Below, piece by piece: positions 1 through 64,000 of a stretch of 64,000 nucleotides of DNA. How positions within the stretch are numbered: the first letter of the stretch is position 1; every line of letters begins with the position of its first letter. The translations under genes and the position numbers were made by a program. A model generated the notes under the pieces. That model was not told where the DNA came from. It did not search any database and worked only from the letters and a program-made list of their open reading frames with translations. This DNA comes from a bacterium. Its GTDB lineage: Bacteria; Desulfobacterota; Deferrisomatia; Deferrisomatales; Deferrisomataceae. Location: contig JALUTY010000002.1 in assembly GCA_027021615.1 (NCBI GenBank), positions 1-64,000 on the forward strand. The letters are read 5' to 3'.

Positions 1-412
1 CCTCCCTCTCCGACCCGGCAGACGTCCGCCCCTCCTTCACCGCCGACGCCGACGGCTCCTACGTCCTGCGCCTCGTGGTCAGCGACGGCGAGCTGGACAG
101 CCAGCCGGACGAGGTCGTGGTCTCCGCCTCCACCGCCAACGCCGCCCCTTCTGCCGACGCCGGCCCCGACCAGAGCGTCGAGACCGGGGCTGTGGTCACC
201 CTCGACGGCTCTGCCAGCTCCGACCCCAACGGTGACACGATCTCCTACGCCTGGAGCCTCGTCTCCCGGCCCCAGGGCAGCTCCGCCTCCCTCTCCGACC
301 CGGCAGACGTCCGCCCCTCCTTCACCGCCGACGCCGACGGCTCCTACGTCCTGCGCCTCGTGGTCAGCGACGGCGAGCTGGACAGCCAGCCGGACGAGGT
401 CGTGGTCTCCGC
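1..412 (+). repeat. Identical tandem DNA repeat in PKD modules (period 285 bp)
   Basis: Bases 1-127 are identical to bases 286-412, an offset of 285 bp or 95 codons. Identity ends abruptly at 128 versus 413. The repeat runs off the left edge, so more copies may lie upstream. Perfect DNA identity rather than only protein similarity indicates recent duplication or gene conversion. Confidence 0.9.
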
Positions 413-1577
413 GACGTCTTTAGCCGCTGGCTGGTCCCTGGGCGAGCCCGTGGTCCAGGACACCGAAACCCCTTCGGTACCGGACGCAGCCACCTTGGCA
501 AGTGGCGAAACGGCCGCCACCTGGGAGGACCAGGGAGAGATCTGGTTCTCTGAGCACGGCCCTTCCGACGGCTGGGACGATCCGGTGCGCCTCGACACCG
601 GCACCGGATCCGCAGGGCGCCCGGCTCTGGCGGCGGATGGGGCAGGGATGCTGATCGCCGTGTGGCCCGAAGGGGACGTCGTGCGGTGGTCGCGGCGTAC
701 GCCGGGCGAACCGTGGGCAACTCCCGAGGTGGTGGACTCCACCGGAGGGACTCCCGCTTCTGTGACCCTGGACCTAAACGATGGAGGCTACGGAGCCCTG
801 GCCTGGGAGTCGGGGGGAAGCATCTTCATACGCGGCTACGCCAAGCCAGCCAACAGCTGGGGGGTGCTTCCAGAGCTGGACCCGGGCGAAGGAGAGAGCT
901 CTGCCCCCCAGGTGGGGGTGGACTCCTCCAACCGCGTCGTAGTGGTGTGGATCCGGGACGGGCAGCTGTGGTCCAGCACGAACGTGATCAGCGAGTCCCC
1001 CCCTGCCTGGTCCTCGGCCGTAAGGATCGATGCCGGCGGAACCGAGCCGGTGTCGAGCCTCTCTCTGCAGATGCAAGACGAAGGTACCGCCTTCTGCCTG
1101 TGGCTCCAGGGCGGGCGGGTGTGGATGGCTGCATACAGCCCCAGCAGCGGATGGGAGTCCCCTCAGCCCCTTGACTCGGGGGAAGCCTCTGCGTCCTCCC
1201 CCCGGCTCGCCTCGGATGGGCAAGGCGACGCGGTGGCGTTGTGGCGGGAGGGCGGGGCAGTGCTCGGAGCCTACCACGACGCCGGTGCCGCCTGGAGCCT
1301 GCCGACGACCCTGGCTACCGACACACCTGCCACGGAGGACTTGGCGGTGGGCATGGGCCCCGACGGGGCAGCGCTGGCGGCATGGGTGGAGTCGGGTGGA
1401 ATCCGGGCCGTGAGATACGACCCAGCAGCCGGGTGGGGTGAGCCCGGCTGGATTCGGATCACCACCTCGGCGGTGTCCGACCTGGAGATCGCCGTGGGTG
1501 CAGACGGGACCATGACAGCCCTGTGGGTGGAGGGAGGCACCGATCTCTGGGCCACCTCCTTTGATCCGGGGCCATGA
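3..1577 (+). CDS. Secreted PKD-repeat / beta-propeller protein (C-terminal part)
   Basis: The reading frame is open to the left window edge, so the true start lies upstream; 524 codons are visible. The N-terminal part holds PKD/REJ-like modules of 95 residues, each with a DAGPDQ opening, a YAWSLVSRP strand and a YVLRLVVSDGELDSQPDEV closing. One full copy and the end of another are seen. From about residue 140 there are eight degenerate repeats of roughly 48 residues, each with a central ALW/AVW strand and a closing GW or W, as in bladed propellers of the BNR/sialidase-like type. No enzymatic motif was seen. The role is probably extracellular binding or adhesion; the ligand is unknown. Confidence 0.75.
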   Translation, partial: SLSDPADVRPSFTADADGSYVLRLVVSDGELDSQPDEVVVSASTANAAPSADAGPDQSVETGAVVTLDGSASSDPNGDTISYAWSLVSRPQGSSASLSDPADVRPSFTADADGSYVLRLVVSDGELDSQPDEVVVSATSLAAGWSLGEPVVQDTETPSVPDAATLASGETAATWEDQGEIWFSEHGPSDGWDDPVRLDTGTGSAGRPALAADGAGMLIAVWPEGDVVRWSRRTPGEPWATPEVVDSTGGTPASVTLDLNDGGYGALAWESGGSIFIRGYAKPANSWGVLPELDPGEGESSAPQVGVDSSNRVVVVWIRDGQLWSSTNVISESPPAWSSAVRIDAGGTEPVSSLSLQMQDEGTAFCLWLQGGRVWMAAYSPSSGWESPQPLDSGEASASSPRLASDGQGDAVALWREGGAVLGAYHDAGAAWSLPTTLATDTPATEDLAVGMGPDGAALAAWVESGGIRAVRYDPAAGWGEPGWIRITTSAVSDLEIAVGADGTMTALWVEGGTDLWATSFDPGP

Positions 1578-2178
1578 CAGGTCCCTAACCGCGCAATCCG
1601 GGCCAAATCGAACACCGATTCCGGCCCTCCATGCCGAACACTTTGAGCTCCTGGGGGACGGCGCTGGGGCTCTTGGGGGACGGCGGTGCGCAGTTGCCAA
1701 ACGTTCGGTCCTGGTGCTGCCCAAGGGAGGGCCGCCGGCCATCCCGCAACCGGGCACGGGGCGTCTCCCGTCGCCCCTGGGGGGTGATCACCTCGTGAGC
1801 CACCCCGCGTACGATCACGTGTTGCTCCCGGCCATGCAGATCGATCCGGGCGCGCTTCTCGCCACACCCCGCACCCACCGGGTCTCCGCGGCGCCCCCAA
1901 CCCGCCACTGGGACCGCCCTGAACCCACAACAACGTCCAAACGTTCTTACGCTCCCGGCTCTGTACCGCTCCCCATCCGGGGCAGCGCCGCCCCGGTCGC
2001 CGTTTGACCCCTGGGGATCCGAGGGCTAGCATCCTCCGGGGAAGCGCGGGGCCCCTCCGGCCCCCTGGGTGGGCCGGGTTCGAGGCTCTGCCCCTCGGTG
2101 CCCTGCGGAGAGCCCCTTTCTCGGGCGCGCGCCTTCATCCCCTGGAGAGCGCTCCCGGCCACGAAAAGGAGAGACGTC
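1578..2178. other. 600-bp intergenic region without recognised gene
   Basis: No convincing coding sequence, tRNA or strong terminator was found between the propeller gene and the reductase-like gene. GGTGATCACC, a perfect 10-bp palindrome, lies near 1784. The ten bases CCAAACGTTC occur twice (near 1697 and 1935). The last 20 bases hold the strong ribosome binding site AAAAGGAGAG of the next gene. Confidence 0.5.
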
Positions 2179-2997
2179 ATGGACACCTCGGCCCGGCCCG
2201 ACAACGAGCTTCGCAGAGCCACAATGGAGCGCAAGAAGACGCCGGGGCACCGGTGCCTCGGGCGGCAGCGCGACGGCAAATACGCACTCTCGGTGGGCGT
2301 TCCCACGGCGTGTCTGTCCCCTTCGCAGCTCCGAAGCCTGGCCGACATCGTGGAGAGGTACGGGAGCGTCGGCCACCTTTCGACGGCCCAGAGCCTGATC
2401 ATCGTGGGGATCGACGGGGAGCATTACTACGAGGCGAGGCAGGCCGTGATGGACGCGGGCCTCGACGTGCGCTCCATCGGCAGGGACGTGCGGCAGGTCA
2501 AGTGCTGCCCCGGCGCGGACTTCTCTCCCTTCGGCCTCCAGCGAACCTTTCCCCTGGCGACCCTGCTGGAAAAGACGTTCCGGGGGGTCCCCACGCCCAT
2601 GAAGTTCAAGATCAGCGTGTCCGGGTGCCCCAACTGCTGCGCCAACACGAAGCTCAACGACTTCGGGATCCACGGGACGGTGGACGGCTGGAAGGTGTTC
2701 GTGGGGGGGAAGATGGGCAACACCCCGGTGATCGGCCGGGAGATCGCCTCGTCCGTGCCCACGGACGACGTGCCGAGGTACCTGGCGGCCGTCATCCGCA
2801 CGTACCGGGACCGGGCCGAGCCCGACGAGCGCCTCGCCGCCACCATTGAGCGCATCGGGCTCGACGCGTTCCGGGAGGCGGTGGAGGGGTGCCTCGATCT
2901 TCCCTACGACGATCTGGCCGCCATGGCCAGGGAGGCACGCGAGGAGGCGGCCCGCTGCCAATGCATCGGCCCCCTCGGGGTTCTTCCGACGTTTTAG
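2179..2997 (+). CDS. Small nitrite/sulfite reductase-like (sirohaem/4Fe-4S) protein
   Basis: The protein has 272 residues. The start at 2179 is chosen because AAAAGGAGAG lies five bases upstream; an in-frame ATG further upstream has no such site. Residues about 35-80 (GKYALSVGVPTACLSPSQL, then STAQSLIIVGI) look like the ferredoxin-like half domain of the nitrite/sulfite reductase family. Residues about 108-170 carry the cluster motifs CCPGADFSPFG and GCPNCCAN. The second motif fits the usual CX3C pair, but in the first the second cysteine of CX5C is Ser, with an extra Cys directly before the first. Small one-module relatives exist in anaerobes, often of unknown physiological substrate. Whether it binds sirohaem here is inference. 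The gene stands alone and faces nfo. Confidence 0.75.
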   Translation: MDTSARPDNELRRATMERKKTPGHRCLGRQRDGKYALSVGVPTACLSPSQLRSLADIVERYGSVGHLSTAQSLIIVGIDGEHYYEARQAVMDAGLDVRSIGRDVRQVKCCPGADFSPFGLQRTFPLATLLEKTFRGVPTPMKFKISVSGCPNCCANTKLNDFGIHGTVDGWKVFVGGKMGNTPVIGREIASSVPTDDVPRYLAAVIRTYRDRAEPDERLAATIERIGLDAFREAVEGCLDLPYDDLAAMAREAREEAARCQCIGPLGVLPTF

Positions 2998-3306
2998 TGG
3001 GTAACGGGGTCCATGGGGAGGCCGCCCAGGTGGAACAGGATCACCAGCCGATACCTCGCCAGGGACGGGGATGGGCGGGGGGCCCGGCCGAGAACTGTTC
3101 TAGCCGCATCCTTGACGCAAAACAGCCGCGGCCACCTCGTTGGGTGTGCCGCGGCTGGTCGGGCTCGGGAATGGGCGGGATGTTCTGGCATGGCCTCCCC
3201 CTGATCCACGCTCTCTCCCGCATATGGTTTTCGTATACCGCGCGGCCCCGGGGCTCTGTCAACAACCTCGATGGGGGCCGATTTTGGGCCTCGGCGGACC
3301 GGTCCT
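2998..3306. other. Intergenic region between convergent genes, with one hairpin
   Basis: This 309-bp stretch separates two convergent genes. It has no supported coding sequence. The inverted repeat CAGCCGCGG (3123-3131) / CCGCGGCTG (3149-3157) is perfect over 9 bp with a 17-base loop and could end transcription from either side, but no T-run follows it on either strand. Confidence 0.45.
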
Positions 3307-4200
3307 TCAGCGCCGGGGGCCGCAACGGTAGCGGCGAGCCCGGGCCAGGTTCTGGCGATCGGGGCCCTGGCGTTCGAAGCCGGGGGTCTCGATAACGAAG
3401 GGCACGGTGCGAAGGGCCGGGTGGCGCACCCAGCGGGCCAGGGCCCGGCCGCCGATCTCGCCCTGGCCCAGGTTCTCGTGGCGGTCGCGGCCGGAGGCGA
3501 AGGGGGTCTTGGAGTCGTTGAGGTGGACGAGCCCCACAGCGCCGGGCCCGAGCGCCGCCGCCACCGCCGAGAGCCACTCGTCGAGGCCCCAGGCGGTGTG
3601 GACCGGCTCGCCGGCGGCGAACAAATGGGCGGTGTCGGCGCAGATCCGGGTGTCTCGGCCCAGCCCACGCGCCAGCTCCACCAGATCTTCGAGGCAGGAC
3701 CCCACCGAGCCCCTGCTCCCGGAGCCCGTCTCCAGCAGGTACGGCACGCTCGTCTTCGCGCGGTCTCGAGCGCTCTCCAGGGTCGTCCGCACCCGGTCCA
3801 GGGCAGTGAACCGGACCACCCCCTTGCCGTGCCCCACGTGCACCACGAGCCCTCGGGCCCCCAGACCGGCCGCGTACTCCAGGCTCCGGGCCAGGGCCTC
3901 TACCGATCTTCGCCGGACCTCGGGGTCGTCGGAGGCGGGGTTCACCAGGTAGATGGCATGGACGAACACCGGGATACCCGAGCGCCGGAACGCCTCGCCG
4001 GCCTCGGCGAGCGCTTCCTGCCCGGGCACAGGGCTCTCCCAGGTCCGGGGGCTGCCGGGGAATACCTGGGCCGCCTCGGCTCGGAGCCGAACCGTGCGCT
4101 CCCACGCGGTCAGGGGTCCGCCGGCAACCGACACGTGGGCGCCGAGGGGAGGGCCGGGAGCCCGTCGTCCCCCCCCACGCAGGCGTTCCAGCGTCCCCAC
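3307..4200 (-). CDS. nfo: Endonuclease IV (AP endonuclease)
   Basis: This 297-residue protein is the usual length for this zinc-dependent AP endonuclease of base excision repair. Family landmarks appear in order: GAHVSVAGG at the N-terminus, VHVGHGKG, LLETGSGSRGS, CADTAHLFAAG, VHLNDSKTPF with DRHENLGQGEIG, and IETPG near the end. These carry the His, Glu and Asp residues that hold the three metals. The GTG start at 4200 follows the apt stop codon by two bases; the longer open frame upstream lies inside apt. It is the last gene of the surE-to-nfo minus-strand group. Confidence 0.92.
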   Translation of the reverse strand: MGTLERLRGGGRRAPGPPLGAHVSVAGGPLTAWERTVRLRAEAAQVFPGSPRTWESPVPGQEALAEAGEAFRRSGIPVFVHAIYLVNPASDDPEVRRRSVEALARSLEYAAGLGARGLVVHVGHGKGVVRFTALDRVRTTLESARDRAKTSVPYLLETGSGSRGSVGSCLEDLVELARGLGRDTRICADTAHLFAAGEPVHTAWGLDEWLSAVAAALGPGAVGLVHLNDSKTPFASGRDRHENLGQGEIGGRALARWVRHPALRTVPFVIETPGFERQGPDRQNLARARRYRCGPRR

Positions 4201-4202
4201 CC

Positions 4203-4721
4203 TCAGAACTGAATCAGGCTGTGGACCGGCACGTCCTGCAGCCTCTCGCGGCCCTTGAGAAAGGTGAGCTCCGCCAGGAACGCGCACTCCACCACCTCGC
4301 CGCCGGTTTTGCGTACCAGGTCCACCACGGCCCGCACCGTGCCCCCAGTGGCCAGCACATCGTCGGCGATGAGCACCCGCTGGCCCGGCTCGACGGCGTC
4401 CTGGTGGATCTCGAGGGTGTCGGCCCCATACTCAAGCTCGTAGCTCACCGAGTGCGTCTTGTAGGGGAGCTTGCCCGGTTTTCGCACCAGGATCACGCCC
4501 CTGTTGAGCTTGTAGGCCAGGGCAGCCCCTACTACGAAGCCCCGGGCCTCGATCCCCACCACCACGTCGATGGAGCGCTCCAGGTACCGGTGGCCCATCA
4601 GGTCCACCGCCCGGTTGAAGCTCGATGCGTCGCGCAGAAGGGTGGTGATGTCCTTGAACACGATGCCCGGCTTAGGGAAGTCCTCGATATCCCGAATCTT
4701 TTTCTTGAGTTCTTCCACCAC
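4203..4721 (-). CDS. apt: Adenine phosphoribosyltransferase
   Basis: The protein has 172 residues, the standard family length. It salvages adenine to AMP using PRPP. The PRPP-binding loop is [13 protein letters not shown] at about residues 117-129, and the adenine-side region [14 protein letters not shown] lies near residue 56. GTG start with GAGGAGGC nine bases upstream. It follows rpoS closely and is followed by nfo with a two-base gap, so it is probably cotranscribed with them. Confidence 0.95.
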
Positions 4722-4753
4722 GGCGCACTTGCCTCCTCGCTTGCGGGTAGGGG

Positions 4754-5632
4754 TCAGTACAGCTCGCCGAACGGGACCCGGGCCCGGGCCGCCATCCGAC
4801 GGAGCTTCTTGAGCGCGTTCATCTCGATCTGCCGGATCCGCTCCCGGGTCACGCCAAACTCACGCCCGATCTGCTCGAGGGTCTGGGGCGCCTCATCGCC
4901 CAGGCCGTACCGGAGCTCCAGAACCCGGCGCTCCCGAGGCCGGAGGTCCTGCAGCCACCGCTCCAGCACCCGGATCCGGTCGTCTTCGAGCACCACCTCC
5001 TCGGGATCCTGCGCCGACGGGTCTTCGATGACGTCCTGGAGCGTGTAATCCTCCTCGGTGCCCAGGGGCTGATCCAGGCTGAAGGTGCGGCGGGCCAGCC
5101 GCATCAGCCGACGCACGTGCTCCAGGTCCCGATCGATCTTCTGGGCCAGGGTCTCCTCGTCCGGCTCGGTGCCTTCCTTCCCCCGGATCTCCTCTGCAGC
5201 CCGGCGCAGGCGGTTGATCTCCTCGGCCACGTGCACCGGCAACCGCACGGTGTCGGACTGGTTCACCAGAGCCCGCTCGATGGACTGGCGGATCCACCAG
5301 GTGGCGTAGGTGGAGAACCGGCAGCCCTTGTCGGGGCGGAACCGCTCCACGGCCCGGATGAGCCCCAGGTTCCCCTCCTCGATCAGGTCCAGCAGCGGCA
5401 GCCCCCGGTTCACATACCGCTTGGCGATGGTGACCACCAGACGGAGGTTGCACTCGATCATGCGCTGGCGGGCCCCCGGGTCGCCGGCCTGGACCCGGGC
5501 CGCCAGCTCCTTCTCCTCGTCGGGCGTGAGCAGACGGGTCTGCCGGATCTCCGACAGGTAGATGGAGATCGTGCTGGGGGTGTAGCGTCTGGCCGCCTTT
5601 CTTCGGTCCGCCCCGTCCCGACGATCGTGCAT
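4754..5632 (-). CDS. rpoS: RNA polymerase sigma factor RpoS-type
   Basis: A group 2 sigma-70 family protein of 292 residues. Region 1.2 ([18 protein letters not shown]), region 2 ([21 protein letters not shown], then [17 protein letters not shown]), region 3 and region 4 with its helix-turn-helix ([20 protein letters not shown]) are all present. It lacks the long N-terminal region 1.1 of housekeeping RpoD. Its position directly downstream of an nlpD-like gene, in the surE-pcm-nlpD-rpoS order, supports the RpoS assignment over another RpoD paralogue. ATG start with GAGG five bases upstream. It likely directs stationary-phase or stress transcription. Confidence 0.9.
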
Positions 5633-5753
5633 GGGATCCTCAAGAGTGGCTCGTCAGAGGGTCTGTTCCCTGCGCGCTGGCAGCAACGACTCCCCCACAG
5701 ACCCTGGCCTCTTCCCATGGTAGCGGGAAACCCCCATCCGGAGGAAGCCGGGT

Positions 5754-6449
5754 TCAGCGTCCCGAAACGAACTCGCGGGGATCCACAGGCTCCTCCCCCC
5801 GCCGGACCTCGAAATGGACGTGGGGTCCGAGCCCCCGCCGGGCTGGGCCGGACGTGCCCAGCACCCTCCCCCCCTCCACGGCCTCGCCCCGCACCACCCC
5901 CACGGAGTCCAGATTGCTGTACACGGTGTACACACCCCCGGCGTGCCGAAGAACCACCAGCCCCCCGTAGGCGGGCGAGGGGGTGCCGGCGTAGGCAACC
6001 TCCCCGTTGCGCACCGCCCGCACCGGTGTTCCCCGGGGAACGGCCAGGTCCACCCCCCGGCTCCCTCGCTCGGGTGCGAACCCGCGCACGATCTTCCCGG
6101 CCACCGGCCACTCGGCCCCGACGCTCCGGGACCGGGGCTTCGGCGGGGGTGCAACCCGCCGGGGTTCTTTGGACGGGGGCTCCGTCGGCTTCTTCTCCCG
6201 AGGGATTTCGGCCGGGGGGGGCCCTCCGGCCGGCACGAACAGGACGTCCCCCGGCCGCACCCGGTCCTTCGGCCTCAGGTGGTTGAACCGCCGGATCTCC
6301 TCCTCGCTCACCCCGTACCGAGCTGCAACCGCAGCCAGGGTCTCTCCCGCCACCATCCGATGGCGTAGGGCGTAGGGCGTGCCGCAGCCCCCCGCGGCCG
6401 CCGCCACCCCCACCCACGTCACCAGGGTTACGATGCGCCTTCGTCCCAT
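5754..6449 (-). CDS. nlpD: NlpD-like lipoprotein: LysM plus degenerate M23 domain
   Basis: The protein has 231 residues. The N-terminal signal ends in a lipobox (AAAAGGC), so it should be lipid-anchored. A LysM peptidoglycan-binding domain (HRMVAGETLAAVAARYGV) follows, then a proline/lysine-rich linker and a C-terminal LytM/M23 domain. In that domain the first zinc ligand motif HxGxD reads SRGVD, so its His is replaced by Ser, while the last motif HVHFEV is intact. This matches NlpD-type non-catalytic LytM proteins that activate cell-wall amidases. The chosen start MGRRRIVTL gives the signal peptide; the longer open frame overlaps the previous gene. The start overlaps that gene by 22 bases. 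Confidence 0.85.
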   Translation of the reverse strand: MGRRRIVTLVTWVGVAAAAGGCGTPYALRHRMVAGETLAAVAARYGVSEEEIRRFNHLRPKDRVRPGDVLFVPAGGPPPAEIPREKKPTEPPSKEPRRVAPPPKPRSRSVGAEWPVAGKIVRGFAPERGSRGVDLAVPRGTPVRAVRNGEVAYAGTPSPAYGGLVVLRHAGGVYTVYSNLDSVGVVRGEAVEGGRVLGTSGPARRGLGPHVHFEVRRGEEPVDPREFVSGR

Positions 6450-6958
6450 GGGCCTCGGATCGGTGCCAACTCGGCACCAAGGCGAGCAGGCCCGCCGGAG
6501 CGGCCCGCCAAGGACACGGCAAGGCCCACCGCCTCCTCGGGGTCCTCCACCACACGGACTCCTTCCAGGTGACGCCACGCGCTCACCGCCACCACCGGCC
6601 GGCCGCACTTGCGCGCCAGAGAGATCTCGCTCAGGGTTCCCCAGGAGCCGGGAAGCGCGACCACCGCATCCCCGGACTGGACCACCACCACGTTGCGGGC
6701 GTGCCCTAGGCCGGTGGCCACCACCACCTCTGCCCATGGGTTTGCCGCGGCCGGATCCGGACCCGGGATCACGGCCACCGTGCGTCCCCCGGCCTCCCGC
6801 GCGCCCCGGCACGCCGCCTCCATGACCCCGCCGAGCCCCCCGCACACCACCACCGCACCGGCCCGGGCTGCGGCCCGGCCCACTCGAAGGGCCAGGTCGT
6901 AGGCGGTCGCATCGGCCGCCCCGGCCCCCACCACCGCCAGGTGGACCGGTCGGGTCAA
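6428..6958 (-). CDS. LOG-family / TIGR00725-like nucleotide-binding protein
   Basis: The protein has 176 residues. It has a Rossmann-like fold with the Gly-rich motifs VVCGGLGGVMEAACRGA and VALPGSWGTLSEISLA, corresponding to the GGxGxMxA and PGGxGTxxE motifs of the LOG/lysine-decarboxylase-like family. These proteins bind or cleave nucleotides, and the physiological substrate of the TIGR00725 branch is not known to me. The TTG start at 6958 overlaps the pcm stop codon (TTGA). No ATG or GTG in frame is better placed. It is one of two genes inserted into the conserved surE-pcm-nlpD-rpoS order. Confidence 0.75.
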   Translation of the reverse strand: MTRPVHLAVVGAGAADATAYDLALRVGRAAARAGAVVVCGGLGGVMEAACRGAREAGGRTVAVIPGPDPAAANPWAEVVVATGLGHARNVVVVQSGDAVVALPGSWGTLSEISLARKCGRPVVAVSAWRHLEGVRVVEDPEEAVGLAVSLAGRSGGPARLGAELAPIRGPWDEGAS

Positions 6959-7602
6959 CGCCCCCCCGTCCCTTCGCGAAGCGGAACGAACCGGCACGAG
7001 TCCAGCTCCTGGGGCATCCACCCCTCTCTGGCATGGATCCAGCAAACGATCCGTTGGTCCTCTCCCTCGCCTACCGGGGCCACCAGCCGCCCCCCCCGCC
7101 GAACCTGCTCGAAGAGCGATGAGGGCACCCGGGCCGCGGCTGCCGTGACCAGCACAGCGTCGAACGGCGCCTGCTCCGGCCACCCGACCCGGCCGTCCCC
7201 CGGCCGGATCTCTACGTTTTGGATCCCCAACCGGTTCAGTCGGGTACGCGCCCGTACCGCCAGGGCCGGGATCCGCTCCACCGTGAACACGGCGCCGGCG
7301 AGCAGGGCGAGCACCGCGGCCTGGTAGCCGGAGCCGGTGCCCACCTCCAGGATCCGTTCCCTCGGGCGCGGATCCAAGGCGGCGGTCATCCGGGCCACGG
7401 TCGAAGGCTTCGAGATGGTCTGGCCGTGGCCGATGGGCAGGGCCTCGTCCCGGTACGCCCGGGGCCACAGGGCCTCGTCCACGAATCGGTGCCGCGGCAC
7501 CCGGGCCAGGGCCTCGAGAACCCGCTCCGGGCACGCCGGGACCGCCCGGGCCACGACCCGGGCCATGCGGCACCGGGCGGCCGCGAACCGGCTCGGAGTC
7601 AC
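6955..7602 (-). CDS. pcm: Protein-L-isoaspartate O-methyltransferase
   Basis: The protein has 215 residues. It repairs isoaspartyl damage in proteins using S-adenosylmethionine. The SAM-binding motif ILEVGTGSGYQAAVLA is at about residue 80, preceded by the family hallmark GHGQTISKPSTVARM, and followed by the post-I region VFTVERI and the DAVLVTAAA strand. GTG start at 7602 overlaps the stop of the FAD protein (GTGA). Its neighbours match the stress-survival locus surE-pcm-nlpD-rpoS. Confidence 0.93.
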   Translation of the reverse strand: MTPSRFAAARCRMARVVARAVPACPERVLEALARVPRHRFVDEALWPRAYRDEALPIGHGQTISKPSTVARMTAALDPRPRERILEVGTGSGYQAAVLALLAGAVFTVERIPALAVRARTRLNRLGIQNVEIRPGDGRVGWPEQAPFDAVLVTAAAARVPSSLFEQVRRGGRLVAPVGEGEDQRIVCWIHAREGWMPQELDSCRFVPLREGTGGR

Positions 7603-8969
7603 AGGCGCTCCAAGGCGGCCCGGGCCGCCCATACGCCCGAGGCGCTCGCCTGCATGAGCCCCCGGCTCACACCCACTCCGTCCCCCGCCCCATACAGCCC
7701 CTGGATGCGGGTCTCCAAGCGCTCGTCGAGCTCGAGGCGGTTCGAGTAGAACTTCACCTCCACCCCGTACAGCAGGGTGTCCGGCCCGGCCAGACCAGGG
7801 CAGAACGCGTCCAAGGCGTAAAGAGTCTCGATCACGTCGGTGAGATGGCGGTGGGGCAGGGCGAACGACAGGTCCCCCGGCGTGGCGTCGTGGAGGGTGG
7901 GAGGCACCGCCACCTTTGCGATCCGCTCTGGGGTGGACCGGCGACCCGCGGTCAGGTCGCTGAGCCGCTGTACCAGGATCCCCCCACCAATCAGGTTCGC
8001 CAACCGCGCGATGTACCGGCCGTACGCAATGGGGTCGTCGAAAGGCTCGGTGAACGCGGTCTTCACCAGCAGGGCGAAGTTGGTGGCCGGGCTGTGGGCC
8101 GAGGCGTAGGCATGGCCGTTCACGGTGAGGCAGTCTTCGTACACCTCGTGCACCACCTCGCCCCGGGGGTTCATACAAAAGGTGCGGACCTCGTCGCGAA
8201 AGGTGGGGGACTCGTAGTAGAGCTTGGCCTCGTAGAGGACCGAGGTCACCGGGTCCAGCACCTCGGCCGGGCACTCAACCCTCACCCCGATGTCCACCGG
8301 GTTCGGAACGGTCCGCAGCCCCAGACCCACTGCCAAGTCCTGGATCCACCCCGCTCCCCCCCGGCCGGGGGCCAGAACCACGACCGGAGCCCGCTCGAGC
8401 TTCCCCCCGGCCCACACCCCCTGGACCCGGCCCCTGGCCACCTCCACGCCTTCGCAGGGGGTATGGAACCGGATCTCCGCCGCGTCGGAGAGCTCGTCGT
8501 ACAGGCTGGCCAGCACCTGTCGGCACACGTCGGTGCCCATGTGGCGCACCGGGTTCTCCACGAGCACCAGGCCGGCAGCCTCGGCTTGATCCCGCAAGGC
8601 CTGCCACTCGGGAACCCGGCAGCCGTACACCTCGGGCGGGGCGCCGTGGGCCCGCCACACCTCGTCCACCTCGTCGAGCAAGCCCCTCAGGGTCGGCCGG
8701 GGGAGAAACTCCCCCAGGAACCCTCCCACTTGGGGCGACAGGCTCAGCTTGCCGTCACAGAACGCCCCCGCTCCGCCCCACCCGGACAGAAGCTGGCAGG
8801 GGATGCAGCGACGGCATCCCGTATCGGTCTCCTTGCGGGGGCACCGGCGCCCCTGGAGATCGCCTCCCTTCTCGAGGAGCAGAACCCGCCTGCCGGCCCG
8901 CGTCAGCTCCCGGGCCGCGAAGATGCCGGCGGCCCCCGCTCCCACCACCACGGCGTCCCAAGAACCCAC
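7599..8969 (-). CDS. NAD(P)/FAD-dependent oxidoreductase, COG2509-like
   Basis: The protein has 456 residues. The N-terminal dinucleotide-binding motif is VVVGAGAAGIFAARELTRAG, with the acidic end of strand 2 at LLLEKG. A cysteine-bearing stretch RCPRKETDTGCRRCIPC follows, and the C-terminal FAD motif is GLYGAGDGVGVSRGLMQA. This matches the uncharacterised FAD-dependent dehydrogenase family COG2509, whose substrate is not established. The CX10CX2CX2C-like cysteines could bind a metal or cluster, which is inference. It sits between surE (six-base gap) and pcm (4-base overlap), so it is cotranscribed with the protein-repair genes. Confidence 0.8.
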   Translation of the reverse strand: MGSWDAVVVGAGAAGIFAARELTRAGRRVLLLEKGGDLQGRRCPRKETDTGCRRCIPCQLLSGWGGAGAFCDGKLSLSPQVGGFLGEFLPRPTLRGLLDEVDEVWRAHGAPPEVYGCRVPEWQALRDQAEAAGLVLVENPVRHMGTDVCRQVLASLYDELSDAAEIRFHTPCEGVEVARGRVQGVWAGGKLERAPVVVLAPGRGGAGWIQDLAVGLGLRTVPNPVDIGVRVECPAEVLDPVTSVLYEAKLYYESPTFRDEVRTFCMNPRGEVVHEVYEDCLTVNGHAYASAHSPATNFALLVKTAFTEPFDDPIAYGRYIARLANLIGGGILVQRLSDLTAGRRSTPERIAKVAVPPTLHDATPGDLSFALPHRHLTDVIETLYALDAFCPGLAGPDTLLYGVEVKFYSNRLELDERLETRIQGLYGAGDGVGVSRGLMQASASGVWAARAALERL

Positions 8970-8975
8970 GTCGAC

Positions 8976-9731
8976 TCATCCCTCCGTCCAGGGCCAGCCT
9001 CGCAGCTCGGCCAGAGAATCCCCGTCCGTCAGATCCGTGCGCACTGGGGTAACCGACACGAACCCTTCTTCCACCGCCTCCACATCCGTGTCGCCGGTGC
9101 GCTGGGTCTCCCCGAGCTCCCGGACCCCGATCCAGAAGTACTCCCTGCCCCGAGGATCCTTTTTGCGCACAACACCGCTGCCGTAGACGCGCTTGCCCTG
9201 ACGGGTCACGAGCACGCCCCGGAGATCCTCGAACCGGTCGCGGCTGGGCACGTTGACGTTCAGGAACGTGCCCGGCGGCACTCCTCGCTCGGCCATCACC
9301 CGCGCGATGCGCGTCGCCGCCTCGGCTGCTGCTCCGAACCGGAACTCGGCCTCGGCAACCACCGACACCGCAAAGCTCGGCACCCCCATCAGGGTCCCTT
9401 CCAGGGCCACAGCCACCGTGCCCGAGTAGGTTAGATCATCGGCAAGGTTGGCGCCCTGGTTGATGCCCGCCACCACCATGGTGGGAGGCTCGGCGAGCAA
9501 GCCGTGGAGCCCCAGGTGGACACAGTCGGTGGGGGTGCCGTCCACGGCGAACCAGCCCTCACGCACCCGGGTCATGCGCAGGGGCCGATGCAGGGTAAGG
9601 GCGTGCCCCACGGCGCTACGCTCCCGGTCCGGCGCCACCACCACGACCTGGCCCAGGCTCGAGAGCGCTCGGGCCAGGGCTTCGAGCCCCGGGGAGTGAA
9701 TCCCGTCGTCGTTGCTGACCAGGAAGAGCAC
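8976..9731 (-). CDS. surE: 5'-nucleotidase SurE
   Basis: The protein has 251 residues, the normal SurE length. This metal-dependent phosphatase acts on nucleoside monophosphates and possibly polyphosphate. The metal-binding N-terminus is VSNDDGIHSPG, and the conserved motifs GTPTDCVHLG and VAGINQGANLADDLTYSGTV are present. The GTG start at 9731 puts NDDG at residue 7, as in the family. It is the first gene of the minus-strand operon, so the promoter should lie in 9732-9850. Confidence 0.95.
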   Translation of the reverse strand: MLFLVSNDDGIHSPGLEALARALSSLGQVVVVAPDRERSAVGHALTLHRPLRMTRVREGWFAVDGTPTDCVHLGLHGLLAEPPTMVVAGINQGANLADDLTYSGTVAVALEGTLMGVPSFAVSVVAEAEFRFGAAAEAATRIARVMAERGVPPGTFLNVNVPSRDRFEDLRGVLVTRQGKRVYGSGVVRKKDPRGREYFWIGVRELGETQRTGDTDVEAVEEGFVSVTPVRTDLTDGDSLAELRGWPWTEG

Positions 9732-9807
9732 GTCGCTTGTGTCCGCGATGCCTTGGCCGACCGGCGCGCCCAGCGGAGGAAGAGAGATTTACAGGACGTC
9801 ACGAAAG

Positions 9808-9837
9808 GCTTTACCGTGACCCGACACCCCGCGTCAA
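9808..9837 (-). promoter_or_regulatory. Candidate sigma-70 promoter of the surE operon
   Basis: On the minus strand TTGACG (9837-9832) is followed after 18 bp by TAAAGC (9813-9808). The -35 is good and the -10 is poor. It points at surE about 75 bases downstream. Confidence 0.3.
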
Positions 9838-10003
9838 CCGGAACCGGCTTCTCCTGTGGACGAGCGGAGACGAGCCGGAGCCGCCGGGAGCCAGCCGCCC
9901 ACGGTGCCGGCCCACCGCCCCGATGCGGGTCGAGCCCTGCTCCGGCACCGCTCTGGGGAGATGCTGCGGGGGTGCGGGGGGCGGCGCGCAAACCCTGCAG
10001 GGT

Positions 10004-10017
10004 CTGACCCAGATCAA
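10004..10017 (+). promoter_or_regulatory. Candidate CRP/FNR-family operator upstream of ygbA-like gene
   Basis: CTGACCCAGATCAA is an imperfect inverted repeat that matches the FNR consensus TTGAT-N4-ATCAA, and the related HcpR consensus TTGAC-N4-GTCAA, at 8 of 10 informative positions each. It is centred about 94 bases before the ATG of a gene whose family is linked to nitrosative stress. Confidence 0.35.
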
Positions 10018-10104
10018 GGCCCTCGGCCGGGAGCGGGGGTACGGAAGGATCGAAAGGCGGAAGGCATCCGGAGTCGTCACGGAAAACAGTCTTTGGAGCG
10101 CCCC

Positions 10105-10446
10105 ATGTCCCACGAGCCTCACCCCCGGCTGCGACGGGAACGGCAAACCATCGAGGCCATGGTCCGGATCTACTGTGGGGACCACCACCCCGGGCCGGAC
10201 CGTCCCTGCCCCGAGTGCGCCGAGCTCCTGGCCTACGCGTTCGAGCGCCTGGGCCGGTGCCCGTTCCAGGAGGGCAAGACCACCTGCGCCAAGTGCCCGG
10301 TGCACTGCTACAAGCCCAGCATGCGCGAGCGGGTGCGGGAGGTGATGCGCTACGCGGGCCCCCGCATGCTCTGGCGCCATCCGTGGCTGGCCCTGGCCCA
10401 CCTGTGGGACGGCAGGCGCCGGGAGCCCCAAAGAGAGAAAACCTAG
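10105..10446 (+). CDS. YgbA-like (nitrous oxide-stimulated promoter family) protein
   Basis: The protein has 113 residues and is small and cysteine-rich. The N-terminal RRERQTIEAMVRIYC and the cysteine pattern CPECAELLAYAFERLGRCPF, GKTTCAKCPVHCY, MRERVREVMRYAGPRML fit the YgbA_NO family (nitrous oxide-stimulated promoter family). In enterobacteria the homologue belongs to the nitric-oxide stress regulon. The biochemical role is unknown; the cysteines may bind a metal or Fe-S cluster. The ATG at 10105 is weakly preceded by TTGGAG; upstream in-frame starts would add non-conserved residues. Confidence 0.85.
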   Translation: MSHEPHPRLRRERQTIEAMVRIYCGDHHPGPDRPCPECAELLAYAFERLGRCPFQEGKTTCAKCPVHCYKPSMRERVREVMRYAGPRMLWRHPWLALAHLWDGRRREPQREKT

Positions 10447-10541
10447 CCACCCAGCCCGGGCACTCCGGCAGCCTCCATGCCCCCGGCCCCTGATGCTGTG
10501 ACGCAGAGTCACGTGAAACGCTAGGAGATGAAAGAGGTTTT

Positions 10542-10577
10542 TAGCCTCCCAGCCTCCTAGCCTCCTAGCTTCCCAGC
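10542..10577. repeat. Tandem AGCCTCCT-type tract
   Basis: Four to five tandem copies of an 8-base unit close to AGCCTCC(C/T) lie just beyond the stop codon of the minus-strand flavoprotein gene. A near-identical tract is at 44481-44516, also directly after a minus-strand stop codon. Confidence 0.75.
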
Positions 10578-10594
10578 GGAAGTTACTACCCAGG

Positions 10595-12073
10595 TCAGGG
10601 CTCCGGCGGAGGCGAGTCGGGGGTGCAGGCTCGTCCCTTGAGCTGGAACAGGAACCGCAGCACCCCCTTGGTGCGATCGCTGAACAGCTTTTCCGCGAAG
10701 TACGCGCCAGCGGCCCGCTTGGAGATCTCGGACAGGGTGGGGTACACGTGAACCGCCCCGGCGAGGGTGGCCAGCCGCACGCCCCCGGCCACGGCCACGA
10801 CCCACTCGTGGATGAGTTCCCCCGCGTGGGGGCCCACGATCTGACACCCCAGCAGCCTCCCCTTGGGGCTCACCAGCACCTTGATCTTGCCCCAGGTCTC
10901 TGCCTCGGCCAAGGCCCGGTCGTTCTCCGCGAACGGTGCCTCCAGCACCCGGTACTCCACCCCCTGCTCGCGAGCCCGCTTCTCGTTCAGCCCCACGCTC
11001 GCCACCTCTGGGTCGGTGTAAGTGCACCAGGGGACTTTGGTGTAGTCGACCTTGCGGGGCAGCCTGAGGATCGCGTTGGATAGGGCCACGCTGCCCTCGT
11101 ACCCGGCCACGTGGGTGAATGGGAGAACACCGTTCACGTCACCGCAGGCGTAGATGTGCCTCACGTTGGTTCGCATGCGGGCGTCCGTGGGGATGCCCTT
11201 GGTCCCCACCTCCACACCCGCCGCCTCGAGCCCCAGGTCCTCCACGTTGGGTCGGCGGCCGGTAGCGACCAGCAAAGCCTCCGCCTCCAGCGCTCGGGGC
11301 TCCCCTGGCCCCGAGGCCGGCGCAACGGTGAGCCGCACCCCGGCTCCACGGGGGGCCGCCCGCACGGCCCGGGTGGCCGTAAGGATCTCCACACCCTCGG
11401 CCTCCAGGCGCCTCCGCAGGATCGCCGCCACGTCTGGGTCCTCGGGGCCCAGGATCTGCTCCAGGAACTCCACCACGGTGACCCGGGACCCCAGCCTCTG
11501 GAACGCCTGGGCGAGCTCAAGCCCGATGGGCCCGCCCCCCAGCACCAAGAGCCGCGCCGGCAGCCGAGTCTGGCCGAACACGGTCTCGTTGGTCCAGTGG
11601 GGGGTCTGAGCAAGGCCCTCCACCGGGGGGAGGGCCGGTCGCGATCCGGTGGCCACGACCCAGGAGCGGGCCGAGAGCCGCCGGCCGTCCAACTCCACGA
11701 TATGCTCGTCCACGAACCGGGCAGAGCCGAACCGCACCTCGGCGCCCAGGCGACAGAAACGCTCCGGGGAGTCGTGCTCCTGGATCGTGCCGATCACGGA
11801 TCGAACCCGCGCCATGACCGCGCCCAGGTCCACTTTAGGGAGCTCAAGGGCCGGCAGCCCGAGTTCCGGGGCCCTCCGGGCCTGGGCCCAGGCCCCGGCC
11901 GTGCGGATCAGGGTCTTGGAGGGCACGCATCCGGCGTGCAGGCAGTCACCGCCGAGCCGGCCGCTCTTCTCCACGAGCAGCACCTTGGCCCCGAACTGGG
12001 CCCCTCCTGCGGCCACCGTGAGCCCGGCCGCGCCCCCTCCCAGGATCCCCAAGTCATAGTCGTAGGTCGCCAT
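10595..12073 (-). CDS. Pyridine nucleotide-disulfide oxidoreductase (MerA/Lpd-like)
   Basis: The protein has 492 residues. FAD motif GILGGGAAGLTVAAGGAQFG, then the redox disulfide motif GGDCLHAGCVPSKTLI. The NAD(P) motif LVLGGGPIGLELAQAFQRLG and the second FAD motif IYACGDVNG follow. The C-terminal dimerisation motif reads VYPTLSE where lipoamide dehydrogenase has HPTxxE, so the catalytic His is Tyr, as in mercuric-reductase-like proteins. It lacks the heavy-metal-associated domain and the vicinal C-terminal cysteines of true MerA. Substrate unknown. The ATG at 12073 is chosen over GTG 12091 because AAGGA lies nine bases upstream. Confidence 0.8.
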   Translation of the reverse strand: MATYDYDLGILGGGAAGLTVAAGGAQFGAKVLLVEKSGRLGGDCLHAGCVPSKTLIRTAGAWAQARRAPELGLPALELPKVDLGAVMARVRSVIGTIQEHDSPERFCRLGAEVRFGSARFVDEHIVELDGRRLSARSWVVATGSRPALPPVEGLAQTPHWTNETVFGQTRLPARLLVLGGGPIGLELAQAFQRLGSRVTVVEFLEQILGPEDPDVAAILRRRLEAEGVEILTATRAVRAAPRGAGVRLTVAPASGPGEPRALEAEALLVATGRRPNVEDLGLEAAGVEVGTKGIPTDARMRTNVRHIYACGDVNGVLPFTHVAGYEGSVALSNAILRLPRKVDYTKVPWCTYTDPEVASVGLNEKRAREQGVEYRVLEAPFAENDRALAEAETWGKIKVLVSPKGRLLGCQIVGPHAGELIHEWVVAVAGGVRLATLAGAVHVYPTLSEISKRAAGAYFAEKLFSDRTKGVLRFLFQLKGRACTPDSPPPEP

Positions 12074-12122
12074 GGAGTCCGTCCTTGTCACTTCGGTCGT
12101 TGGTCGTTGGTCGCCCGGTCGG

Positions 12123-12153
12123 GGGCCTTCGGCCCGCTAGGCAGCCGGGCGGC
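12123..12153. repeat. GCTAGGC-type hairpin repeat, copy 1
   Basis: A small perfect hairpin GGGCC-TTC-GGCCC (12123-12135) is followed by GCTAGGC and a GC-rich CAGCCGGGCGG run. The same GGGCCTTCGGCCCGCTAGGC motif recurs exactly at 61399-61418, with diverged copies near 43705, 54210 and 62870. It lies about 50 bases upstream of the start codon of the flavoprotein gene. Confidence 0.7.
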
Positions 12154-12337
12154 TCTCGAACCGCGCCAAAGCTCGGGGGCATAGGGCCTGATCCCGGCAC
12201 CGAAGGAATGAACCATACCCCCGCAGCAGGGCCGGGCAAGGACGAAGGGGTTCGAAAAAAGGGGGCGGAGAAGGGAAACGGAGAGGAGAGGGAAGGTGGC
12301 GGAGCCGGAGACCCGCGGGGTCTGTGGGGGCGACGGG

Positions 12338-12949
12338 TCACCCCCCCGTGTCCAGGGCGATCCGGCGATCCCCCCACCCCAGGACCACCCGGAACGCACC
12401 TGGAGCCCGGGCCGGGTCCGTCAGGTATCCGTCCGAGGCCGGAGCCGGCATGGGGCCGGCCACCGACACGACCAGAAGGCCCGCGGCTCGGGCCAGACGT
12501 AGAACCTCCGCCCCCCCCACCCGCAGGGGAGCCTGGAACCAGGAGCCGTTTCCGAACCGGGCCCGTCCCAGATCGAAGGCCCGGCCCGCGAACCCCTTGA
12601 GCCCCTCGCAGGCCTCGTCCTGGATGCTCACCTGGTCCCAGGCCTCGCCCACTACCTCCAAATAGATCCCCAGGGGTTCGTCTGGCGGGGCGCTGGCATC
12701 GGCCGGGGCCGACACCGGAGCCGCCCCCTGGGCGAACGCCCGGTCCAGCAGGCGAGCCATGGCGTCATGGATCCGGGCATAGGTCTCGAACTCCATGCAC
12801 CCGCTGAGGATCCCGGCCACCAGGGCGGCCGTGAGCTCCCGGGCCTCCTGGGGGGCCAGGGCCCGCTCGGCCGCGGCCAGGGCCACGGCCCGGCCCAGGC
12901 CCACGAAGGTTTCGACGTCTCGGGTCACCATGGCCCTTCTCATCGGCAC
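12338..12949 (-). CDS. Hypothetical protein at end of the mre operon
   Basis: The protein has 203 residues and I do not recognise the family. It has an alanine-rich helical N-terminal half (VGLGRAVALAAAERALAPQEA), a proline/alanine linker near residue 80, and a mixed C-terminal half. No signal peptide or membrane segment is seen. It starts 13 bases after the rodA stop codon; GGAG sits five bases before the GTG at 12949, while an ATG six bases later is an alternative start. Position as the last gene of mreBCD-mrdA-rodA suggests cotranscription with cell-shape genes. Confidence 0.6.
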   Translation of the reverse strand: MPMRRAMVTRDVETFVGLGRAVALAAAERALAPQEARELTAALVAGILSGCMEFETYARIHDAMARLLDRAFAQGAAPVSAPADASAPPDEPLGIYLEVVGEAWDQVSIQDEACEGLKGFAGRAFDLGRARFGNGSWFQAPLRVGGAEVLRLARAAGLLVVSVAGPMPAPASDGYLTDPARAPGAFRVVLGWGDRRIALDTGG

Positions 12950-12962
12950 GCGTTCTCCGAAA

Positions 12963-14063
12963 CTAAAACCGGCCGAACCGGCGCAGCCGGATGTTCAGGA
13001 GCAGGCCGCAGATCACGAAGGTGGTGAGCACCGAAGATCCGCCGTAGGAGAACAGGGGCAGAGGAACCCCCACCACGGGCAGAAGGCCCAGCACCATGCC
13101 CACATTCACGAACACGTGGAAGAAGAGGATCGAGGTCAGCCCCACGGCCAGCAGCCGGCCGAAGTCGTCCCGGGCGCGCGAGGCGATGTCGAGTCCCCAC
13201 AGGATCCACAGGCCGTAGAGCAGCAGCACGAAGGCCGCGCCCACGAACCCCCACTCCTCGGCCAGCACCGAGAAGATGAAATCGGTGTGGCGCTCGGGAA
13301 GGAACCGCAGGTGGGCCTGGGTCCCCTGGAGGAACCCCTTGCCCAGCAGCTGGCCCGAGCCCACCGCGATCTTGGACTGGATGATATGGTACCCGGCCCC
13401 CAGCGGATCGCGCTCCGGGTCCAAAAAGGTGAGGATCCGCTGGCGCTGGTAGTCGTGGAGGAACCCCCAAGCAACGGGAAGGCCCGCGGCCGCGGCCCCG
13501 GCGCAGGCCATCAGCACCCCTTTGCGCACGCCCTGGAACAGGATCTGGGCGCCGGCCACCCCCACCAGGAGCACCGCGGTGCCCAGATCCGGCTGGAGGA
13601 GCACCGCGCCAGCGGCCAGCAGCACGGCCCCGGCCGGCAGAAGAAGGGGGCGCACCCCGTAGGGCGGGTTGGCAGGCTCCCGGGCCAGCAGGTGGGCGGT
13701 CACGATGGCCATGGAGATCTTGGCGAACTCCGAGGGCTGGATCCGAAGCGGCCCCAGCGCGATCCACCGCTGGGCCCCCATGGTGGTGTGCCCCACCGCC
13801 AGCACCGCCCCCAGGAGCCCCAGGGTGCCCAGATAGATCCAGGGGGCCCATGCCTCGATCTTCCGGTAGTCCACGGACACCGCCACCCCGAGGGCCAGAA
13901 CCCCCATGGCCATCCACCGAACCTGGCGTAGGGGGTACGAGGCGACGGCACCGTCGGGGCCGTGGCTCGCACTCCACAGGACCGTCAACCCGACCCCGCA
14001 CAGCAGGGCGAGCAGGGCCAGGAAGCCCCAGTCGATCTGCCGCCAGACCGCCCCGCGGCTCAC
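12963..14063 (-). CDS. rodA: Rod-shape peptidoglycan polymerase RodA
   Basis: The protein has 366 residues. It is a SEDS-family integral membrane glycosyltransferase that polymerises peptidoglycan in the elongasome with PBP2. About ten hydrophobic segments are visible, starting with WGFLALLALLCGVGLTVLW. Conserved pieces include GPLRIQPSEFAKISMAI, DLGTAVLLVGVAG and the C-terminal GLLPVVGVPLPLFSYGGSS. The GTG start at 14063 overlaps the mrdA stop codon (GTGA); the longer frame runs into mrdA. Confidence 0.95.
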   Translation of the reverse strand: MSRGAVWRQIDWGFLALLALLCGVGLTVLWSASHGPDGAVASYPLRQVRWMAMGVLALGVAVSVDYRKIEAWAPWIYLGTLGLLGAVLAVGHTTMGAQRWIALGPLRIQPSEFAKISMAIVTAHLLAREPANPPYGVRPLLLPAGAVLLAAGAVLLQPDLGTAVLLVGVAGAQILFQGVRKGVLMACAGAAAAGLPVAWGFLHDYQRQRILTFLDPERDPLGAGYHIIQSKIAVGSGQLLGKGFLQGTQAHLRFLPERHTDFIFSVLAEEWGFVGAAFVLLLYGLWILWGLDIASRARDDFGRLLAVGLTSILFFHVFVNVGMVLGLLPVVGVPLPLFSYGGSSVLTTFVICGLLLNIRLRRFGRF

Positions 14064-15910
14064 CGTTGCTCCCCCCGGGCCGCCAGGCCCTCCCGGAGGA
14101 GATCCCGATAGGCCTCCACCACCCGCGCCGCCACCGGTGCGGCCGCCGACCCTCCGTGGCCACCGTGCTCCACCAGCACCGCGAACGAGATCCGGGGGTC
14201 GTCGGCCGGGGCGTAGCCCGTGAACCAAGCGTGGTCCCGGTGCTCCCATGGGATCTGCTCGATGGGCAGGTTGCGTTCCGAGGGCAGCTTGACCACCTGG
14301 GCGGTGCCGGTCTTTCCGGCCACGGGGAGCCCCTCCACATCGGCCCGGCGGGCCGTGCCGTGGGCTCCCGCCACCACCTGCCGCAGGGCCTTTCGCACCC
14401 GCGAGAGCTGGGCCAGCGAGAACGGCAGGCGACCCACCTCCTCGGGCGGCAAAGCATGGAGGACCCGGCCCGCCGGGTCCTCGATCCGGGTCACCAGCCG
14501 GGGACGGAAGCGGACCCCTTGGGGGTGGGCCACCGCGGCCATGGCCGCGGCCATCTGGAGCGGGGTGGTCAGCACATACCCCTGGCCGATCGCCACCGAC
14601 AGGGTCTCCCCCGCGTACCAGGGCTTACCCCGGGACCGCCGTTTCCAGGCTCGCGTCGGCAGCAGCCCCGGCCGCTCGCCCGGCAGGTCCACCCCCGTCT
14701 CCTTGCCGAAGCCCAGCTCGGACGCCCAGCGGGCGATCTGATCCACCCCGAGATCGAGGCCGAGCTGATAGAAGTACACGTCGCACGACTCGATGAGGGC
14801 TCGTTCCAGGTCCACCCACCCGTGGCCGGCCTTCTTCCAGCACCGGTAGTCCCGGCCGGCGAACCGGTAGGCCCCCGAGCAGTAGACCCGGGTCCGGGGG
14901 GTGATCACCCCCTCGGCCAAGCCTGCCAGGGCCACCGCCACCTTGAACGTGCTGCCGGGCGGGTACTGCCCCGCCACGGCCCGGTTCTGGAGGGGATGGA
15001 GCGGATCGGACACGATCTCCTGCCACCGCTGCGCGGACACCCCCCGGGCCAGCTCGTTGGGGTCGAGGGAGGGGGAGGTAACCAGCGCCAGGACGTCGCC
15101 GGTTCGAACGTCGACCACCGCTACCGCCCCCACCCGGTCACCCAGGGCCTCGCGGGCCGCCTGCTGGAGACGCCGCTCCAGCGAGAGGATCAGGTTGCGG
15201 CCGGCCTTGGCGGGGCGCTCGGCCAGCACCCGCAGCTCCCGGCCCCTGACGTCCACCTCGACCTGCTGTCCGCCCGGCGTGCCCCGCAGGGTGGCCTCCC
15301 AGGTCCGCTCCACCCCCGCCCGGCCGATCACGTCACCCGCTGCGTACTCGGCAAACGCATCGCTCCCCAGCTCCCGGGCCGACACCTCTCCCACATACCC
15401 CAAAACCGCGCCGAACAGAGGCCCCTGGGGGTAGTGGCGCACCGGCCGGGCCCGCACCAGCATGCCCGGGAGCTCCAGGCGGTGGGCCTCGAGCCGGGCC
15501 ATCTGGGCCCGGGTGATCCGGCTGAGAAACCGGGGCTCCCACCGGGCCGGACGGCTCCCCTCCAGCGCACTCCGGATGTCCGCGGACGGCATCCCCAGAA
15601 TCTCCGAGACCCGATCCAGCCAGGGGTCGAGCCCCTCGACCGGCACCTCGGACGGTACCACGAGGGCCTCGAACGCGGCCCGCACATCCGCCAGGATCTC
15701 GCCGTTCCGATCGAACATCATGCCCCGCGGGGCCGGAATCCGCTCCACGCGGATCCGGTTGTTCTCGCTGAGGTACCGGTACCGGGCCCCCTGCCAGACC
15801 TGCAGGTAGGCGAGGCGCCCCAGCAGCACGGCGAACGCCCCTGCCACGATCGCCACGCACACCACGAGCCGGGGGCGCAGCCTGCTGCGGGAGAACCGAG
15901 GGCGCAGCAT
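14060..15910 (-). CDS. mrdA: Penicillin-binding protein 2 (transpeptidase)
   Basis: The protein has 616 residues. An N-terminal membrane anchor (LVVCVAIVAGAFAVLLGRLAY) is followed by the PBP dimerisation domain and the transpeptidase domain. The catalytic motifs are visible: PPGSTFK (SxxK), ESCDVY (SxD) and AGKTGTAQ (KTG). It cross-links peptidoglycan during elongation. The ATG at 15910 overlaps the mreD stop codon (ATGA). It stands in the classical mreBCD-mrdA-rodA order. Confidence 0.95.
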   Translation of the reverse strand: MLRPRFSRSRLRPRLVVCVAIVAGAFAVLLGRLAYLQVWQGARYRYLSENNRIRVERIPAPRGMMFDRNGEILADVRAAFEALVVPSEVPVEGLDPWLDRVSEILGMPSADIRSALEGSRPARWEPRFLSRITRAQMARLEAHRLELPGMLVRARPVRHYPQGPLFGAVLGYVGEVSARELGSDAFAEYAAGDVIGRAGVERTWEATLRGTPGGQQVEVDVRGRELRVLAERPAKAGRNLILSLERRLQQAAREALGDRVGAVAVVDVRTGDVLALVTSPSLDPNELARGVSAQRWQEIVSDPLHPLQNRAVAGQYPPGSTFKVAVALAGLAEGVITPRTRVYCSGAYRFAGRDYRCWKKAGHGWVDLERALIESCDVYFYQLGLDLGVDQIARWASELGFGKETGVDLPGERPGLLPTRAWKRRSRGKPWYAGETLSVAIGQGYVLTTPLQMAAAMAAVAHPQGVRFRPRLVTRIEDPAGRVLHALPPEEVGRLPFSLAQLSRVRKALRQVVAGAHGTARRADVEGLPVAGKTGTAQVVKLPSERNLPIEQIPWEHRDHAWFTGYAPADDPRISFAVLVEHGGHGGSAAAPVAARVVEAYRDLLREGLAARGEQR

Positions 15911-16413
15911 CAGCGGGCCACCTCCAGGCGGGTCCGGCGCGCCGTGGCCATCTCGAGCACCAGGAAGACGAACACCACCAGGATCACGTCCCCCGGCGCC
16001 TGCCGGAGGGCCACCCCCCATACGTCCGGGGCGGTCGAGGCGTCAGGCGCGGAGAAGTGGAACAACACGGACGCCCCCGCCGCCTCCACGAAGGGGCTGG
16101 CGGCGGCCAGGGGAAGGAGCCACAGGGGCTGATGGTCGAAGAACACGCCCCGCAGGGGACGGGCCACCCCGTACAGAAGCAGGCGCAACAGGGCCACGAA
16201 CCCCAGGGGTCCGCCGGAGAGGAGGTCCACGGCCAGGCCCGAGCCAGCGGCCAGCACCGCCCCGCCCCGGGGCACCCCGGTCAGCGCCAGCCACAGGGTC
16301 AGGATCCGGGTGAGATCGGGCCTCCAGGGCTCGGGAACCAGCAGGGGCAGAAGGGTCGTCTGCAGCCCCAGGGCACAGACCAGAAAACCGGTCCAGGCGA
16401 GAAATCCCCTCAA
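15910..16413 (-). CDS. mreD: Rod-shape determining protein MreD
   Basis: The protein has 167 residues, is strongly hydrophobic and has about five membrane segments, including FLVCALGLQTTLLPLLV and LVVFVFLVLEMA. It connects MreC and the elongasome in the inner membrane. The TTG start at 16413 overlaps the mreC stop codon (TTGA) and gives the expected N-terminus LRGFLAWTGFL. Identification rests on hydrophobicity, length and position; the family has little strict sequence conservation. Confidence 0.88.
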   Translation of the reverse strand: MRGFLAWTGFLVCALGLQTTLLPLLVPEPWRPDLTRILTLWLALTGVPRGGAVLAAGSGLAVDLLSGGPLGFVALLRLLLYGVARPLRGVFFDHQPLWLLPLAAASPFVEAAGASVLFHFSAPDASTAPDVWGVALRQAPGDVILVVFVFLVLEMATARRTRLEVAR

Positions 16414-17228
16414 GGCGTCTCCGTGGCGGGGGCCAGGACGAGCACCTCCTCCAGCCGACCCAGGTCCGCGCCGGGCCGCAGCTCCACCCGCTGGAACACC
16501 TCTCCCGGCTCCTCCCGCACCCGGACCACCTCCCCGAGGAGCAGCCCTTTGGGGAACACGCCGTCGAGGCCCGACGTGACCACCCGGTCTCCGGGGTTCA
16601 CCTCCTCGCCCCGGGGGAGGTACAGGACCCGACAGGTGGCACCGAGCCCCCCTTCCACCACCACCTGCGCCCGCGTGCGCTGGATGAGGGCGTCCACCGC
16701 GCTGTTGGGGTCGGTCAGCAGGAGCACCCGGCTCGCGGAACGGCCGACCTGGAACACCCGGCCCACCACCCCGTCGGGCGTGAGCACCGGGGCGTCCATG
16801 CGGACTCCCTGCTCCTGGCCCTTGTCCAGGACCGCCGTGCGCAGCCAGGGGGTGGCGCTGCGGCCCACCACCCGCGCCGCCACGGCCGACCCCTCCAAGG
16901 CGTCTCGGAACTCGAGGATCCTCCTGAGCCGCTCGTTCTCCTGGAACACCTCCTCGACCCGGGCGAGCTCCTGACGGAGCTCGGCAGCCTCCCGGCGCAG
17001 ACGGGCGGCCTCGGTCTTCGCGTCCACCAACCAGAGGTACCGGTCCACCATTGCGGCCACCCCCCCCACGAGCCCCCTCACGGCCGACTGGAAGGGCGTG
17101 GCCACCAGCCCCACCCGGCCGCCCCACACCCCTGCGCCGCCCCCGGCCGCGGCCAGCAGCCCCAGGGTCACGGCCAGCACCCCCCCTCCCAGCAGGATCC
17201 GCCGGTGACGAGCCAGAAAAGAGATCAT
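16410..17228 (-). CDS. mreC: Rod-shape determining protein MreC
   Basis: The protein has 272 residues. It has a short cytoplasmic start, one membrane helix (ILLGGGVLAVTLGLLAAAG), a coiled-coil region rich in Leu/Glu/Arg (about residues 65-100) and a periplasmic beta domain with ARVVGRSATPWLRTAVLDKG, GVVGRVFQVG and GDRVVTSGLDGVFPKGLLLG, which are typical of MreC. It organises PBP2 in the elongasome. ATG start, 16 bases after the mreB stop. Confidence 0.94.
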   Translation of the reverse strand: MISFLARHRRILLGGGVLAVTLGLLAAAGGGAGVWGGRVGLVATPFQSAVRGLVGGVAAMVDRYLWLVDAKTEAARLRREAAELRQELARVEEVFQENERLRRILEFRDALEGSAVAARVVGRSATPWLRTAVLDKGQEQGVRMDAPVLTPDGVVGRVFQVGRSASRVLLLTDPNSAVDALIQRTRAQVVVEGGLGATCRVLYLPRGEEVNPGDRVVTSGLDGVFPKGLLLGEVVRVREEPGEVFQRVELRPGADLGRLEEVLVLAPATETP

Positions 17229-17244
17229 GGGTTCGGGTCGGAGG

Positions 17245-18887
<1,643 letters not shown>

Positions 18888-18967
18888 CGCCGGAGCTCGG
18901 TGCCAGGCGTTGACGTTCAAGGCCCGGGACGGACCTTCCGCCCGGGCCCAACGCCTGCCCCTCACGG

Positions 18968-18997
18968 TTGCGGGCCGAGCACCCCCTCGCGTATGCT
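18968..18997 (+). promoter_or_regulatory. Candidate sigma-70 promoter of the type II secretion operon
   Basis: TTGCGG (18968-18973), an 18-bp spacer and TATGCT (18992-18997) precede the gspC start codon at 19020 by 22 bases. The match is moderate. Confidence 0.4.
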
Positions 18998-19019
18998 ATG
19001 CCGGTTTTCCGGAGGAGCC

Positions 19020-19934
19020 ATGCGCGAAGCCGTTTCCCGGCACCGGTGGGTGCTCACCGTCCTGTTCTTGATCGCCGCCGCCCATCTGTCGGCCCGGATC
19101 GCAGGGGTGTGGATCGGCCGGGCACTGTGGTCCCCCCAGAGCGGAGCCCAGGCGCTGTCTCCTGCGACGGCCGAGGCCAGGACCCGGGAGAGGCTTGCCG
19201 ACTATGGGATCATCGAGCAGCGGAACCTCTTCAACGCCCACCCCACCCCCGAGCCGACCGCCCCGCCCCCCCCGACCGAAACCCGCACCGCACCCGCACC
19301 GGTCCCCCTCTCGCCCCTCAACCTGACCCTCCTCGGCACCGTGGTGGTGGACGGAGGCAGATCGTTCGCAGTGATCCAAGACGCCAAGAAGAACGTAAAG
19401 GTGGTCCGGGAGGGCGAGGACGTGGCAGAGGGGGCGACCCTTGAGGCCGTGCTTCGGGACCGGATCCGAGTCCGCAGGGGCGACAAAGAAGAGGAGATCC
19501 TCCTGTTCCGGCCCGAGCCCAAGGAGGGCCGAGGGCGAGCCTCGCGACAGCCGCCGCGGAGGGGGCAGCCCGCTCCCTCCGAGCCCGACGGCGGCACGGT
19601 CCGCAAGGTGGACGAGGGCAAATGGATCATCGACGCCAGGGAGATCGAGCAGGCCCAGGCCAACATGAGCAAGCTGCTGACCCAGATCCGGGTGGTCCCC
19701 AACTTCACCAACGGCCAACCCGACGGGTTCAAGGTGTTCGCCATCCGGCCCGGCAGCCTGTTCGCGAAGATCGGGCTTCAGAACGGCGATGTCATCAAGA
19801 GGATCAACGGGATCGAGATCCAGGGCCCGGAGCAGGCCTTCGAGGCCTACCAGCGACTCAAGGACGAGACGTCCATCCAGCTCGACCTCGTTCGCAGGAA
19901 CCAGAATCAAACCTTCACCTACGAGATCCGGTGA
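19020..19934 (+). CDS. gspC: Type II secretion protein GspC
   Basis: The protein has 304 residues. One membrane helix near the N-terminus (WVLTVLFLIAAAHLSARIAG), the conserved homology region (LADYGIIEQRNLFNAH, then LNLTLLGTVVVDGGRSFAVI) and a C-terminal PDZ-like domain (FAIRPGSLFAKIGLQNGD) are in the expected order. GspC links the inner-membrane platform to the GspD secretin. The ATG at 19020 is preceded by a perfect GGAGGAG; the longer frame upstream is not supported. First gene of the gspC-K series. Confidence 0.93.
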   Translation: MREAVSRHRWVLTVLFLIAAAHLSARIAGVWIGRALWSPQSGAQALSPATAEARTRERLADYGIIEQRNLFNAHPTPEPTAPPPPTETRTAPAPVPLSPLNLTLLGTVVVDGGRSFAVIQDAKKNVKVVREGEDVAEGATLEAVLRDRIRVRRGDKEEEILLFRPEPKEGRGRASRQPPRRGQPAPSEPDGGTVRKVDEGKWIIDAREIEQAQANMSKLLTQIRVVPNFTNGQPDGFKVFAIRPGSLFAKIGLQNGDVIKRINGIEIQGPEQAFEAYQRLKDETSIQLDLVRRNQNQTFTYEIR

Positions 19935-19938
19935 CCGA

Positions 19939-21900
19939 ATGCGACGAATCCTCGCCCCTGCCATCGCGCTTGTGCTTGCGGCCTGGGTCACGGCGGCCTC
20001 CGCCGCGCCCAAGGCGATCACCATGAACTTCAAGGACGCCGAGATCGAGGCGGTGGTCCAGTTCATCTCGGAGCTCACCGGAAGGAACTTCATCCTGGAC
20101 GAGAAGGTCCGGGGCAAGATCACGGTGATCGCCCCTGGGAAGGTGACCCCGGAGGAGGCCTACCAGGTGTTCCAGGCCATCCTCAACGTGAAGGGGTTCA
20201 CCATCGCGCCGGTCACGGACAAGGTGTACAAGATCGTGGCCACCCGCGAGGCGAAGCAGACGAGCATCGAGACGATGGAGGAGGGGGCCGAGCCTGGCGA
20301 GAGGTTCGTGACCCGGCTTCTGCCGCTCAAGTTCGTGCAGGCCGAGACCGTGGCGGGAATCCTCGCCCCCCTCGTGTCCAAAGACTCCTCGGTGGTGGCC
20401 TACGCCCCCACGAACACTCTGATCCTCACGGACTCGCTGTCCAACATCGAGCGGCTCGTGAAGATCATCGACGCCCTCGACGTGAAGACCGTGGACGCGG
20501 TGTTCGAGGTGATCCCGATCCGGTACGCGGCGGCCGAGACGCTGGCCAAGAACCTCAGTCAGGCCGTGACCGAGAAGGGTCGCACCGTGCGGCGCAGGCC
20601 CACCCCCAGGGGCAAGGCGAACGTCCAGGTGAAGGCCGAGCAGGTGTCGGTCAAGATCATCCCGGACTCCCGCACGAACAGTCTGATTGTGATCGCAGAC
20701 CCCCAGACCCTGGCCGAGATCAAGAAGATGATCCAGGCCCTGGACGTGGAGATCCCCCGGGGCTCGGGCAAGATCAACGTGTACTACCTTAAGTACGCCG
20801 ACGCGCAGAACGTGGCCTCGGTGCTCACGGCCATCTCCAAGTCGGCCGGGACCAAGGTAAAGCCCGGCCAGCCCCAGACGAAACGCCCCAAGGTGACCGA
20901 GGTGCCGGTGGAGTTCGAGGAGCCGGTGCAGATCACGGCGGACAAGGCCACCAACTCCCTGGTGATCATCGCAAGCCCCCGGGACTACGAGACCCTGACT
21001 GCCGTGATCGAGAAGCTCGATGTGCGACGGCCCCAGGTGTTGGTGGAGGCCGCGATCCTGGAGATGAGCTATGAGAAGTCCCTGGAGCTCGGGGTGGAGT
21101 GGCGAAGTGTCAACGACATCTCCCGGGACCAGCCCAATGTGTTTGGTGGCACCAACTTCGGCACCATCACCCCTCTCATGCAGAACCCCTTGAACCTGCC
21201 CACAGGCTTGTTCCTGGGGGCGGTGAAGGGAACGATCACCTTCAACAACCAGACTTTCCTGAACGTGGGGGCCCTGGTGCGGGCCCTACAGAAGAGCGGG
21301 GACGTGAACGTGCTCTCGACCCCCCACATTCTGACAACGGACAACGAGGAGGCCGAGATCGTGGTCTCCGACAACATCCCGTTCCAGACCAGCCAGAAGT
21401 TCGACACCAACGGGAACCCCATCTTCACGTTCGAGTACCGGGACGTGGGGCTGACCCTGCGGATCACCCCCCAGATCAACGACGACGACTACGTCAAGCT
21501 GAAGCTGTTCCAGGAGATCAGCCAGATCGTGAGCACCACCACCGGCACCTCCACGAACGCGCCGACCACCACCCGCCGGTCGGCCAAAACCACGGTGGTG
21601 GTCAAGGATCAGACCACGGTGGTGATCGGCGGGCTCATCAAGGACAACACCCAGGTCAACGTGTCGAGCGTGCCGTGCCTGGGGGACATCCCGTTCCTGG
21701 GCGCCCTGTTCCGTACCTCGTCCAACGCGAACCAGAAGACGAACCTTTTGATCTTTCTCACCCCCCACATCATCCGGACCATGGACCAGATCACCGAGAT
21801 CACGAGGGAGAAGCGGGCCACGTTCGACCGCGACGCCATGGAGCGCAGCGGCAAGGCCCCTCCCAAGCCTGCGCCCGCGGCGGAGCCGGCCCAACCGTGA
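19939..21900 (+). CDS. gspD: Type II secretion secretin GspD
   Basis: The protein has 653 residues. A signal peptide (LAPAIALVLAAWVTAASA) is followed by N0 to N3 domains with repeated motifs such as DALDVKTVDAVFEVIPIRYA and the secretin core (VEAAILEMSYEKSLELGVEW through TTVVIGGLIKDN and VPCLGDIPFLGALFR). It forms the outer-membrane pore. Start at 19939, four bases after gspC. A short Pro/Ala-rich tail follows the core; no pilotin gene is adjacent. Confidence 0.96.
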   Translation: MRRILAPAIALVLAAWVTAASAAPKAITMNFKDAEIEAVVQFISELTGRNFILDEKVRGKITVIAPGKVTPEEAYQVFQAILNVKGFTIAPVTDKVYKIVATREAKQTSIETMEEGAEPGERFVTRLLPLKFVQAETVAGILAPLVSKDSSVVAYAPTNTLILTDSLSNIERLVKIIDALDVKTVDAVFEVIPIRYAAAETLAKNLSQAVTEKGRTVRRRPTPRGKANVQVKAEQVSVKIIPDSRTNSLIVIADPQTLAEIKKMIQALDVEIPRGSGKINVYYLKYADAQNVASVLTAISKSAGTKVKPGQPQTKRPKVTEVPVEFEEPVQITADKATNSLVIIASPRDYETLTAVIEKLDVRRPQVLVEAAILEMSYEKSLELGVEWRSVNDISRDQPNVFGGTNFGTITPLMQNPLNLPTGLFLGAVKGTITFNNQTFLNVGALVRALQKSGDVNVLSTPHILTTDNEEAEIVVSDNIPFQTSQKFDTNGNPIFTFEYRDVGLTLRITPQINDDDYVKLKLFQEISQIVSTTTGTSTNAPTTTRRSAKTTVVVKDQTTVVIGGLIKDNTQVNVSSVPCLGDIPFLGALFRTSSNANQKTNLLIFLTPHIIRTMDQITEITREKRATFDRDAMERSGKAPPKPAPAAEPAQP

Positions 21901-23594
21901 GCGGCCCGGACATCCTGCCCGTTCTGGAGGCCCGGGGCCTGGTGACCCCGGCGGGGGCCGCGCAGGTTCGCGAGGCGGCAGCCGAGCGGGGCGTGTCGGC
22001 GCTGGAGGCCCTCCGAGACCTGGCCCTGGCGGACGACCGGGAGGTCTCGAAGACCCTGGCCGAGGCCCACGGCCTCGAGTGGATCGAGGAGATCCGCACC
22101 GCCGAGGTCCCCGCGGCCTGGGTTCGGCGGGTGCCCATCTCGTTCGCCCGACGGCACCGCTGCCTTCCTGTGGAGGAGGAGGGAGAGCGGATCGTGGTGG
22201 CCGTGGCCGACCCCACGGATGCTCGGGTGCTCCACGACCTACGGGTGCTGTTCGGCCGACCGCTCCGGGTGGCCGTGGCCCCTGCTGCGGCCCTCGATCA
22301 GGCGGTCAACCGGGTGTACGAGGAGGGCTCGGACCGGGCCGAGGAGATCATGGAGGAGCTGGCCGAGGGGAGCCTCGAGGGCCTCGCCCAGGAGCTGGAG
22401 GAGCCCAGGGACCTGCTGGACGCGGCCGAGGAGGCGCCGGTGATCCGGCTGGTCAACGGCATCTTGTTCCAGGCGGTCAAGGACCGAGCCAGCGACATCC
22501 ACATCGAGCCGTTCGAGCGGGAGCTCCAGATTCGGTACCGGATCGACGGCGTGCTCTACCCCGTGCTCACGCCCCCCAAGGCGCTGCAGGCGCCAATCAC
22601 CAGCCGGGTCAAGGTGATGGCCGGCCTGGACATCGCAGAGAAGCGCCTGCCCCAGGACGGCCGGATCCGGATCAAGATCGCAGGCAAGGACATCGACATT
22701 CGGGTGTCGGTGCTTCCCACCGCCCACGGAGAGCGGGTGGTCCTGAGACTGCTCGACAAGTCCGCCGTCCTCCTGGACCTGGAGCAGCTGGGGCTCGGGG
22801 GGGAACGGCTCGAGGCGTTCAAGAGCCTGATCCGCAGGCCCCACGGGATCCTCCTCGTCACCGGGCCCACCGGCTCGGGGAAGACCACCACCCTGTACGC
22901 GGCCCTGTCCCGGATCAACTCCCGGGACGTGAACATCATCACGGTGGAGGACCCCATCGAGTACCAGCTCCAGGGCATCGGGCAGATCCAGGTCAACCCC
23001 AAGATCGACCTGACCTTTGCCGCGGGCCTCCGGTCGATCCTCCGCCAGGACCCCGACGTGATCATGGTGGGCGAGATCCGGGACGCGGAGACCGCGGAGA
23101 TCGCGATCCAGGCCAGCCTGACCGGACACCTGGTGTTCTCGACCCTCCACACCAACGATGCGGCCGGGGCCATGACCCGATTGGTGGAGATGGGGGTGGA
23201 GCCGTTCCTCGTGGCGTCGTCGATCCTGGCCGTGCTGGCCCAACGGCTGGTCCGGGTGCTGTGCCCCACCTGCCACGAGGCCTACGATCCCCCGCCCGGG
23301 GCCCTGGAGGAGCTCGGAATCGACCCGTCGTTCGCCGGGCCCCTCTACCGACCGGTGGGATGCTCCGAGTGCCGCCACACCGGCTACCGCGGCAGGACCG
23401 GGATCTACGAGCTGCTCTCGGTGGACGACGGCGTCCGGGAGCTGGTCATGCAGCGGGCCAACTCGGTGGCCATCAAGGAGGCCGGCCGACGGGCCGGCAT
23501 GATCACTCTGCGGGAGGACGGGGCCCGCAAGGTGGCGGCGGGCATCACCAGTGCCGAAGAGGTGCTGCGGGTCACCCAGGACGAGGTGCTGTAG
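21897..23594 (+). CDS. gspE: Type II secretion ATPase GspE
   Basis: The protein has 565 residues. An N-terminal MshEN-like domain (residues about 1-130) is followed by the ATPase core with Walker A GPTGSGKTTT, Asp box EDPIEYQL, Walker B VIMVGEIRD and His box LHTNDA. The zinc-type insertion has CPTCHEAY and, 30 residues on, CSECRHTGYRGRTGIYE, giving two CxxC pairs. GTG start at 21897 overlaps the gspD stop codon (GTGA). Confidence 0.96.
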   Translation: MSGPDILPVLEARGLVTPAGAAQVREAAAERGVSALEALRDLALADDREVSKTLAEAHGLEWIEEIRTAEVPAAWVRRVPISFARRHRCLPVEEEGERIVVAVADPTDARVLHDLRVLFGRPLRVAVAPAAALDQAVNRVYEEGSDRAEEIMEELAEGSLEGLAQELEEPRDLLDAAEEAPVIRLVNGILFQAVKDRASDIHIEPFERELQIRYRIDGVLYPVLTPPKALQAPITSRVKVMAGLDIAEKRLPQDGRIRIKIAGKDIDIRVSVLPTAHGERVVLRLLDKSAVLLDLEQLGLGGERLEAFKSLIRRPHGILLVTGPTGSGKTTTLYAALSRINSRDVNIITVEDPIEYQLQGIGQIQVNPKIDLTFAAGLRSILRQDPDVIMVGEIRDAETAEIAIQASLTGHLVFSTLHTNDAAGAMTRLVEMGVEPFLVASSILAVLAQRLVRVLCPTCHEAYDPPPGALEELGIDPSFAGPLYRPVGCSECRHTGYRGRTGIYELLSVDDGVRELVMQRANSVAIKEAGRRAGMITLREDGARKVAAGITSAEEVLRVTQDEVL

Positions 23595-23603
23595 GGGGCT
23601 CTC

Positions 23604-24824
23604 ATGGCGGTGTTCGAGTACGAGGGCATCAACGCCCGGGGGAAAGCGGTCCGCGGCGTTGTGGACGCCGAGGGCCCCCGGGCGGCCCGGCAGGCCCTCA
23701 AGCGCCAGGGGGTGTTCGCCAACCGGGTCACCCCGGTGATACGGGCCGAGCGGGAGCCCCAACGCCGGGCCCGCCTCTTCTCGGGGCGGGGCATCTCGCC
23801 GGTGGAGCTCGCCCTGCTCACCCGGCAGCTGGCCACCCTGCTGGATGCGGGCCTGCCCCTCGTGGGCGCCTTGACCGGGCTGCTGGAGCAGACCGAGAAC
23901 CAGCGCACCCGCCGGGTGCTGAGCCAGATCCGGGCCGGGGTGAACGAGGGCAAGGCGTTCCACGAGGTGCTGGGGGAGCACCCCTCCTCGTTCCCCCCCA
24001 TCTACCGAAACATGGCGCGCTCAGGCGAGGCCAGCGGGACCCTGCCGGTGGTCTTGGGGCGGCTGGCCGACTTCCTGGAGGACTCGGTGGCGTTCCGCCG
24101 GCGGCTCCAGTCGGCCCTGGTGTACCCGGTGCTCATGGGCTTCCTGGGCACGGGGATCCTGTGGTTCCTCCTCTCCTATGTGGTGCCCCGGGTCACGCGA
24201 ATCTTCGAGGACCTGCACCAGGCCCTGCCCCTGCCCACCCGCCTCCTGCTGGCCACCAGCGCCTGGTTCCGGGCCTACTGGTGGGTGGCCGTGGCCCTGG
24301 CGCTAGGCGGGTGGCTATTGCTGCGGCGGTACGGCCGCACCCCTCGGGGCCGCCGCACGCTCCATCGGCTCTGGCTGCGCACCCCGGCCATCGGCCGGTT
24401 CCTGAGCACCGTGGCCGTGAGCCGGTTCGCCCGCACGCTGGGCACCCTGCTCGCGAGCGGGGTGGGGCTACTCACGGCGCTGGAGATCTCCAAGTCGGTG
24501 TTGGGAAACGCCGTGCTGGAAGAGGCGGTGGAGCGAGCCCGGGACGAGGTGCGGGAGGGACGCAGCCTCAGTCAGGCCCTTCGGGGTACCGGTGAGTTCT
24601 CACCAGTGGTGTGCCAGATGGTGGCCGTGGGGGAGGAGAGCGGGGCGCTCGACACGCTTTTATTGAAGGTTTCCGACGCGTTCGAGGCCCGGGTCGAGGC
24701 GGCCGTGGCCACGTTGACTTCCCTGATCGAGCCCATTATGATCCTGGCCCTTGGGGCGGCGGTGGGGTTCGTCGTCCTCTCGATCCTCCTGCCCATCTTC
24801 GAGATGAGCCAGCTGGTGGGCTGA
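23604..24824 (+). CDS. gspF: Type II secretion platform protein GspF
   Basis: The protein has 406 residues, normal for GspF. It carries the N-terminal FEYEGINARGKAVRGVVDAE motif, two T2SSF domains (LALLTRQLATLLDAGLPLVG and FARTLGTLLASGVGLLTALE) and three membrane helices. It is the polytopic inner-membrane core of the secretion platform. ATG start 9 bases after the gspE stop. Confidence 0.95.
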   Translation: MAVFEYEGINARGKAVRGVVDAEGPRAARQALKRQGVFANRVTPVIRAEREPQRRARLFSGRGISPVELALLTRQLATLLDAGLPLVGALTGLLEQTENQRTRRVLSQIRAGVNEGKAFHEVLGEHPSSFPPIYRNMARSGEASGTLPVVLGRLADFLEDSVAFRRRLQSALVYPVLMGFLGTGILWFLLSYVVPRVTRIFEDLHQALPLPTRLLLATSAWFRAYWWVAVALALGGWLLLRRYGRTPRGRRTLHRLWLRTPAIGRFLSTVAVSRFARTLGTLLASGVGLLTALEISKSVLGNAVLEEAVERARDEVREGRSLSQALRGTGEFSPVVCQMVAVGEESGALDTLLLKVSDAFEARVEAAVATLTSLIEPIMILALGAAVGFVVLSILLPIFEMSQLVG

Positions 24825-24840
24825 CGCTCCCGGAGACCCG

Positions 24841-25287
24841 ATGCAGACTCGACGACGCCGACCCGACGCCGGCTTCACCCTGATCGAGCTCCTGGTGGTC
24901 CTGGTGATCCTCGGGCTCCTGGCCGGGATCGTGATGCCCCGCCTGTTCGGCCGGGGCGAGGAGGCCAAGCGCACGGCCGCCAAGGTGCAGATCCGGGTGC
25001 TCGAGGATGCCCTGCACCAGTTCGAGGTGGACAACGGGTTCTACCCCACCACCGAGCAGGGGCTGGAGGCCCTGGTGCGCAAACCCACGGTGGGCCGGAT
25101 TCCCCAGAACTGGCGCGAGGGCGGCTACCTGGAGAAGGGGACCATCCCCAAGGATCCCTGGGGCAACCCCTACATGTACATCTCGCCCGGGAACCACGGC
25201 GACTTCGACCTGTTCTCCTACGGCGCCGACGGGGAGCCCGGCGGAGAGGGCAAGTACGCCGACATCACCAACTGGGAGGACGAGTGA
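24841..25287 (+). CDS. gspG: Major pseudopilin GspG
   Basis: The protein has 148 residues. The prepilin cleavage site is AG^FTLIELLVVLVILGLLAG with Glu at +5. The conserved second half includes DNGFYPTTEQGLEALV, PKDPWGNPYMYISPG and FDLFSYGADGEPGGEG, where acidic residues bind calcium in this family. It forms the pseudopilus shaft. Last four bases overlap the gspH start. Confidence 0.96.
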   Translation: MQTRRRRPDAGFTLIELLVVLVILGLLAGIVMPRLFGRGEEAKRTAAKVQIRVLEDALHQFEVDNGFYPTTEQGLEALVRKPTVGRIPQNWREGGYLEKGTIPKDPWGNPYMYISPGNHGDFDLFSYGADGEPGGEGKYADITNWEDE

Positions 25288-25789
25288 GCCGCTCCTGTCG
25301 GGGGTTCACCCTCATCGAGCTCGCGGTCGTCCTGTTCCTTCTCGCCCTGCTGACCGCGGTCCTGCTCCCCCGCCTTCCCCGGCCCGCCGGCCTCCGTGCC
25401 AAGGAGGCCCTCAGGCGCCTGGCCGCCTCGGTCCAGGTCCTCCACGAAGAGTCCGCGTTCAAAAAAAAAGCCTGGCCCTGATCTACGACCTGGAGAAGCA
25501 GTCGTACCGTGCCGGGGAGTTCGATCCGGAGACCGGGGACTACGTGGACGTCCCCGGCCTCCCGGTCAAGCCCACCCGCCTCCCCGAGGGCGTGAGGTTC
25601 CGCGACGTGGAGACCGCCTTGGAAGGCACGGTCTCGAGCGGCCGGGCCCTCACCCGGTTCCTACCCCAGGGCTACGCAACCCCCACGTGGATTCACTTCG
25701 AGATCGGGGACAACCAGGAGATGACCGTGGTGGTCCATCCCCTGCTCGGCCGCGCCGAGATCCTGGAGGGCCGTGTTGAAGGGCCGTAG
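25284..25789 (+). pseudogene. gspH: Minor pseudopilin GspH, split by a frameshift at a nine-A run
   Basis: The first part (25284 to a stop at 25479-25481) gives a prepilin leader with CRGFTLIELAVVLFLLALLT and continues to ESAFKKKAWP. At 25461-25469 there is a run of nine A. A -1 shift there continues smoothly as SLALIYDLEKQSYRAGEFD and so on to the stop at 25789, giving a full-length GspH of normal size. Read literally, the gene is broken. The zero-frame context A-AAA-AAA is a classical slippery site, and A9 is long enough for polymerase slippage, so regulated or constitutive frameshifting is as likely as decay. A sequencing error in the homopolymer is the third option. All flanking gsp genes are intact and overlapping. 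Confidence 0.85.
25461..25469 (+). promoter_or_regulatory. A9 slippery run inside gspH
   Basis: Nine consecutive A in a strongly GC-rich gene, in phase as AAA AAA AAA. An extra A in the transcript, or a -1 ribosomal shift, fuses the two gspH frames. Confidence 0.7.
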
Positions 25790-26147
25790 GGGGTTCACGT
25801 TCCTGGAGCTCCTGGTGGCGCTGGCCGTGCTGGGTGCGAGCTTCACGGCCCTGCTGGTGGCCCACGCCTCGGCCCTGAAGCAGGAGGCCCGCGCCCGGCA
25901 GCTCATGACCGCCACCCTCCTGGCCCGGGACATCTTGACCCGCACCGAGGTGGAGGGACTGCCTCCCCTGGGGTCCGATCAGGGGGAGTTCGAGGAGTTC
26001 CCGGGGTTCACTTGGGAGCGGCAGTCCGAGACCACCGAGTTCGAGAACGTCCGCCTGGTGCGGATCACGGTGTCCTGGCCCGAGGGAAACCGGCGGGAGT
26101 CCATGGAGCTGGTGTACTACGCCTGGGCAGAGGAGGAGGAGCCCTGA
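25773..26147 (+). CDS. gspI: Minor pseudopilin GspI
   Basis: The protein has 124 residues. Prepilin motif RRG^FTFLELLVALAVLG with Glu at +5. The GTG start at 25773 lies inside the end of gspH and is preceded by GGAGGG. The C-terminal half (FTWERQSETTEFENVRLVRI) fits the T2SSI domain. It caps the pseudopilus with GspJ and GspK. Confidence 0.9.
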   Translation: MLKGRRGFTFLELLVALAVLGASFTALLVAHASALKQEARARQLMTATLLARDILTRTEVEGLPPLGSDQGEFEEFPGFTWERQSETTEFENVRLVRITVSWPEGNRRESMELVYYAWAEEEEP

Positions 26148-26764
26148 ACCGGGGATTCACGCTGATCGAGGTGGTGGTCACCCTGGCACTGCTGGCCCTG
26201 GTCCTCTCCCTGGTCCAGGGCACGTACTCGGGGGCCGTGCGCAGCCGGGACCGCTCGTCTCGAGCCACGGCCGAGGTGCACCGGGCGGCCTTGGCCCTCG
26301 ACCGGATGGCCACGGAGCTCTCCGGGACCCTGGTGTCCGCAAGCCGCGCCGCGGCCACCGGGTTCGTGGTGGAACCGGACGCCGACGGGAACACGACCCT
26401 CACCTTCACCACCCGCCTCGCGCCGATCCCGGGCCTGCGCCCCGGGGGGCCCGTGGAGCTTCGGTACAGCCTGGAGGCCGACGACGACGGGGTGCGGCGG
26501 CTGGTGCGGCGGGAGGAGGCCGACCCCGACGAGGACATTGAGGAGGGGGGGATGGCCTATCCCGTGCTGGACCGCGTGCTGCGGTTCCAGGTGCGATGTT
26601 ATGACGGAACGGAGTGGACCGATTCCTGGGACAGCCGAGTCCGGGAGGAGGAACCGTTCCTGCCCGAGGCGGTGTCGCTGGAGATCGCATGGGGGCCGGA
26701 CGAGGACCGCGAACGGGTGCTCCGGACCGCCACCCCCTTGTACTCGCGTCGGAGGCTGCCGTGA
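26144..26764 (+). CDS. gspJ: Minor pseudopilin GspJ (apparent CTG start)
   Basis: The protein has 206 residues. The prepilin motif NRG^FTLIEVVVTLALLAL has Glu at +5 and follows a very short leader. The only initiator that gives this leader is CTG at 26144, overlapping the gspI stop codon (CTGA) and preceded by GAGGAGGAG. No ATG, GTG or TTG lies in frame close upstream. The body (VHRAALALDRMATELSGTLV) matches GspJ tip pseudopilins. Confidence 0.85.
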   Translation: MNRGFTLIEVVVTLALLALVLSLVQGTYSGAVRSRDRSSRATAEVHRAALALDRMATELSGTLVSASRAAATGFVVEPDADGNTTLTFTTRLAPIPGLRPGGPVELRYSLEADDDGVRRLVRREEADPDEDIEEGGMAYPVLDRVLRFQVRCYDGTEWTDSWDSRVREEEPFLPEAVSLEIAWGPDEDRERVLRTATPLYSRRRLP

Positions 26765-27666
26765 ACCGTGAGAAAGGCGCCGCGCTCCTGCTGGTGTTGC
26801 TGCTGGTCAGCCTCCTGTCCATCGTGGTGGTGGAGTTCCTCCGCGAGGCCCGGGTGGAGGCCCGCACCGCGGCGAACCTGCGGGACGCCTTGCAGGCCCA
26901 TGCCCTGCTGCGCTCGGGCATCGCGGTGGGCTCGGCCCTCCTGAGGGCCGACGCCGAGGACAATCAGGTGGACCACCGGGGCGAAGCATGGGCCGATGTG
27001 ATCCCTCCCATCCCCCTGGGGGACGGGGTTCTCGCGGTGGCGGTGCACGACCTGTACGGCCGCTTTCCCTTGGCAGCGGTCCTGAACGACCGGGGAGACC
27101 CCCTGGCCTCGCGGGTGGAGGCCCTGCGGCGTCTTTTCGAAGCCGCGGTTCCCGAGGACGCGGACCCGGACAGCCTGGTGGAGGCGCTGGTGGATTGGAT
27201 CGACGCTAACACCGACGGCCTGTACGAGGACAATCCCGAGCACCCGGTTCCCAACCGGCCCCTGACGGACGTAGGCGAGCTGGCCAAGATCGAAGGGTTC
27301 ACCCCCGACGTAGTGGCCGCGGTACAACCCTACCTGGACGTGAGGGCGGATCCCAAGGTCAACGTGAACACCGCGTCGGTCCCGGTGCTCCACGCCCTGC
27401 ACCCGGACCTGGGCCTGGATCGGGCCCAGGAGCTCTACGACGAGCTCACCGAGAGCCCCTTGGAGCGTCCCACCCAGCTGAAGAACCGCTCGGCCATGGC
27501 CGGGCTCGCCTTGACCCGGCTCGTGTTCCAGGTGGCGGTGGAGAGCCCTCGGTTCCTGGTGGATCTGGCCGCGGACGTGCGGGGCGTGAACCGGCAGGCC
27601 CGGGTGATCCTGGAACGCAGCCGGGGCGAGGGCAAGGTGTGGGTGGCTTCCTGGCGGGAGGAGTAG
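26761..27666 (+). CDS. gspK: Minor pseudopilin GspK
   Basis: The protein has 301 residues. The N-terminus EKGAALLLVLLLVSLLSIVVVE has the hydrophobic helix but lacks Glu at +5, as usual for GspK, the tip protein. Conserved blocks are AEDNQVDHRGEAWADV, DLYGRFPLA and DWIDANTDG (calcium site) and KVNVNTASVPVL. GTG start overlaps the gspJ stop codon. It is the last recognisable gsp gene here; gspL and gspM do not follow. Confidence 0.92.
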   Translation: MNREKGAALLLVLLLVSLLSIVVVEFLREARVEARTAANLRDALQAHALLRSGIAVGSALLRADAEDNQVDHRGEAWADVIPPIPLGDGVLAVAVHDLYGRFPLAAVLNDRGDPLASRVEALRRLFEAAVPEDADPDSLVEALVDWIDANTDGLYEDNPEHPVPNRPLTDVGELAKIEGFTPDVVAAVQPYLDVRADPKVNVNTASVPVLHALHPDLGLDRAQELYDELTESPLERPTQLKNRSAMAGLALTRLVFQVAVESPRFLVDLAADVRGVNRQARVILERSRGEGKVWVASWREE

Positions 27667-27876
27667 ATGCAGGATTGGAGACACCTCACCGGCGAGCCGG
27701 TGGTCGTGGTAGCCGCGGGGGTGGAGCACCGGGGGATCGCCGTGGAGATGGGAGAAAGGGGCATCCTGATCCGAACGCCCTCCGGGCTCCGGGAGATCCC
27801 CTGGGACCGGGTCACCGCGCTGCGGCCCGAGCGACCCGACAGCGGCGGGACGGGGCCTGGGCGATCGGGGCATTGA
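27667..27876 (+). CDS. Small hypothetical protein after gspK
   Basis: The protein has 69 residues and begins directly after the gspK stop codon, so translation is probably coupled. It is soluble, with alternating beta-type residues (PVVVVAAGVEHRGIAVEMGE, then IPWDRVTALRP) that suggest a small barrel. It is not a GspL or GspM, which are larger membrane proteins. Function unknown. Confidence 0.5.
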   Translation: MQDWRHLTGEPVVVVAAGVEHRGIAVEMGERGILIRTPSGLREIPWDRVTALRPERPDSGGTGPGRSGH

Positions 27877-27879
27877 TCC

Positions 27880-27894
27880 GGCCCCGCAGGGGCC
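27880..27894. terminator. Hairpin between convergent gsp operon and PHP gene
   Basis: GGCCCC-GCA-GGGGCC is a perfect 6-bp stem with a 3-base loop just past the stop codon at 27876. No T-run follows on either strand, so termination is only suggested. Confidence 0.35.
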
Positions 27895-27915
27895 TGTGGT
27901 GACCTGCAGCCGACG

Positions 27916-28662
27916 TCACCGATACGCACCGGGGCGTGTCTCGAACTCGGCCGGATCGAGCTCCAGGAACCGCGCCAAGGTCTCCCAGGTGCGGTTCACC
28001 ACCTGCTCCGGCCGGACCCCGGCAGCCGAGGCCACCCCCCAGGCCTCGGACACGTTCCCCACCTGCTGGGCCACGTGGGCGTCGGACGAAAGGCACACCC
28101 TGGCACCCAGGCGGGCCGCCTCGGCCGCGATGGCGTGGCAGGTCTCCAGGCTCCCCTTGCGGGCGTTCACGAACGAGGCGTTGTTGATCTCCAGGGCCAC
28201 CCCCTGGTCCCGGGCGGCCGCCACCAGGGTCGGCACGTCCACGGGGAACGCCGGGTTGCCGGGGTGACCCAGGATCCGAACCCGGGGCCGGGCCATGGCC
28301 GCGATCAGCACCCGGGTGTTCTTGCGGGGGCTTGAGGCCTTGAGCCCGCACCCGTCGTGAAACCCCACGATGGCGAAGTCCAGCCGGGCCAGGAGGCGAT
28401 CCGGTAGGTCCAGGTCCCCCCGACCGTTCACCGGGTTCGCCTCGACCCCCCGGAGGAGCCGCACCCCGTCCATCACCCGAGGCAGGAACCGCAGGGCCGA
28501 GAAGTGGTACAGATGGGGTCCGCCGGGCAGGGCCGGGCCGTGGTCCGCGAGCCCCACGGCCCGCAGGCCTTTCAAGCGGGCCTCGCGGGCGATCTCGGCC
28601 ACGGTGGAGAAGGCGTGGCCGCTGGCGACGGTGTGGACGTGAAGATCGGCTTGAATGCGCAT
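27916..28662 (-). CDS. PHP-domain phosphoesterase (YcdX-like)
   Basis: The protein has 248 residues. The metal-binding motifs of the PHP superfamily are in order: DLHVHTVASGH at the start, GLADHGPALPGG, GVEANPVNG, GFHDGCG, GHPGNPAF, EINNASF and SSDAHVAQQVG. YcdX-like members hydrolyse phosphate esters using a trinuclear metal site; the substrate here is unknown. The ATG at 28662 places DLHVH at residue 6, as in the family. Confidence 0.88.
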   Translation of the reverse strand: MRIQADLHVHTVASGHAFSTVAEIAREARLKGLRAVGLADHGPALPGGPHLYHFSALRFLPRVMDGVRLLRGVEANPVNGRGDLDLPDRLLARLDFAIVGFHDGCGLKASSPRKNTRVLIAAMARPRVRILGHPGNPAFPVDVPTLVAAARDQGVALEINNASFVNARKGSLETCHAIAAEAARLGARVCLSSDAHVAQQVGNVSEAWGVASAAGVRPEQVVNRTWETLARFLELDPAEFETRPGAYR

Positions 28663-28751
28663 GGGACGCGAATTGTAGTATAGACCGGCCCGCGAGGGTA
28701 GGTGGGGGTCGGGCCAACCCGCTCCCGTCGTGAGCCCCAAGGACTTCCTGC

Positions 28752-30668
28752 ATGACCTTGGACGACCTGTTCTGTTCACAGGGACCGCTGGCCCGGCTCC
28801 TGCCCGGGTACCAGCCCCGGCCCTCCCAGGTGGAGATGGCCCGGGCGGTGGCCGAGGCGTTGAGCCGGGGCAACGTACTCCTGGCCGAGGCCGGAACGGG
28901 CACCGGCAAGACCTTGGCCTACCTCGCCCCGGCCGTCCTATCGGGCAAGCGGGTGGTCGTAAGCACGGCCACCAAGACCCTGCAGTCCCAGATCCTCGAA
29001 CGGGACGTGCCCTTGCTCGCCGGGGCCCTGGGCCGGCCGGTGGCCGCGGTGCTGCTCAAGGGGCGCCAGAACTACCTGTGCCTGCGTAGGTTCGAGGCGT
29101 TTCGGGCCCAGCCTCAGTTCCGGCTCCCGGAGGAGGCCCGCCTGTACGAGCGGTTCGAGCAGTGGGCGGGCGCGACCTCCACCGGAGATCGGGCCGAGTG
29201 GGCTGACCTGCCCGACGATTTCGGGCCGTGGAAGGACGTCTGCTCCACCCGGGAGACCTGCTGGGGCACCCGGTGCCCCCGGGAGGAGGGCTGCTTCTTC
29301 CTGCGCCGCCGCCGCGCGGCCCAGCGGGCCCAGGTGGTGCTGGTCAACCATCACCTGCTGTGCGCCGACCTAGCCGTGCGAGCGACCTCGGCCGGGGAGG
29401 TGCTGCCCCGGTACGAGGCCCTGGTGCTGGACGAGGCCCACCACCTCGAGGCCGTGGCCACGGACCACTTCGGCACCCAGATAAGCAGCTACCGGCTGGC
29501 TGAGTTCCTCCGGGACGCCCGCGCGGCGTTCACGTCCGCTGGCCGGCTGCCGGCCCCGCTTCACCGGGCCCTCGAAGCCGTGGCCGGGGCCTCGGCCGCG
29601 TTCTGGCCCTCCCTGCCCAGGGCGAGCACGGCCCGCCGGATCCGGGGCACGCTCCCTCCTCCGGCGGACCGGAACCTCGACGCAATCCTGTCGGCCTTGG
29701 CCGCCTGGGCCGACAGGGTCGGAGGCAGGGAGACCCAGTCGGCCGAGGCCGAGGCGCTGGTGCGACGCACCCAGCAGCTCCGGGAGGACCTGGGCCGGTT
29801 CGCCTCGGCCCCGGAGCCCGGGGAGGTACGGTGGCTCGAGACCCGCGGCCGAGGGGTGTTCCTCCGGGCGGCCCCCGTGGAGATCGGCCCCACCCTGGCC
29901 GCCTCCCTGTTCTCCCGGGGCATGCCCGTGGTTCTCACCTCGGCCACCCTGCGGGTGGGGGGCTCGTTCGAGTATCTGCGGGAGAGGGTAGGGGTGCCGG
30001 AGTCGGCCAGCGAGCTCGTGGCCGAGAGCCCCTTCGACCACCGCAGCCAGGGAGTGCTCTACGTGCCGCCCGCCCTTCCCGAGCCCAACGCCCCAGGCTT
30101 CGCCGAAGCGGTGGCAGAGGAGATGCGGGAGCTCCTGCGGATCACCCACGGCCGGGCCTTCTGCCTGTTCACCTCTCACCGGAACCTGCGGGCCGTGGCG
30201 AACCGGCTTCGGGGGCGGATGGACTTCCCCCTTTTGGTCCAGGGGGAGGGCCCCAGGGAGGTGCTGCTCGCCCGGTTCCAGAAGGACGTGCACTCCGTTC
30301 TCCTGGGCGCCCTGTCGTTCTGGGAGGGGGTGGACGTGCCGGGCCATGCTTTGAGCGCCGTGATCATCGACCGCATCCCCTTTGCCAGCCCCGAGGACCC
30401 CTTGGTCCAGGCCCGGATCGAGAGGATCCGAGCCGAGGGCCGCTCCCCGTTCGGAGCCTACCAGCTTCCGGCCGCGGCCATGACCCTGACCCAGGGGGTG
30501 GGCCGCCTGCTCCGGCGGGGGGACGACCGAGGCCTCGTGGCGATCCTGGACCGACGGATCGTGCAGAAGGGGTACGGCCGGTTCCTGCTGCAGAGCCTGC
30601 CCCCGTTTCCTTTGGTCCGGGAGCGGGAACGGGTGGCCCGATTCTTCACCGATCGGAGGCTTTCTTGA
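28752..30668 (+). CDS. dinG: DinG/YoaA-family ATP-dependent DNA helicase
   Basis: The protein has 638 residues. This is an XPD-like superfamily 2 helicase. Walker A is EAGTGTGKTLAYLAPA (about residue 45), the DEAH box is LVLDEAHHLE, and the final arginine-finger motif is TQGVGRLLRRGDDRG. The 4Fe-4S cysteines are spread over NYLCLRRF, DVCSTRETCWGTRCP and EEGCFF. It probably unwinds damaged or structured DNA. AAGGA stands eight bases before the ATG. Confidence 0.9.
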   Translation: MTLDDLFCSQGPLARLLPGYQPRPSQVEMARAVAEALSRGNVLLAEAGTGTGKTLAYLAPAVLSGKRVVVSTATKTLQSQILERDVPLLAGALGRPVAAVLLKGRQNYLCLRRFEAFRAQPQFRLPEEARLYERFEQWAGATSTGDRAEWADLPDDFGPWKDVCSTRETCWGTRCPREEGCFFLRRRRAAQRAQVVLVNHHLLCADLAVRATSAGEVLPRYEALVLDEAHHLEAVATDHFGTQISSYRLAEFLRDARAAFTSAGRLPAPLHRALEAVAGASAAFWPSLPRASTARRIRGTLPPPADRNLDAILSALAAWADRVGGRETQSAEAEALVRRTQQLREDLGRFASAPEPGEVRWLETRGRGVFLRAAPVEIGPTLAASLFSRGMPVVLTSATLRVGGSFEYLRERVGVPESASELVAESPFDHRSQGVLYVPPALPEPNAPGFAEAVAEEMRELLRITHGRAFCLFTSHRNLRAVANRLRGRMDFPLLVQGEGPREVLLARFQKDVHSVLLGALSFWEGVDVPGHALSAVIIDRIPFASPEDPLVQARIERIRAEGRSPFGAYQLPAAAMTLTQGVGRLLRRGDDRGLVAILDRRIVQKGYGRFLLQSLPPFPLVRERERVARFFTDRRLS

Positions 30669-30693
30669 CGGTCTCCGGAGCCGGGACTATGAT
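30665..30693 (+). promoter_or_regulatory. Strong sigma-70-type promoter before hsp20-lon
   Basis: TTGACG (30665-30670), exactly 17 bp, then TATGAT (30688-30693). The -35 overlaps the dinG stop codon. Start of hsp20 is at 30735. It is one of the best matches to the consensus in this window, and it is not of the heat-shock sigma-32 type. Confidence 0.7.
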
Positions 30694-30734
30694 CCCGCGG
30701 CACCGCCCGCCACGGCAGGCCCATCGAGGCAACC

Positions 30735-31175
30735 ATGCGAAACCCACCCCGTGACCTCCTGGAGCGACTGCAGTACTTCGAAAAGCAGGTGGAGGAGCTG
30801 TTCCGCCGGCTGTTCGAGGACCAGTTGGCACCAGCGGCGCTGGCGAACCCGGGAGCGTTCCCTGCCGTGGACGTGATCGAGGAGGAGGGAAGCATCTGGG
30901 TGCGGGCCGACGTGCCGGGGGTGGACCGCTCCTCCCTGGAGCTGTTCGCCGGCCCCCAGTTTCTGGTGCTTCGCGGCACGAAGCCCGCCCCGGAGAGCCG
31001 GTGGAGCTACCTGCGGGTGGAGCGAAGCTACGGGCCGTTCCAGCGCATGGTGCTCCTGCCCGCCCCCGGGGCGCCCTCGGCCATGAGGGCCGGCCTGGAT
31101 CGGGGGGTCCTGGAGGTTCAGATCCCCAAGATGGAGGAGCGACGGCGCGGATACCGCCGGATTCCCATCGAGTGA
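30735..31175 (+). CDS. Hsp20 / alpha-crystallin small heat shock protein
   Basis: The protein has 146 residues. The alpha-crystallin domain spans about residues 35-135: [20 protein letters not shown] near the start, the [14 protein letters not shown] strand and the [14 protein letters not shown] ending. It lacks a clear C-terminal IxI motif. It is a holdase that keeps unfolded proteins soluble. Directly followed by lon, so chaperone and protease are probably cotranscribed from the promoter at 30665. Confidence 0.9.
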
Positions 31176-31186
31176 CGAGGCGATCC

Positions 31187-33597
<2,411 letters not shown>

Positions 33598-33601
<4 letters not shown>

Positions 33602-34587
33602 ACCTGTCCGAAGTGGGCGAGTTCGGTCTCCTGCGTCGCCTCGGTCTCCTGGAGGCGTCTCCTCCCCCCGGCCCGGTCGTGGGGCCGGGGGACGACACGG
33701 CCGCCCTTCCGTTGGAGGGCGGCTTTCTGCTGTGCACGGCCGATGCGCTGGTGGAGGGGGTGCACTTCCGGCGGGGGTGGGGCCGCCCCGAGGACCTGGG
33801 GTTCAAGACCCTGGCCGTCAACGTCAGCGATGTGGCGGCCATGGGCGGCACCCCTTGGGCCTTCACGCTCACCCTCTCGGCTCCGCCGGCGTTGCCTGTG
33901 GCGTGGATCGAGGGCCTGTACCGGGGCCTGCGGGAGGCCTGCCGGACTTTTGGCTGTCAGATGGTGGGGGGCGACACCACCTCGGCGCGGGACGTGACCC
34001 TTTCGCTCGCCCTCCTGGGCCGGACGGACCGCCCGGTGCTCCGGCGGGGGGCGAGGCCCGGCGATGACGTGTACGTGAGCGGAGCGCCCGGGGAGAGCGC
34101 GGCCGGCCTGGCCCTTCTCCGTTGCGGGCGATCCGGGCGGTTCCCTGAGCTGGTACGACGCCACCTCCGGCCCGAGCCCCGGCTGGAGCTAGGACGCAGC
34201 CTCGGCGAGACCGGCGCGGCCACGGCCATGATCGACGTGTCGGACGGTCTGTTGCAGGACCTGGGCCACCTGCTCCGGGCCAGCAGGGTAGGAGCGGAGC
34301 TGTGGGTCGAGAGGATCCCGCTGACCACGCGCCTGCAGCAGGCGGCCCGAGAGCTTGGGCATGGAGTCCTGGACTGGGTACTCGCGGGAGGGGAGGACTA
34401 CGAGCTCCTGTTCACCTGCCCCCCCCCGGCGCGACGCCAGGTGCAGACCCTGGCCCGCGCCGCGGCGGTGCCGGTCTGGCGGATCGGCTGCATCGTCGAG
34501 GGATCGAGCGCCCATCTGCTCCACCGGGGTCGCCCCTGGGGGGAGAGCGTCGCCGGCTACGACCACTTCCGGAAGCCCGGGCCGTGA
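33598..34587 (+). CDS. thiL: Thiamine-monophosphate kinase
   Basis: The protein has 329 residues. N-terminal [10 protein letters not shown], the metal/ATP loop [10 protein letters not shown], the motifs [22 protein letters not shown] and VGGDTTSA, and the later [10 protein letters not shown] and [12 protein letters not shown] are all hallmarks of ThiL, which phosphorylates thiamine phosphate to the diphosphate coenzyme. GTG start at 33598 overlaps the lon stop codon. TPP made here serves enzymes such as the Kor complex downstream. Confidence 0.95.
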
Positions 34588-35417
34588 GCGCCACCCCTCG
34601 TTTCCCCCACCCCTGGGACGATCTCCCCTGGTTCGGCATCCTGGCCGACGCCGTAGTTCGCACGACCGGTTTGGACCTGCGGGCCTACAAGGAGAGCGCG
34701 GTGGTACGACGGGTGCGGGCCCGAGCCAAGGCGTTGGGGACGGCAGACGCCGAGGACTACGCCCGCCGGGTGGCGGGGGACCCGGCCGAGGCCAGCCGGT
34801 TCGCCCGCAGCCTCAGCGTGGCGGTGTCGGGGTTTTTCCGGGACCCCGCGGTGTTCGAAGCGCTGGGAGGGCTGCTGCCGAAGCTGGCCGCCCGGAGGGA
34901 GGGGCCCCGGGGACTGAGCCTATGGAGCGTGGGATGCTCCAAGGGCCAGGAGGCCTACTCCCTGGCCGCCACGATGCTCCATGCCCGGCCCGCGCCGCCT
35001 CCGTTCCGGGTGCTCGGCACCGACCGGGACGAGCAGGCGCTGGCGCGGGCCCGGGAGGGGGAGTATGAGCACCGGGACGTGGAGGGCCTGCCGGCGGACC
35101 TGCTGGCCAGGGTGTTGGTACGGGCCGGAGCCGGCCGGTGGCGGGTCCGGCCCGAGGTGAGGGGCCGGGTGGAGTTCCGCACCGCAGATCTCCTTGATCC
35201 GGCCTCGTACCCCGGGCGCCTGGACCTGATCTCCTGCCGCAACGTGCTCATCTACCTGCGCCGGCCGGTGCAGATATGGGTGCTCGAGCACATGGCCTCT
35301 ACCCTGGTCCCAGGGGGAATCCTGGTTCTGGGCACCAGTGAGACGCTCCTGGGGCTGCGGCCCGAGCTGTTCGCCCCGTGGGACGCAAGGCTGAGGATCT
35401 ACCGGAAGCGGGGCTGA
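34584..35417 (+). CDS. cheR: Chemotaxis protein methyltransferase CheR
   Basis: The protein has 277 residues. N-terminal helical domain (LDLRAYKESAVVRRVRARAK), then a SAM-binding domain with SLWSVGCSKGQEAYSLAATM, VLGTDRDEQALARAREGEY and the conserved ISCRNVLIYL. It methylates glutamates on chemoreceptors. GTG start overlaps the thiL stop codon. It runs head-on towards motB with only nine bases between the stops, so chemotaxis and motor genes are clustered. Confidence 0.9.
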   Translation: MSATPRFPHPWDDLPWFGILADAVVRTTGLDLRAYKESAVVRRVRARAKALGTADAEDYARRVAGDPAEASRFARSLSVAVSGFFRDPAVFEALGGLLPKLAARREGPRGLSLWSVGCSKGQEAYSLAATMLHARPAPPPFRVLGTDRDEQALARAREGEYEHRDVEGLPADLLARVLVRAGAGRWRVRPEVRGRVEFRTADLLDPASYPGRLDLISCRNVLIYLRRPVQIWVLEHMASTLVPGGILVLGTSETLLGLRPELFAPWDARLRIYRKRG

Positions 35418-35426
35418 GCCCTCCCC

Positions 35427-36218
35427 TCACGGCCCGGCAGGGCGGTACCCTCCCGAAGGCAAACTTTGGGGGCTCTTGAACAGAAACTCCACCCGACGGT
35501 TCTTGGCCCTCCCCTCGGGGGTGTCATTGGGAGCCACGGGGCGGCTGTCGGCGAACCCCACCGCCACCAGCCGGGTCGGATCCGCCCCCTTCTCCACCAG
35601 GTACCGAAGCGCGGCCGTGGCCCGGGCCGCGCTCAGCTCCCAGTTGGAGGGAAACCGCTCCGTGTGGATCGGGACGGAGTCGGTGTGACCCAGGATGTAG
35701 AGGTCGAAGGTGTACTTGCCCATGAGGGCCGCGATCCGGTCCATCACAGGGGCCGCCTCAGGCCGGAGCTCCGCCGAGCCGGAGGGGAACAGGAGCTTCC
35801 CTTCCACCCGCACCGTCACCCCTTCCTCGTCCATGTACACCTCGGCCGCTCCCCCGAGGTCCTGGAACAGGGCCTGGACGATGCTCATGAACTGCTGCAT
35901 CGACATGCCCTGCTCCTGGCTCTGGTCTTGGCTCTGGCTTTTCTCCTGGTCCTGCATGGCCTGCTCGAGCATCTGCTCGATCGGGGTCTGGGACCGAGCC
36001 ATGTAGTCGCCCCAGGCCTCCTTCTGTACCCCGAACGCGTCCTTCACGCTGCCGAGCATCTCCCGAAACTTCTGGGCATCCATGTTCGCGAAGGACAGGA
36101 GCAGAACGAAGAAGGTCAGCAGCAGGGTGGACAGGTCGGCAAAGGTCGCCATCCACGCCGGGGCTCCCTCCTCGGCCTCCTCCTGGGCACCCTGGTTCAG
36201 GAGATCGTCCATGCCCAT
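35427..36218 (-). CDS. motB: Flagellar stator protein MotB
   Basis: The protein has 263 residues. The single membrane helix WMATFADLSTLLLTFFVLLL carries the conserved ion-binding Asp at about residue 28. A Gln/Ser/Glu-rich linker (near residues 88-108) precedes the OmpA-like peptidoglycan-binding domain with YILGHTDSVPI and NWELSAARATAALRYLV. It anchors the stator. Starts directly after the motA stop codon. Confidence 0.94.
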   Translation of the reverse strand: MGMDDLLNQGAQEEAEEGAPAWMATFADLSTLLLTFFVLLLSFANMDAQKFREMLGSVKDAFGVQKEAWGDYMARSQTPIEQMLEQAMQDQEKSQSQDQSQEQGMSMQQFMSIVQALFQDLGGAAEVYMDEEGVTVRVEGKLLFPSGSAELRPEAAPVMDRIAALMGKYTFDLYILGHTDSVPIHTERFPSNWELSAARATAALRYLVEKGADPTRLVAVGFADSRPVAPNDTPEGRAKNRRVEFLFKSPQSLPSGGYRPAGP

Positions 36219-37019
36219 CTAGGCCGCCTCCCCCGCGGCTTTTCCGTCCGAACCGCCGTCGCGCTTCTCCTTGCGCATGCCGGGCGCCACGAACGCCTCC
36301 AGCTTGTCCTTGAGCACCTTGGGGTTCGCGCCCTGCATGATCGAGATGATGCCCTCGGTGATCACCTGCTTGGCCAGAGCCTCCTCCTTGCTTCGGTACT
36401 CCAGCTTGTTGGCGATCGGCAGGCAGACCAGGTTGGCGATCAGGGCTCCGTACAGGGTGGTCAGGAGGGCCACGGCCATGGACGGCCCGATGGAGGACGG
36501 GTCGTCCAGGCTCCGGAGCATCTGCACGAGCCCGATCAGGGTCCCGATCATGCCGAAGGCCGGCCCCATCGCCCCCATCTGCTTGAACACCTTCTGCCCG
36601 ATGGCGTGGCGCTGCCGGGTGAAGCTCACGTCCGTGGCCATGATGAACCGGATGAGCTCCTCCTCGTTGCCGTCCACGGCCAGTTGGATTCCCTTTTTCA
36701 GGAACGGGTTCGTGATCTCCCTCTCGGCGTCCTCCAGCGCCAGGATGCCGTTCGTGCGGGCCAACCGCGACAGGCTCACCATCTGGTCGATGATCTCGTC
36801 CAGGTTCCAGGTGTCTTCCTTGAATGCCTTTACGGCCACCTTCACGGCACCGACCACAGTGCGCATGGGGAACATGATGAAGGTCACCGCGGTCACGCCG
36901 CCCACCACGATCAGAACGGACGGGACGTCCACGAACGCCAGCGGCGCCCCGCCGATCACGATGGAGGCAAGAATCAAGATAACCCCTGCCACCAGCCCGA
37001 TGATCGTTGCCAGGTCCAT
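36219..37019 (-). CDS. motA: Flagellar stator protein MotA
   Basis: The protein has 266 residues. Four membrane helices, beginning ATIIGLVAGVILILASIVIG and including the pair GPAFGMIGTLIGLVQML / SSIGPSMAVALLTTLYGALI that lines the ion channel. The large cytoplasmic loop lies between helices 2 and 3. The ATG at 37019 is chosen because the first helix then starts at the N-terminus; the upstream extension is Arg/Gly-rich and not supported. Confidence 0.94.
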   Translation of the reverse strand: MDLATIIGLVAGVILILASIVIGGAPLAFVDVPSVLIVVGGVTAVTFIMFPMRTVVGAVKVAVKAFKEDTWNLDEIIDQMVSLSRLARTNGILALEDAEREITNPFLKKGIQLAVDGNEEELIRFIMATDVSFTRQRHAIGQKVFKQMGAMGPAFGMIGTLIGLVQMLRSLDDPSSIGPSMAVALLTTLYGALIANLVCLPIANKLEYRSKEEALAKQVITEGIISIMQGANPKVLKDKLEAFVAPGMRKEKRDGGSDGKAAGEAA

Positions 37020-37176
37020 GAAAAGTGTCTCCCAACGCGTCGGAGGTCCAGGCCTTTTCCCTCTTCGGCCTCGGCCCGCGAAACTTGAGACCGCCCCAAG
37101 GCTCCGACGGCAGGCCTGGCCGGACCCCGGCGAGATGTGGTACCTATCCCCAAACCCCGGCATCCTGGAGAACGCC

Positions 37177-37518
37177 ATGCGACGCCTCCTGTTCCTCGGG
37201 TCTCTCCTCTGTGCCCCCAGAGCGGCGTGGGCCGTCCAGAGCCACACGGGTGAGGGACTGGCGGCCCACGCGATCGCCCACGCGGCCCTGGCCGTTGCGT
37301 TCGGGTTCCTGGGCTGGCGGGTGCTCCGGAACCAGGAGGCATGGGGGCGACCCTTGGGCTGGGGAGCCGCCCTGTTCGCCCTCTGGAGCCTGTGGGCCCT
37401 GGCCAGCCATCTGCATCCCGGCCCCTGGTTGCTGCAGCGAGATCATCTGATTCTCGTCCCGGCCCTGTGGCTCGTGTGGACGGGGCTTCGTCGTATGGCC
37501 CGGGGGGAAGCGCGGTGA
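37177..37518 (+). CDS. Hypothetical small membrane protein
   Basis: The protein has 113 residues with a possible signal sequence (LLFLGSLLCAPRAAWA) and three further hydrophobic stretches (HAALAVAFGFLGWRVL, GWGAALFALWSLWALA, LILVPALWLVWTGL). Several histidines cluster around residues 24-36. Family not recognised. GGAG sits five bases before the ATG. It overlaps the following histidine kinase gene (GTGA), suggesting it works with that kinase, perhaps as its membrane input partner. Confidence 0.6.
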   Translation: MRRLLFLGSLLCAPRAAWAVQSHTGEGLAAHAIAHAALAVAFGFLGWRVLRNQEAWGRPLGWGAALFALWSLWALASHLHPGPWLLQRDHLILVPALWLVWTGLRRMARGEAR

Positions 37519-38903
37519 CGGAGCTGTTCGCTTTAACGGTGGACCAAGGGGGAGCGATCGCAGCTTTGGTGCTGGCCGTGCTGATCCAGCGAGAGGCTCT
37601 CGCCCTCCCTCGATCGATCAGCGGGGTGTACTTTCGGTGGTTGGGGGGGTTGATCCTGGTGTTCGCGGCCGTCCGCGCTGTGTCTCACCTGGTGCTACCG
37701 GCGGTCGCGGGGCATTGGGCCGGCGCCGGAAGGCTGTTCCAGGTGACCGGTGCCGTCAACACCGTGCTGTTCGCCGGGCTTGCCGTGGCCACTGGGTTTC
37801 ACCGGCAGACGAGCCACCTGCAAAGGGTGGTGGTGGCCGAACGGGAACGTCTGCGCGCCGAGCTGGCCGAGGCCCAAGCGCGCCTCCAGGCCCACCGGGA
37901 TCGGCTGGTGGAGGCCGTGGCCACTGCCCGCACCGTGCTTCGGCAGGTGGTGGAGCAGGCAGACTACTCCCAACGGTTCCCCAACCCGGCCGCCCCGCTG
38001 TGCTGGGAACGGCTGAACTGCCCCGAGCCGGACTGCCCAGCCCGGCGGAACATGGAGGAGCGGTGCTGGCGCGTGCGGGGAGGCGCCGAAGCCAACCGGC
38101 CGTGCCGGTTCGAGTCGTGCGCCGAATGTCCCGTGTACCGGGAGGCCACGGCCGACGAGATCGGCGCCCTGGCCGAGACCGTCAACGATCTGCTGTGCCT
38201 GCTGGAGCGCAGCGCCGGCGAGCGCCGGCTCTACCTCTCGGCGCTCAGCCACGACATCCGGGGGCAGCTCGGGTCGGTGCGGGGGTTTCTGGAGCTCCTG
38301 GCCGACCCTCAGGCGGCAACAGACCCCGAGGAACTCGTGTCGCTGGCCCGGTTCTCCCTGGAGCGGGTCACCCATCTGGCCGAGACGTTGGTCCTGGACG
38401 GCCGAGCGAAGGCAGGGATGCTCGAGCCCCAGCTGCGGCCCCTGATTGCCGGACCCCTGCTGGAGAAGGTGCTCGCGGCCTTCTCCCCCCACGCCGAGAT
38501 GCGCGGGGTCGAGACCCGGATCGTGGTGGATCCGGGATGCCCCGACCGGTTCCGGGGGGACCCGTTGATGCTGGAGCGAGCCCTGGCAAACCTCGTCGAC
38601 AACGCCCTCAAGCACTCGCCCCAGGGCACCGTGGTCACCCTGCGGGCCTCCGCCGGGGAGCGGGGGGGGATTCGGTTCGCGGTGGAGGATCAGGGGTCCG
38701 GCATTCCGGCCGAGCGACGCAACGAGGTGTTCCGACCGTTCCGCAGCTGGGACGAGCAGGGCACCGGGCTGGGCCTGTTCGTGGTGGCTGCCGTGGCCCG
38801 GGCGCACGGGGGCCGGGCCTGGGTCGAGGAGGGCCCCGGCGGCCGGGGCACCCGCTTCTGGATCGAGATCCGGGGCGGCGAAGCGAGAGAGGGGCAGGAA
38901 TGA
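37515..38903 (+). CDS. Membrane histidine kinase with two-CW cysteine domain
   Basis: The protein has 462 residues. Three hydrophobic segments at the N-terminus, a coiled coil (about residues 100-150), then a two-CW-type cysteine domain: CWERLNCPEPDCPARR, ERCWRVRGG, RPCRF and CAECPVYRE. The kinase core follows with the phosphorylated His in LSALSHDIRGQLGSV, the N box LANLVDNALKHS, and G boxes EDQGSGIP and GTGLGLFVVAAVA. The cysteines may bind a metal or sense redox state (inference). No response regulator gene is adjacent. GTG start overlaps the previous stop codon. Confidence 0.88.
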   Translation: MTELFALTVDQGGAIAALVLAVLIQREALALPRSISGVYFRWLGGLILVFAAVRAVSHLVLPAVAGHWAGAGRLFQVTGAVNTVLFAGLAVATGFHRQTSHLQRVVVAERERLRAELAEAQARLQAHRDRLVEAVATARTVLRQVVEQADYSQRFPNPAAPLCWERLNCPEPDCPARRNMEERCWRVRGGAEANRPCRFESCAECPVYREATADEIGALAETVNDLLCLLERSAGERRLYLSALSHDIRGQLGSVRGFLELLADPQAATDPEELVSLARFSLERVTHLAETLVLDGRAKAGMLEPQLRPLIAGPLLEKVLAAFSPHAEMRGVETRIVVDPGCPDRFRGDPLMLERALANLVDNALKHSPQGTVVTLRASAGERGGIRFAVEDQGSGIPAERRNEVFRPFRSWDEQGTGLGLFVVAAVARAHGGRAWVEEGPGGRGTRFWIEIRGGEAREGQE

Positions 38904-39232
38904 GCGAAGGGGCGAAGGGCGCCCTGGCCTTCTTCGGCCTGTGGCTCCTGCTGCACGAGAGGGCCGACGACTGGATCCGGGAGGCCTTGCGACGGGCCCG
39001 GGAGACGCCGGAGGAGCTTCGGGACGAGTACGAGCGGTTCCTCCTCTCGGTGGAGCAGGAGAAGGAGCGTCTCAAGACGGTTGTGGAGCGCATGGCGGCG
39101 AACCAGATCCGGGCGTTGGGGTTCTTGGGGCCGGACGAGGCCCAGAATCTGCGGGACGAGCTCCGGGAGCTTCGGGAGCGGTTGAGGGCGGTAGAGGCAC
39201 GGCTCGACCGCCGGAACGATGGCACTGTCTGA
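38900..39232 (+). CDS. Phasin-like / coiled-coil small protein
   Basis: The protein has 110 residues. A short hydrophobic N-terminal stretch (GALAFFGLWLLL) is followed by charged helices and a C-terminal coiled coil (LRDELRELRERLRAVEARL) after the short FLGPDEAQ turn. This layout resembles phasin-like proteins and the coiled-coil accessory proteins found beside UbiB-type genes. ATGA overlap with the kinase gene and 14-base overlap with the AarF/UbiB gene downstream support a functional link with the latter. Confidence 0.55.
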   Translation: MSEGAKGALAFFGLWLLLHERADDWIREALRRARETPEELRDEYERFLLSVEQEKERLKTVVERMAANQIRALGFLGPDEAQNLRDELRELRERLRAVEARLDRRNDGTV

Positions 39233-40520
39233 GCCGGCTCGCCGCTGCCGGTGGGCCAGGGCCGTTCGGCTGTTCCTCGAACGGGCCGGCCCCGGGTTCG
39301 TGAAGCTGGGCCAGATCCTGTCGGTCCGGCCCGATCTGGTGCCAGAGCCGCTGCGCCGCGAGCTCGAGGTCTTGCAGGATCGGGCCGCTCCGGTACCCTG
39401 GGCCAGGGTCTGTCAGACCCTCGAACGGGCCCTCGGCGGCGACCTCCGGGAGGGGTTCCGAGCCCTGGATCCGCACCCCGTGGCGAGCGCGTCGATCGCT
39501 CAGGTGCACCGGGCGCTCCTGCCGTCGGGTCGGACGGTCGCGGTCAAGGTGCTCCGACCGCGGGTGGAGCGGGAGATGGCCCGGAACCTGCGCCTCGCAA
39601 AACGGCTGTCTCCCGTGCTGGGGCTGTGGCCGTCCCTGCGGGGCCGGGTGGACGCCCGCTCCCTGTGGGACGAGATCGAGCGGGCCGCCCGCGACGAGCT
39701 GGACCTGCGGGCCGAGGGCGAGGTCGCGGCCGAGCTGGGCCGGCGGTTCCGGGGGGACCCGTGGATCCGGGTGCCCCGGGTGTTCTGGGGTCATACGACC
39801 CGCAGGGTGCTCACCACCGAGTGGGTCGAGGGCCACAAGATCTCGGCCCCGGAGGCCCGGGGGCATCCGTCGTACCCGGCCCTGGCCGAGGTGGGCGCGC
39901 GGGCGTTCTTCCGGCAGGTGCTGGAGTTCGGCCTGTTCCACGCCGACCTGCACCCGGCCAACCTGCTCGTGACCCGGGACGGCCGGATCGCGTACGTCGA
40001 TTTCGGCATCCGGGGGCGGCTCGACCCCGGCGAGCGCCACGCGGTGCTGGGCACCCTGGCCGGGATGCTCAGCCGGGACCCGGCGCTGGCGCTCCGGCAC
40101 CTGGAGCGGCTGGGGGTTCGGGTTCCCGAGGCCCATAGGTCTGCCTTCGTACAAGAGGTGGACCGTGCCCTCGCCACGGGGCTGGGGCCTTGTCTGGGGG
40201 AGGTTCCGGTGGCATCCATCGGAATGGGGCTGCTGCGGGCGGCACGGCGGCACGGGGTCCGGTTTCCCCACCGCCACGCGGTGCTGGTCAAGGCCCTGCT
40301 GTCCATCGAGGGAACGGCCCGCATGCTGCATCCCGGCTTCTCCTTGGAGCGGTGTGCCCGGAGCTACCTGCGAGAGCTGGCCCTCCGGCGCGTGGATTTC
40401 GCAACGGTTGCCGAGGCCCTCTGGCGCGGCGCTGCTTTGATGGGGCTGGGCGGGTTGGTCGCCAGCCAAACGGCGCGGCGATCCCCCCGCAAGGTGTTCT
40501 CCCTGGCCCCTGACGGCTGA
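39219..40520 (+). CDS. AarF/ABC1/UbiB-family atypical kinase
   Basis: The protein has 433 residues. Family signature near the start: GFVKLGQILSVRPDLVP (KxGQ motif). The A-rich loop SASIAQVHRA replaces a normal P-loop, followed by the catalytic Lys in VAVKVL, HADLHPANLLV and YVDFGIRGRLD. UbiB-type proteins act as ATPases in quinone biosynthesis at the membrane. A final hydrophobic stretch (WRGAALMGLGGLVAS) fits the short C-terminal membrane anchor. No other quinone genes are nearby. Confidence 0.9.
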   Translation: MALSEPARRCRWARAVRLFLERAGPGFVKLGQILSVRPDLVPEPLRRELEVLQDRAAPVPWARVCQTLERALGGDLREGFRALDPHPVASASIAQVHRALLPSGRTVAVKVLRPRVEREMARNLRLAKRLSPVLGLWPSLRGRVDARSLWDEIERAARDELDLRAEGEVAAELGRRFRGDPWIRVPRVFWGHTTRRVLTTEWVEGHKISAPEARGHPSYPALAEVGARAFFRQVLEFGLFHADLHPANLLVTRDGRIAYVDFGIRGRLDPGERHAVLGTLAGMLSRDPALALRHLERLGVRVPEAHRSAFVQEVDRALATGLGPCLGEVPVASIGMGLLRAARRHGVRFPHRHAVLVKALLSIEGTARMLHPGFSLERCARSYLRELALRRVDFATVAEALWRGAALMGLGGLVASQTARRSPRKVFSLAPDG

Positions 40521-40547
40521 ACTCTGTGGACGGATACGAGGAGACCC

Positions 40548-40793
40548 ATGAGTCGGAAACGAGCCCCTGCGGCCGCGGCCGCCCCTCCCAAGGAAAACCC
40601 CATCACCGTGTACGAGGCCTGGTGCAAGAAGTGCGGCATCTGCATCGCGTTCTGTCCGAAGAACGTGCTCGAACGGGGCGCCGACGGCCACCCGGCGCCG
40701 GTGCGGCCGGAGGACTGCATCCGGTGCCACATGTGCGAGCTGCGCTGCCCCGACTTCGCCATCACCGTCAAGGACAAGGAGGATCAGCCATGA
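40548..40793 (+). CDS. korD: 2-oxoacid:ferredoxin oxidoreductase, ferredoxin (delta) subunit
   Basis: The protein has 81 residues and two 4Fe-4S motifs: CKKCGICIAFCPKNV and CIRCHMCELRCPDFA. It transfers electrons from the TPP subunit to ferredoxin. Alanine-rich N-terminal extension. First gene of korD-A-B-(C); ATGA overlap with the alpha subunit. Confidence 0.9.
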   Translation: MSRKRAPAAAAAPPKENPITVYEAWCKKCGICIAFCPKNVLERGADGHPAPVRPEDCIRCHMCELRCPDFAITVKDKEDQP

Positions 40794-41938
40794 GGCCCCA
40801 AGGTTCCCGGGAGCTCCTCCTCCAGGGCAACGAAGCCGTGGTGGAAGGAGCCCTCGCGGTGGGATGCACATTCTACGCGGGCTACCCCATCACGCCGTCC
40901 ACCGAGATCGCCGAGGGGCTGGCGGCCCGGCTGCCCGCGGTGGGCGGCACGTTCCTGCAGATGGAGGACGAGATCGGGAGCCTGGCCGCGTGTCTCGGGG
41001 CGAGCCTGGCCGGCGCCAAGGCTATGACCGCCACCTCGGGGCCGGGGTTCAGCCTGATGCAGGAGCTCATCGGCTACGGGTGCGTGGCGGAGATCCCGGC
41101 GGTGATCGTGAACGTGATGCGGGGCGGGCCGTCCACGGGGCTGCCCACGAGCCCGTCCCAGGGGGACGTGATGCAGACCCGGTGGGGCACCCACGGCGAT
41201 CACCCGATCATCGTGCTCACGGCCTCCTCGGTGCGGGAGGCGTTCGACATGACCGTGCGGGCCTTCAACCTGAGCGAGAAGTACCGCAACCCGGTGATCC
41301 TGCTGCTCGACGAGGTCGTGGGCCACATGCGCGAGAAAGTTCGGCTGCCGGCCCGGGGGGCGGTGGGCCGGGTGGACCGGATCCGGCCCAGCATGCCCCC
41401 CGAGTGGTATGCCCCTTACGAAGAGACCAACACGGGCGTGCCGCCCATGGCCGCGTTCGGGGACGGGTACCGGTACCACGTGACCGGGCTGGTACACGAC
41501 CGAATGGGGTTTCCCACCCAACAGAAGACCGAGATCGTCCAGGGGGTGAACCGGCTGTTCCGGAAGATCGAGAGGGGGTTTCGCGAGATCTGCCTCACGG
41601 AGGAAGCGAGCACCGACGACGCCGAGGCGGTGGTGGTGGCCTACGGGTCGGTGGCCCGGAGCGCCCGGGAGGCGGTGGAGGAGCTCCGGGTTCAGGGGAG
41701 GCGGGCCGGCCTGCTGCGGCTCCAGACCCTGTGGCCGTTCCCCCGCGCCGCGTTCGAGCGGATCCTGGGCCGGGGCACGGTCCGGTCGTTCCTGGTGTGC
41801 GAGATGAACCGGGGGCAGGTGTACCGGGAGGTGCTCCGGGTCGTCCGGGGCCGGAGCGAGGTGCACAAACTCACCCGAAACGACGGCGAGCTCATCACCC
41901 CGGCCGAGATCGCCAAGGCCCTGCGGGAGTGGCTGTGA
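40790..41938 (+). CDS. korA: 2-oxoacid:ferredoxin oxidoreductase, alpha subunit
   Basis: The protein has 382 residues. Typical alpha-subunit features: LLLQGNEAVVEGALAVGCTF, YPITPSTEIAE, the EDEIGSLAACLGASLAG stretch, TATSGPGFSLMQELIG and MRGGPSTGLPTSPSQGD. It forms the active site with the beta subunit, most likely acting on 2-oxoglutarate by subunit type, although the substrate cannot be proved from sequence. Domain III lies in the C-terminal third. Overlaps both neighbours by a few bases. Confidence 0.9.
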   Translation: MRPQGSRELLLQGNEAVVEGALAVGCTFYAGYPITPSTEIAEGLAARLPAVGGTFLQMEDEIGSLAACLGASLAGAKAMTATSGPGFSLMQELIGYGCVAEIPAVIVNVMRGGPSTGLPTSPSQGDVMQTRWGTHGDHPIIVLTASSVREAFDMTVRAFNLSEKYRNPVILLLDEVVGHMREKVRLPARGAVGRVDRIRPSMPPEWYAPYEETNTGVPPMAAFGDGYRYHVTGLVHDRMGFPTQQKTEIVQGVNRLFRKIERGFREICLTEEASTDDAEAVVVAYGSVARSAREAVEELRVQGRRAGLLRLQTLWPFPRAAFERILGRGTVRSFLVCEMNRGQVYREVLRVVRGRSEVHKLTRNDGELITPAEIAKALREWL

Positions 41939-42822
41939 TGGAACGGTCGAACCGACAGATCATCCAAAAATACCTCCGCCACAACAAGAAGTTCCCCCAC
42001 ATCTGGTGCCCGGGCTGCGGCAACGGGGTGGTGCTGGGGTGCCTGCTGCGGGCCATCGACCGGATCGGGTGGATCAAAGACGACGTGGTGCTGGTCAGCG
42101 GAATCGGGTGCTCGAGCCGGGCCCCGGTGTACGTGGACTTCAACACCCTGCACACGGTGCACGGCCGGGCCCTGGCCTTCGCCACGGGGGTGAAGCTGGC
42201 CCGCCCCCACCTGCACGTGGTGACCCTCATGGGCGACGGAGACTCCGTGGGGATCGGCGGGAACCACTTCGTGCACGCCTGCCGCCGCAACATCGACATG
42301 ACCGCGGTGATCATCAACAACCAGATCTACGGCATGACCGGCGGCCAGGTGAGCCCGGCCACGCCCCAGGGGGCCCTGTCGACGACCACGGTGTACGGCA
42401 ACCTGGACCAGCCGTTCGACATCTCGCGGCTGGCCGAGGCGGCCGGGGCGACCTTCGTGGCCCGGTCCACCACCTACCACGTGAAGGAGCTGGAGAAGGT
42501 GCTGGGGCAGGCGTTTCGCCACGTGGGGTTCTCGGTGGTGGAGGTGGTGGCGGGGTGTCCCACCACCTACGGCCGCCGCAACAAGCTGGGGGGGCCGGTG
42601 GAGATGATGCGCTGGCAGAAGGAGAAGGCGGTGTCGGTGAAGAAGGCCCGGGAGATGGCGCCGGAGGAGCTGGCCGGCAGGATCGTCACGGGGGTGCTGG
42701 TGGACCGCGACGCCCCCGAGTACACCCGGGAGTACGAGAAGATCCGGGAGGCGGCCCGGGCCGCCCAGCCGGAGCCCACCGTGGAGGAGGACAAGGTCGA
42801 CCGCACCGGCGCCGAGCCCTAA
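41938..42822 (+). CDS. korB: 2-oxoacid:ferredoxin oxidoreductase, beta (TPP) subunit
   Basis: The protein has 294 residues. N-terminal CPGCGNGVVLGCLLRA and GIGCSSRAPVYVDF, then the TPP/Mg motif LMGDGDSVGIGGNHFVHACR with INNQIYGMTGGQ, which identify the thiamine-diphosphate subunit. It decarboxylates the oxoacid and passes electrons to the clusters. The ATG at 41938 overlaps the korA stop codon (TGATG). Confidence 0.92.
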   Translation: MERSNRQIIQKYLRHNKKFPHIWCPGCGNGVVLGCLLRAIDRIGWIKDDVVLVSGIGCSSRAPVYVDFNTLHTVHGRALAFATGVKLARPHLHVVTLMGDGDSVGIGGNHFVHACRRNIDMTAVIINNQIYGMTGGQVSPATPQGALSTTTVYGNLDQPFDISRLAEAAGATFVARSTTYHVKELEKVLGQAFRHVGFSVVEVVAGCPTTYGRRNKLGGPVEMMRWQKEKAVSVKKAREMAPEELAGRIVTGVLVDRDAPEYTREYEKIREAARAAQPEPTVEEDKVDRTGAEP

Positions 42823-42852
42823 TACCAGGTTGCCGTCTCCCCTTGCACGTAT

Positions 42853-42875
42853 CGAGTAAGGGCTCGCGCGTTTTT
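42853..42875 (+). terminator. Weak terminator-like hairpin after korB
   Basis: CGAG (42853-42856) pairs with CTCG (42863-42866), then CGCG and TTTTT (42871-42875). The stem is short, so the call is tentative. It could reduce read-through into korC. Confidence 0.3.
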
Positions 42876-42884
42876 CCTCGGGGA

Positions 42885-43077
42885 GGGCGGGGTGGGGGCC
42901 TGGTGGAACGCCGGGTGCGGCCCTCAGCTCGCCGCGCCATCCGAACGCCCGGATCGCCACCGGACTTCGGGGGTTCCGCTATCGTCGCTTGGACCGACGG
43001 GCAGACAACGGCATGAGACGGCGCGGCGATCGGACGCTGCACTCGCGCCCGGCCGGAGCCAGGCCCCCACCCCGCCC
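42885..43077. mobile_element. Palindromic intergenic element, copy A (subfamily A/B)
   Basis: The 193-bp element has 19-bp perfect terminal inverted repeats: GGGCGGGGTGGGGGCCTGG at 42885-42903 and its reverse complement at 43059-43077. Further inside, CGCCGCGCC and GGCGCGGCG also pair, so the whole unit is an imperfect palindrome. By manual alignment about nine in ten bases match copy B at 63184-63377 in the same orientation, centre included. It encodes no protein. It looks like a MITE or long REP-type element; no clear target duplication is seen. Confidence 0.8.
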
Positions 43078-43126
43078 TACCGCGATACTTTTTGAAGGGC
43101 CTAGCAGGCCCCACGAGGAGGAAACC

Positions 43127-43699
43127 ATGCGGATCGAAGTACGGCTGGCCGGCTCCGGCGGACAGGGCCTGATCACGGCCGGCATCATCCTGGCGGAGGC
43201 CGCCGGCCTCCACGAAGGCAAGAACGTGGTCCAGACCCAGTCCTACGGCCCCGAGGCCCGGGGTGGGGCCAGCAAGGCCGAGGTAGTCATCTCGGACGGG
43301 CCCATCCACTACCCCAAGGCCCAGCGCCTCGACGTCCTGCTGGCCATGACCCAGGAGGCGTGCGACCGGTACTTCCACGACCTCAAGCACGAGGGAGCCC
43401 TCATCGTGGATGCCGACCTCGTGCCCACCCCTCCCAGCTCCTCCGCCCTGTCGGTCCCGATTGTGCGCAAGGTGAGAGAGGATCTGGGCCGGGAGCTGTT
43501 CGCCAACATTGCGGCCCTGGGCGTGCTGGCCGGGGCGACCGGGGTGGTCGGGCTGCCGGCCCTCGAGGCCGCGGTGCTGGCCCGGGTGCCCGCCGGCACC
43601 GAGGAGCCCAACCGCAAGGCCCTGGAGCTTGGGCTCACACTCGGCCGCGACGCCGTGGAGAACCCCAGGGAGTCCGAGCCCTACGAGGCCGACGAGTAG
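43127..43699 (+). CDS. korC: 2-oxoacid:ferredoxin oxidoreductase, gamma subunit
   Basis: The protein has 190 residues. N-terminal VRLAGSGGQGLITAGIILAE, followed by QTQSYGPEARGGASKAEVVI, is the signature of the gamma subunit, which binds coenzyme A side interactions and completes the enzyme. GAGGAGG lies before the ATG at 43127. It is separated from korB by the palindromic element A. Confidence 0.92.
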   Translation: MRIEVRLAGSGGQGLITAGIILAEAAGLHEGKNVVQTQSYGPEARGGASKAEVVISDGPIHYPKAQRLDVLLAMTQEACDRYFHDLKHEGALIVDADLVPTPPSSSALSVPIVRKVREDLGRELFANIAALGVLAGATGVVGLPALEAAVLARVPAGTEEPNRKALELGLTLGRDAVENPRESEPYEADE

Positions 43700-43735
43700 C
43701 TTCGGACCTTCGGTCTGGGGCCTCCAGCCCGCTAG

Positions 43736-43900
43736 GCTGCCAGGCGGCCGGGCGCGAGGCCGGGCATTGAGATTCGCCGCGCAGGCAGGGGACGAAGAGC
43801 TGGGTTCTTGACAACACGGTGGAATCCGAACCATTTCGCGGTCCGAGCGTCAGAGGCGCTGCGCGGCGAGCCAACGGGCCGCACCCGGCTCTCTGGCAGC
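43736..43900. mobile_element. Palindromic intergenic element, copy D (subfamily C/D, inverted)
   Basis: The ends GCTGCCAG (43736-43743) and CTGGCAGC (43893-43900) are perfect inverted repeats. Read in reverse complement it matches copy C at 54264-54448 over both ends and much of the middle, for example TTGAGATTCGCCGCGCAGGC and GAGGCGCTGCGCGGCGAGC. The central part is divergent. A GCTAGGC motif like that at 12136 directly precedes it. No protein is encoded. Confidence 0.75.
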
Positions 43901-43975
43901 TCCCTTGCCCCCCGATCAGGGGAGTGGGGTGCCTATTTGTCCGCTGGCTCAACAGCACAGAAAGAGGAGAGAGCC

Positions 43976-44392
43976 ATGGCCCCGCCGTTCCGGCATCGCC
44001 AGAAGATCCGGTTCCGCGACACCGACTGCCAGGGGCACGTGTTCAATGCGAACTACTTCGCTTACTTCGACGACGCGGTCACCGACTTCCTGGAGGCCCG
44101 GGGCGTGCCCTACCCCTTGGTGACCGAGCGGGGCCACGACATGGTACTGGTGAGGGCGGAGTGCGATTTCCGCGCATCCGCGGTGCTGGGGGAGGAGCTG
44201 GAAATCCGGGTCAGGGTGGAGCGGTTCGGGCGCACCTCCATGACCTTCGTGCTCGAGGCCACCGAGGTCGAATCCGGCCGCACCGTGGCCGAGGGCCGGG
44301 AGGTGTACGTGGCGCTCGACCGCACCACGGGCCGGCCGTGTCCGGTGCCCGAGTACATGAAGGACGCCCTGGCCGCAGACCGGCCCGCCTGA
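43976..44392 (+). CDS. Acyl-CoA thioesterase, 4-hydroxybenzoyl-CoA thioesterase family
   Basis: The protein has 138 residues. A hot-dog fold thioesterase with RFRDTDCQGHVFNANYFAYF near the N-terminus; the Asp in DTDCQGHV is the expected catalytic residue. Length fits the YbgC/FadM-type group. The acyl substrate is unknown. GAGGAGAG before the ATG; it stands alone between copy D and a terminator-like hairpin. Confidence 0.88.
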   Translation: MAPPFRHRQKIRFRDTDCQGHVFNANYFAYFDDAVTDFLEARGVPYPLVTERGHDMVLVRAECDFRASAVLGEELEIRVRVERFGRTSMTFVLEATEVESGRTVAEGREVYVALDRTTGRPCPVPEYMKDALAADRPA

Positions 44393-44418
44393 CGACGCTT
44401 CCGTCCCACCGGAAAGGG

Positions 44419-44470
44419 CGCCAGAGGCCGGCCTTTGCCCGGCAGGCAGGGGCCGGCCTCCCCCCTGGCG
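44419..44470. terminator. Hairpin between convergent thioesterase and cytochrome genes
   Basis: CGCCAG-AGGCCGGCC (44419-44433) pairs with GGCCGGCCT-CTGGCG (44451-44459 and 44465-44470) with a small bulge. A strong GC stem at the end of two convergent genes; no T-run, so it may act as a bidirectional barrier. Confidence 0.45.
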
Positions 44471-44480
44471 ACCCCCTGGA

Positions 44481-44516
44481 CCTCCCAGCCTCCGAGCTTC
44501 TTAGCCTCCTAGCCTC
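44481..44516. repeat. Tandem AGCCTCCT-type tract, second copy
   Basis: A tandem 8-base tract like that at 10542-10577. On the minus strand it begins at the stop codon of the cytochrome gene (TTTTGAGGCTAGGAGGCT). Confidence 0.7.
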
Positions 44517-46629
44517 AAAAATACCCCTCCCGCATCATGAAGCGGTTGTCCGAGCCGTGGGGCAGGTGGCAAGCCAGGCAGTCGTTTCGCACCTCGCTCA
44601 TCTTCGCCCGGAACCGCGGGGGCACGTGGCTGGGGGCGGTGTCGTGGCACAACGCGCACACCCGGCTGCCCCGGGCCCGCAGGAACCGGTCACCTTGCCG
44701 GCCGTGCCGGTGCTCGAGCTCATGGCAGGCCGTGCAGTTCCCGGCCCCGACCGGGCCGTGGACATAGCGCAGGGGTTTTCCGTCCTCCCCCGCCAGCACC
44801 CCGGCATGGCAGCCCGCACACAGCTCATCGCGGCTACCCTTGAGAAGCTTCTCGGTGTTCGTCCCGTGGGGGTTGTGGCAGCCGGTGCACCGACCCTTCC
44901 GCAGCGCCCCGTGCAGCATGCGCTGCTCCGACACCTTCTCCGGCAGGATGCCGGTGTGGCAGCTCGTGCACAGGATCTTCTCCGGCCGCTTCAGCAGGGG
45001 TCGGAAGTCGCTGATGTGGGGAAGGTGGCAGGTGTAGCAGCTGCCCTTGTCGAACACGCCGTGGATGTTCTTCACGCCCCGTAGCAGGATGCCGTGGCAC
45101 CACCCGCACAGGGTCACCGGCTCCTCCAGCAGGAACTTGTCCCGGACCCCAAGATGCGGGTTGTGGCAGGCGATGCAGTCGATCTGGTAGACCGGCTTGT
45201 GGACCTTGTCGGTCTCGATGATCTCTGAGGTGCCGGTGATCTGGCCGTGGCACCGGGTGCAGTTCTTGCTGCCTTCGTACCGCAGCTCCAGCTTCCCCTT
45301 GCGCACCTCGTGGCAGGCACTGCACCCTCCGTTCTGCAAGGGGTAATGCAGCCTCCCCCGCAGGAGGGCCGGATAGTCGGAGGCGTGGGGGTCGTGGCAG
45401 AACGTGCACTGGCGCACGTCGTCCATGGGCAGCCGGCCGTGGGCCGCCCGAAACCCCTCCTTGCGGAGGTTGTGGCACTGGCCGCAGACCCGATCGGCGG
45501 CCTTCAGCCCCTTGGGGTCGTGGGGGTTGTGACACGTCACACAGCCGTTCTTCAGCGCGGGGTGGCGGTTCTTGCCCTTAGCCGGATCCCCGTGGCAGTC
45601 CACGCATGCCTCCGACACCCCTTGCTTCAGCAGGGCGGGCCGGTCCGACAGGTGGGGTTCGTGGCACAGGCGGCACTCCTCGAGCTCCCCGCCGTGCACC
45701 TCCGCCTTGGCCTCGTCGTGGCACCGGGCGCACAACCCCGGCGTCACGTCCTTGAGGAGCGCGGGGTACGTACCCGCGTGGGGCTGGTGGCAGACGAAGC
45801 AGTTCCCGTCGTCCACCGGCCGGTGGTACGAGCGTGGGTACCGGTCGGGATCGGCCACGTCCTCGTGGCACCGGCGGCACAGGGCCAGGGCGTCGCCCCG
45901 AAGCATCGAGGGATACGCCGAGGCATGGGGGTCGTGGCACGCGCCGCAGGCCGAGTCGCCCGCGGCCCCGTGGAGCGACGGCCTGGCCTGGTCGGCGTGG
46001 CAGGCCGAGCATCCCCCCCGGCCCTTGCGGAGCAGGGCCGGATCGAACGACACGTGGGGGTCGTGGCATCGCAGGCAGTCGGGGGTGATCTCCCGAGTGT
46101 GGCGATTCTTCTTGATCACCGCCCGCAGGGACTCGGTACCCACCTTGTGACATTGGAGGCACAGGTCGGGCACCCGGTCCTTGAGGGTGAGGCTGCCCCG
46201 CGAGAACCCATGGCAGGGGTTGCATGACTCGATGCCTCCGGCGTGGGCCCGGGGCCGGCGGAACCCGTCCTCTGCATCCCCCTCGAACCCGGGGCGGTAC
46301 AGGAGCGGGAGCACGGTGCCCCCGACCACCACGTTGTTCCGACCGGGAGTGAGGTCCAGCGATCCGGAGAACACCTTCCCTTTGAACACGTACAGGTCGA
46401 ACCGGTCCGGCTCGGTCCTCCGGTCCTCGGGCACCACCCGGGCCGTGAGCGCGTCCACCGGATCGCCCAACACGTACCCGAGAACCGGAATGGGTGACTC
46501 CGTGATCAGGGAGCCGGGGGGGGGGAAGACGAACAGGACCTCCGCAGCCCCGGCCCGAAGGGCGGTGGCCAGGAGGAGAGCGGCGGCCGAGGCGACCACG
46601 ATCCACCGGCGCCGTCGAGCCTCGGGCAT
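44515..46629 (-). CDS. Periplasmic/outer-surface 24-haem cytochrome c
   Basis: The protein has 704 residues. A signal peptide (WIVVASAAALLLATALRAGA) is followed by a haem-free N-terminal region of about 120 residues. I count 24 CxxCH haem-binding motifs between about residue 134 and the C-terminus. Many occur as alternating pairs with CHxPH (for example CLRCHDPH, CGACHDPH, CFVCHQPH, CRLCHEPH), the doubled CXXCH pattern. No membrane anchor at the C-terminus. It likely carries electrons across the periplasm or to extracellular acceptors (inference). Transcribed alone from its own promoter at 46699-46728. Confidence 0.92.
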   Translation of the reverse strand: MPEARRRRWIVVASAAALLLATALRAGAAEVLFVFPPPGSLITESPIPVLGYVLGDPVDALTARVVPEDRRTEPDRFDLYVFKGKVFSGSLDLTPGRNNVVVGGTVLPLLYRPGFEGDAEDGFRRPRAHAGGIESCNPCHGFSRGSLTLKDRVPDLCLQCHKVGTESLRAVIKKNRHTREITPDCLRCHDPHVSFDPALLRKGRGGCSACHADQARPSLHGAAGDSACGACHDPHASAYPSMLRGDALALCRRCHEDVADPDRYPRSYHRPVDDGNCFVCHQPHAGTYPALLKDVTPGLCARCHDEAKAEVHGGELEECRLCHEPHLSDRPALLKQGVSEACVDCHGDPAKGKNRHPALKNGCVTCHNPHDPKGLKAADRVCGQCHNLRKEGFRAAHGRLPMDDVRQCTFCHDPHASDYPALLRGRLHYPLQNGGCSACHEVRKGKLELRYEGSKNCTRCHGQITGTSEIIETDKVHKPVYQIDCIACHNPHLGVRDKFLLEEPVTLCGWCHGILLRGVKNIHGVFDKGSCYTCHLPHISDFRPLLKRPEKILCTSCHTGILPEKVSEQRMLHGALRKGRCTGCHNPHGTNTEKLLKGSRDELCAGCHAGVLAGEDGKPLRYVHGPVGAGNCTACHELEHRHGRQGDRFLRARGSRVCALCHDTAPSHVPPRFRAKMSEVRNDCLACHLPHGSDNRFMMREGYF

Positions 46630-46670
46630 GGGAGCCTCCGTGCGGGGCAGAGATTGTTTCCGGGTTCACA

Positions 46671-46698
46671 AGGGCGGCCCCGGAAACGGGGCCGCCCT
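46671..46698. other. Perfect 12-bp hairpin upstream of the cytochrome gene
   Basis: AGGGCGGCCCCG (46671-46682), a four-base loop GAAA, then CGGGGCCGCCCT (46687-46698). It lies directly after the -10 box, so it is either the first part of the cytochrome leader RNA or the terminator of the metalloprotease gene. No T-run follows on the minus strand. Confidence 0.7.
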
Positions 46699-46728
46699 AC
46701 TCTACCCAAACGGAGGTTGCCGGTTCAA
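46699..46728 (-). promoter_or_regulatory. Sigma-70-type promoter of the multihaem cytochrome gene
   Basis: On the minus strand TTGAAC (46728-46723), 18 bp, TAGAGT (46704-46699). It nearly equals the mreB promoter in both boxes and spacing. Confidence 0.55.
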
Positions 46729-46738
46729 GAAACCCCGG

Positions 46739-48775
46739 TCAAAGCCCCAAAAGCGCCAGAAAGCATCCCCCTCCGCCCCCGCCACCGCCGGAGACGGTCG
46801 GGCCCGGCGGGGGATCGTTCTCCACGAACGAGACCACCCGGGCCGCCGGGGTCGCTGTGGGCGCGGAGGCCTCGGTCACGGAGACCGGAGCGTTCGTCTC
46901 CGGCCCCAGGTTGCCGGTGCCGTCGTACGCGGCCACGGACACCGTGTAATCGCCCACGGGGAGCTCCCGGACGGCCATGGTGGTCACCGGACCGTACAGG
47001 GTTCGGCTGCCCGCACCCCAGGAAGCCACATAGCCGGCCACGTCGGGATCCTGGGGTGCGGCCCAGGCCAGGTCGAACCCGCCGTTCGTCTTGGTGGTGA
47101 TCTCCAGGTTGGAGACCGCCCCAGGGGCAACCGTGTCGCCCGACGGTGAGGACGAAGACACCAGGGTCCACCCCTGGGCACCCAGATCGGAACCCAGGTA
47201 GGCCACCCCCGCCCAAACGGGCGTGTCCGGCTCGTCCACGGCCAAGGGCACCGAGGTTCCCCCCGCCCCGACGCTGCCGAGCAGCAACGGGCTCCCCCCG
47301 GAAGGCAGCTTCACAACCGCCAGGCCCCAGGTCGCTGCGTCCGGAACCCCCGAGAGGGTCAGCGTGACGCCCCCACTCGCACTCCCCCTCGCGTAGACGG
47401 CCCCCAAATAGCCGGGAAGCCCCGCAGACAACGAGCTCTGGGATGCAAGCCCGTCGGCCCACTGCACCGACCCATAGTTCTCCCCCTCCTCGTAGTCCAT
47501 GACCGCAGTGGCCCCCACGAACCCCAGGAACAGGTCCGGCAGCCCTTGAAACCCGTTCGAGGTGGCGAACGCGTCCAATGCCGGCAAGATCCTGAGGCCG
47601 TCCAGGCGGATCCGCTGCCACACGTCGAACAGGGCCGGCCGCCCACCCACGTGCTCGGACAGATACTTGGCGAAGATCACGGACCCGTAGGCCCGGGTCA
47701 CATAGCTCAGGTCGTCGGAGCGCGCGGGCAGGCCGTCCTCTAGGAAATCCGTCCACCCCAACCTGCTCCCGCTCTGTTGGAAATACTGGTAGTAGTCGTT
47801 CACCGTGTCGAACACCTCGTCCTCCATCCAGGTGGAGGAGCACTCGAACCACCAGTCGTCCTCGTTGGGGATCCAGCCCTGAGGCTCGTACAGGAAGTGG
47901 AGCACGTGAAACAGCTCGTGGGCGGCGGTGATCTTCATGGCGCCGTGGATCTTGGCGGAGCCCGAGGCGCCCTCCCCGTTCGGGGGCACGAAGCTCAGGT
48001 CGTTGTTCACCACGATGTAGGGCACCCCGCCGGGCTGGGTGAAGGCGTACGTGCCGGTCCCGATGTTTTCGATCGCGGTGCTGGGGTCGGAGTTCCCGAT
48101 GTACACCGGGATCAGGTTCCCCTCGACCACGGGATGGGTGTACCCCATATCGCCCACCTCGACCCCGTAGGCGGCCTCGAAATAGGCTGCCCAGCGCTCC
48201 ACCACGTCCGGGATGCCGTTGTCCCCGACGACGGGATCGTCCGCGTCCAACGGGCCGTCGTCCGAGGGCGGCGTGGTGCCGTCCTCGTTCGTGAGACCGG
48301 GCCCCCACTCGATGGAAAAGTTGTCGGTGACCAGGCGGTTGGCAAGAACGGCCGTGCCCGTCTTCCCCGTAGCGGTCCGGAACACGGCCCGGCCGGCCGG
48401 GGGCCGGCCGTCGAGCAGATCCACGGCCTCGGCCCGCAGCGCCGGGGGCATCCGGCCGAGCGCCGCCCGCACCCGCCGAAGGATCGGCGTGCCGCACCGG
48501 ACCACCCACGGCTCGGCCGCCGGGACGGACGAAAGGGTCCGAACCCCTCGGCCCGAAGCCGTTTCCATCCGGAGCGCGGCGGGCAGGCGCTCCGGCGCCC
48601 GCACCGCGTACAGCCGGTACAGCTCCGCCTGCCCCTCGTCCAACTCTCCCCAAGCCTCGAGGGCCCGGAGCCGGACCTCGAAACCCGCCACCGGGGCCTG
48701 GGCGCCCCAGGCCGGTGCGCCGAGGGTCAGAGACAGGGCCGCAACGGCCCCCAGCCGCCACCATGGCACGTTCAT
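46739..48775 (-). CDS. Secreted HExxH metalloprotease, MXAN_6640-like
   Basis: The protein has 678 residues. Signal peptide (LGAVAALSLTLGAPAWG), then an N-terminal region (residues about 25-130) that resembles the small protein encoded just upstream. The catalytic zinc motif HELFH is in KITAAHELFHVLHFLYE, with WWFECSSTWMEDEV downstream, as in MXAN_6640-type putative proteases. A fibronectin type III domain (PGAVSNLEITTKTNGGFDLA) precedes the C-terminal tail VSGGGGGGGGCFLALLGL. That tail resembles the Gly-run/Cys of CFI-box or sorting tails but stops after eight residues. Start ATG overlaps the previous stop codon (ATGA). Confidence 0.8.
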   Translation of the reverse strand: MNVPWWRLGAVAALSLTLGAPAWGAQAPVAGFEVRLRALEAWGELDEGQAELYRLYAVRAPERLPAALRMETASGRGVRTLSSVPAAEPWVVRCGTPILRRVRAALGRMPPALRAEAVDLLDGRPPAGRAVFRTATGKTGTAVLANRLVTDNFSIEWGPGLTNEDGTTPPSDDGPLDADDPVVGDNGIPDVVERWAAYFEAAYGVEVGDMGYTHPVVEGNLIPVYIGNSDPSTAIENIGTGTYAFTQPGGVPYIVVNNDLSFVPPNGEGASGSAKIHGAMKITAAHELFHVLHFLYEPQGWIPNEDDWWFECSSTWMEDEVFDTVNDYYQYFQQSGSRLGWTDFLEDGLPARSDDLSYVTRAYGSVIFAKYLSEHVGGRPALFDVWQRIRLDGLRILPALDAFATSNGFQGLPDLFLGFVGATAVMDYEEGENYGSVQWADGLASQSSLSAGLPGYLGAVYARGSASGGVTLTLSGVPDAATWGLAVVKLPSGGSPLLLGSVGAGGTSVPLAVDEPDTPVWAGVAYLGSDLGAQGWTLVSSSSPSGDTVAPGAVSNLEITTKTNGGFDLAWAAPQDPDVAGYVASWGAGSRTLYGPVTTMAVRELPVGDYTVSVAAYDGTGNLGPETNAPVSVTEASAPTATPAARVVSFVENDPPPGPTVSGGGGGGGGCFLALLGL

Positions 48776-49104
48776 CGTTTCTCCTTCGGAAACAGGTAGG
48801 GACGCAGGGCTTCCTGCACGTCGGGCCGAAGCCGGGGAAATCGGCTGCGAGCCTTGCGCAGCACGGGGGTCCCGTCGCGGATGGGGACGTTGCCCCGGAA
48901 CCGTTGGGGAAGCCGCTCGTCCCCCACCACGGCGAACACCCGGTACAGGGTGGCCGTGTCCGGGTCGATCTCCCCCGCGCTCTCGGCCCGGCTGATCAGG
49001 TCCAGCGATGTCGCCTCTGCGCGGGGCTCCGGGGCGCTGCCCATAGCCATCGCGCCCCACGCCCACAGGCCCACCGCTGCCAGCACGAGCCCCAAGATCC
49101 GCAT
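48772..49104 (-). CDS. Small secreted protein similar to the protease N-terminal region
   Basis: The protein has 110 residues with a signal peptide (ILGLVLAAVGLWAWGAMA). Its body aligns by eye with residues about 30-125 of the metalloprotease encoded next: TLYRVFAVVGDERLPQRFRG against ELYRLYAVRAPERLPAALRM, and GTPVLRKARSRFPRLRP against GTPILRRVRAALGRMPP. It looks like a free-standing copy of the protease propeptide-like region, which could act as inhibitor or folding helper (inference). GAGAGGAAG precedes the ATG; its stop overlaps the protease start. Confidence 0.7.
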   Translation of the reverse strand: MRILGLVLAAVGLWAWGAMAMGSAPEPRAEATSLDLISRAESAGEIDPDTATLYRVFAVVGDERLPQRFRGNVPIRDGTPVLRKARSRFPRLRPDVQEALRPYLFPKEKR

Positions 49105-49185
49105 GCTTCCTCTCCCCTTGTCCCCTCATCCTTTTCGGCGGCCAGGCCGATCAGGGTTAGATGCAGCGACCGGCGGAGACGCACC

Positions 49186-51987
49186 GTGGCAAGACTGCTC
49201 GATCAACTATTTAGACGCGAAAGCCGTGCCCGGGCTTACACCCCCACGCCCTTGGCCCAGGAGGCCGTCTTCCGGGAGGAGCGGGCCCGGGCCCACCTGC
49301 GCCGTCGGCTCCTGCGTTTGCGTGACCAGGCGAGCCGCAGGACCCAGGAAGCCCTCCAGTTGCTTCCCCTGCTCCTCCACCTCAACCGACCCGGGTTGCC
49401 GGGATACCTCGACGATCCAGCCTGTCCCGTGGGCATCGCCGACTACGCGCCCTCCAACGAGGCCATCCGGCTGGCCCACCGGCTGCTCCCCGAAGCCCGG
49501 ATCAAGCGTTCCGCGTTCTACCGGCCCGCGGTGGACCTGGTGGCCGTGATGGGAAGCGCCGGATCGATCGGGTTCACGGGCGAGTCGGACCTGGACGTGT
49601 GGGTCTGCCACAGCCCGCATCTCTCCGACGCTGCGGTGGACGCCTACGGCGCCAAGGTCCGGGCCGCGGAGCAGTGGCTGAACCGCCACGCCGACGTGGA
49701 GTTCCACCTCTTCCTCCAGTCCACGGCCGACATCCGGGTGAACGACTTCGGCCAGACCGACCTGGAGGGCTGCGGCTCCGCCATGGGCGCCCTTCTCAAG
49801 GAGGAGTTCTACCGCACCCACATCCTGCTGGGCGGGAAGCTCCCCGTGTGGTGGGTGCTCCCCCACGGCGTCCCACCCCCCGCCTATGCGGAGCACCTGG
49901 AGCGGCTTCTGGCGGACCCCACCCTGGTCACCGACAGCTATGTGGACCTGGGCCCCGTGGCCACGGTACCCGTGGGGGAGCTGTTCGGCGCCGCGGTGTG
50001 GCAGATCGCAAAGGGGGAGAAGGCCCCCTTCAAGTCGGCCCTCAAGCTGGGCCTCCTGGAGAAGACCCTGTGCTCCGACGAGCCCCCACCACCCCTGTGT
50101 GAGGAGGTGAAGCGCCGGGTCCACGCCGGGGAGACCCCCGATCCCTACTGCGTGCTGTTCGATGCCGTGGTGGAACACTACCGCAGCCGCGGGGATCCCG
50201 CCACCGAGGACCTGCTGGCCCGCTGCTTCTATCTGAAGACAGGGGTCCATGTGGACCCCGATCGGATCGAGGCATGCCTCGAGGACCCCAGCGACCTGGG
50301 GGTGATGACCCGGTACACCCGGGAGTGGGGGTGGGGCCCCCGCCGGCTCCGGCATCTGAACGACTTCCGGAGCTGGAAGTTCGAGCGGGTGCGCGAGCTC
50401 GCCGAGGAGCTCGACCGGTACTTCCTGCGCACGTACCAGCGTATCCGATCCCGGCTGGACCACGCCGGAGAGACCCAACGGATTACGGCCCGGGACCTGA
50501 CCGTGCTGGGCAGGAAGCTTCAGATCCGCTACCGCAAGGCCCCCCACAAGGTCGAGACCCTCCGGTTCGTCACGCCCGGGGTGGGAGAGCCCCACCTGAC
50601 CTTGTACCGGGAGACCCTGCCCGGCGGCGAGGCTCCTTGGCGCCTGTACCGGGGGCACGTGAGCCCATCGAACGTGGACCAGAAGGCCAATGCCCTGCTC
50701 CGGGAGGCCGAGGATCCCCTCGAGCCGTTGGTGTGGGCCGCCCACAACGGAATCCTCGGCCCCCGCAGCCAGCTCGGGTGCTGGGACACCGAGCGCCGGG
50801 TCTCCGGCGCCGACCTCGAGCCGATCGCCCGGCTCCTCTCCCGGATGCTCGGCCGGGGCCGGGGCCGCAGCCCCGACGCCCCTACCCTCCTGCGCCCGCC
50901 GCGCACGGAGCATCTGGCCGTGCTCGGGCAGCCGGGGCGGGGGCGAGGGTTTGCCGTGGTGTGGGCCACGAGCTGGGGAGAGGTGTTCTATCGGTCGTGG
51001 ACCGGGCCCGGAGCCTACGCTCGGCTGGTGGAGGAGGCCCTTCTGTCGTTTCTGACCCAGCCCCCTCCCCCAGGTCGGCTGTGGGTGCACGCCCCCTCCC
51101 CCAAACTGGGCAGTCATCGCATCGCCCTGCCCCTGGACCGACGGTTGCCCGAGATCGTCGAGTGGATCGGCCCCGCCCTGCCCAAGGGAGCCCGGCGCCG
51201 GTACGTGTGCGGGGTGGAGGGGGGGATCTCGGTGCTCGACCAAACCGCCCCGGACCGGTGCACCCACCGGATGGCGTTCGACCGGGAGGACCTCCTCCGG
51301 CTTCTCGGAGCGGTAGGGCCTTACACACGGGTAGAGACCCGGGTGGAGCGTCAGGCCGGGGACCTGGCTCTGCTGGCCACCTTGGTGGAGGAGGCCCAGC
51401 CCGGGCTCCTGGACCTGTTCGTCCTCCGGGACGGGCACCGCGACTGGGTGTTCATGGTGGACGAGGTGGGCAACCTGAGCCACTGGAGCGGCCCGGCGGA
51501 TCCCCAGCCCTACGTGTTGGCCCGCCTCCTCCACTTCCTGGAGAACGTGTTCCCGGACGTGGCGGCCCAGCCCCGCAGCGTGGTGGCCGGAAAGGATCTG
51601 CTGGACGTGCTGCGCATCCACACCGTCCTGTTCGAGGGCACCTGCCGGGCCTTCACCGCCACCCAGGATCATCTGAGCCGAGTACGAGGTCTGGGGCTTC
51701 AACCGGTGGGCCTCGTGATCGAGCGGATCCCGTCCCCGACCGACGAGCCTCCCGCCTACCGCATCACCTGGGGGATGCAGGTGATCGACAGCGCCCGCTG
51801 TGCCGACCCCTTGGCCGAGGTGCGACGACGGATCCTCGAAGCCCGCAGCTCAGGGCTCGAGTACGAGGTGTTCATCACCCGCCTTTTTCTGGACGAGGCG
51901 TTCCGGAGGGAGCACTGCGGTGAGGTCGCGGCCACGGGCCACTACCTGTTCTACAAGAAGGCGATCGAACAGCGGCTCGCGGGTTGA
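49186..51987 (+). CDS. cyaA: Class I adenylate cyclase
   Basis: The protein has 933 residues. The nucleotidyltransferase signature MGSAGSIGFTGESDLDVWVC begins at about residue 122 and carries the GSx(3-4)S and DxDxW residues of the enterobacterial-type cyclase. Flanking blocks (LPLLLHLNRPGLPGY near residue 65, PVWWVLPHGVPPP near 225) fit the N-terminal catalytic half. The long C-terminal half is regulatory in this family. GTG start at 49186 with GGAG eight bases upstream; the longer upstream frame overlaps the divergent gene and is rejected. It makes cAMP; no CRP-like gene is in the window. Confidence 0.92.
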   Translation: MARLLDQLFRRESRARAYTPTPLAQEAVFREERARAHLRRRLLRLRDQASRRTQEALQLLPLLLHLNRPGLPGYLDDPACPVGIADYAPSNEAIRLAHRLLPEARIKRSAFYRPAVDLVAVMGSAGSIGFTGESDLDVWVCHSPHLSDAAVDAYGAKVRAAEQWLNRHADVEFHLFLQSTADIRVNDFGQTDLEGCGSAMGALLKEEFYRTHILLGGKLPVWWVLPHGVPPPAYAEHLERLLADPTLVTDSYVDLGPVATVPVGELFGAAVWQIAKGEKAPFKSALKLGLLEKTLCSDEPPPPLCEEVKRRVHAGETPDPYCVLFDAVVEHYRSRGDPATEDLLARCFYLKTGVHVDPDRIEACLEDPSDLGVMTRYTREWGWGPRRLRHLNDFRSWKFERVRELAEELDRYFLRTYQRIRSRLDHAGETQRITARDLTVLGRKLQIRYRKAPHKVETLRFVTPGVGEPHLTLYRETLPGGEAPWRLYRGHVSPSNVDQKANALLREAEDPLEPLVWAAHNGILGPRSQLGCWDTERRVSGADLEPIARLLSRMLGRGRGRSPDAPTLLRPPRTEHLAVLGQPGRGRGFAVVWATSWGEVFYRSWTGPGAYARLVEEALLSFLTQPPPPGRLWVHAPSPKLGSHRIALPLDRRLPEIVEWIGPALPKGARRRYVCGVEGGISVLDQTAPDRCTHRMAFDREDLLRLLGAVGPYTRVETRVERQAGDLALLATLVEEAQPGLLDLFVLRDGHRDWVFMVDEVGNLSHWSGPADPQPYVLARLLHFLENVFPDVAAQPRSVVAGKDLLDVLRIHTVLFEGTCRAFTATQDHLSRVRGLGLQPVGLVIERIPSPTDEPPAYRITWGMQVIDSARCADPLAEVRRRILEARSSGLEYEVFITRLFLDEAFRREHCGEVAATGHYLFYKKAIEQRLAG

Positions 51988-51998
51988 CCGCGGTTTTT
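51978..51998 (+). terminator. Intrinsic terminator of cyaA
   Basis: CGCGG (51978-51982), a five-base loop containing the start of the stop codon, CCGCG (51988-51992), then GTTTTT. A short stem followed by a T-run, placed exactly at the end of the gene. Confidence 0.55.
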
Positions 51999-52015
51999 GG
52001 GCCAGGGGCACCGGC

Positions 52016-52801
52016 TCAACCGTCGACCGACGAGCTGATCCACTCCAGGGCCAGGCGGGGCGCCGCACGCCAGGCCGTGCGCAGGGCGTCGGTCTCGACC
52101 GGGGTTTTTTCGGTCCACAGGGAGCTGCGCAGGGGCAGGTCGCTCACGTAGGTGAGGGCGGCACCGTCGAGGCTCAGGGCCTGGCACGCGGAGTAGAAGG
52201 CCGAAAGCTCCATCTCCAGGGCGTCGTACCCCCGGATCTTTAGGAACCGCAGGTTCTCCTCCGACTCGAACGACACCGGCCCCACCGTGAACACCCGGCC
52301 GGTGTGCACCCTGCCCTCCCGATCCTCGAGGAACCGGCGCAGGTCCTCGGGCACCTGCACCTCGAGCGGGTGCGCCCCGTCCACCACCCTGCGGAACCCT
52401 TCGCGCACGTATCGGGTGTACCCCTCGCCATCGGCCACCGCCTCGGGAAGGAACCAGTCGCCCAGCTCCAGGGAATCGGCCAGCCCCCCCACCGCGCCCA
52501 CGAACAGCACCTTCCGGGCGGGGGTGAGGGCGAGAGCCGCCAGGCAGTCGCCGACCCGGCTCGGTCCCACGCCCGTGTGCACCACGGTCACCGCCACCCC
52601 CTGGAAGACAGCGGTGAACCCCTGGAAGAAAAAACGGGGGTTCAGGTCGGCCATCACGTCCTCGACGTGGCGGCGAAACGACGAGAGCGGCACGAACGGG
52701 GTCACCACCACCCGGGGAGCCACCTCGTCGGGGCGGCACCCGAGCACCGTGACCACCACCCGGCCGGGATCGCCCAGGGCCTCGACCGGCGGGCGGATCA
52801 C
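52016..52801 (-). CDS. Nucleoside phosphorylase / nucleosidase superfamily protein
   Basis: The protein has 261 residues. The phosphorylase superfamily landmarks are VHTGVGPSRVGDCLAAL, LFVGAVGGLADSLELGDW, and GYDALEMELSAFYSACQA, where the Glu-Met-Glu stretch contacts the ribose of the nucleoside. It resembles PNP/UDP phosphorylases and MTA/SAH nucleosidases; the substrate is not determined. GTG start overlaps the stop codon of the response regulator gene (GTGA), an unusual partner. Confidence 0.8.
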   Translation of the reverse strand: MIRPPVEALGDPGRVVVTVLGCRPDEVAPRVVVTPFVPLSSFRRHVEDVMADLNPRFFFQGFTAVFQGVAVTVVHTGVGPSRVGDCLAALALTPARKVLFVGAVGGLADSLELGDWFLPEAVADGEGYTRYVREGFRRVVDGAHPLEVQVPEDLRRFLEDREGRVHTGRVFTVGPVSFESEENLRFLKIRGYDALEMELSAFYSACQALSLDGAALTYVSDLPLRSSLWTEKTPVETDALRTAWRAAPRLALEWISSSVDG

Positions 52802-54186
52802 GTCCCGATCCCCAGCCGCTTGATCTGGTAGCGCAGGGTGCCCCGGTCCATGTCCAGCAGCCGGGCCGCCTGGGCCTTGTTCCCACCCGACAGCCGCAGG
52901 GCCTCGCCGATCAGGTACCGGGCCACCTCGTCCATGACCCGGTCGAACGCCACCCCCCGCAAGATCTCCACCTCCTGGGGGATCCACACCCCCCCCTCCT
53001 CCGCCGGGCGACCCCGGAGGATCTCGGGCGGCAGATGCTCGGGCCGGATCCAGTCGGTCTCTTCCAGGATCAGGATCCGTTCGATGGTGTTTTTGAGCTC
53101 CCGCACGTTGCCGGGCCACCGGTACCCCAGAAGAAAGTCCTCGGCCTCGGGCGAGAACCCCTGCACGCTCTTGTGGAACCTGCGGTTTGCGTCCTGAATA
53201 AAATGCTGGGCCAGGGGGAGGATGTCGGCCTTGCGCTCCCGCAGGGGCGGGATGTCGATGTGGATGATCTTCAACCGGTAGTACAGATCTTCGCGGAACT
53301 GGCCGATCTTTCGCTTCTCGTCCAGGTCTTGGTTGGTGGCCGCCAGGATCCGGACGTCCACCGAGAGCTCGTCGAGCCCCCCCACCCGCCGGATCTTGCG
53401 CTCTTCGAGCACTCGCAGCAGCTTGGCCTGGAGCCCCACGTCCATGTCGCCGATCTCGTCCAGGAACAGGGTGCCGCCCTGGGCCCGCTCGATCAGCCCG
53501 ATCTTGCGCGTCTTGGCGTCGGTGAAAGCCCCCTTCTCGTACCCGAACAGCTCGCTCTCCAGCAGGTTCCCCGGGATGGCCGCGCAGTTGATGCCCACGA
53601 ACGGTTTGCCGGCCCGGGGGCTCTCGGCGTGCAGGGCCCGGGCGATCATCTCCTTGCCGGTGCCGCTCTCCCCCTGGATCAACACCGTGACGTCCGGGTT
53701 CTGGGCCACCTTGCGTACCATGTCCAGCACCTTGAGCATGGCCGGGTCCCGGGCCACGATGTTCCCCAGGTCCGTGGCCCCGAGGGCCTCCTCCCGCAGC
53801 TCCTTGACCTCGCGCTTCAGGTGCCGGGCCTCCAGGGCCAGGCGGACGATCACCTCGATCTCGCGGGACTTGAACGGCTTGTTCACGTAGTCGTAGGCCC
53901 CGAGCCGCATCGCCTCCACCGCGGTCTCCACGCTGCCGTAGGCGGTCATCATGATCACCAGCAGGTCGGGCTGGACCGCCTTGAACTCCCGAAGCAGGTC
54001 GATGCCCGAGGCGTCGGGAAGCCGCAGGTCCAGCAGGGCCAGGGCGAACTCCCCGGCCGTGAACACCTTGCGGGCCTCGGCCGCGCTGGCCGCGGTGACC
54101 ACGTCGTACCCCTTGTGGCCAAGCATCTGGCCCAGGGATTTGCGGATGAGGGCTTCGTCGTCCACGATCAGGATCCGATCGGCCAT
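52798..54186 (-). CDS. Sigma-54-dependent response regulator (NtrC family)
   Basis: The protein has 462 residues. Receiver domain (RILIVDDEALIRKSLGQML, phospho-Asp in LALLDLRLPD), AAA+ domain with Walker A GESGTGKEMIARALHAE and Walker B GGTLFLDEIGDM, and a C-terminal Fis-type helix-turn-helix (KAQAARLLDMDRGTLRYQIK). The loop that touches sigma-54 reads GAFTDA instead of the common GAFTGA. It probably pairs with the sensor kinase gene directly upstream in transcription order. Confidence 0.93.
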   Translation of the reverse strand: MADRILIVDDEALIRKSLGQMLGHKGYDVVTAASAAEARKVFTAGEFALALLDLRLPDASGIDLLREFKAVQPDLLVIMMTAYGSVETAVEAMRLGAYDYVNKPFKSREIEVIVRLALEARHLKREVKELREEALGATDLGNIVARDPAMLKVLDMVRKVAQNPDVTVLIQGESGTGKEMIARALHAESPRAGKPFVGINCAAIPGNLLESELFGYEKGAFTDAKTRKIGLIERAQGGTLFLDEIGDMDVGLQAKLLRVLEERKIRRVGGLDELSVDVRILAATNQDLDEKRKIGQFREDLYYRLKIIHIDIPPLRERKADILPLAQHFIQDANRRFHKSVQGFSPEAEDFLLGYRWPGNVRELKNTIERILILEETDWIRPEHLPPEILRGRPAEEGGVWIPQEVEILRGVAFDRVMDEVARYLIGEALRLSGGNKAQAARLLDMDRGTLRYQIKRLGIGT

Positions 54187-54263
54187 GGAACGCTCCGTGG
54201 GATAGGCTGGAAGGCCAATAGGCTAGCTGGGACGCTATGACCAACCCAGCGGCAAAGCTCGGG

Positions 54264-54448
54264 GGGCGTGGGGGCTGCCGGAGAGCCGGGCGCGGCCCCT
54301 ATGCTCGCCGCGCAGCGCCTCCGGCGCCCGAACCGCGAAAGGGTACCCCTTGCACGCACCCGTAATGGAACCGACTCCCGTGCCTCGTGCCTGCGCGGCG
54401 AATCTCAACGCTCGGCTTCGCGCCCGGCCGGAGGCAGGTCCCACGCCC
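54264..54448. mobile_element. Palindromic intergenic element, copy C (subfamily C/D)
   Basis: Ends GGGCGTGGGGGCTGCC (54264-54279) and GGCAGGTCCCACGCCC (54433-54448) are inverted repeats with two mismatches. Arms share GCCGGGCGCGGCCC, GCTCGCCGCGC and CGCGCCCGGCCGGA with copies A and B, but the centre matches copy D. The adjoining GAGGTGACGCGT with TTTTG and TGCCGGG is shared with the flank of copy B and reaches into the last codons of the kinase gene. No gene is encoded; it fills the gap between sensor kinase and response regulator. Confidence 0.75.
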
Positions 54449-54467
54449 TCTCCCCGAGGTGACGCGT

Positions 54468-56471
54468 CTATTTTGTTGCCGGGGCAATAAAAGGCCGAAG
54501 TTCCGCCCTCCCGGCCGGTCCTCCATGGGCCGGAAGCTCCACCGTGAACCGGGTGCCCCGGCCGGGCTCCGACTCCACGTCGATCCGGCCCCCGTGCTGC
54601 TCCACGATGCTGTGGGCGATCGAGAGCCCCAGCCCGGTGCCCTCGTTCTTCGTGGTGAAGAACGGGTCGAACGCGTGGGCCAGGGTCTCGGGGTCCATCC
54701 CCGGACCCGTGTCCTCCACGACGACCCGGACCCACCCGTCCTCGGCCGAGGACACCCGCACCCGGATCTCGCCGCCCCCGGGTGTCACCTCCAGGGCGTT
54801 GATCGCCAGGTTCAGAAAGAGCTGCTTGAGCTTCTCCGGGTCCCCCTCGATCTTGGGGTTGGGTCCCAGGTCCAGGAAGAAGACCACGCCCTTCCGGCCG
54901 CACTGCTTCTCGAAGGTGCGGTGCCACTCCAAGGCCTTGGCCATCCGCATGGGCCGGGCCTCCACAGGCTGGGGCCGGGCGAAGTCCAGGAGCCCCCGGA
55001 TCAAAGCCTCGAGCCGGTCGATCTCGGCGTGCATGTCGGCCACCAGGCTCCGCCCCCCCTCGGACAGCCCCCCTTCCTCGGCCAGCACGTCCAGGCTGAT
55101 GGCCATGCCGGTCAGGGGGTTGCGGATCTCGTGGGCGATACCCGCGGCCAGTTGCCCGATGGACGCCAGGCGGGCCATCCGCTGCATCCGCTCGTCCAGC
55201 CGGCGACGCTCGGTGAAGTCCTGGACGATTACCGTGGCTCCCCGGGGCGAGCCCTCGCCCATGGGCACGAGGCTCACCAGCAGGTTACGCAGGGCCGGGC
55301 CGGTGCCCAGGTCGATCTGAAGCTGCTCCAGAGGCGAGTCGCCGGCCATGACCCGGCGCAGGGCCTCCAGGAACTCGGGTCGCCCCAGATACCTCTCCAT
55401 GGGGTTTCCCTCGGGGGTCTCGCGCACGTCGAGCAGCCGCCGGGCTGCCGGGTTCATGAGCACCACCCGGCGTTGCGGGTCCAGGGCCACCACGCCGTTG
55501 GGGGTGACCGACAGGATCGCGTCCCGGAGGTCCCGTTCCTCCCGGATCTGGCGGAAGAACTGGGTGGCCTCGATGGCTTTGGCCGCCTGGGCCGCGAAGA
55601 TCGCCAGGATCTCCTCGTGAGTGCTGGTGAACGGGGCGGTCCCCCGGGACTCGAGGGCCAACACCCCCAGGGTCTCGCCCTCGCTGAGCAGCGGCACGGC
55701 CAGGTGGTTGCGGCGCTCGGCATACGGGGCATCGGCCCGGCCCCGGTCGGCCACCCGCAGGGGTCGACCCTGGCGGGCCACCCACCCGGGGATGCCGTAC
55801 CCCACCTCCACCTCGTCCCGGGCCGGTCGCCGGCCCGCCCACGCCGCCAGGACGAGGTGGTCCCCTCCGGGGTCCCGCAGGTACACCGCCCCCGCGTCGG
55901 CCGCGGTGAGGCCCACCGCCTCGTTCGCGACCATCCGCAGGAGCCGGTCCAGGTCCAGGGTGGACGACATCTCCCGGCCCACCCGCTGCAGGGCCAGGAG
56001 CTGGCGCACCCGGGCCTCGTTGGCGTCGTGAAGGAGCTCGTTCTCGAAGGCCAGGGCCACGCAGTCGGCCGCGACCCGCGCCGCAGGCTCCATCCCATCC
56101 GGGTCGGCCGCGTCCGCCGACACCAGCCCCACGGCCCGGTCGTGGCTCTGGGCCGGTACGTGTAGCCGCCACCCCCCTTGGTGCCGCCGCTCCCGGACCG
56201 TGCGGCGGGCCATCACCGCCTCGGCCTCCGGCCCGCCGGCTCGCAGATCCAGGGCCGGCGGGGGGGACCCGCCCTCGGGCCAGGCTACCGGTTCGGCAAG
56301 GGTGGTGCCCGGCCCCATGCGGTACACGCACGCCCTCCCGAAACCCGTGGTCCCAAGCACCTCAACGGCGCGGCGGGCCACCTCCTCGCCCGACCGGGCC
56401 GAGGCCAGGGCCGAGGTCAGCGGGATCAGTTTCTCCAAAGGGTTTTCTCGGGTGGGTTCGGGACGGCTCAT
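54468..56471 (-). CDS. GAF-GAF-PAS sensor histidine kinase (NtrB-like)
   Basis: The protein has 667 residues and no membrane segment. Two GAF-like regions (about residues 15-145 and 175-310), a PAS domain (SVTPNGVVALDPQRRVVLMN) and the kinase core. The phosphorylated His is in AAGIAHEIRNPLTGM; N box NLAINALEVTPGGG; G boxes VEDTGPGMDPE and GTGLGLSIAHSIVEQHGG. A cytoplasmic sensor of unknown signal, most likely the partner of the sigma-54 regulator that follows. Its last codons are formed by the edge of element C. Confidence 0.93.
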   Translation of the reverse strand: MSRPEPTRENPLEKLIPLTSALASARSGEEVARRAVEVLGTTGFGRACVYRMGPGTTLAEPVAWPEGGSPPPALDLRAGGPEAEAVMARRTVRERRHQGGWRLHVPAQSHDRAVGLVSADAADPDGMEPAARVAADCVALAFENELLHDANEARVRQLLALQRVGREMSSTLDLDRLLRMVANEAVGLTAADAGAVYLRDPGGDHLVLAAWAGRRPARDEVEVGYGIPGWVARQGRPLRVADRGRADAPYAERRNHLAVPLLSEGETLGVLALESRGTAPFTSTHEEILAIFAAQAAKAIEATQFFRQIREERDLRDAILSVTPNGVVALDPQRRVVLMNPAARRLLDVRETPEGNPMERYLGRPEFLEALRRVMAGDSPLEQLQIDLGTGPALRNLLVSLVPMGEGSPRGATVIVQDFTERRRLDERMQRMARLASIGQLAAGIAHEIRNPLTGMAISLDVLAEEGGLSEGGRSLVADMHAEIDRLEALIRGLLDFARPQPVEARPMRMAKALEWHRTFEKQCGRKGVVFFLDLGPNPKIEGDPEKLKQLFLNLAINALEVTPGGGEIRVRVSSAEDGWVRVVVEDTGPGMDPETLAHAFDPFFTTKNEGTGLGLSIAHSIVEQHGGRIDVESEPGRGTRFTVELPAHGGPAGRAELRPFIAPATK

Positions 56472-56537
56472 GGGATCCTGGACGGCGGATGGTGAAAATT
56501 CACTCTACCACGGCCTGCCCCGGGTGGGGAATAGGGG

Positions 56538-58238
56538 TCATAGGCCGGCTTCCACCTCGGCCAGGATCTGGTCGTCCCGGTGATGGCCCAGGACCACGGC
56601 GTGGGAGGGGCACACGGCCGCGCAGGCCCCGCACCCCCGGCAGACCCCGGGCTCCACCCGCCGGATCGCCAGGCCGCCCCCCGGCCGGATCGCGCCGGCC
56701 GGGCACGCAGCCTCGCACAGGCCGCAGGCGGCGCACCGGTCCGGGTCCACCCGGGCGACCCGCGGGTTCAAGGGCAAGCGACCGTGCAGCAGCAGGGCCA
56801 GGGCCCGGGCCGCGGCCGCCCGGCCCGAGGTGACGGCCTCGTCCAGGGTGCGGGGCCCCAGGCACGCCCCGGCCAGGAGCACCCCGGCCGACGCGGCCTC
56901 CACCGGCCGGAGCTTGGGATGGGCCTCCAGGAAGAACCCGTCCGGTCCCCGGCCGAGGCCCAGGGCCCGGGCCACCTCCGACGCGTCGGGGCGGGGACGG
57001 GCCCCGCAGGCCAGCACCACCAGGTCGGCCGGCGCCTCCTCGACCCGGCCCACGAGGGTGTCCTCGAACCGCACCACCGCCCGCCCCTCCCGCGCGAACA
57101 CCTCGGACACCCCGCCCCGCCGGAACTCCACCCCCTCCCGGCCGGCGGCCTCGTAGTCCTCCTCCGCCCCCCGGGAGTAGGCCCGGAGGTCCATGTAGAG
57201 CACCCGGACACGGGCACCCGGGTTGCGGGCCCGAAGCTCCCGAGCCTGGCGCACGCTGACCATGCAGCACACGCGCGAGCAGTGGAACGCACCGGCCGTG
57301 CGATCGCGGGAGCCCACGCACTGCACGAACACGGCCCCCTCCACCGGCCGGCCGCCCACAGTCACCGGGCCCTCGCCGGAGCGGAGCCGCTCCTCGAGCT
57401 CGGCCTGGGTGACCACCCCGGGCACCGTTCCGTACCCGAGCTCGGGCCGGCCCCCGTCGGGGGAGTCGGGGGCGTACAGGCCGTACCCCGTGGCCACCAC
57501 CAGCGCCCCCACGGTCTCCTCGGCCCGGCCGTCCGGCGTGACGATCCCCACCCGGAACGCGCCCGGAACCCCCTCCACCCCGACCACCCGGGCCCCGGTC
57601 CGCACGGAGACCCCGGGCCGGCCGGTCACCCGGCCCACCAGGGCGTCGAGCCAGGGCCCCACGGGCTCGCCCGTGGGGAAGGCCCGGCCGAGGGCCCGGG
57701 CCCTTCCGCCCGGCCGCTCGGCCCGCTCGACCAGCACCACCTCGATGCCGGCCCCGGCCAGGGTGTCGGCCGCGGTCAGGCCGGCCGGGCCGCCGCCCAC
57801 CACGAGGCACCGCCGCTCCACCGCGGCCTCGCCGGCCTCCAGGGGCTCGTGGCGGAGCACCCGGGCCACGCCCATGGCCACCAGCGCCCAGGCCTTGGCC
57901 GTGGCCACGGCGGGCTCCGGATGGACCCAGGCGCACTGCTCCCGCACGTTCACGTGCTGGAGCAGGTGGGGGTTCCGACCCGCCTCGGCCAGAACCCTGC
58001 GGAACGTCTCCTCGTGCATCCGGGGCGAGCAGGCCGCCACCACGACCCGCTCGGCCCGGCCGGCCTCCAGGTCGGCCCGGATCAGATCCTGGCCCGGCTT
58101 GGAGCACAGGTACGGGTAGTCCCGCACCAGCACCACCCCGGCCTCGCCGGCCAGGCGCTCGGCCACGGCCCGCACGTCCACCGTGGCCGCGATGTTGCGG
58201 CCGCAGTGGCACAGGTACACCGCCACCCGCCGGCTCAC
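56538..58238 (-). CDS. HdrA-like iron-sulfur flavoprotein with C-terminal ferredoxin domain
   Basis: The protein has 566 residues. N-terminal HdrA-type cysteine motifs YLCHCGRNIAATVDV, YLCSKPGQDLI and ACSPRMHEETF; FAD motif CLVVGGGPAGLTAADTLAGA; the SRDRTAGAFHCSRVCCM cysteine motif; and a C-terminal pair of 4Fe-4S motifs, CAACGLCEAACPAG and CRGCGACAAVCPSHA. It resembles heterodisulfide reductase subunit A / QmoB without the MvhD part. GTG start overlaps the second HdrA-like gene (GTGA). Together with Etf and the CCG protein it likely forms an electron-transfer complex (inference). Confidence 0.88.
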   Translation of the reverse strand: MSRRVAVYLCHCGRNIAATVDVRAVAERLAGEAGVVLVRDYPYLCSKPGQDLIRADLEAGRAERVVVAACSPRMHEETFRRVLAEAGRNPHLLQHVNVREQCAWVHPEPAVATAKAWALVAMGVARVLRHEPLEAGEAAVERRCLVVGGGPAGLTAADTLAGAGIEVVLVERAERPGGRARALGRAFPTGEPVGPWLDALVGRVTGRPGVSVRTGARVVGVEGVPGAFRVGIVTPDGRAEETVGALVVATGYGLYAPDSPDGGRPELGYGTVPGVVTQAELEERLRSGEGPVTVGGRPVEGAVFVQCVGSRDRTAGAFHCSRVCCMVSVRQARELRARNPGARVRVLYMDLRAYSRGAEEDYEAAGREGVEFRRGGVSEVFAREGRAVVRFEDTLVGRVEEAPADLVVLACGARPRPDASEVARALGLGRGPDGFFLEAHPKLRPVEAASAGVLLAGACLGPRTLDEAVTSGRAAAARALALLLHGRLPLNPRVARVDPDRCAACGLCEAACPAGAIRPGGGLAIRRVEPGVCRGCGACAAVCPSHAVVLGHHRDDQILAEVEAGL

Positions 58239-59551
58239 CGGCCCGCCCCCCAGGCCAGGCGGGCGAGCGCGGCGCCGGCCGCGGCCGATCCCGAGGCCAC
58301 CGCGTCGGGGATGTCCATGGGGCCCAGGCAGGTCCCGGCCAGGAACACCCCGGGCCGCGCCGACACGGCCGGGTCGCGCCGGTCCGCCGGCTCCAGGAAG
58401 CCGTCCGGGCCCACCCCCACGCCCACGGTGCGGGCGAGCTCGGTCAGGCCTTCGGCGGGCCGCAGCCCCGCCGCCAGCACCACCAGATCGGCCGGCAGCT
58501 CCTCGACCCGGCCGAGCAGGGTGTCCTCGAACCGCACCGCCACCCGGTCGGCCCGGCGGTACACCTCGGCCGGGTTCCCCCGCCGCACCACCACGCCGGC
58601 GCGCTGGGCCCGCTCCAGGAACTCCTCGTACCCCTTGCCGAAGCAACGCAGGTCCATGTAGAGCACTGTGACCGCCGCGTCCGGCAGCTTCTCCCGGAGC
58701 ACCAGGGCCTGCTTCATGCTCGCCATGCAGCACACCCGGGAGCAGTGGGCCGCGCCGGCCGTGCGGTCGCGGGAGCCCACGCACTGGAGGAACACGATCC
58801 GCGAGGGGGTCCGATCCCCGACCCGCACCTCGCCGCCGGTGGGGCCCGAGGCCGACAGGAGCCGCTCCATCTGGAGGTTGGTCACCACCTGGGGATACCG
58901 GCCGAACCCCAGCTCGGGCCGGCCCTCGGCCAGGCCGCCGGGCCGGTAGAGACGGTACCCGGCGGCCACCACCACGGCGTCCACCCGCACCTCCTCGAGC
59001 CGCTCGGCCTCGTCCAACCGGATCGCGCCCACGTCGCAGGCCGCCACGCACCGGGGCCCGTCGCGGCCGCACCGGCCCCGGGTGAGCTGCAGGCACCTGC
59101 CAGGGGCCACGGCGTAGGCCGCGGGCACGGCCTGGGGGAACGCAAGGTCGATGGCCGCGCCCTTGGCGAGCCCCAGGTCGAACCCCCGCGGCACCCGTCC
59201 GGCCAGCCGGCACGCCTCGGCGCACCGGCCGCACGCCACGCACGCCTCCGGGTCCACGTACCGGGGCCGCACCCGGAGCCGCACCCGGAACCCGGTGCCC
59301 TCGGCCTCCACCCCCTCCACCTCGGTGCGGGTGAGCAGCCGCACCCGGGGGTGGCGGCCCACCTCCGAGGTGCGGGGGGTTAGGGTGCACGAGGAGCAGT
59401 CCAGGGTGGGGAAGGTCTTGTCGAGGCGGGCCATGTTCCCCCCCACGTACTCCGCCCGCTCCACGAGCACCACCTCCACCCCGGCTTCGGCCAGGTCCAG
59501 CGCGGCCTGGATGCCGGCGATGCCGGCGCCGACGACGAGGGCACGGCGCAA
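58235..59551 (-). CDS. HdrA/QmoA-like FAD and Fe-S protein
   Basis: The protein has 438 residues. FAD motif LVVGAGIAGIQAALDLAEAG, the HdrA signature FPTLDCSSCTLTPRTSEVG, an inserted ferredoxin-like part with CVACGRCAEACRLAG and RCGRDGPRCVAACDVG, and SRDRTAGAAHCSRVCCMAS. It lacks the N-terminal CHCG domain and the C-terminal ferredoxin of its partner gene, so the two are complementary rather than copies. Length and layout are close to QmoA. Transcribed after etfA with a 74-base gap. Confidence 0.88.
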   Translation of the reverse strand: MRRALVVGAGIAGIQAALDLAEAGVEVVLVERAEYVGGNMARLDKTFPTLDCSSCTLTPRTSEVGRHPRVRLLTRTEVEGVEAEGTGFRVRLRVRPRYVDPEACVACGRCAEACRLAGRVPRGFDLGLAKGAAIDLAFPQAVPAAYAVAPGRCLQLTRGRCGRDGPRCVAACDVGAIRLDEAERLEEVRVDAVVVAAGYRLYRPGGLAEGRPELGFGRYPQVVTNLQMERLLSASGPTGGEVRVGDRTPSRIVFLQCVGSRDRTAGAAHCSRVCCMASMKQALVLREKLPDAAVTVLYMDLRCFGKGYEEFLERAQRAGVVVRRGNPAEVYRRADRVAVRFEDTLLGRVEELPADLVVLAAGLRPAEGLTELARTVGVGVGPDGFLEPADRRDPAVSARPGVFLAGTCLGPMDIPDAVASGSAAAGAALARLAWGAGR

Positions 59552-59625
59552 CGGTCAAGCTCCCCGGCCCGATCCGGCGACGACATCGGCGCGTCGCCTC
59601 GGAGGGCGGGGGAGGGCCGACCCCG

Positions 59626-60591
59626 TCACCCCTTTGCCTCGCGCACGGCCTTGGTGAGCTCGGGCACCACCTTGAACAGGTCCCCCACGATGCCGTAGTG
59701 GGACACCCGGAAGATCGGGGCTTTGGGGTCCTTGTTCACGGCCAGGATCAAGCCCGCGTCCTTCATGGCGGTCACGTGCTGGAACGCGCCGGAGATGCCC
59801 AGGGCGATGTAGACCTTGGGCTTCACCGTCTTGCCCGAGATGCCCACCTGGCGCTCCTTGGGCAGCCAGCCCAGGTCTACCACGGGCCGCGAGCACGACA
59901 GGGTGGCGCCGAGCGCCTCGGCCAGATCCCGGGCCACGTCCAGATCCTCGGGGTCTCCGATGCCCCGGCCCACGCTGACCAGCACGTCGGCCTGGGTGAT
60001 GTCCACCTCTCCTGCGGCCTCCTGGATCCACTCCACGAACCTCCGCCCCACCTCGGCCGGCACCTCGGCCGCCTCGGTCTCGGCCGGCACCTCGGCCGAC
60101 CCCGCCGCCGCCTCCGTGGCGCCGGGCCGGAGGGTCACCACCACGGTGGGCGCCTGGGCCAGCCGCACCCGGGCCTGGAGCTTACCGGCGTACACCGTGC
60201 GAACCGCCAGGAATCCGCCGTCGTCCCGGTGGAGGGAGAGCACGTCGGTGGCCACCGGCGCACCCAGCCCCGCGGCCAGGGCCGAAGCCCAGTCCATGCC
60301 GGCGGCCGAGTGGGCACCCAGGACCACGGCCGGCCGCTCCCGGGCCGCCACCCGTTCGAGGGCCGCGGCCACGGCCACCCCGTTGAAACCGGCCAGGCTC
60401 TCGTGCTCCACCCGGACCACCCGGTCGATCCCGGCCGGCAGGCCCGCGGCCGGGGCTTCGGTCTCGCCGGGGCCGCCCAGTACCACCGCGGTGACCGGCC
60501 CCGCGCCCAGCGCCCGGGCCACGGCCACCAGCTCACCGGTCACCTCCCGGAGCTCGCCGTTGCGGTGCTCCGCGATCACCCACACGCTCAC
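59626..60591 (-). CDS. etfA: Electron transfer flavoprotein alpha subunit
   Basis: The protein has 321 residues. The C-terminal FAD domain has VSVGRGIGDPEDLDVARDLA, SRPVVDLGWLPKERQVGISG and VNKDPKAPIFRVSHYGIVGD, the ETF-alpha signature. It receives electrons from acyl-CoA dehydrogenases. GTG start overlaps the etfB stop codon. Length is standard. Confidence 0.94.
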   Translation of the reverse strand: MSVWVIAEHRNGELREVTGELVAVARALGAGPVTAVVLGGPGETEAPAAGLPAGIDRVVRVEHESLAGFNGVAVAAALERVAARERPAVVLGAHSAAGMDWASALAAGLGAPVATDVLSLHRDDGGFLAVRTVYAGKLQARVRLAQAPTVVVTLRPGATEAAAGSAEVPAETEAAEVPAEVGRRFVEWIQEAAGEVDITQADVLVSVGRGIGDPEDLDVARDLAEALGATLSCSRPVVDLGWLPKERQVGISGKTVKPKVYIALGISGAFQHVTAMKDAGLILAVNKDPKAPIFRVSHYGIVGDLFKVVPELTKAVREAKG

Positions 60592-61379
60592 AGCACACCT
60601 CCCTTCTCCCGCAGCACGGCCACGGCCTTCCGGGCCACCTCGGCCGGGCTCCCCTCCAGCATCTCGGCCTCGCGGCCGGGGGGGGGCGGCTCCAGCGCCT
60701 CCAGCCTTGTCAACGCCCCCAGCCGGCCGATCTCGTCCGGATCGACGCCCAGGTCGGCCAGGCCTCGGACCTCCAGGGGCTTGGACCGGGCCTTGCGGAT
60801 GCCCAGGATCGACACGTACCGGGGTTCGTTGATGCCGGTCTGGACGGTCACCAGCGCCGGCAGGGCCAGCTCCACCCGCTCGAACCACCCCGCCTCCAGC
60901 TCCCGGTCGCACACGATCCGGCCGTCCTGCAGCTCCAACCGGCACACCAGCGCGGCCCAGGGCACCCCTAGGAGCACCGCGAGGGTCGGCCCCACCACGG
61001 CGTACCCGTCGTCCGCCGCCTGGGCTCCACACAGGTACAGGTCGAACCGCTCCTCCCCGACCGCAGCGGCCAGGGCCCGGGCCACGGCCGCCGGCCCCAG
61101 GGTGGGAAACGACTCGTCCCAGACCCGCACGGCCCGGTCGGCGCCCACGGCCAGGCACCTCCTCAGGCTGTCCTCGTGCTCGCCGGGGCCGATCAGGAAC
61201 GCGGTCAGGGAGCCGCCCGTGGCCTCCTTGAGGCGGGCCGCCTCCTCCAGGGCGAACCGGTCCCACTCGTTCATCTGAAACGGCAGGTCCTCGGCGCGCA
61301 CCGACCGGCCGTCGGGGCCGATCCGGAGATCCGCCTCGGCCGCGTCGGGCACGTGCTTCACGAACACCGCTAGGTTCAT
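60588..61379 (-). CDS. etfB: Electron transfer flavoprotein beta subunit
   Basis: The protein has 263 residues. N-terminal AVFVKHVPDAAEADLRI, MNEWDRFALEEAARLKEA, and LCGAQAADDGYAVVGPTLA followed by PRYVSILGIRKARSKPLE, all ETF-beta landmarks. Some Etf-beta subunits in anaerobes hold a second FAD for electron bifurcation; sequence alone does not decide it here. ATG start with AAAGGAGAGG upstream. The palindromic element F lies directly before it. Confidence 0.94.
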   Translation of the reverse strand: MNLAVFVKHVPDAAEADLRIGPDGRSVRAEDLPFQMNEWDRFALEEAARLKEATGGSLTAFLIGPGEHEDSLRRCLAVGADRAVRVWDESFPTLGPAAVARALAAAVGEERFDLYLCGAQAADDGYAVVGPTLAVLLGVPWAALVCRLELQDGRIVCDRELEAGWFERVELALPALVTVQTGINEPRYVSILGIRKARSKPLEVRGLADLGVDPDEIGRLGALTRLEALEPPPPGREAEMLEGSPAEVARKAVAVLREKGGVL

Positions 61380-61398
61380 CGCACCTCTCCTTTGTCTT

Positions 61399-61418
61399 GG
61401 GCCTTCGGCCCGCTAGGC
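61399..61418. repeat. GCTAGGC-type hairpin repeat, copy 2
   Basis: GGGCC-TTC-GGCCC followed by GCTAGGC, identical to 12123-12142. It lies about 20 bases upstream of the etfB start codon and next to element F. Confidence 0.7.
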
Positions 61419-61434
61419 GGCTGGGCAGCTGGTG

Positions 61435-61665
61435 TAGCGTTTCCGGAATCTAGTGGTATTCCCAGGGGTGGTGGGGCTGGGGGCTCCTCCTTCGCTGAAC
61501 GGCCTCGCAGGGGCCGCCTCGGCGCGGTCCGCTGCGGCGCGTGAGAGCACGCGCCGCGGCCGCTCCCCTGGCGCCGGGCGGCCCAGGCTGCTCGGCCGTC
61601 GCGCTTCGTCGGATCCCCCAGCCCCACCACCGCAATCCGCATAGTTTTTGCGAAACGAAACGCTA
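61435..61665. mobile_element. Long palindromic element F with perfect inverted repeats
   Basis: TAGCGTTTC (61435-61443) pairs with GAAACGCTA (61657-61665), and GGTGGTGGGGCTGGGGG (61467-61483) pairs perfectly over 17 bp with 61615-61631. The centre forms a further stem (GCTGCGGCGCGTG against CACGCGCCGCGGC). It is built like copies A to D (G-rich outer arm, GC-rich inner arms) but differs in sequence. No protein is encoded. It fills the gap between the CCG-protein gene and etfB. Confidence 0.8.
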
Positions 61666-61676
61666 GTTCCTGGCCT

Positions 61677-62855
61677 CTAGCTTCTAGTCTCTAGCCCGCA
61701 GGGGTCTGGGAGATCTTCCACCCCCCTCCACACGAGCTCGGCCAGGTCCACGATCTCCAGGGCGTCCTCCAGCCCCGCGGTCTTGCGGGCGTCCTCCAGC
61801 GTGAGCAGGCAGAACGGGCAGGCCGTGACCACGGCGTCCACCCCCATGTCAGCGGCGGTGCGAACCCGCTGCTGGGCGTTTCGCTCGCCCTCGCCGAGCC
61901 CCTCGAGCCACATGCGTCCGCCCCCACCCTCGCAGCACAGGCTGCGCTCGCGCGAGCGGTCGAACTCCACCAGCTCCACCCCGGGCACGGCCGCGATCGC
62001 CGCCCGGGGCTCCTCGTACACCCCGTTCTGCTTGCCCAGGTAGCAGGGGTCGTGAAAGGCGACCCGCAGCGGCACCTCCCGCCGGAACGGAATCCGGCCC
62101 TCGTCCGCCAGGCGGGCCAGCACCTGGGAGAAGTGCAGGGCGGACACCGCCGGGTCGTAGTCGGTGCGCAGCGCGTTCATGCAGTGGGGCGAGGTGGTCA
62201 GCACCGTCTCCGGGGCCACCTCGTCCAGCAGCGCCCGGTTCGCCTCGGCCAGCTCCTCGAACAGCCCCAGCTCCCCCAGCCGCAGCATCTCGCTGCCGCA
62301 GCACGACTCCTCGTTGCCCAGGGTGGTGAACGGGTACCCGGCCGCCCGCAGAATCCCGGCCAGGGCCCGGGCCGCCTCCTGGCACCGGGGGTCGTAGGCC
62401 GGGGTGCACCCCACGAACCACAGGTTCGGCGCCTCGTCCCCCTCCTCCAGGGTCGGCACCCCCAGGCCGTCGGCCCAGGCGAAGCGCTTCCGGCGGGAAC
62501 GGCCCCAGGGGTTCCCGTGCTTGAGGGCGGACTCCAACGCGTCCATCACGGTCTGGGGGATCCGGCCCTCCTCGATCTTGAGGGTCCGGATCTCCCGGAT
62601 CACGGACACGGGCTCCAGACCCCGGGGGCACCGGTCGGCGCAGGTGCGGCACGCCGTGCAGTCCCACACCTCCTCGCGCTCCACCAGCACCTCCCCGTCC
62701 TCCCGGATCAGCGCCTCGTACAGGAGCCGCCGGGAGTTCAAGGGGGAGCGCAGCCCCACCGGGCACCCCCCGGTGCAGCGACCGCACTGGAGGCACGCCG
62801 CGAGCTCGTACCGCTCGGCCAGGGGAACTCCTTCGATGTCCCGCAACTTGCCCAC
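61677..62855 (-). CDS. HdrD-like Fe-S oxidoreductase with two CCG domains
   Basis: The protein has 392 residues. Two 4Fe-4S motifs (CLQCGRCTGGCPVG, CTACRTCADRCPRG), then two CCG-type cysteine domains: FVGCTPAYDPRC with ESCCGSEMLRLGE and SPHCMN, and DPCYLGKQNGVYEEP with LCCEGGGGRMW and ACPFCLLT. This equals HdrC plus HdrB in one soluble chain; no membrane segment, unlike the membrane Etf-quinone reductases. GTG at 62855 is chosen because GAGG stands six bases upstream; the longer frame runs through repeat sequence. The last residues (LETRS) come from a CTAG-rich tract. Confidence 0.88.
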   Translation of the reverse strand: MGKLRDIEGVPLAERYELAACLQCGRCTGGCPVGLRSPLNSRRLLYEALIREDGEVLVEREEVWDCTACRTCADRCPRGLEPVSVIREIRTLKIEEGRIPQTVMDALESALKHGNPWGRSRRKRFAWADGLGVPTLEEGDEAPNLWFVGCTPAYDPRCQEAARALAGILRAAGYPFTTLGNEESCCGSEMLRLGELGLFEELAEANRALLDEVAPETVLTTSPHCMNALRTDYDPAVSALHFSQVLARLADEGRIPFRREVPLRVAFHDPCYLGKQNGVYEEPRAAIAAVPGVELVEFDRSRERSLCCEGGGGRMWLEGLGEGERNAQQRVRTAADMGVDAVVTACPFCLLTLEDARKTAGLEDALEIVDLAELVWRGVEDLPDPCGLETRS

Positions 62856-62960
62856 GAACCACCTCTTCTGGGCCTTCGCCCGCTGGAAGGCCAAAAGGCT
62901 AGGAGGCCGAAAGCCTCTCCATTTCCTGCGCTTCGAGCAGGCCTGCGCCACTACACCACA

Positions 62961-63002
62961 GTCCGGGGGGCATGGGGTCTACCGGAGAGCCGGGCGCGGC
63001 CG
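62961..63002. repeat. Truncated palindromic element end
   Basis: The stretch GGGGGGCATGGGGTCTACCG followed by GAGAGCCGGGCGCGGCC matches the left end of element C (54261-54298) and then stops where the hairpin at 63012 begins. It looks like a partial copy. Confidence 0.6.
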
Positions 63003-63011
63003 TATCAGGGG

Positions 63012-63085
63012 TCAGAACTCAGAGGACAGTAGACAGGAGAACCGCTGGAGCGGTTTTCCCCTGCCTTCTGTCCACCGACTTCTGA
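63012..63085. repeat. Imperfect hairpin with central perfect stem
   Basis: Two 26-base arms (63012-63037 and 63060-63085) match as inverted repeats at 21 of 26 positions by manual alignment. They flank a perfect stem AACCGCT-GG-AGCGGTT (63040-63055). The sequence differs from elements A-F. Confidence 0.75.
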
Positions 63086-63131
63086 TACCTGAGAAACAGG
63101 TCCCTTGCCCCGCCCCACGACAGCTCTCGGC

Positions 63132-63409
63132 TTACTAATCCCAACGAAAGTATTGCCAGACCCGTGCCCCGTCTCCTCGGGGAGTGCGGGGTGGGGGTCT
63201 GGTGGAGCGCCGGGTGCGGCCCCTTAGCTCGCCGCGCCCCCCGAACGTCCGGATCGCCACCGGCTTCCGGGGGTTCCGCTATCGTCGCCTGGACCGACGG
63301 GCTGGCAACGGCATGAGACGGCGCGGCGATCGGATGCCGCACTCGCGCCCGGCCGGAACCAGGCCCCCACCCCGCCGCACCCTGGCAATACCTTTGCAGG
63401 TCTTAGTAA
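63132..63409. mobile_element. Palindromic intergenic element, copy B (longest, subfamily A/B)
   Basis: The outer ends TTACTAA (63132-63138) and TTAGTAA (63403-63409) are inverted repeats, followed inward by AGTATTGCCAG and CTGGCAATACCT. Inside lies the 194-bp core (63184-63377), close to copy A (42885-43077) including its centre (GGGGGTTCCGCTATCGTCGC). It appears to be the most complete copy. No protein is encoded. Confidence 0.8.
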
Positions 63410-63466
63410 ACGCAACCTGGTGTGAAACCTTTGCCGTGCCCTGCGAGGTGACGCGTACGTTTTGCT

Positions 63467-63485
63467 GCCGGGTTATCAACCCGGC
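63467..63485. terminator. Hairpin at the end of the acyl-CoA dehydrogenase gene
   Basis: GCCGGGTT-ATC-AACCCGGC is a perfect 8-bp stem with a three-base loop that overlaps the stop codon (63476-63478, minus strand). No T-run follows, so termination is tentative. Confidence 0.4.
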
Positions 63486-64000
63486 CGACCGATCACCCCC
63501 CGGGCCACGATCTGCTTCTCCACCTCTTTCGTGCCCTCGTAGATCTCCACGATCTTGGCGTCGCGGTAGAACCGCTCCACGTCGTTCTCGGCCAGGTACC
63601 CGTATCCGCCGTGGAGCTGCAGGGCCTCGTCGGTGACCCGGACCCCGGTCTCGCCGGCCAGCCACTTGGCCATGGCGATCAGCCGGTGGTCCACCGTGCC
63701 CGCGTCCACCAGGGCCGCCGCCCGGTACAGCAGGCTCCGGGCCGCCTCCACCCGGGTGGCCATCTCGGCGATCTTGAACTGCACCCCCTGGAACGAGGCC
63801 AGCGGCCGCCCGAACTGCTCGCGCTGGCGCACGTGGCGCACCGCCTTGTCCAGGGCGCCCTGGGCCACGCCGATGCCCTGAGCGGCCACGTGGAGCCGGG
63901 TGCGGTTGAAGAACTCCATGAACTGCCGGAACCCCTCGCCCCGGGTCCCGATCAGGTTCGTGGCCGGCACCCGTACCTCGTCCAGCACCACCTCGGCCGT
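63476..64000 (-). CDS. Acyl-CoA dehydrogenase (C-terminal part, cut by window edge)
   Basis: 174 codons are visible; the start lies beyond the right edge. The C-terminal helical domain shows QREQFGRPLASFQGVQFKIA, LQLHGGYGYLAENDVERFYR and the closing IYEGTKEVEKQIVARGVIG, where the Glu in YEGT is the usual catalytic base. It oxidises an acyl-CoA of unknown chain length and passes electrons to Etf, which is encoded further along the same strand. The intergenic gap before the HdrD-like gene is long and repeat-rich. Confidence 0.93.
   Translation of the reverse strand, partial: TAEVVLDEVRVPATNLIGTRGEGFRQFMEFFNRTRLHVAAQGIGVAQGALDKAVRHVRQREQFGRPLASFQGVQFKIAEMATRVEAARSLLYRAAALVDAGTVDHRLIAMAKWLAGETGVRVTDEALQLHGGYGYLAENDVERFYRDAKIVEIYEGTKEVEKQIVARGVIGRPG

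Follow-up and report, generated by a model that had tools for sequence, protein, structure and literature searches.

What is the role of a small secreted protein that resembles the N-terminal region of the secreted protease encoded directly behind it? Two genes in the window, the 64,000-nucleotide stretch of bacterial DNA analysed here, raise this question. A first-pass annotation had aligned the two products by eye and suggested that they could form a self-contained protease/inhibitor module. In the following, we describe the pair (Table 1), its distribution and the selection acting on it, and discuss how it may work.

Table 1. Features of the gene pair in the window (residue numbers refer to the respective protein).
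Feature	Positions	Strand	Basis or remark
Small secreted protein, 110 aa, free copy of the protease N-terminal domain	48772..49104	-	Homology; kept in 7 genomes
Small-protein signal peptide, residues ~1-20, A-x-A site	49045..49104	-	Read by eye
Free domain, residues ~32-106, four predicted helices	48787..49011	-	Model pLDDT 67, low confidence
Asp77 of the free copy, aligned with in-chain Cys94	48874..48876	-	Asp in 7/7 free copies of the order
Stop/start overlap (ATGA) between the small and the protease gene	48772..48775	-	ATGA or GTGA in 6/6 readable pairs
Secreted HExxH metalloprotease, MXAN_6640-like, 678 aa	46739..48775	-	
Protease signal peptide, residues ~1-24	48704..48775	-	Read by eye
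Copy of the domain within the protease chain (in-chain, cis), residues ~31-124	48404..48685	-	
Cys94 in RCGTPILR, candidate cysteine-switch residue	48494..48496	-	Cys conserved in in-chain copies
Protease catalytic region, residues ~150-470	47366..48328	-	
HELFH zinc-binding motif, residues 286-290	47906..47920	-	HExxH invariant
Invariant Glu311 of the WWFE motif, probable third ligand of the zinc	47843..47845	-	Inferred from gluzincin-like spacing
Fibronectin type III-like domain, residues 553-627	46895..47119	-	
C-terminal SGGGGGGGGCFLALLGL tail	46742..46792	-	Invariant Cys-Phe; like a shortened CFI-box C-terminus

The resemblance that had been seen by eye is one of homology. In BLASTP, the small protein matches residues 22-111 of the protease with an E-value of 1e-8, and the local alignment of the two proteins, with signal peptides removed, scores 96, whereas the best of 2000 shuffles reached 57-58. 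A comparison of profiles built from seven free and eight in-chain copies, the check proposed with the initial alignment, gave a probability of 98.6% and a pairwise E-value of 8.5e-16. Relative to the free copy, the in-chain copy carries an insertion of 18 residues. In both profile comparisons and the domain tree, the free copies are closer to the fused N-terminal domains of DUF6055-type proteases than their partner's in-chain copy is, and the free copy therefore need not mimic the domain of its partner in detail. Searches with the small protein in Pfam, NCBIfam and PHROGs returned no match. PDB profile and fold searches for the two proteins yielded only fn3 or chance matches, with no credible relative of the small domain by profile or by the low-confidence four-helix model. 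In these searches, the small protein showed neither the sequence nor the fold of a subtilisin or cathepsin propeptide (MEROPS I9 and I29).

In the protease, the signal peptide is followed by the N-terminal domain, a poorly conserved linker and the catalytic region, in which HExxH and the downstream glutamate of WWFE (W-x-E) are invariant in nine homologs. The placement of the N-terminal domain is that of a propeptide, which would presumably be cleaved off. The first-pass label 'MXAN_6640-type' stands as far as the homologous catalytic HExxH region is concerned; with 115.7 bits (E-value 3.1e-33) on the MXAN_6640 family model NF045524, the protease stays below the curated cut-off of 140 and is a divergent member. 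Unlike it, canonical members retain just the CGTP part of the N-terminal region, and they adjoin another secreted, CarboxypepD_reg-like partner instead of a copy of the domain. At four of five canonical loci, this distinct partner of about 165-185 residues overlaps the protease start by 1-4 bases (L074:1835-2347; L075:3159-3662, minus strand; L076:2108-2599; L077:1995-2555; CarboxypepD_reg-like where tested), and co-translated partners seem to be common in the family. The poly-Gly-CF tail of the window protease (46742-46792) is invariant among the proteases of the order and resembles a shortened form of the full CFI-box-CTERM (NF041770) found in the canonical member L074. The genome of the window (G000) also encodes a short paralog of 468 residues (G000:C21:51533-52321; L060:2171-3577), which lacks the helical domain and has an RCATG motif directly after its signal peptide. 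A single-sequence structure model of the protease was unusable (pLDDT 38), and searches for the protease in viral contigs and plasmids found nothing useful.

The pair is not confined to the window. The search in other genomes that the first-pass annotation had called for recovered the small protein in G001, G002, G003, G004, G005 and G007, and in all seven genomes its gene lies directly upstream of the long protease. Together, they span five genera from three families of the order, and the gene arrangement stays the same: first a divergently oriented gene for a class-I adenylate cyclase-like protein, then the small gene, the protease gene and a multiheme cytochrome c gene. In the window, bases 48772-48775 are common to both reading frames, as first noted, and the overlap is ATGA or GTGA in the six pairs with a readable junction. 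Such a four-base overlap in every readable pair implies that the two proteins are co-translated, probably from the same message. Of the neighbours, the adenylate cyclase-like protein, encoded at 49183-51987 divergently from the small gene, is conserved in the order, and the cytochrome (Paired_CXXCH; 44515-46629) follows the protease in 6/6 genomes of the order with a readable neighbourhood. The gap between protease and cytochrome holds a perfect 11-bp inverted repeat at 46672-46697, GGGCGGCCCCG-TTTC-CGGGGCCGCCC, which is followed by only two T and, judged by eye, is a possible terminator.

To trace the domain further, we searched 395 genomes of one phylum with a profile of all domain copies (A4) and found it in 16. 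Throughout these 395 genomes, every long reading frame with the domain has HExxH (one is truncated at a contig end), and every free copy lies directly upstream of an HExxH protease. The domain thus occurs solely N-terminally in such proteases or directly beside them, which rules out a common, unrelated secretion domain, the outcome that had been named as speaking against the module. Five further genomes beyond the order encode it in fusion with proteases (G213, G254, G348, G415 and G486, of which G415 and G486 came from order-level searches), and several of these proteases match Pfam DUF6055. Two weak small-protein matches, G001:C275 and G129:C31, were not recovered by A4 at an E-value of 0.001.

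A second pair was found in G323 (family f56), where 14 bases separate the gene of a secreted 153-residue protein from that of the HEYFH protease downstream of it, which scores 78.7 bits on NF045524. The free protein shares 45% identity with the N-terminal region of its own protease (E-value 3e-25). A tree of the domain separates the order's seven free copies from the in-chain copies by a single branch (94/95) and groups the free and in-chain copies of G323 together (100/100); it is based on 89 columns and has long branches, so that deeper groupings are uncertain. A single origin of all free copies including that of G323 was rejected (AU test, p 0.00012). Given this rejection and the grouping in G323, the sequences indicate that the combination of a protease with a free copy of its N-terminal domain evolved at least twice.

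Of the two copies in the order, the free one evolves more slowly. Between G000 and G002, dN/dS is 0.16 for the free domain (residues 32-110) and 0.18 for the catalytic region, but 0.44 for the in-chain copy. The free domains are 95% identical and the in-chain copies 83%, with amino-acid changes at 4/79 and 21/126 positions, respectively (Fisher p 0.015). The free domain is likewise the better conserved in 11/11 species pairs, which are not independent of one another. With its low dN/dS (0.11-0.23 within the genus) and a conservation above that of the in-chain copy, the free copy bears the marks of a functional gene and not of debris.

The two copies also differ at one conspicuous position. Among the order's in-chain copies, 11/13 have a cysteine in a C-x-T motif (residue 94 of the window protease, in RCGTPILR). 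So do the G323 protease and five MXAN_6640 enzymes of canonical type (HCGTPLKH or a similar motif), and in nearly all short paralogs it stands just after the signal peptide. The free copies never have it: in the order, 7/7 carry aspartate at this position, and the one in G323 carries glycine preceded by aspartate. The association of the cysteine with in-chain copies gives Fisher p-values of 0.0005 by sequence and 0.005 by genus, which are rough since the rows are related. This distribution is new here, and it makes C-x-T a candidate latency motif for an entire uncharacterised protease family. A second conserved cysteine, sought in the catalytic domain across the in-chain proteases, was not found; a disulfide was rejected as the role of the conserved residue, as the only other conserved cysteine is that of the C-terminal CF and each of the two occurs without the other.

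The motif is reminiscent of the cysteine switch known from mirolysin and the matrix metalloproteinases (MMPs). These, together with karilysin and astacins, are cysteine- or aspartate-switch zymogens that also have a conserved Cys-Gly in the pro-segment, and in which cysteine and aspartate are exchanged between relatives (PMC6949598). They are metzincins in which blocking of the zinc has been shown structurally, whereas for the window protease it is suspected. Two observations speak against such a switch: DUF6055-type enzymes have fused N-terminal domains without the cysteine, and the low-confidence model places the Cys/Asp position just before a helix. We therefore treat a zinc switch as a lead only. 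A bolder reading, which we offer tentatively and consider doubtful, is that MXAN_6640-type proteases are non-metzincin cysteine-switch zymogens and that the free copy, with aspartate in place of cysteine, acts as a dedicated inhibitor in trans, making the pair a split and duplicated latency device with at least two origins. In any case, a free copy that lacks the conserved cysteine cannot use the same putative cysteine switch.

How, then, may the pair work? The reading that we favour, with some reservation, is that the free copy is a propeptide-like partner of the protease in trans. A secreted zinc metalloprotease carries a helical, prodomain-like domain at its N-terminus, and a second secreted protein, translated just ahead of it, consists of this domain alone. 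The free copy would bind its partner protease where the prodomain binds in cis; during export, this would maintain the latency of the enzyme or shield the cell. Possibly, the free copy also aids folding of the protease. The suggested module is upheld in a propeptide-like form: the pair is conserved, carries a co-translation signal, is associated with proteases only and has recurred independently, while inhibition itself keeps the status of a proposal. Against a trans partner we count, besides the missing cysteine and the closeness of the free copy to DUF6055-type domains, the relatives in family f4 of the order, which have the long protease and no free copy, one G005 protease without a free partner (G005x), and G004, where two long proteases in tandem (the second at L022:8380-10542) share one free copy.

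Alternatively, the free copy could be a foldase in trans instead of an inhibitor, substituting for an in-chain domain that has drifted. The faster evolution of the in-chain copy with its insertion, next to a conserved free copy, would fit this idea, as would the gene order, with the end of the free gene overlapping the protease start, and the lack of the switch-like cysteine in free copies. Yet the short paralogs in the same genomes (468-533 residues) have lost the entire helical domain and retain an intact HExxH region, so that folding in this family does not always depend on the domain, and some relatives have no free copy. The sequences fit an inhibitor as well as a folding helper; we favour inhibition, since the systems known to share this layout are inhibitors, and consider a pure foldase unlikely. 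Less probable still is a docking or targeting module for a third component, such as a surface structure or the multiheme cytochrome, with the free copy competing for or organising the site. The cytochrome gene does adjoin the pair in six genomes, and the C-terminal tails suggest surface attachment, but in other families the domain is found with HExxH proteases only, and no multiheme cytochrome is among the nearby reading frames listed for G323. It is the protease that accompanies the domain throughout. Finally, the position of the free copies beside DUF6055-type N-terminal domains in tree and profile, as if they came from another protease, might suggest a functionless remnant left behind when a protease gene split or decayed. 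Its own signal peptide, the purifying selection within the genus, an overlap and synteny kept across three families, and the separate recurrence in G323 make this extremely improbable, and we reject it.

Returning to the trans partner, free propeptide-like inhibitors are already known for serine and cysteine proteases; our literature search found none for this group of metalloproteases, and no paper on MXAN_6640. A compact, co-translated and recurrent pair of protease and prodomain offers a clean system in which to ask why a prodomain is duplicated and supplied in trans. Among the closest known designs is that of SpeB and Spi of Streptococcus pyogenes, a C10 cysteine protease and its specific, propeptide-analogous inhibitor (PMC2873492). 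Both cases involve a bacterial secreted protease and an adjacent small gene resembling its propeptide, co-transcribed in the case of SpeB-Spi, and in the window, too, the free protein is homologous to the N-terminal domain of the adjacent protease. In contrast to SpeB, the window protease is a zinc metalloprotease, the helical domain is unrelated, both proteins have signal peptides, and inhibition is inferred. Stand-alone mimics of I9 propeptides, namely POIA1, the yeast peptidase B inhibitor, TgMIC5 and Plasmodium SUB1-ProM, are likewise free proteins that match a prodomain in fold or sequence, and the SUB1-ProM gene adjoins protease genes (PMC6993865). Unlike the bacterial metalloprotease pair, they are eukaryotic and proven inhibitors of serine proteases, and the three classical ones lack significant sequence similarity to propeptides, whereas that within the window pair is clear. 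The I29 propeptide-like inhibitors CTLA-2, crammer and BCPI (PMC4089206) are also free copies of protease propeptides, but they contain a different domain and act on animal cysteine cathepsins. By analogy, the window pair is best read as a metalloprotease counterpart of SpeB-Spi and the stand-alone I9 and I29 inhibitors.
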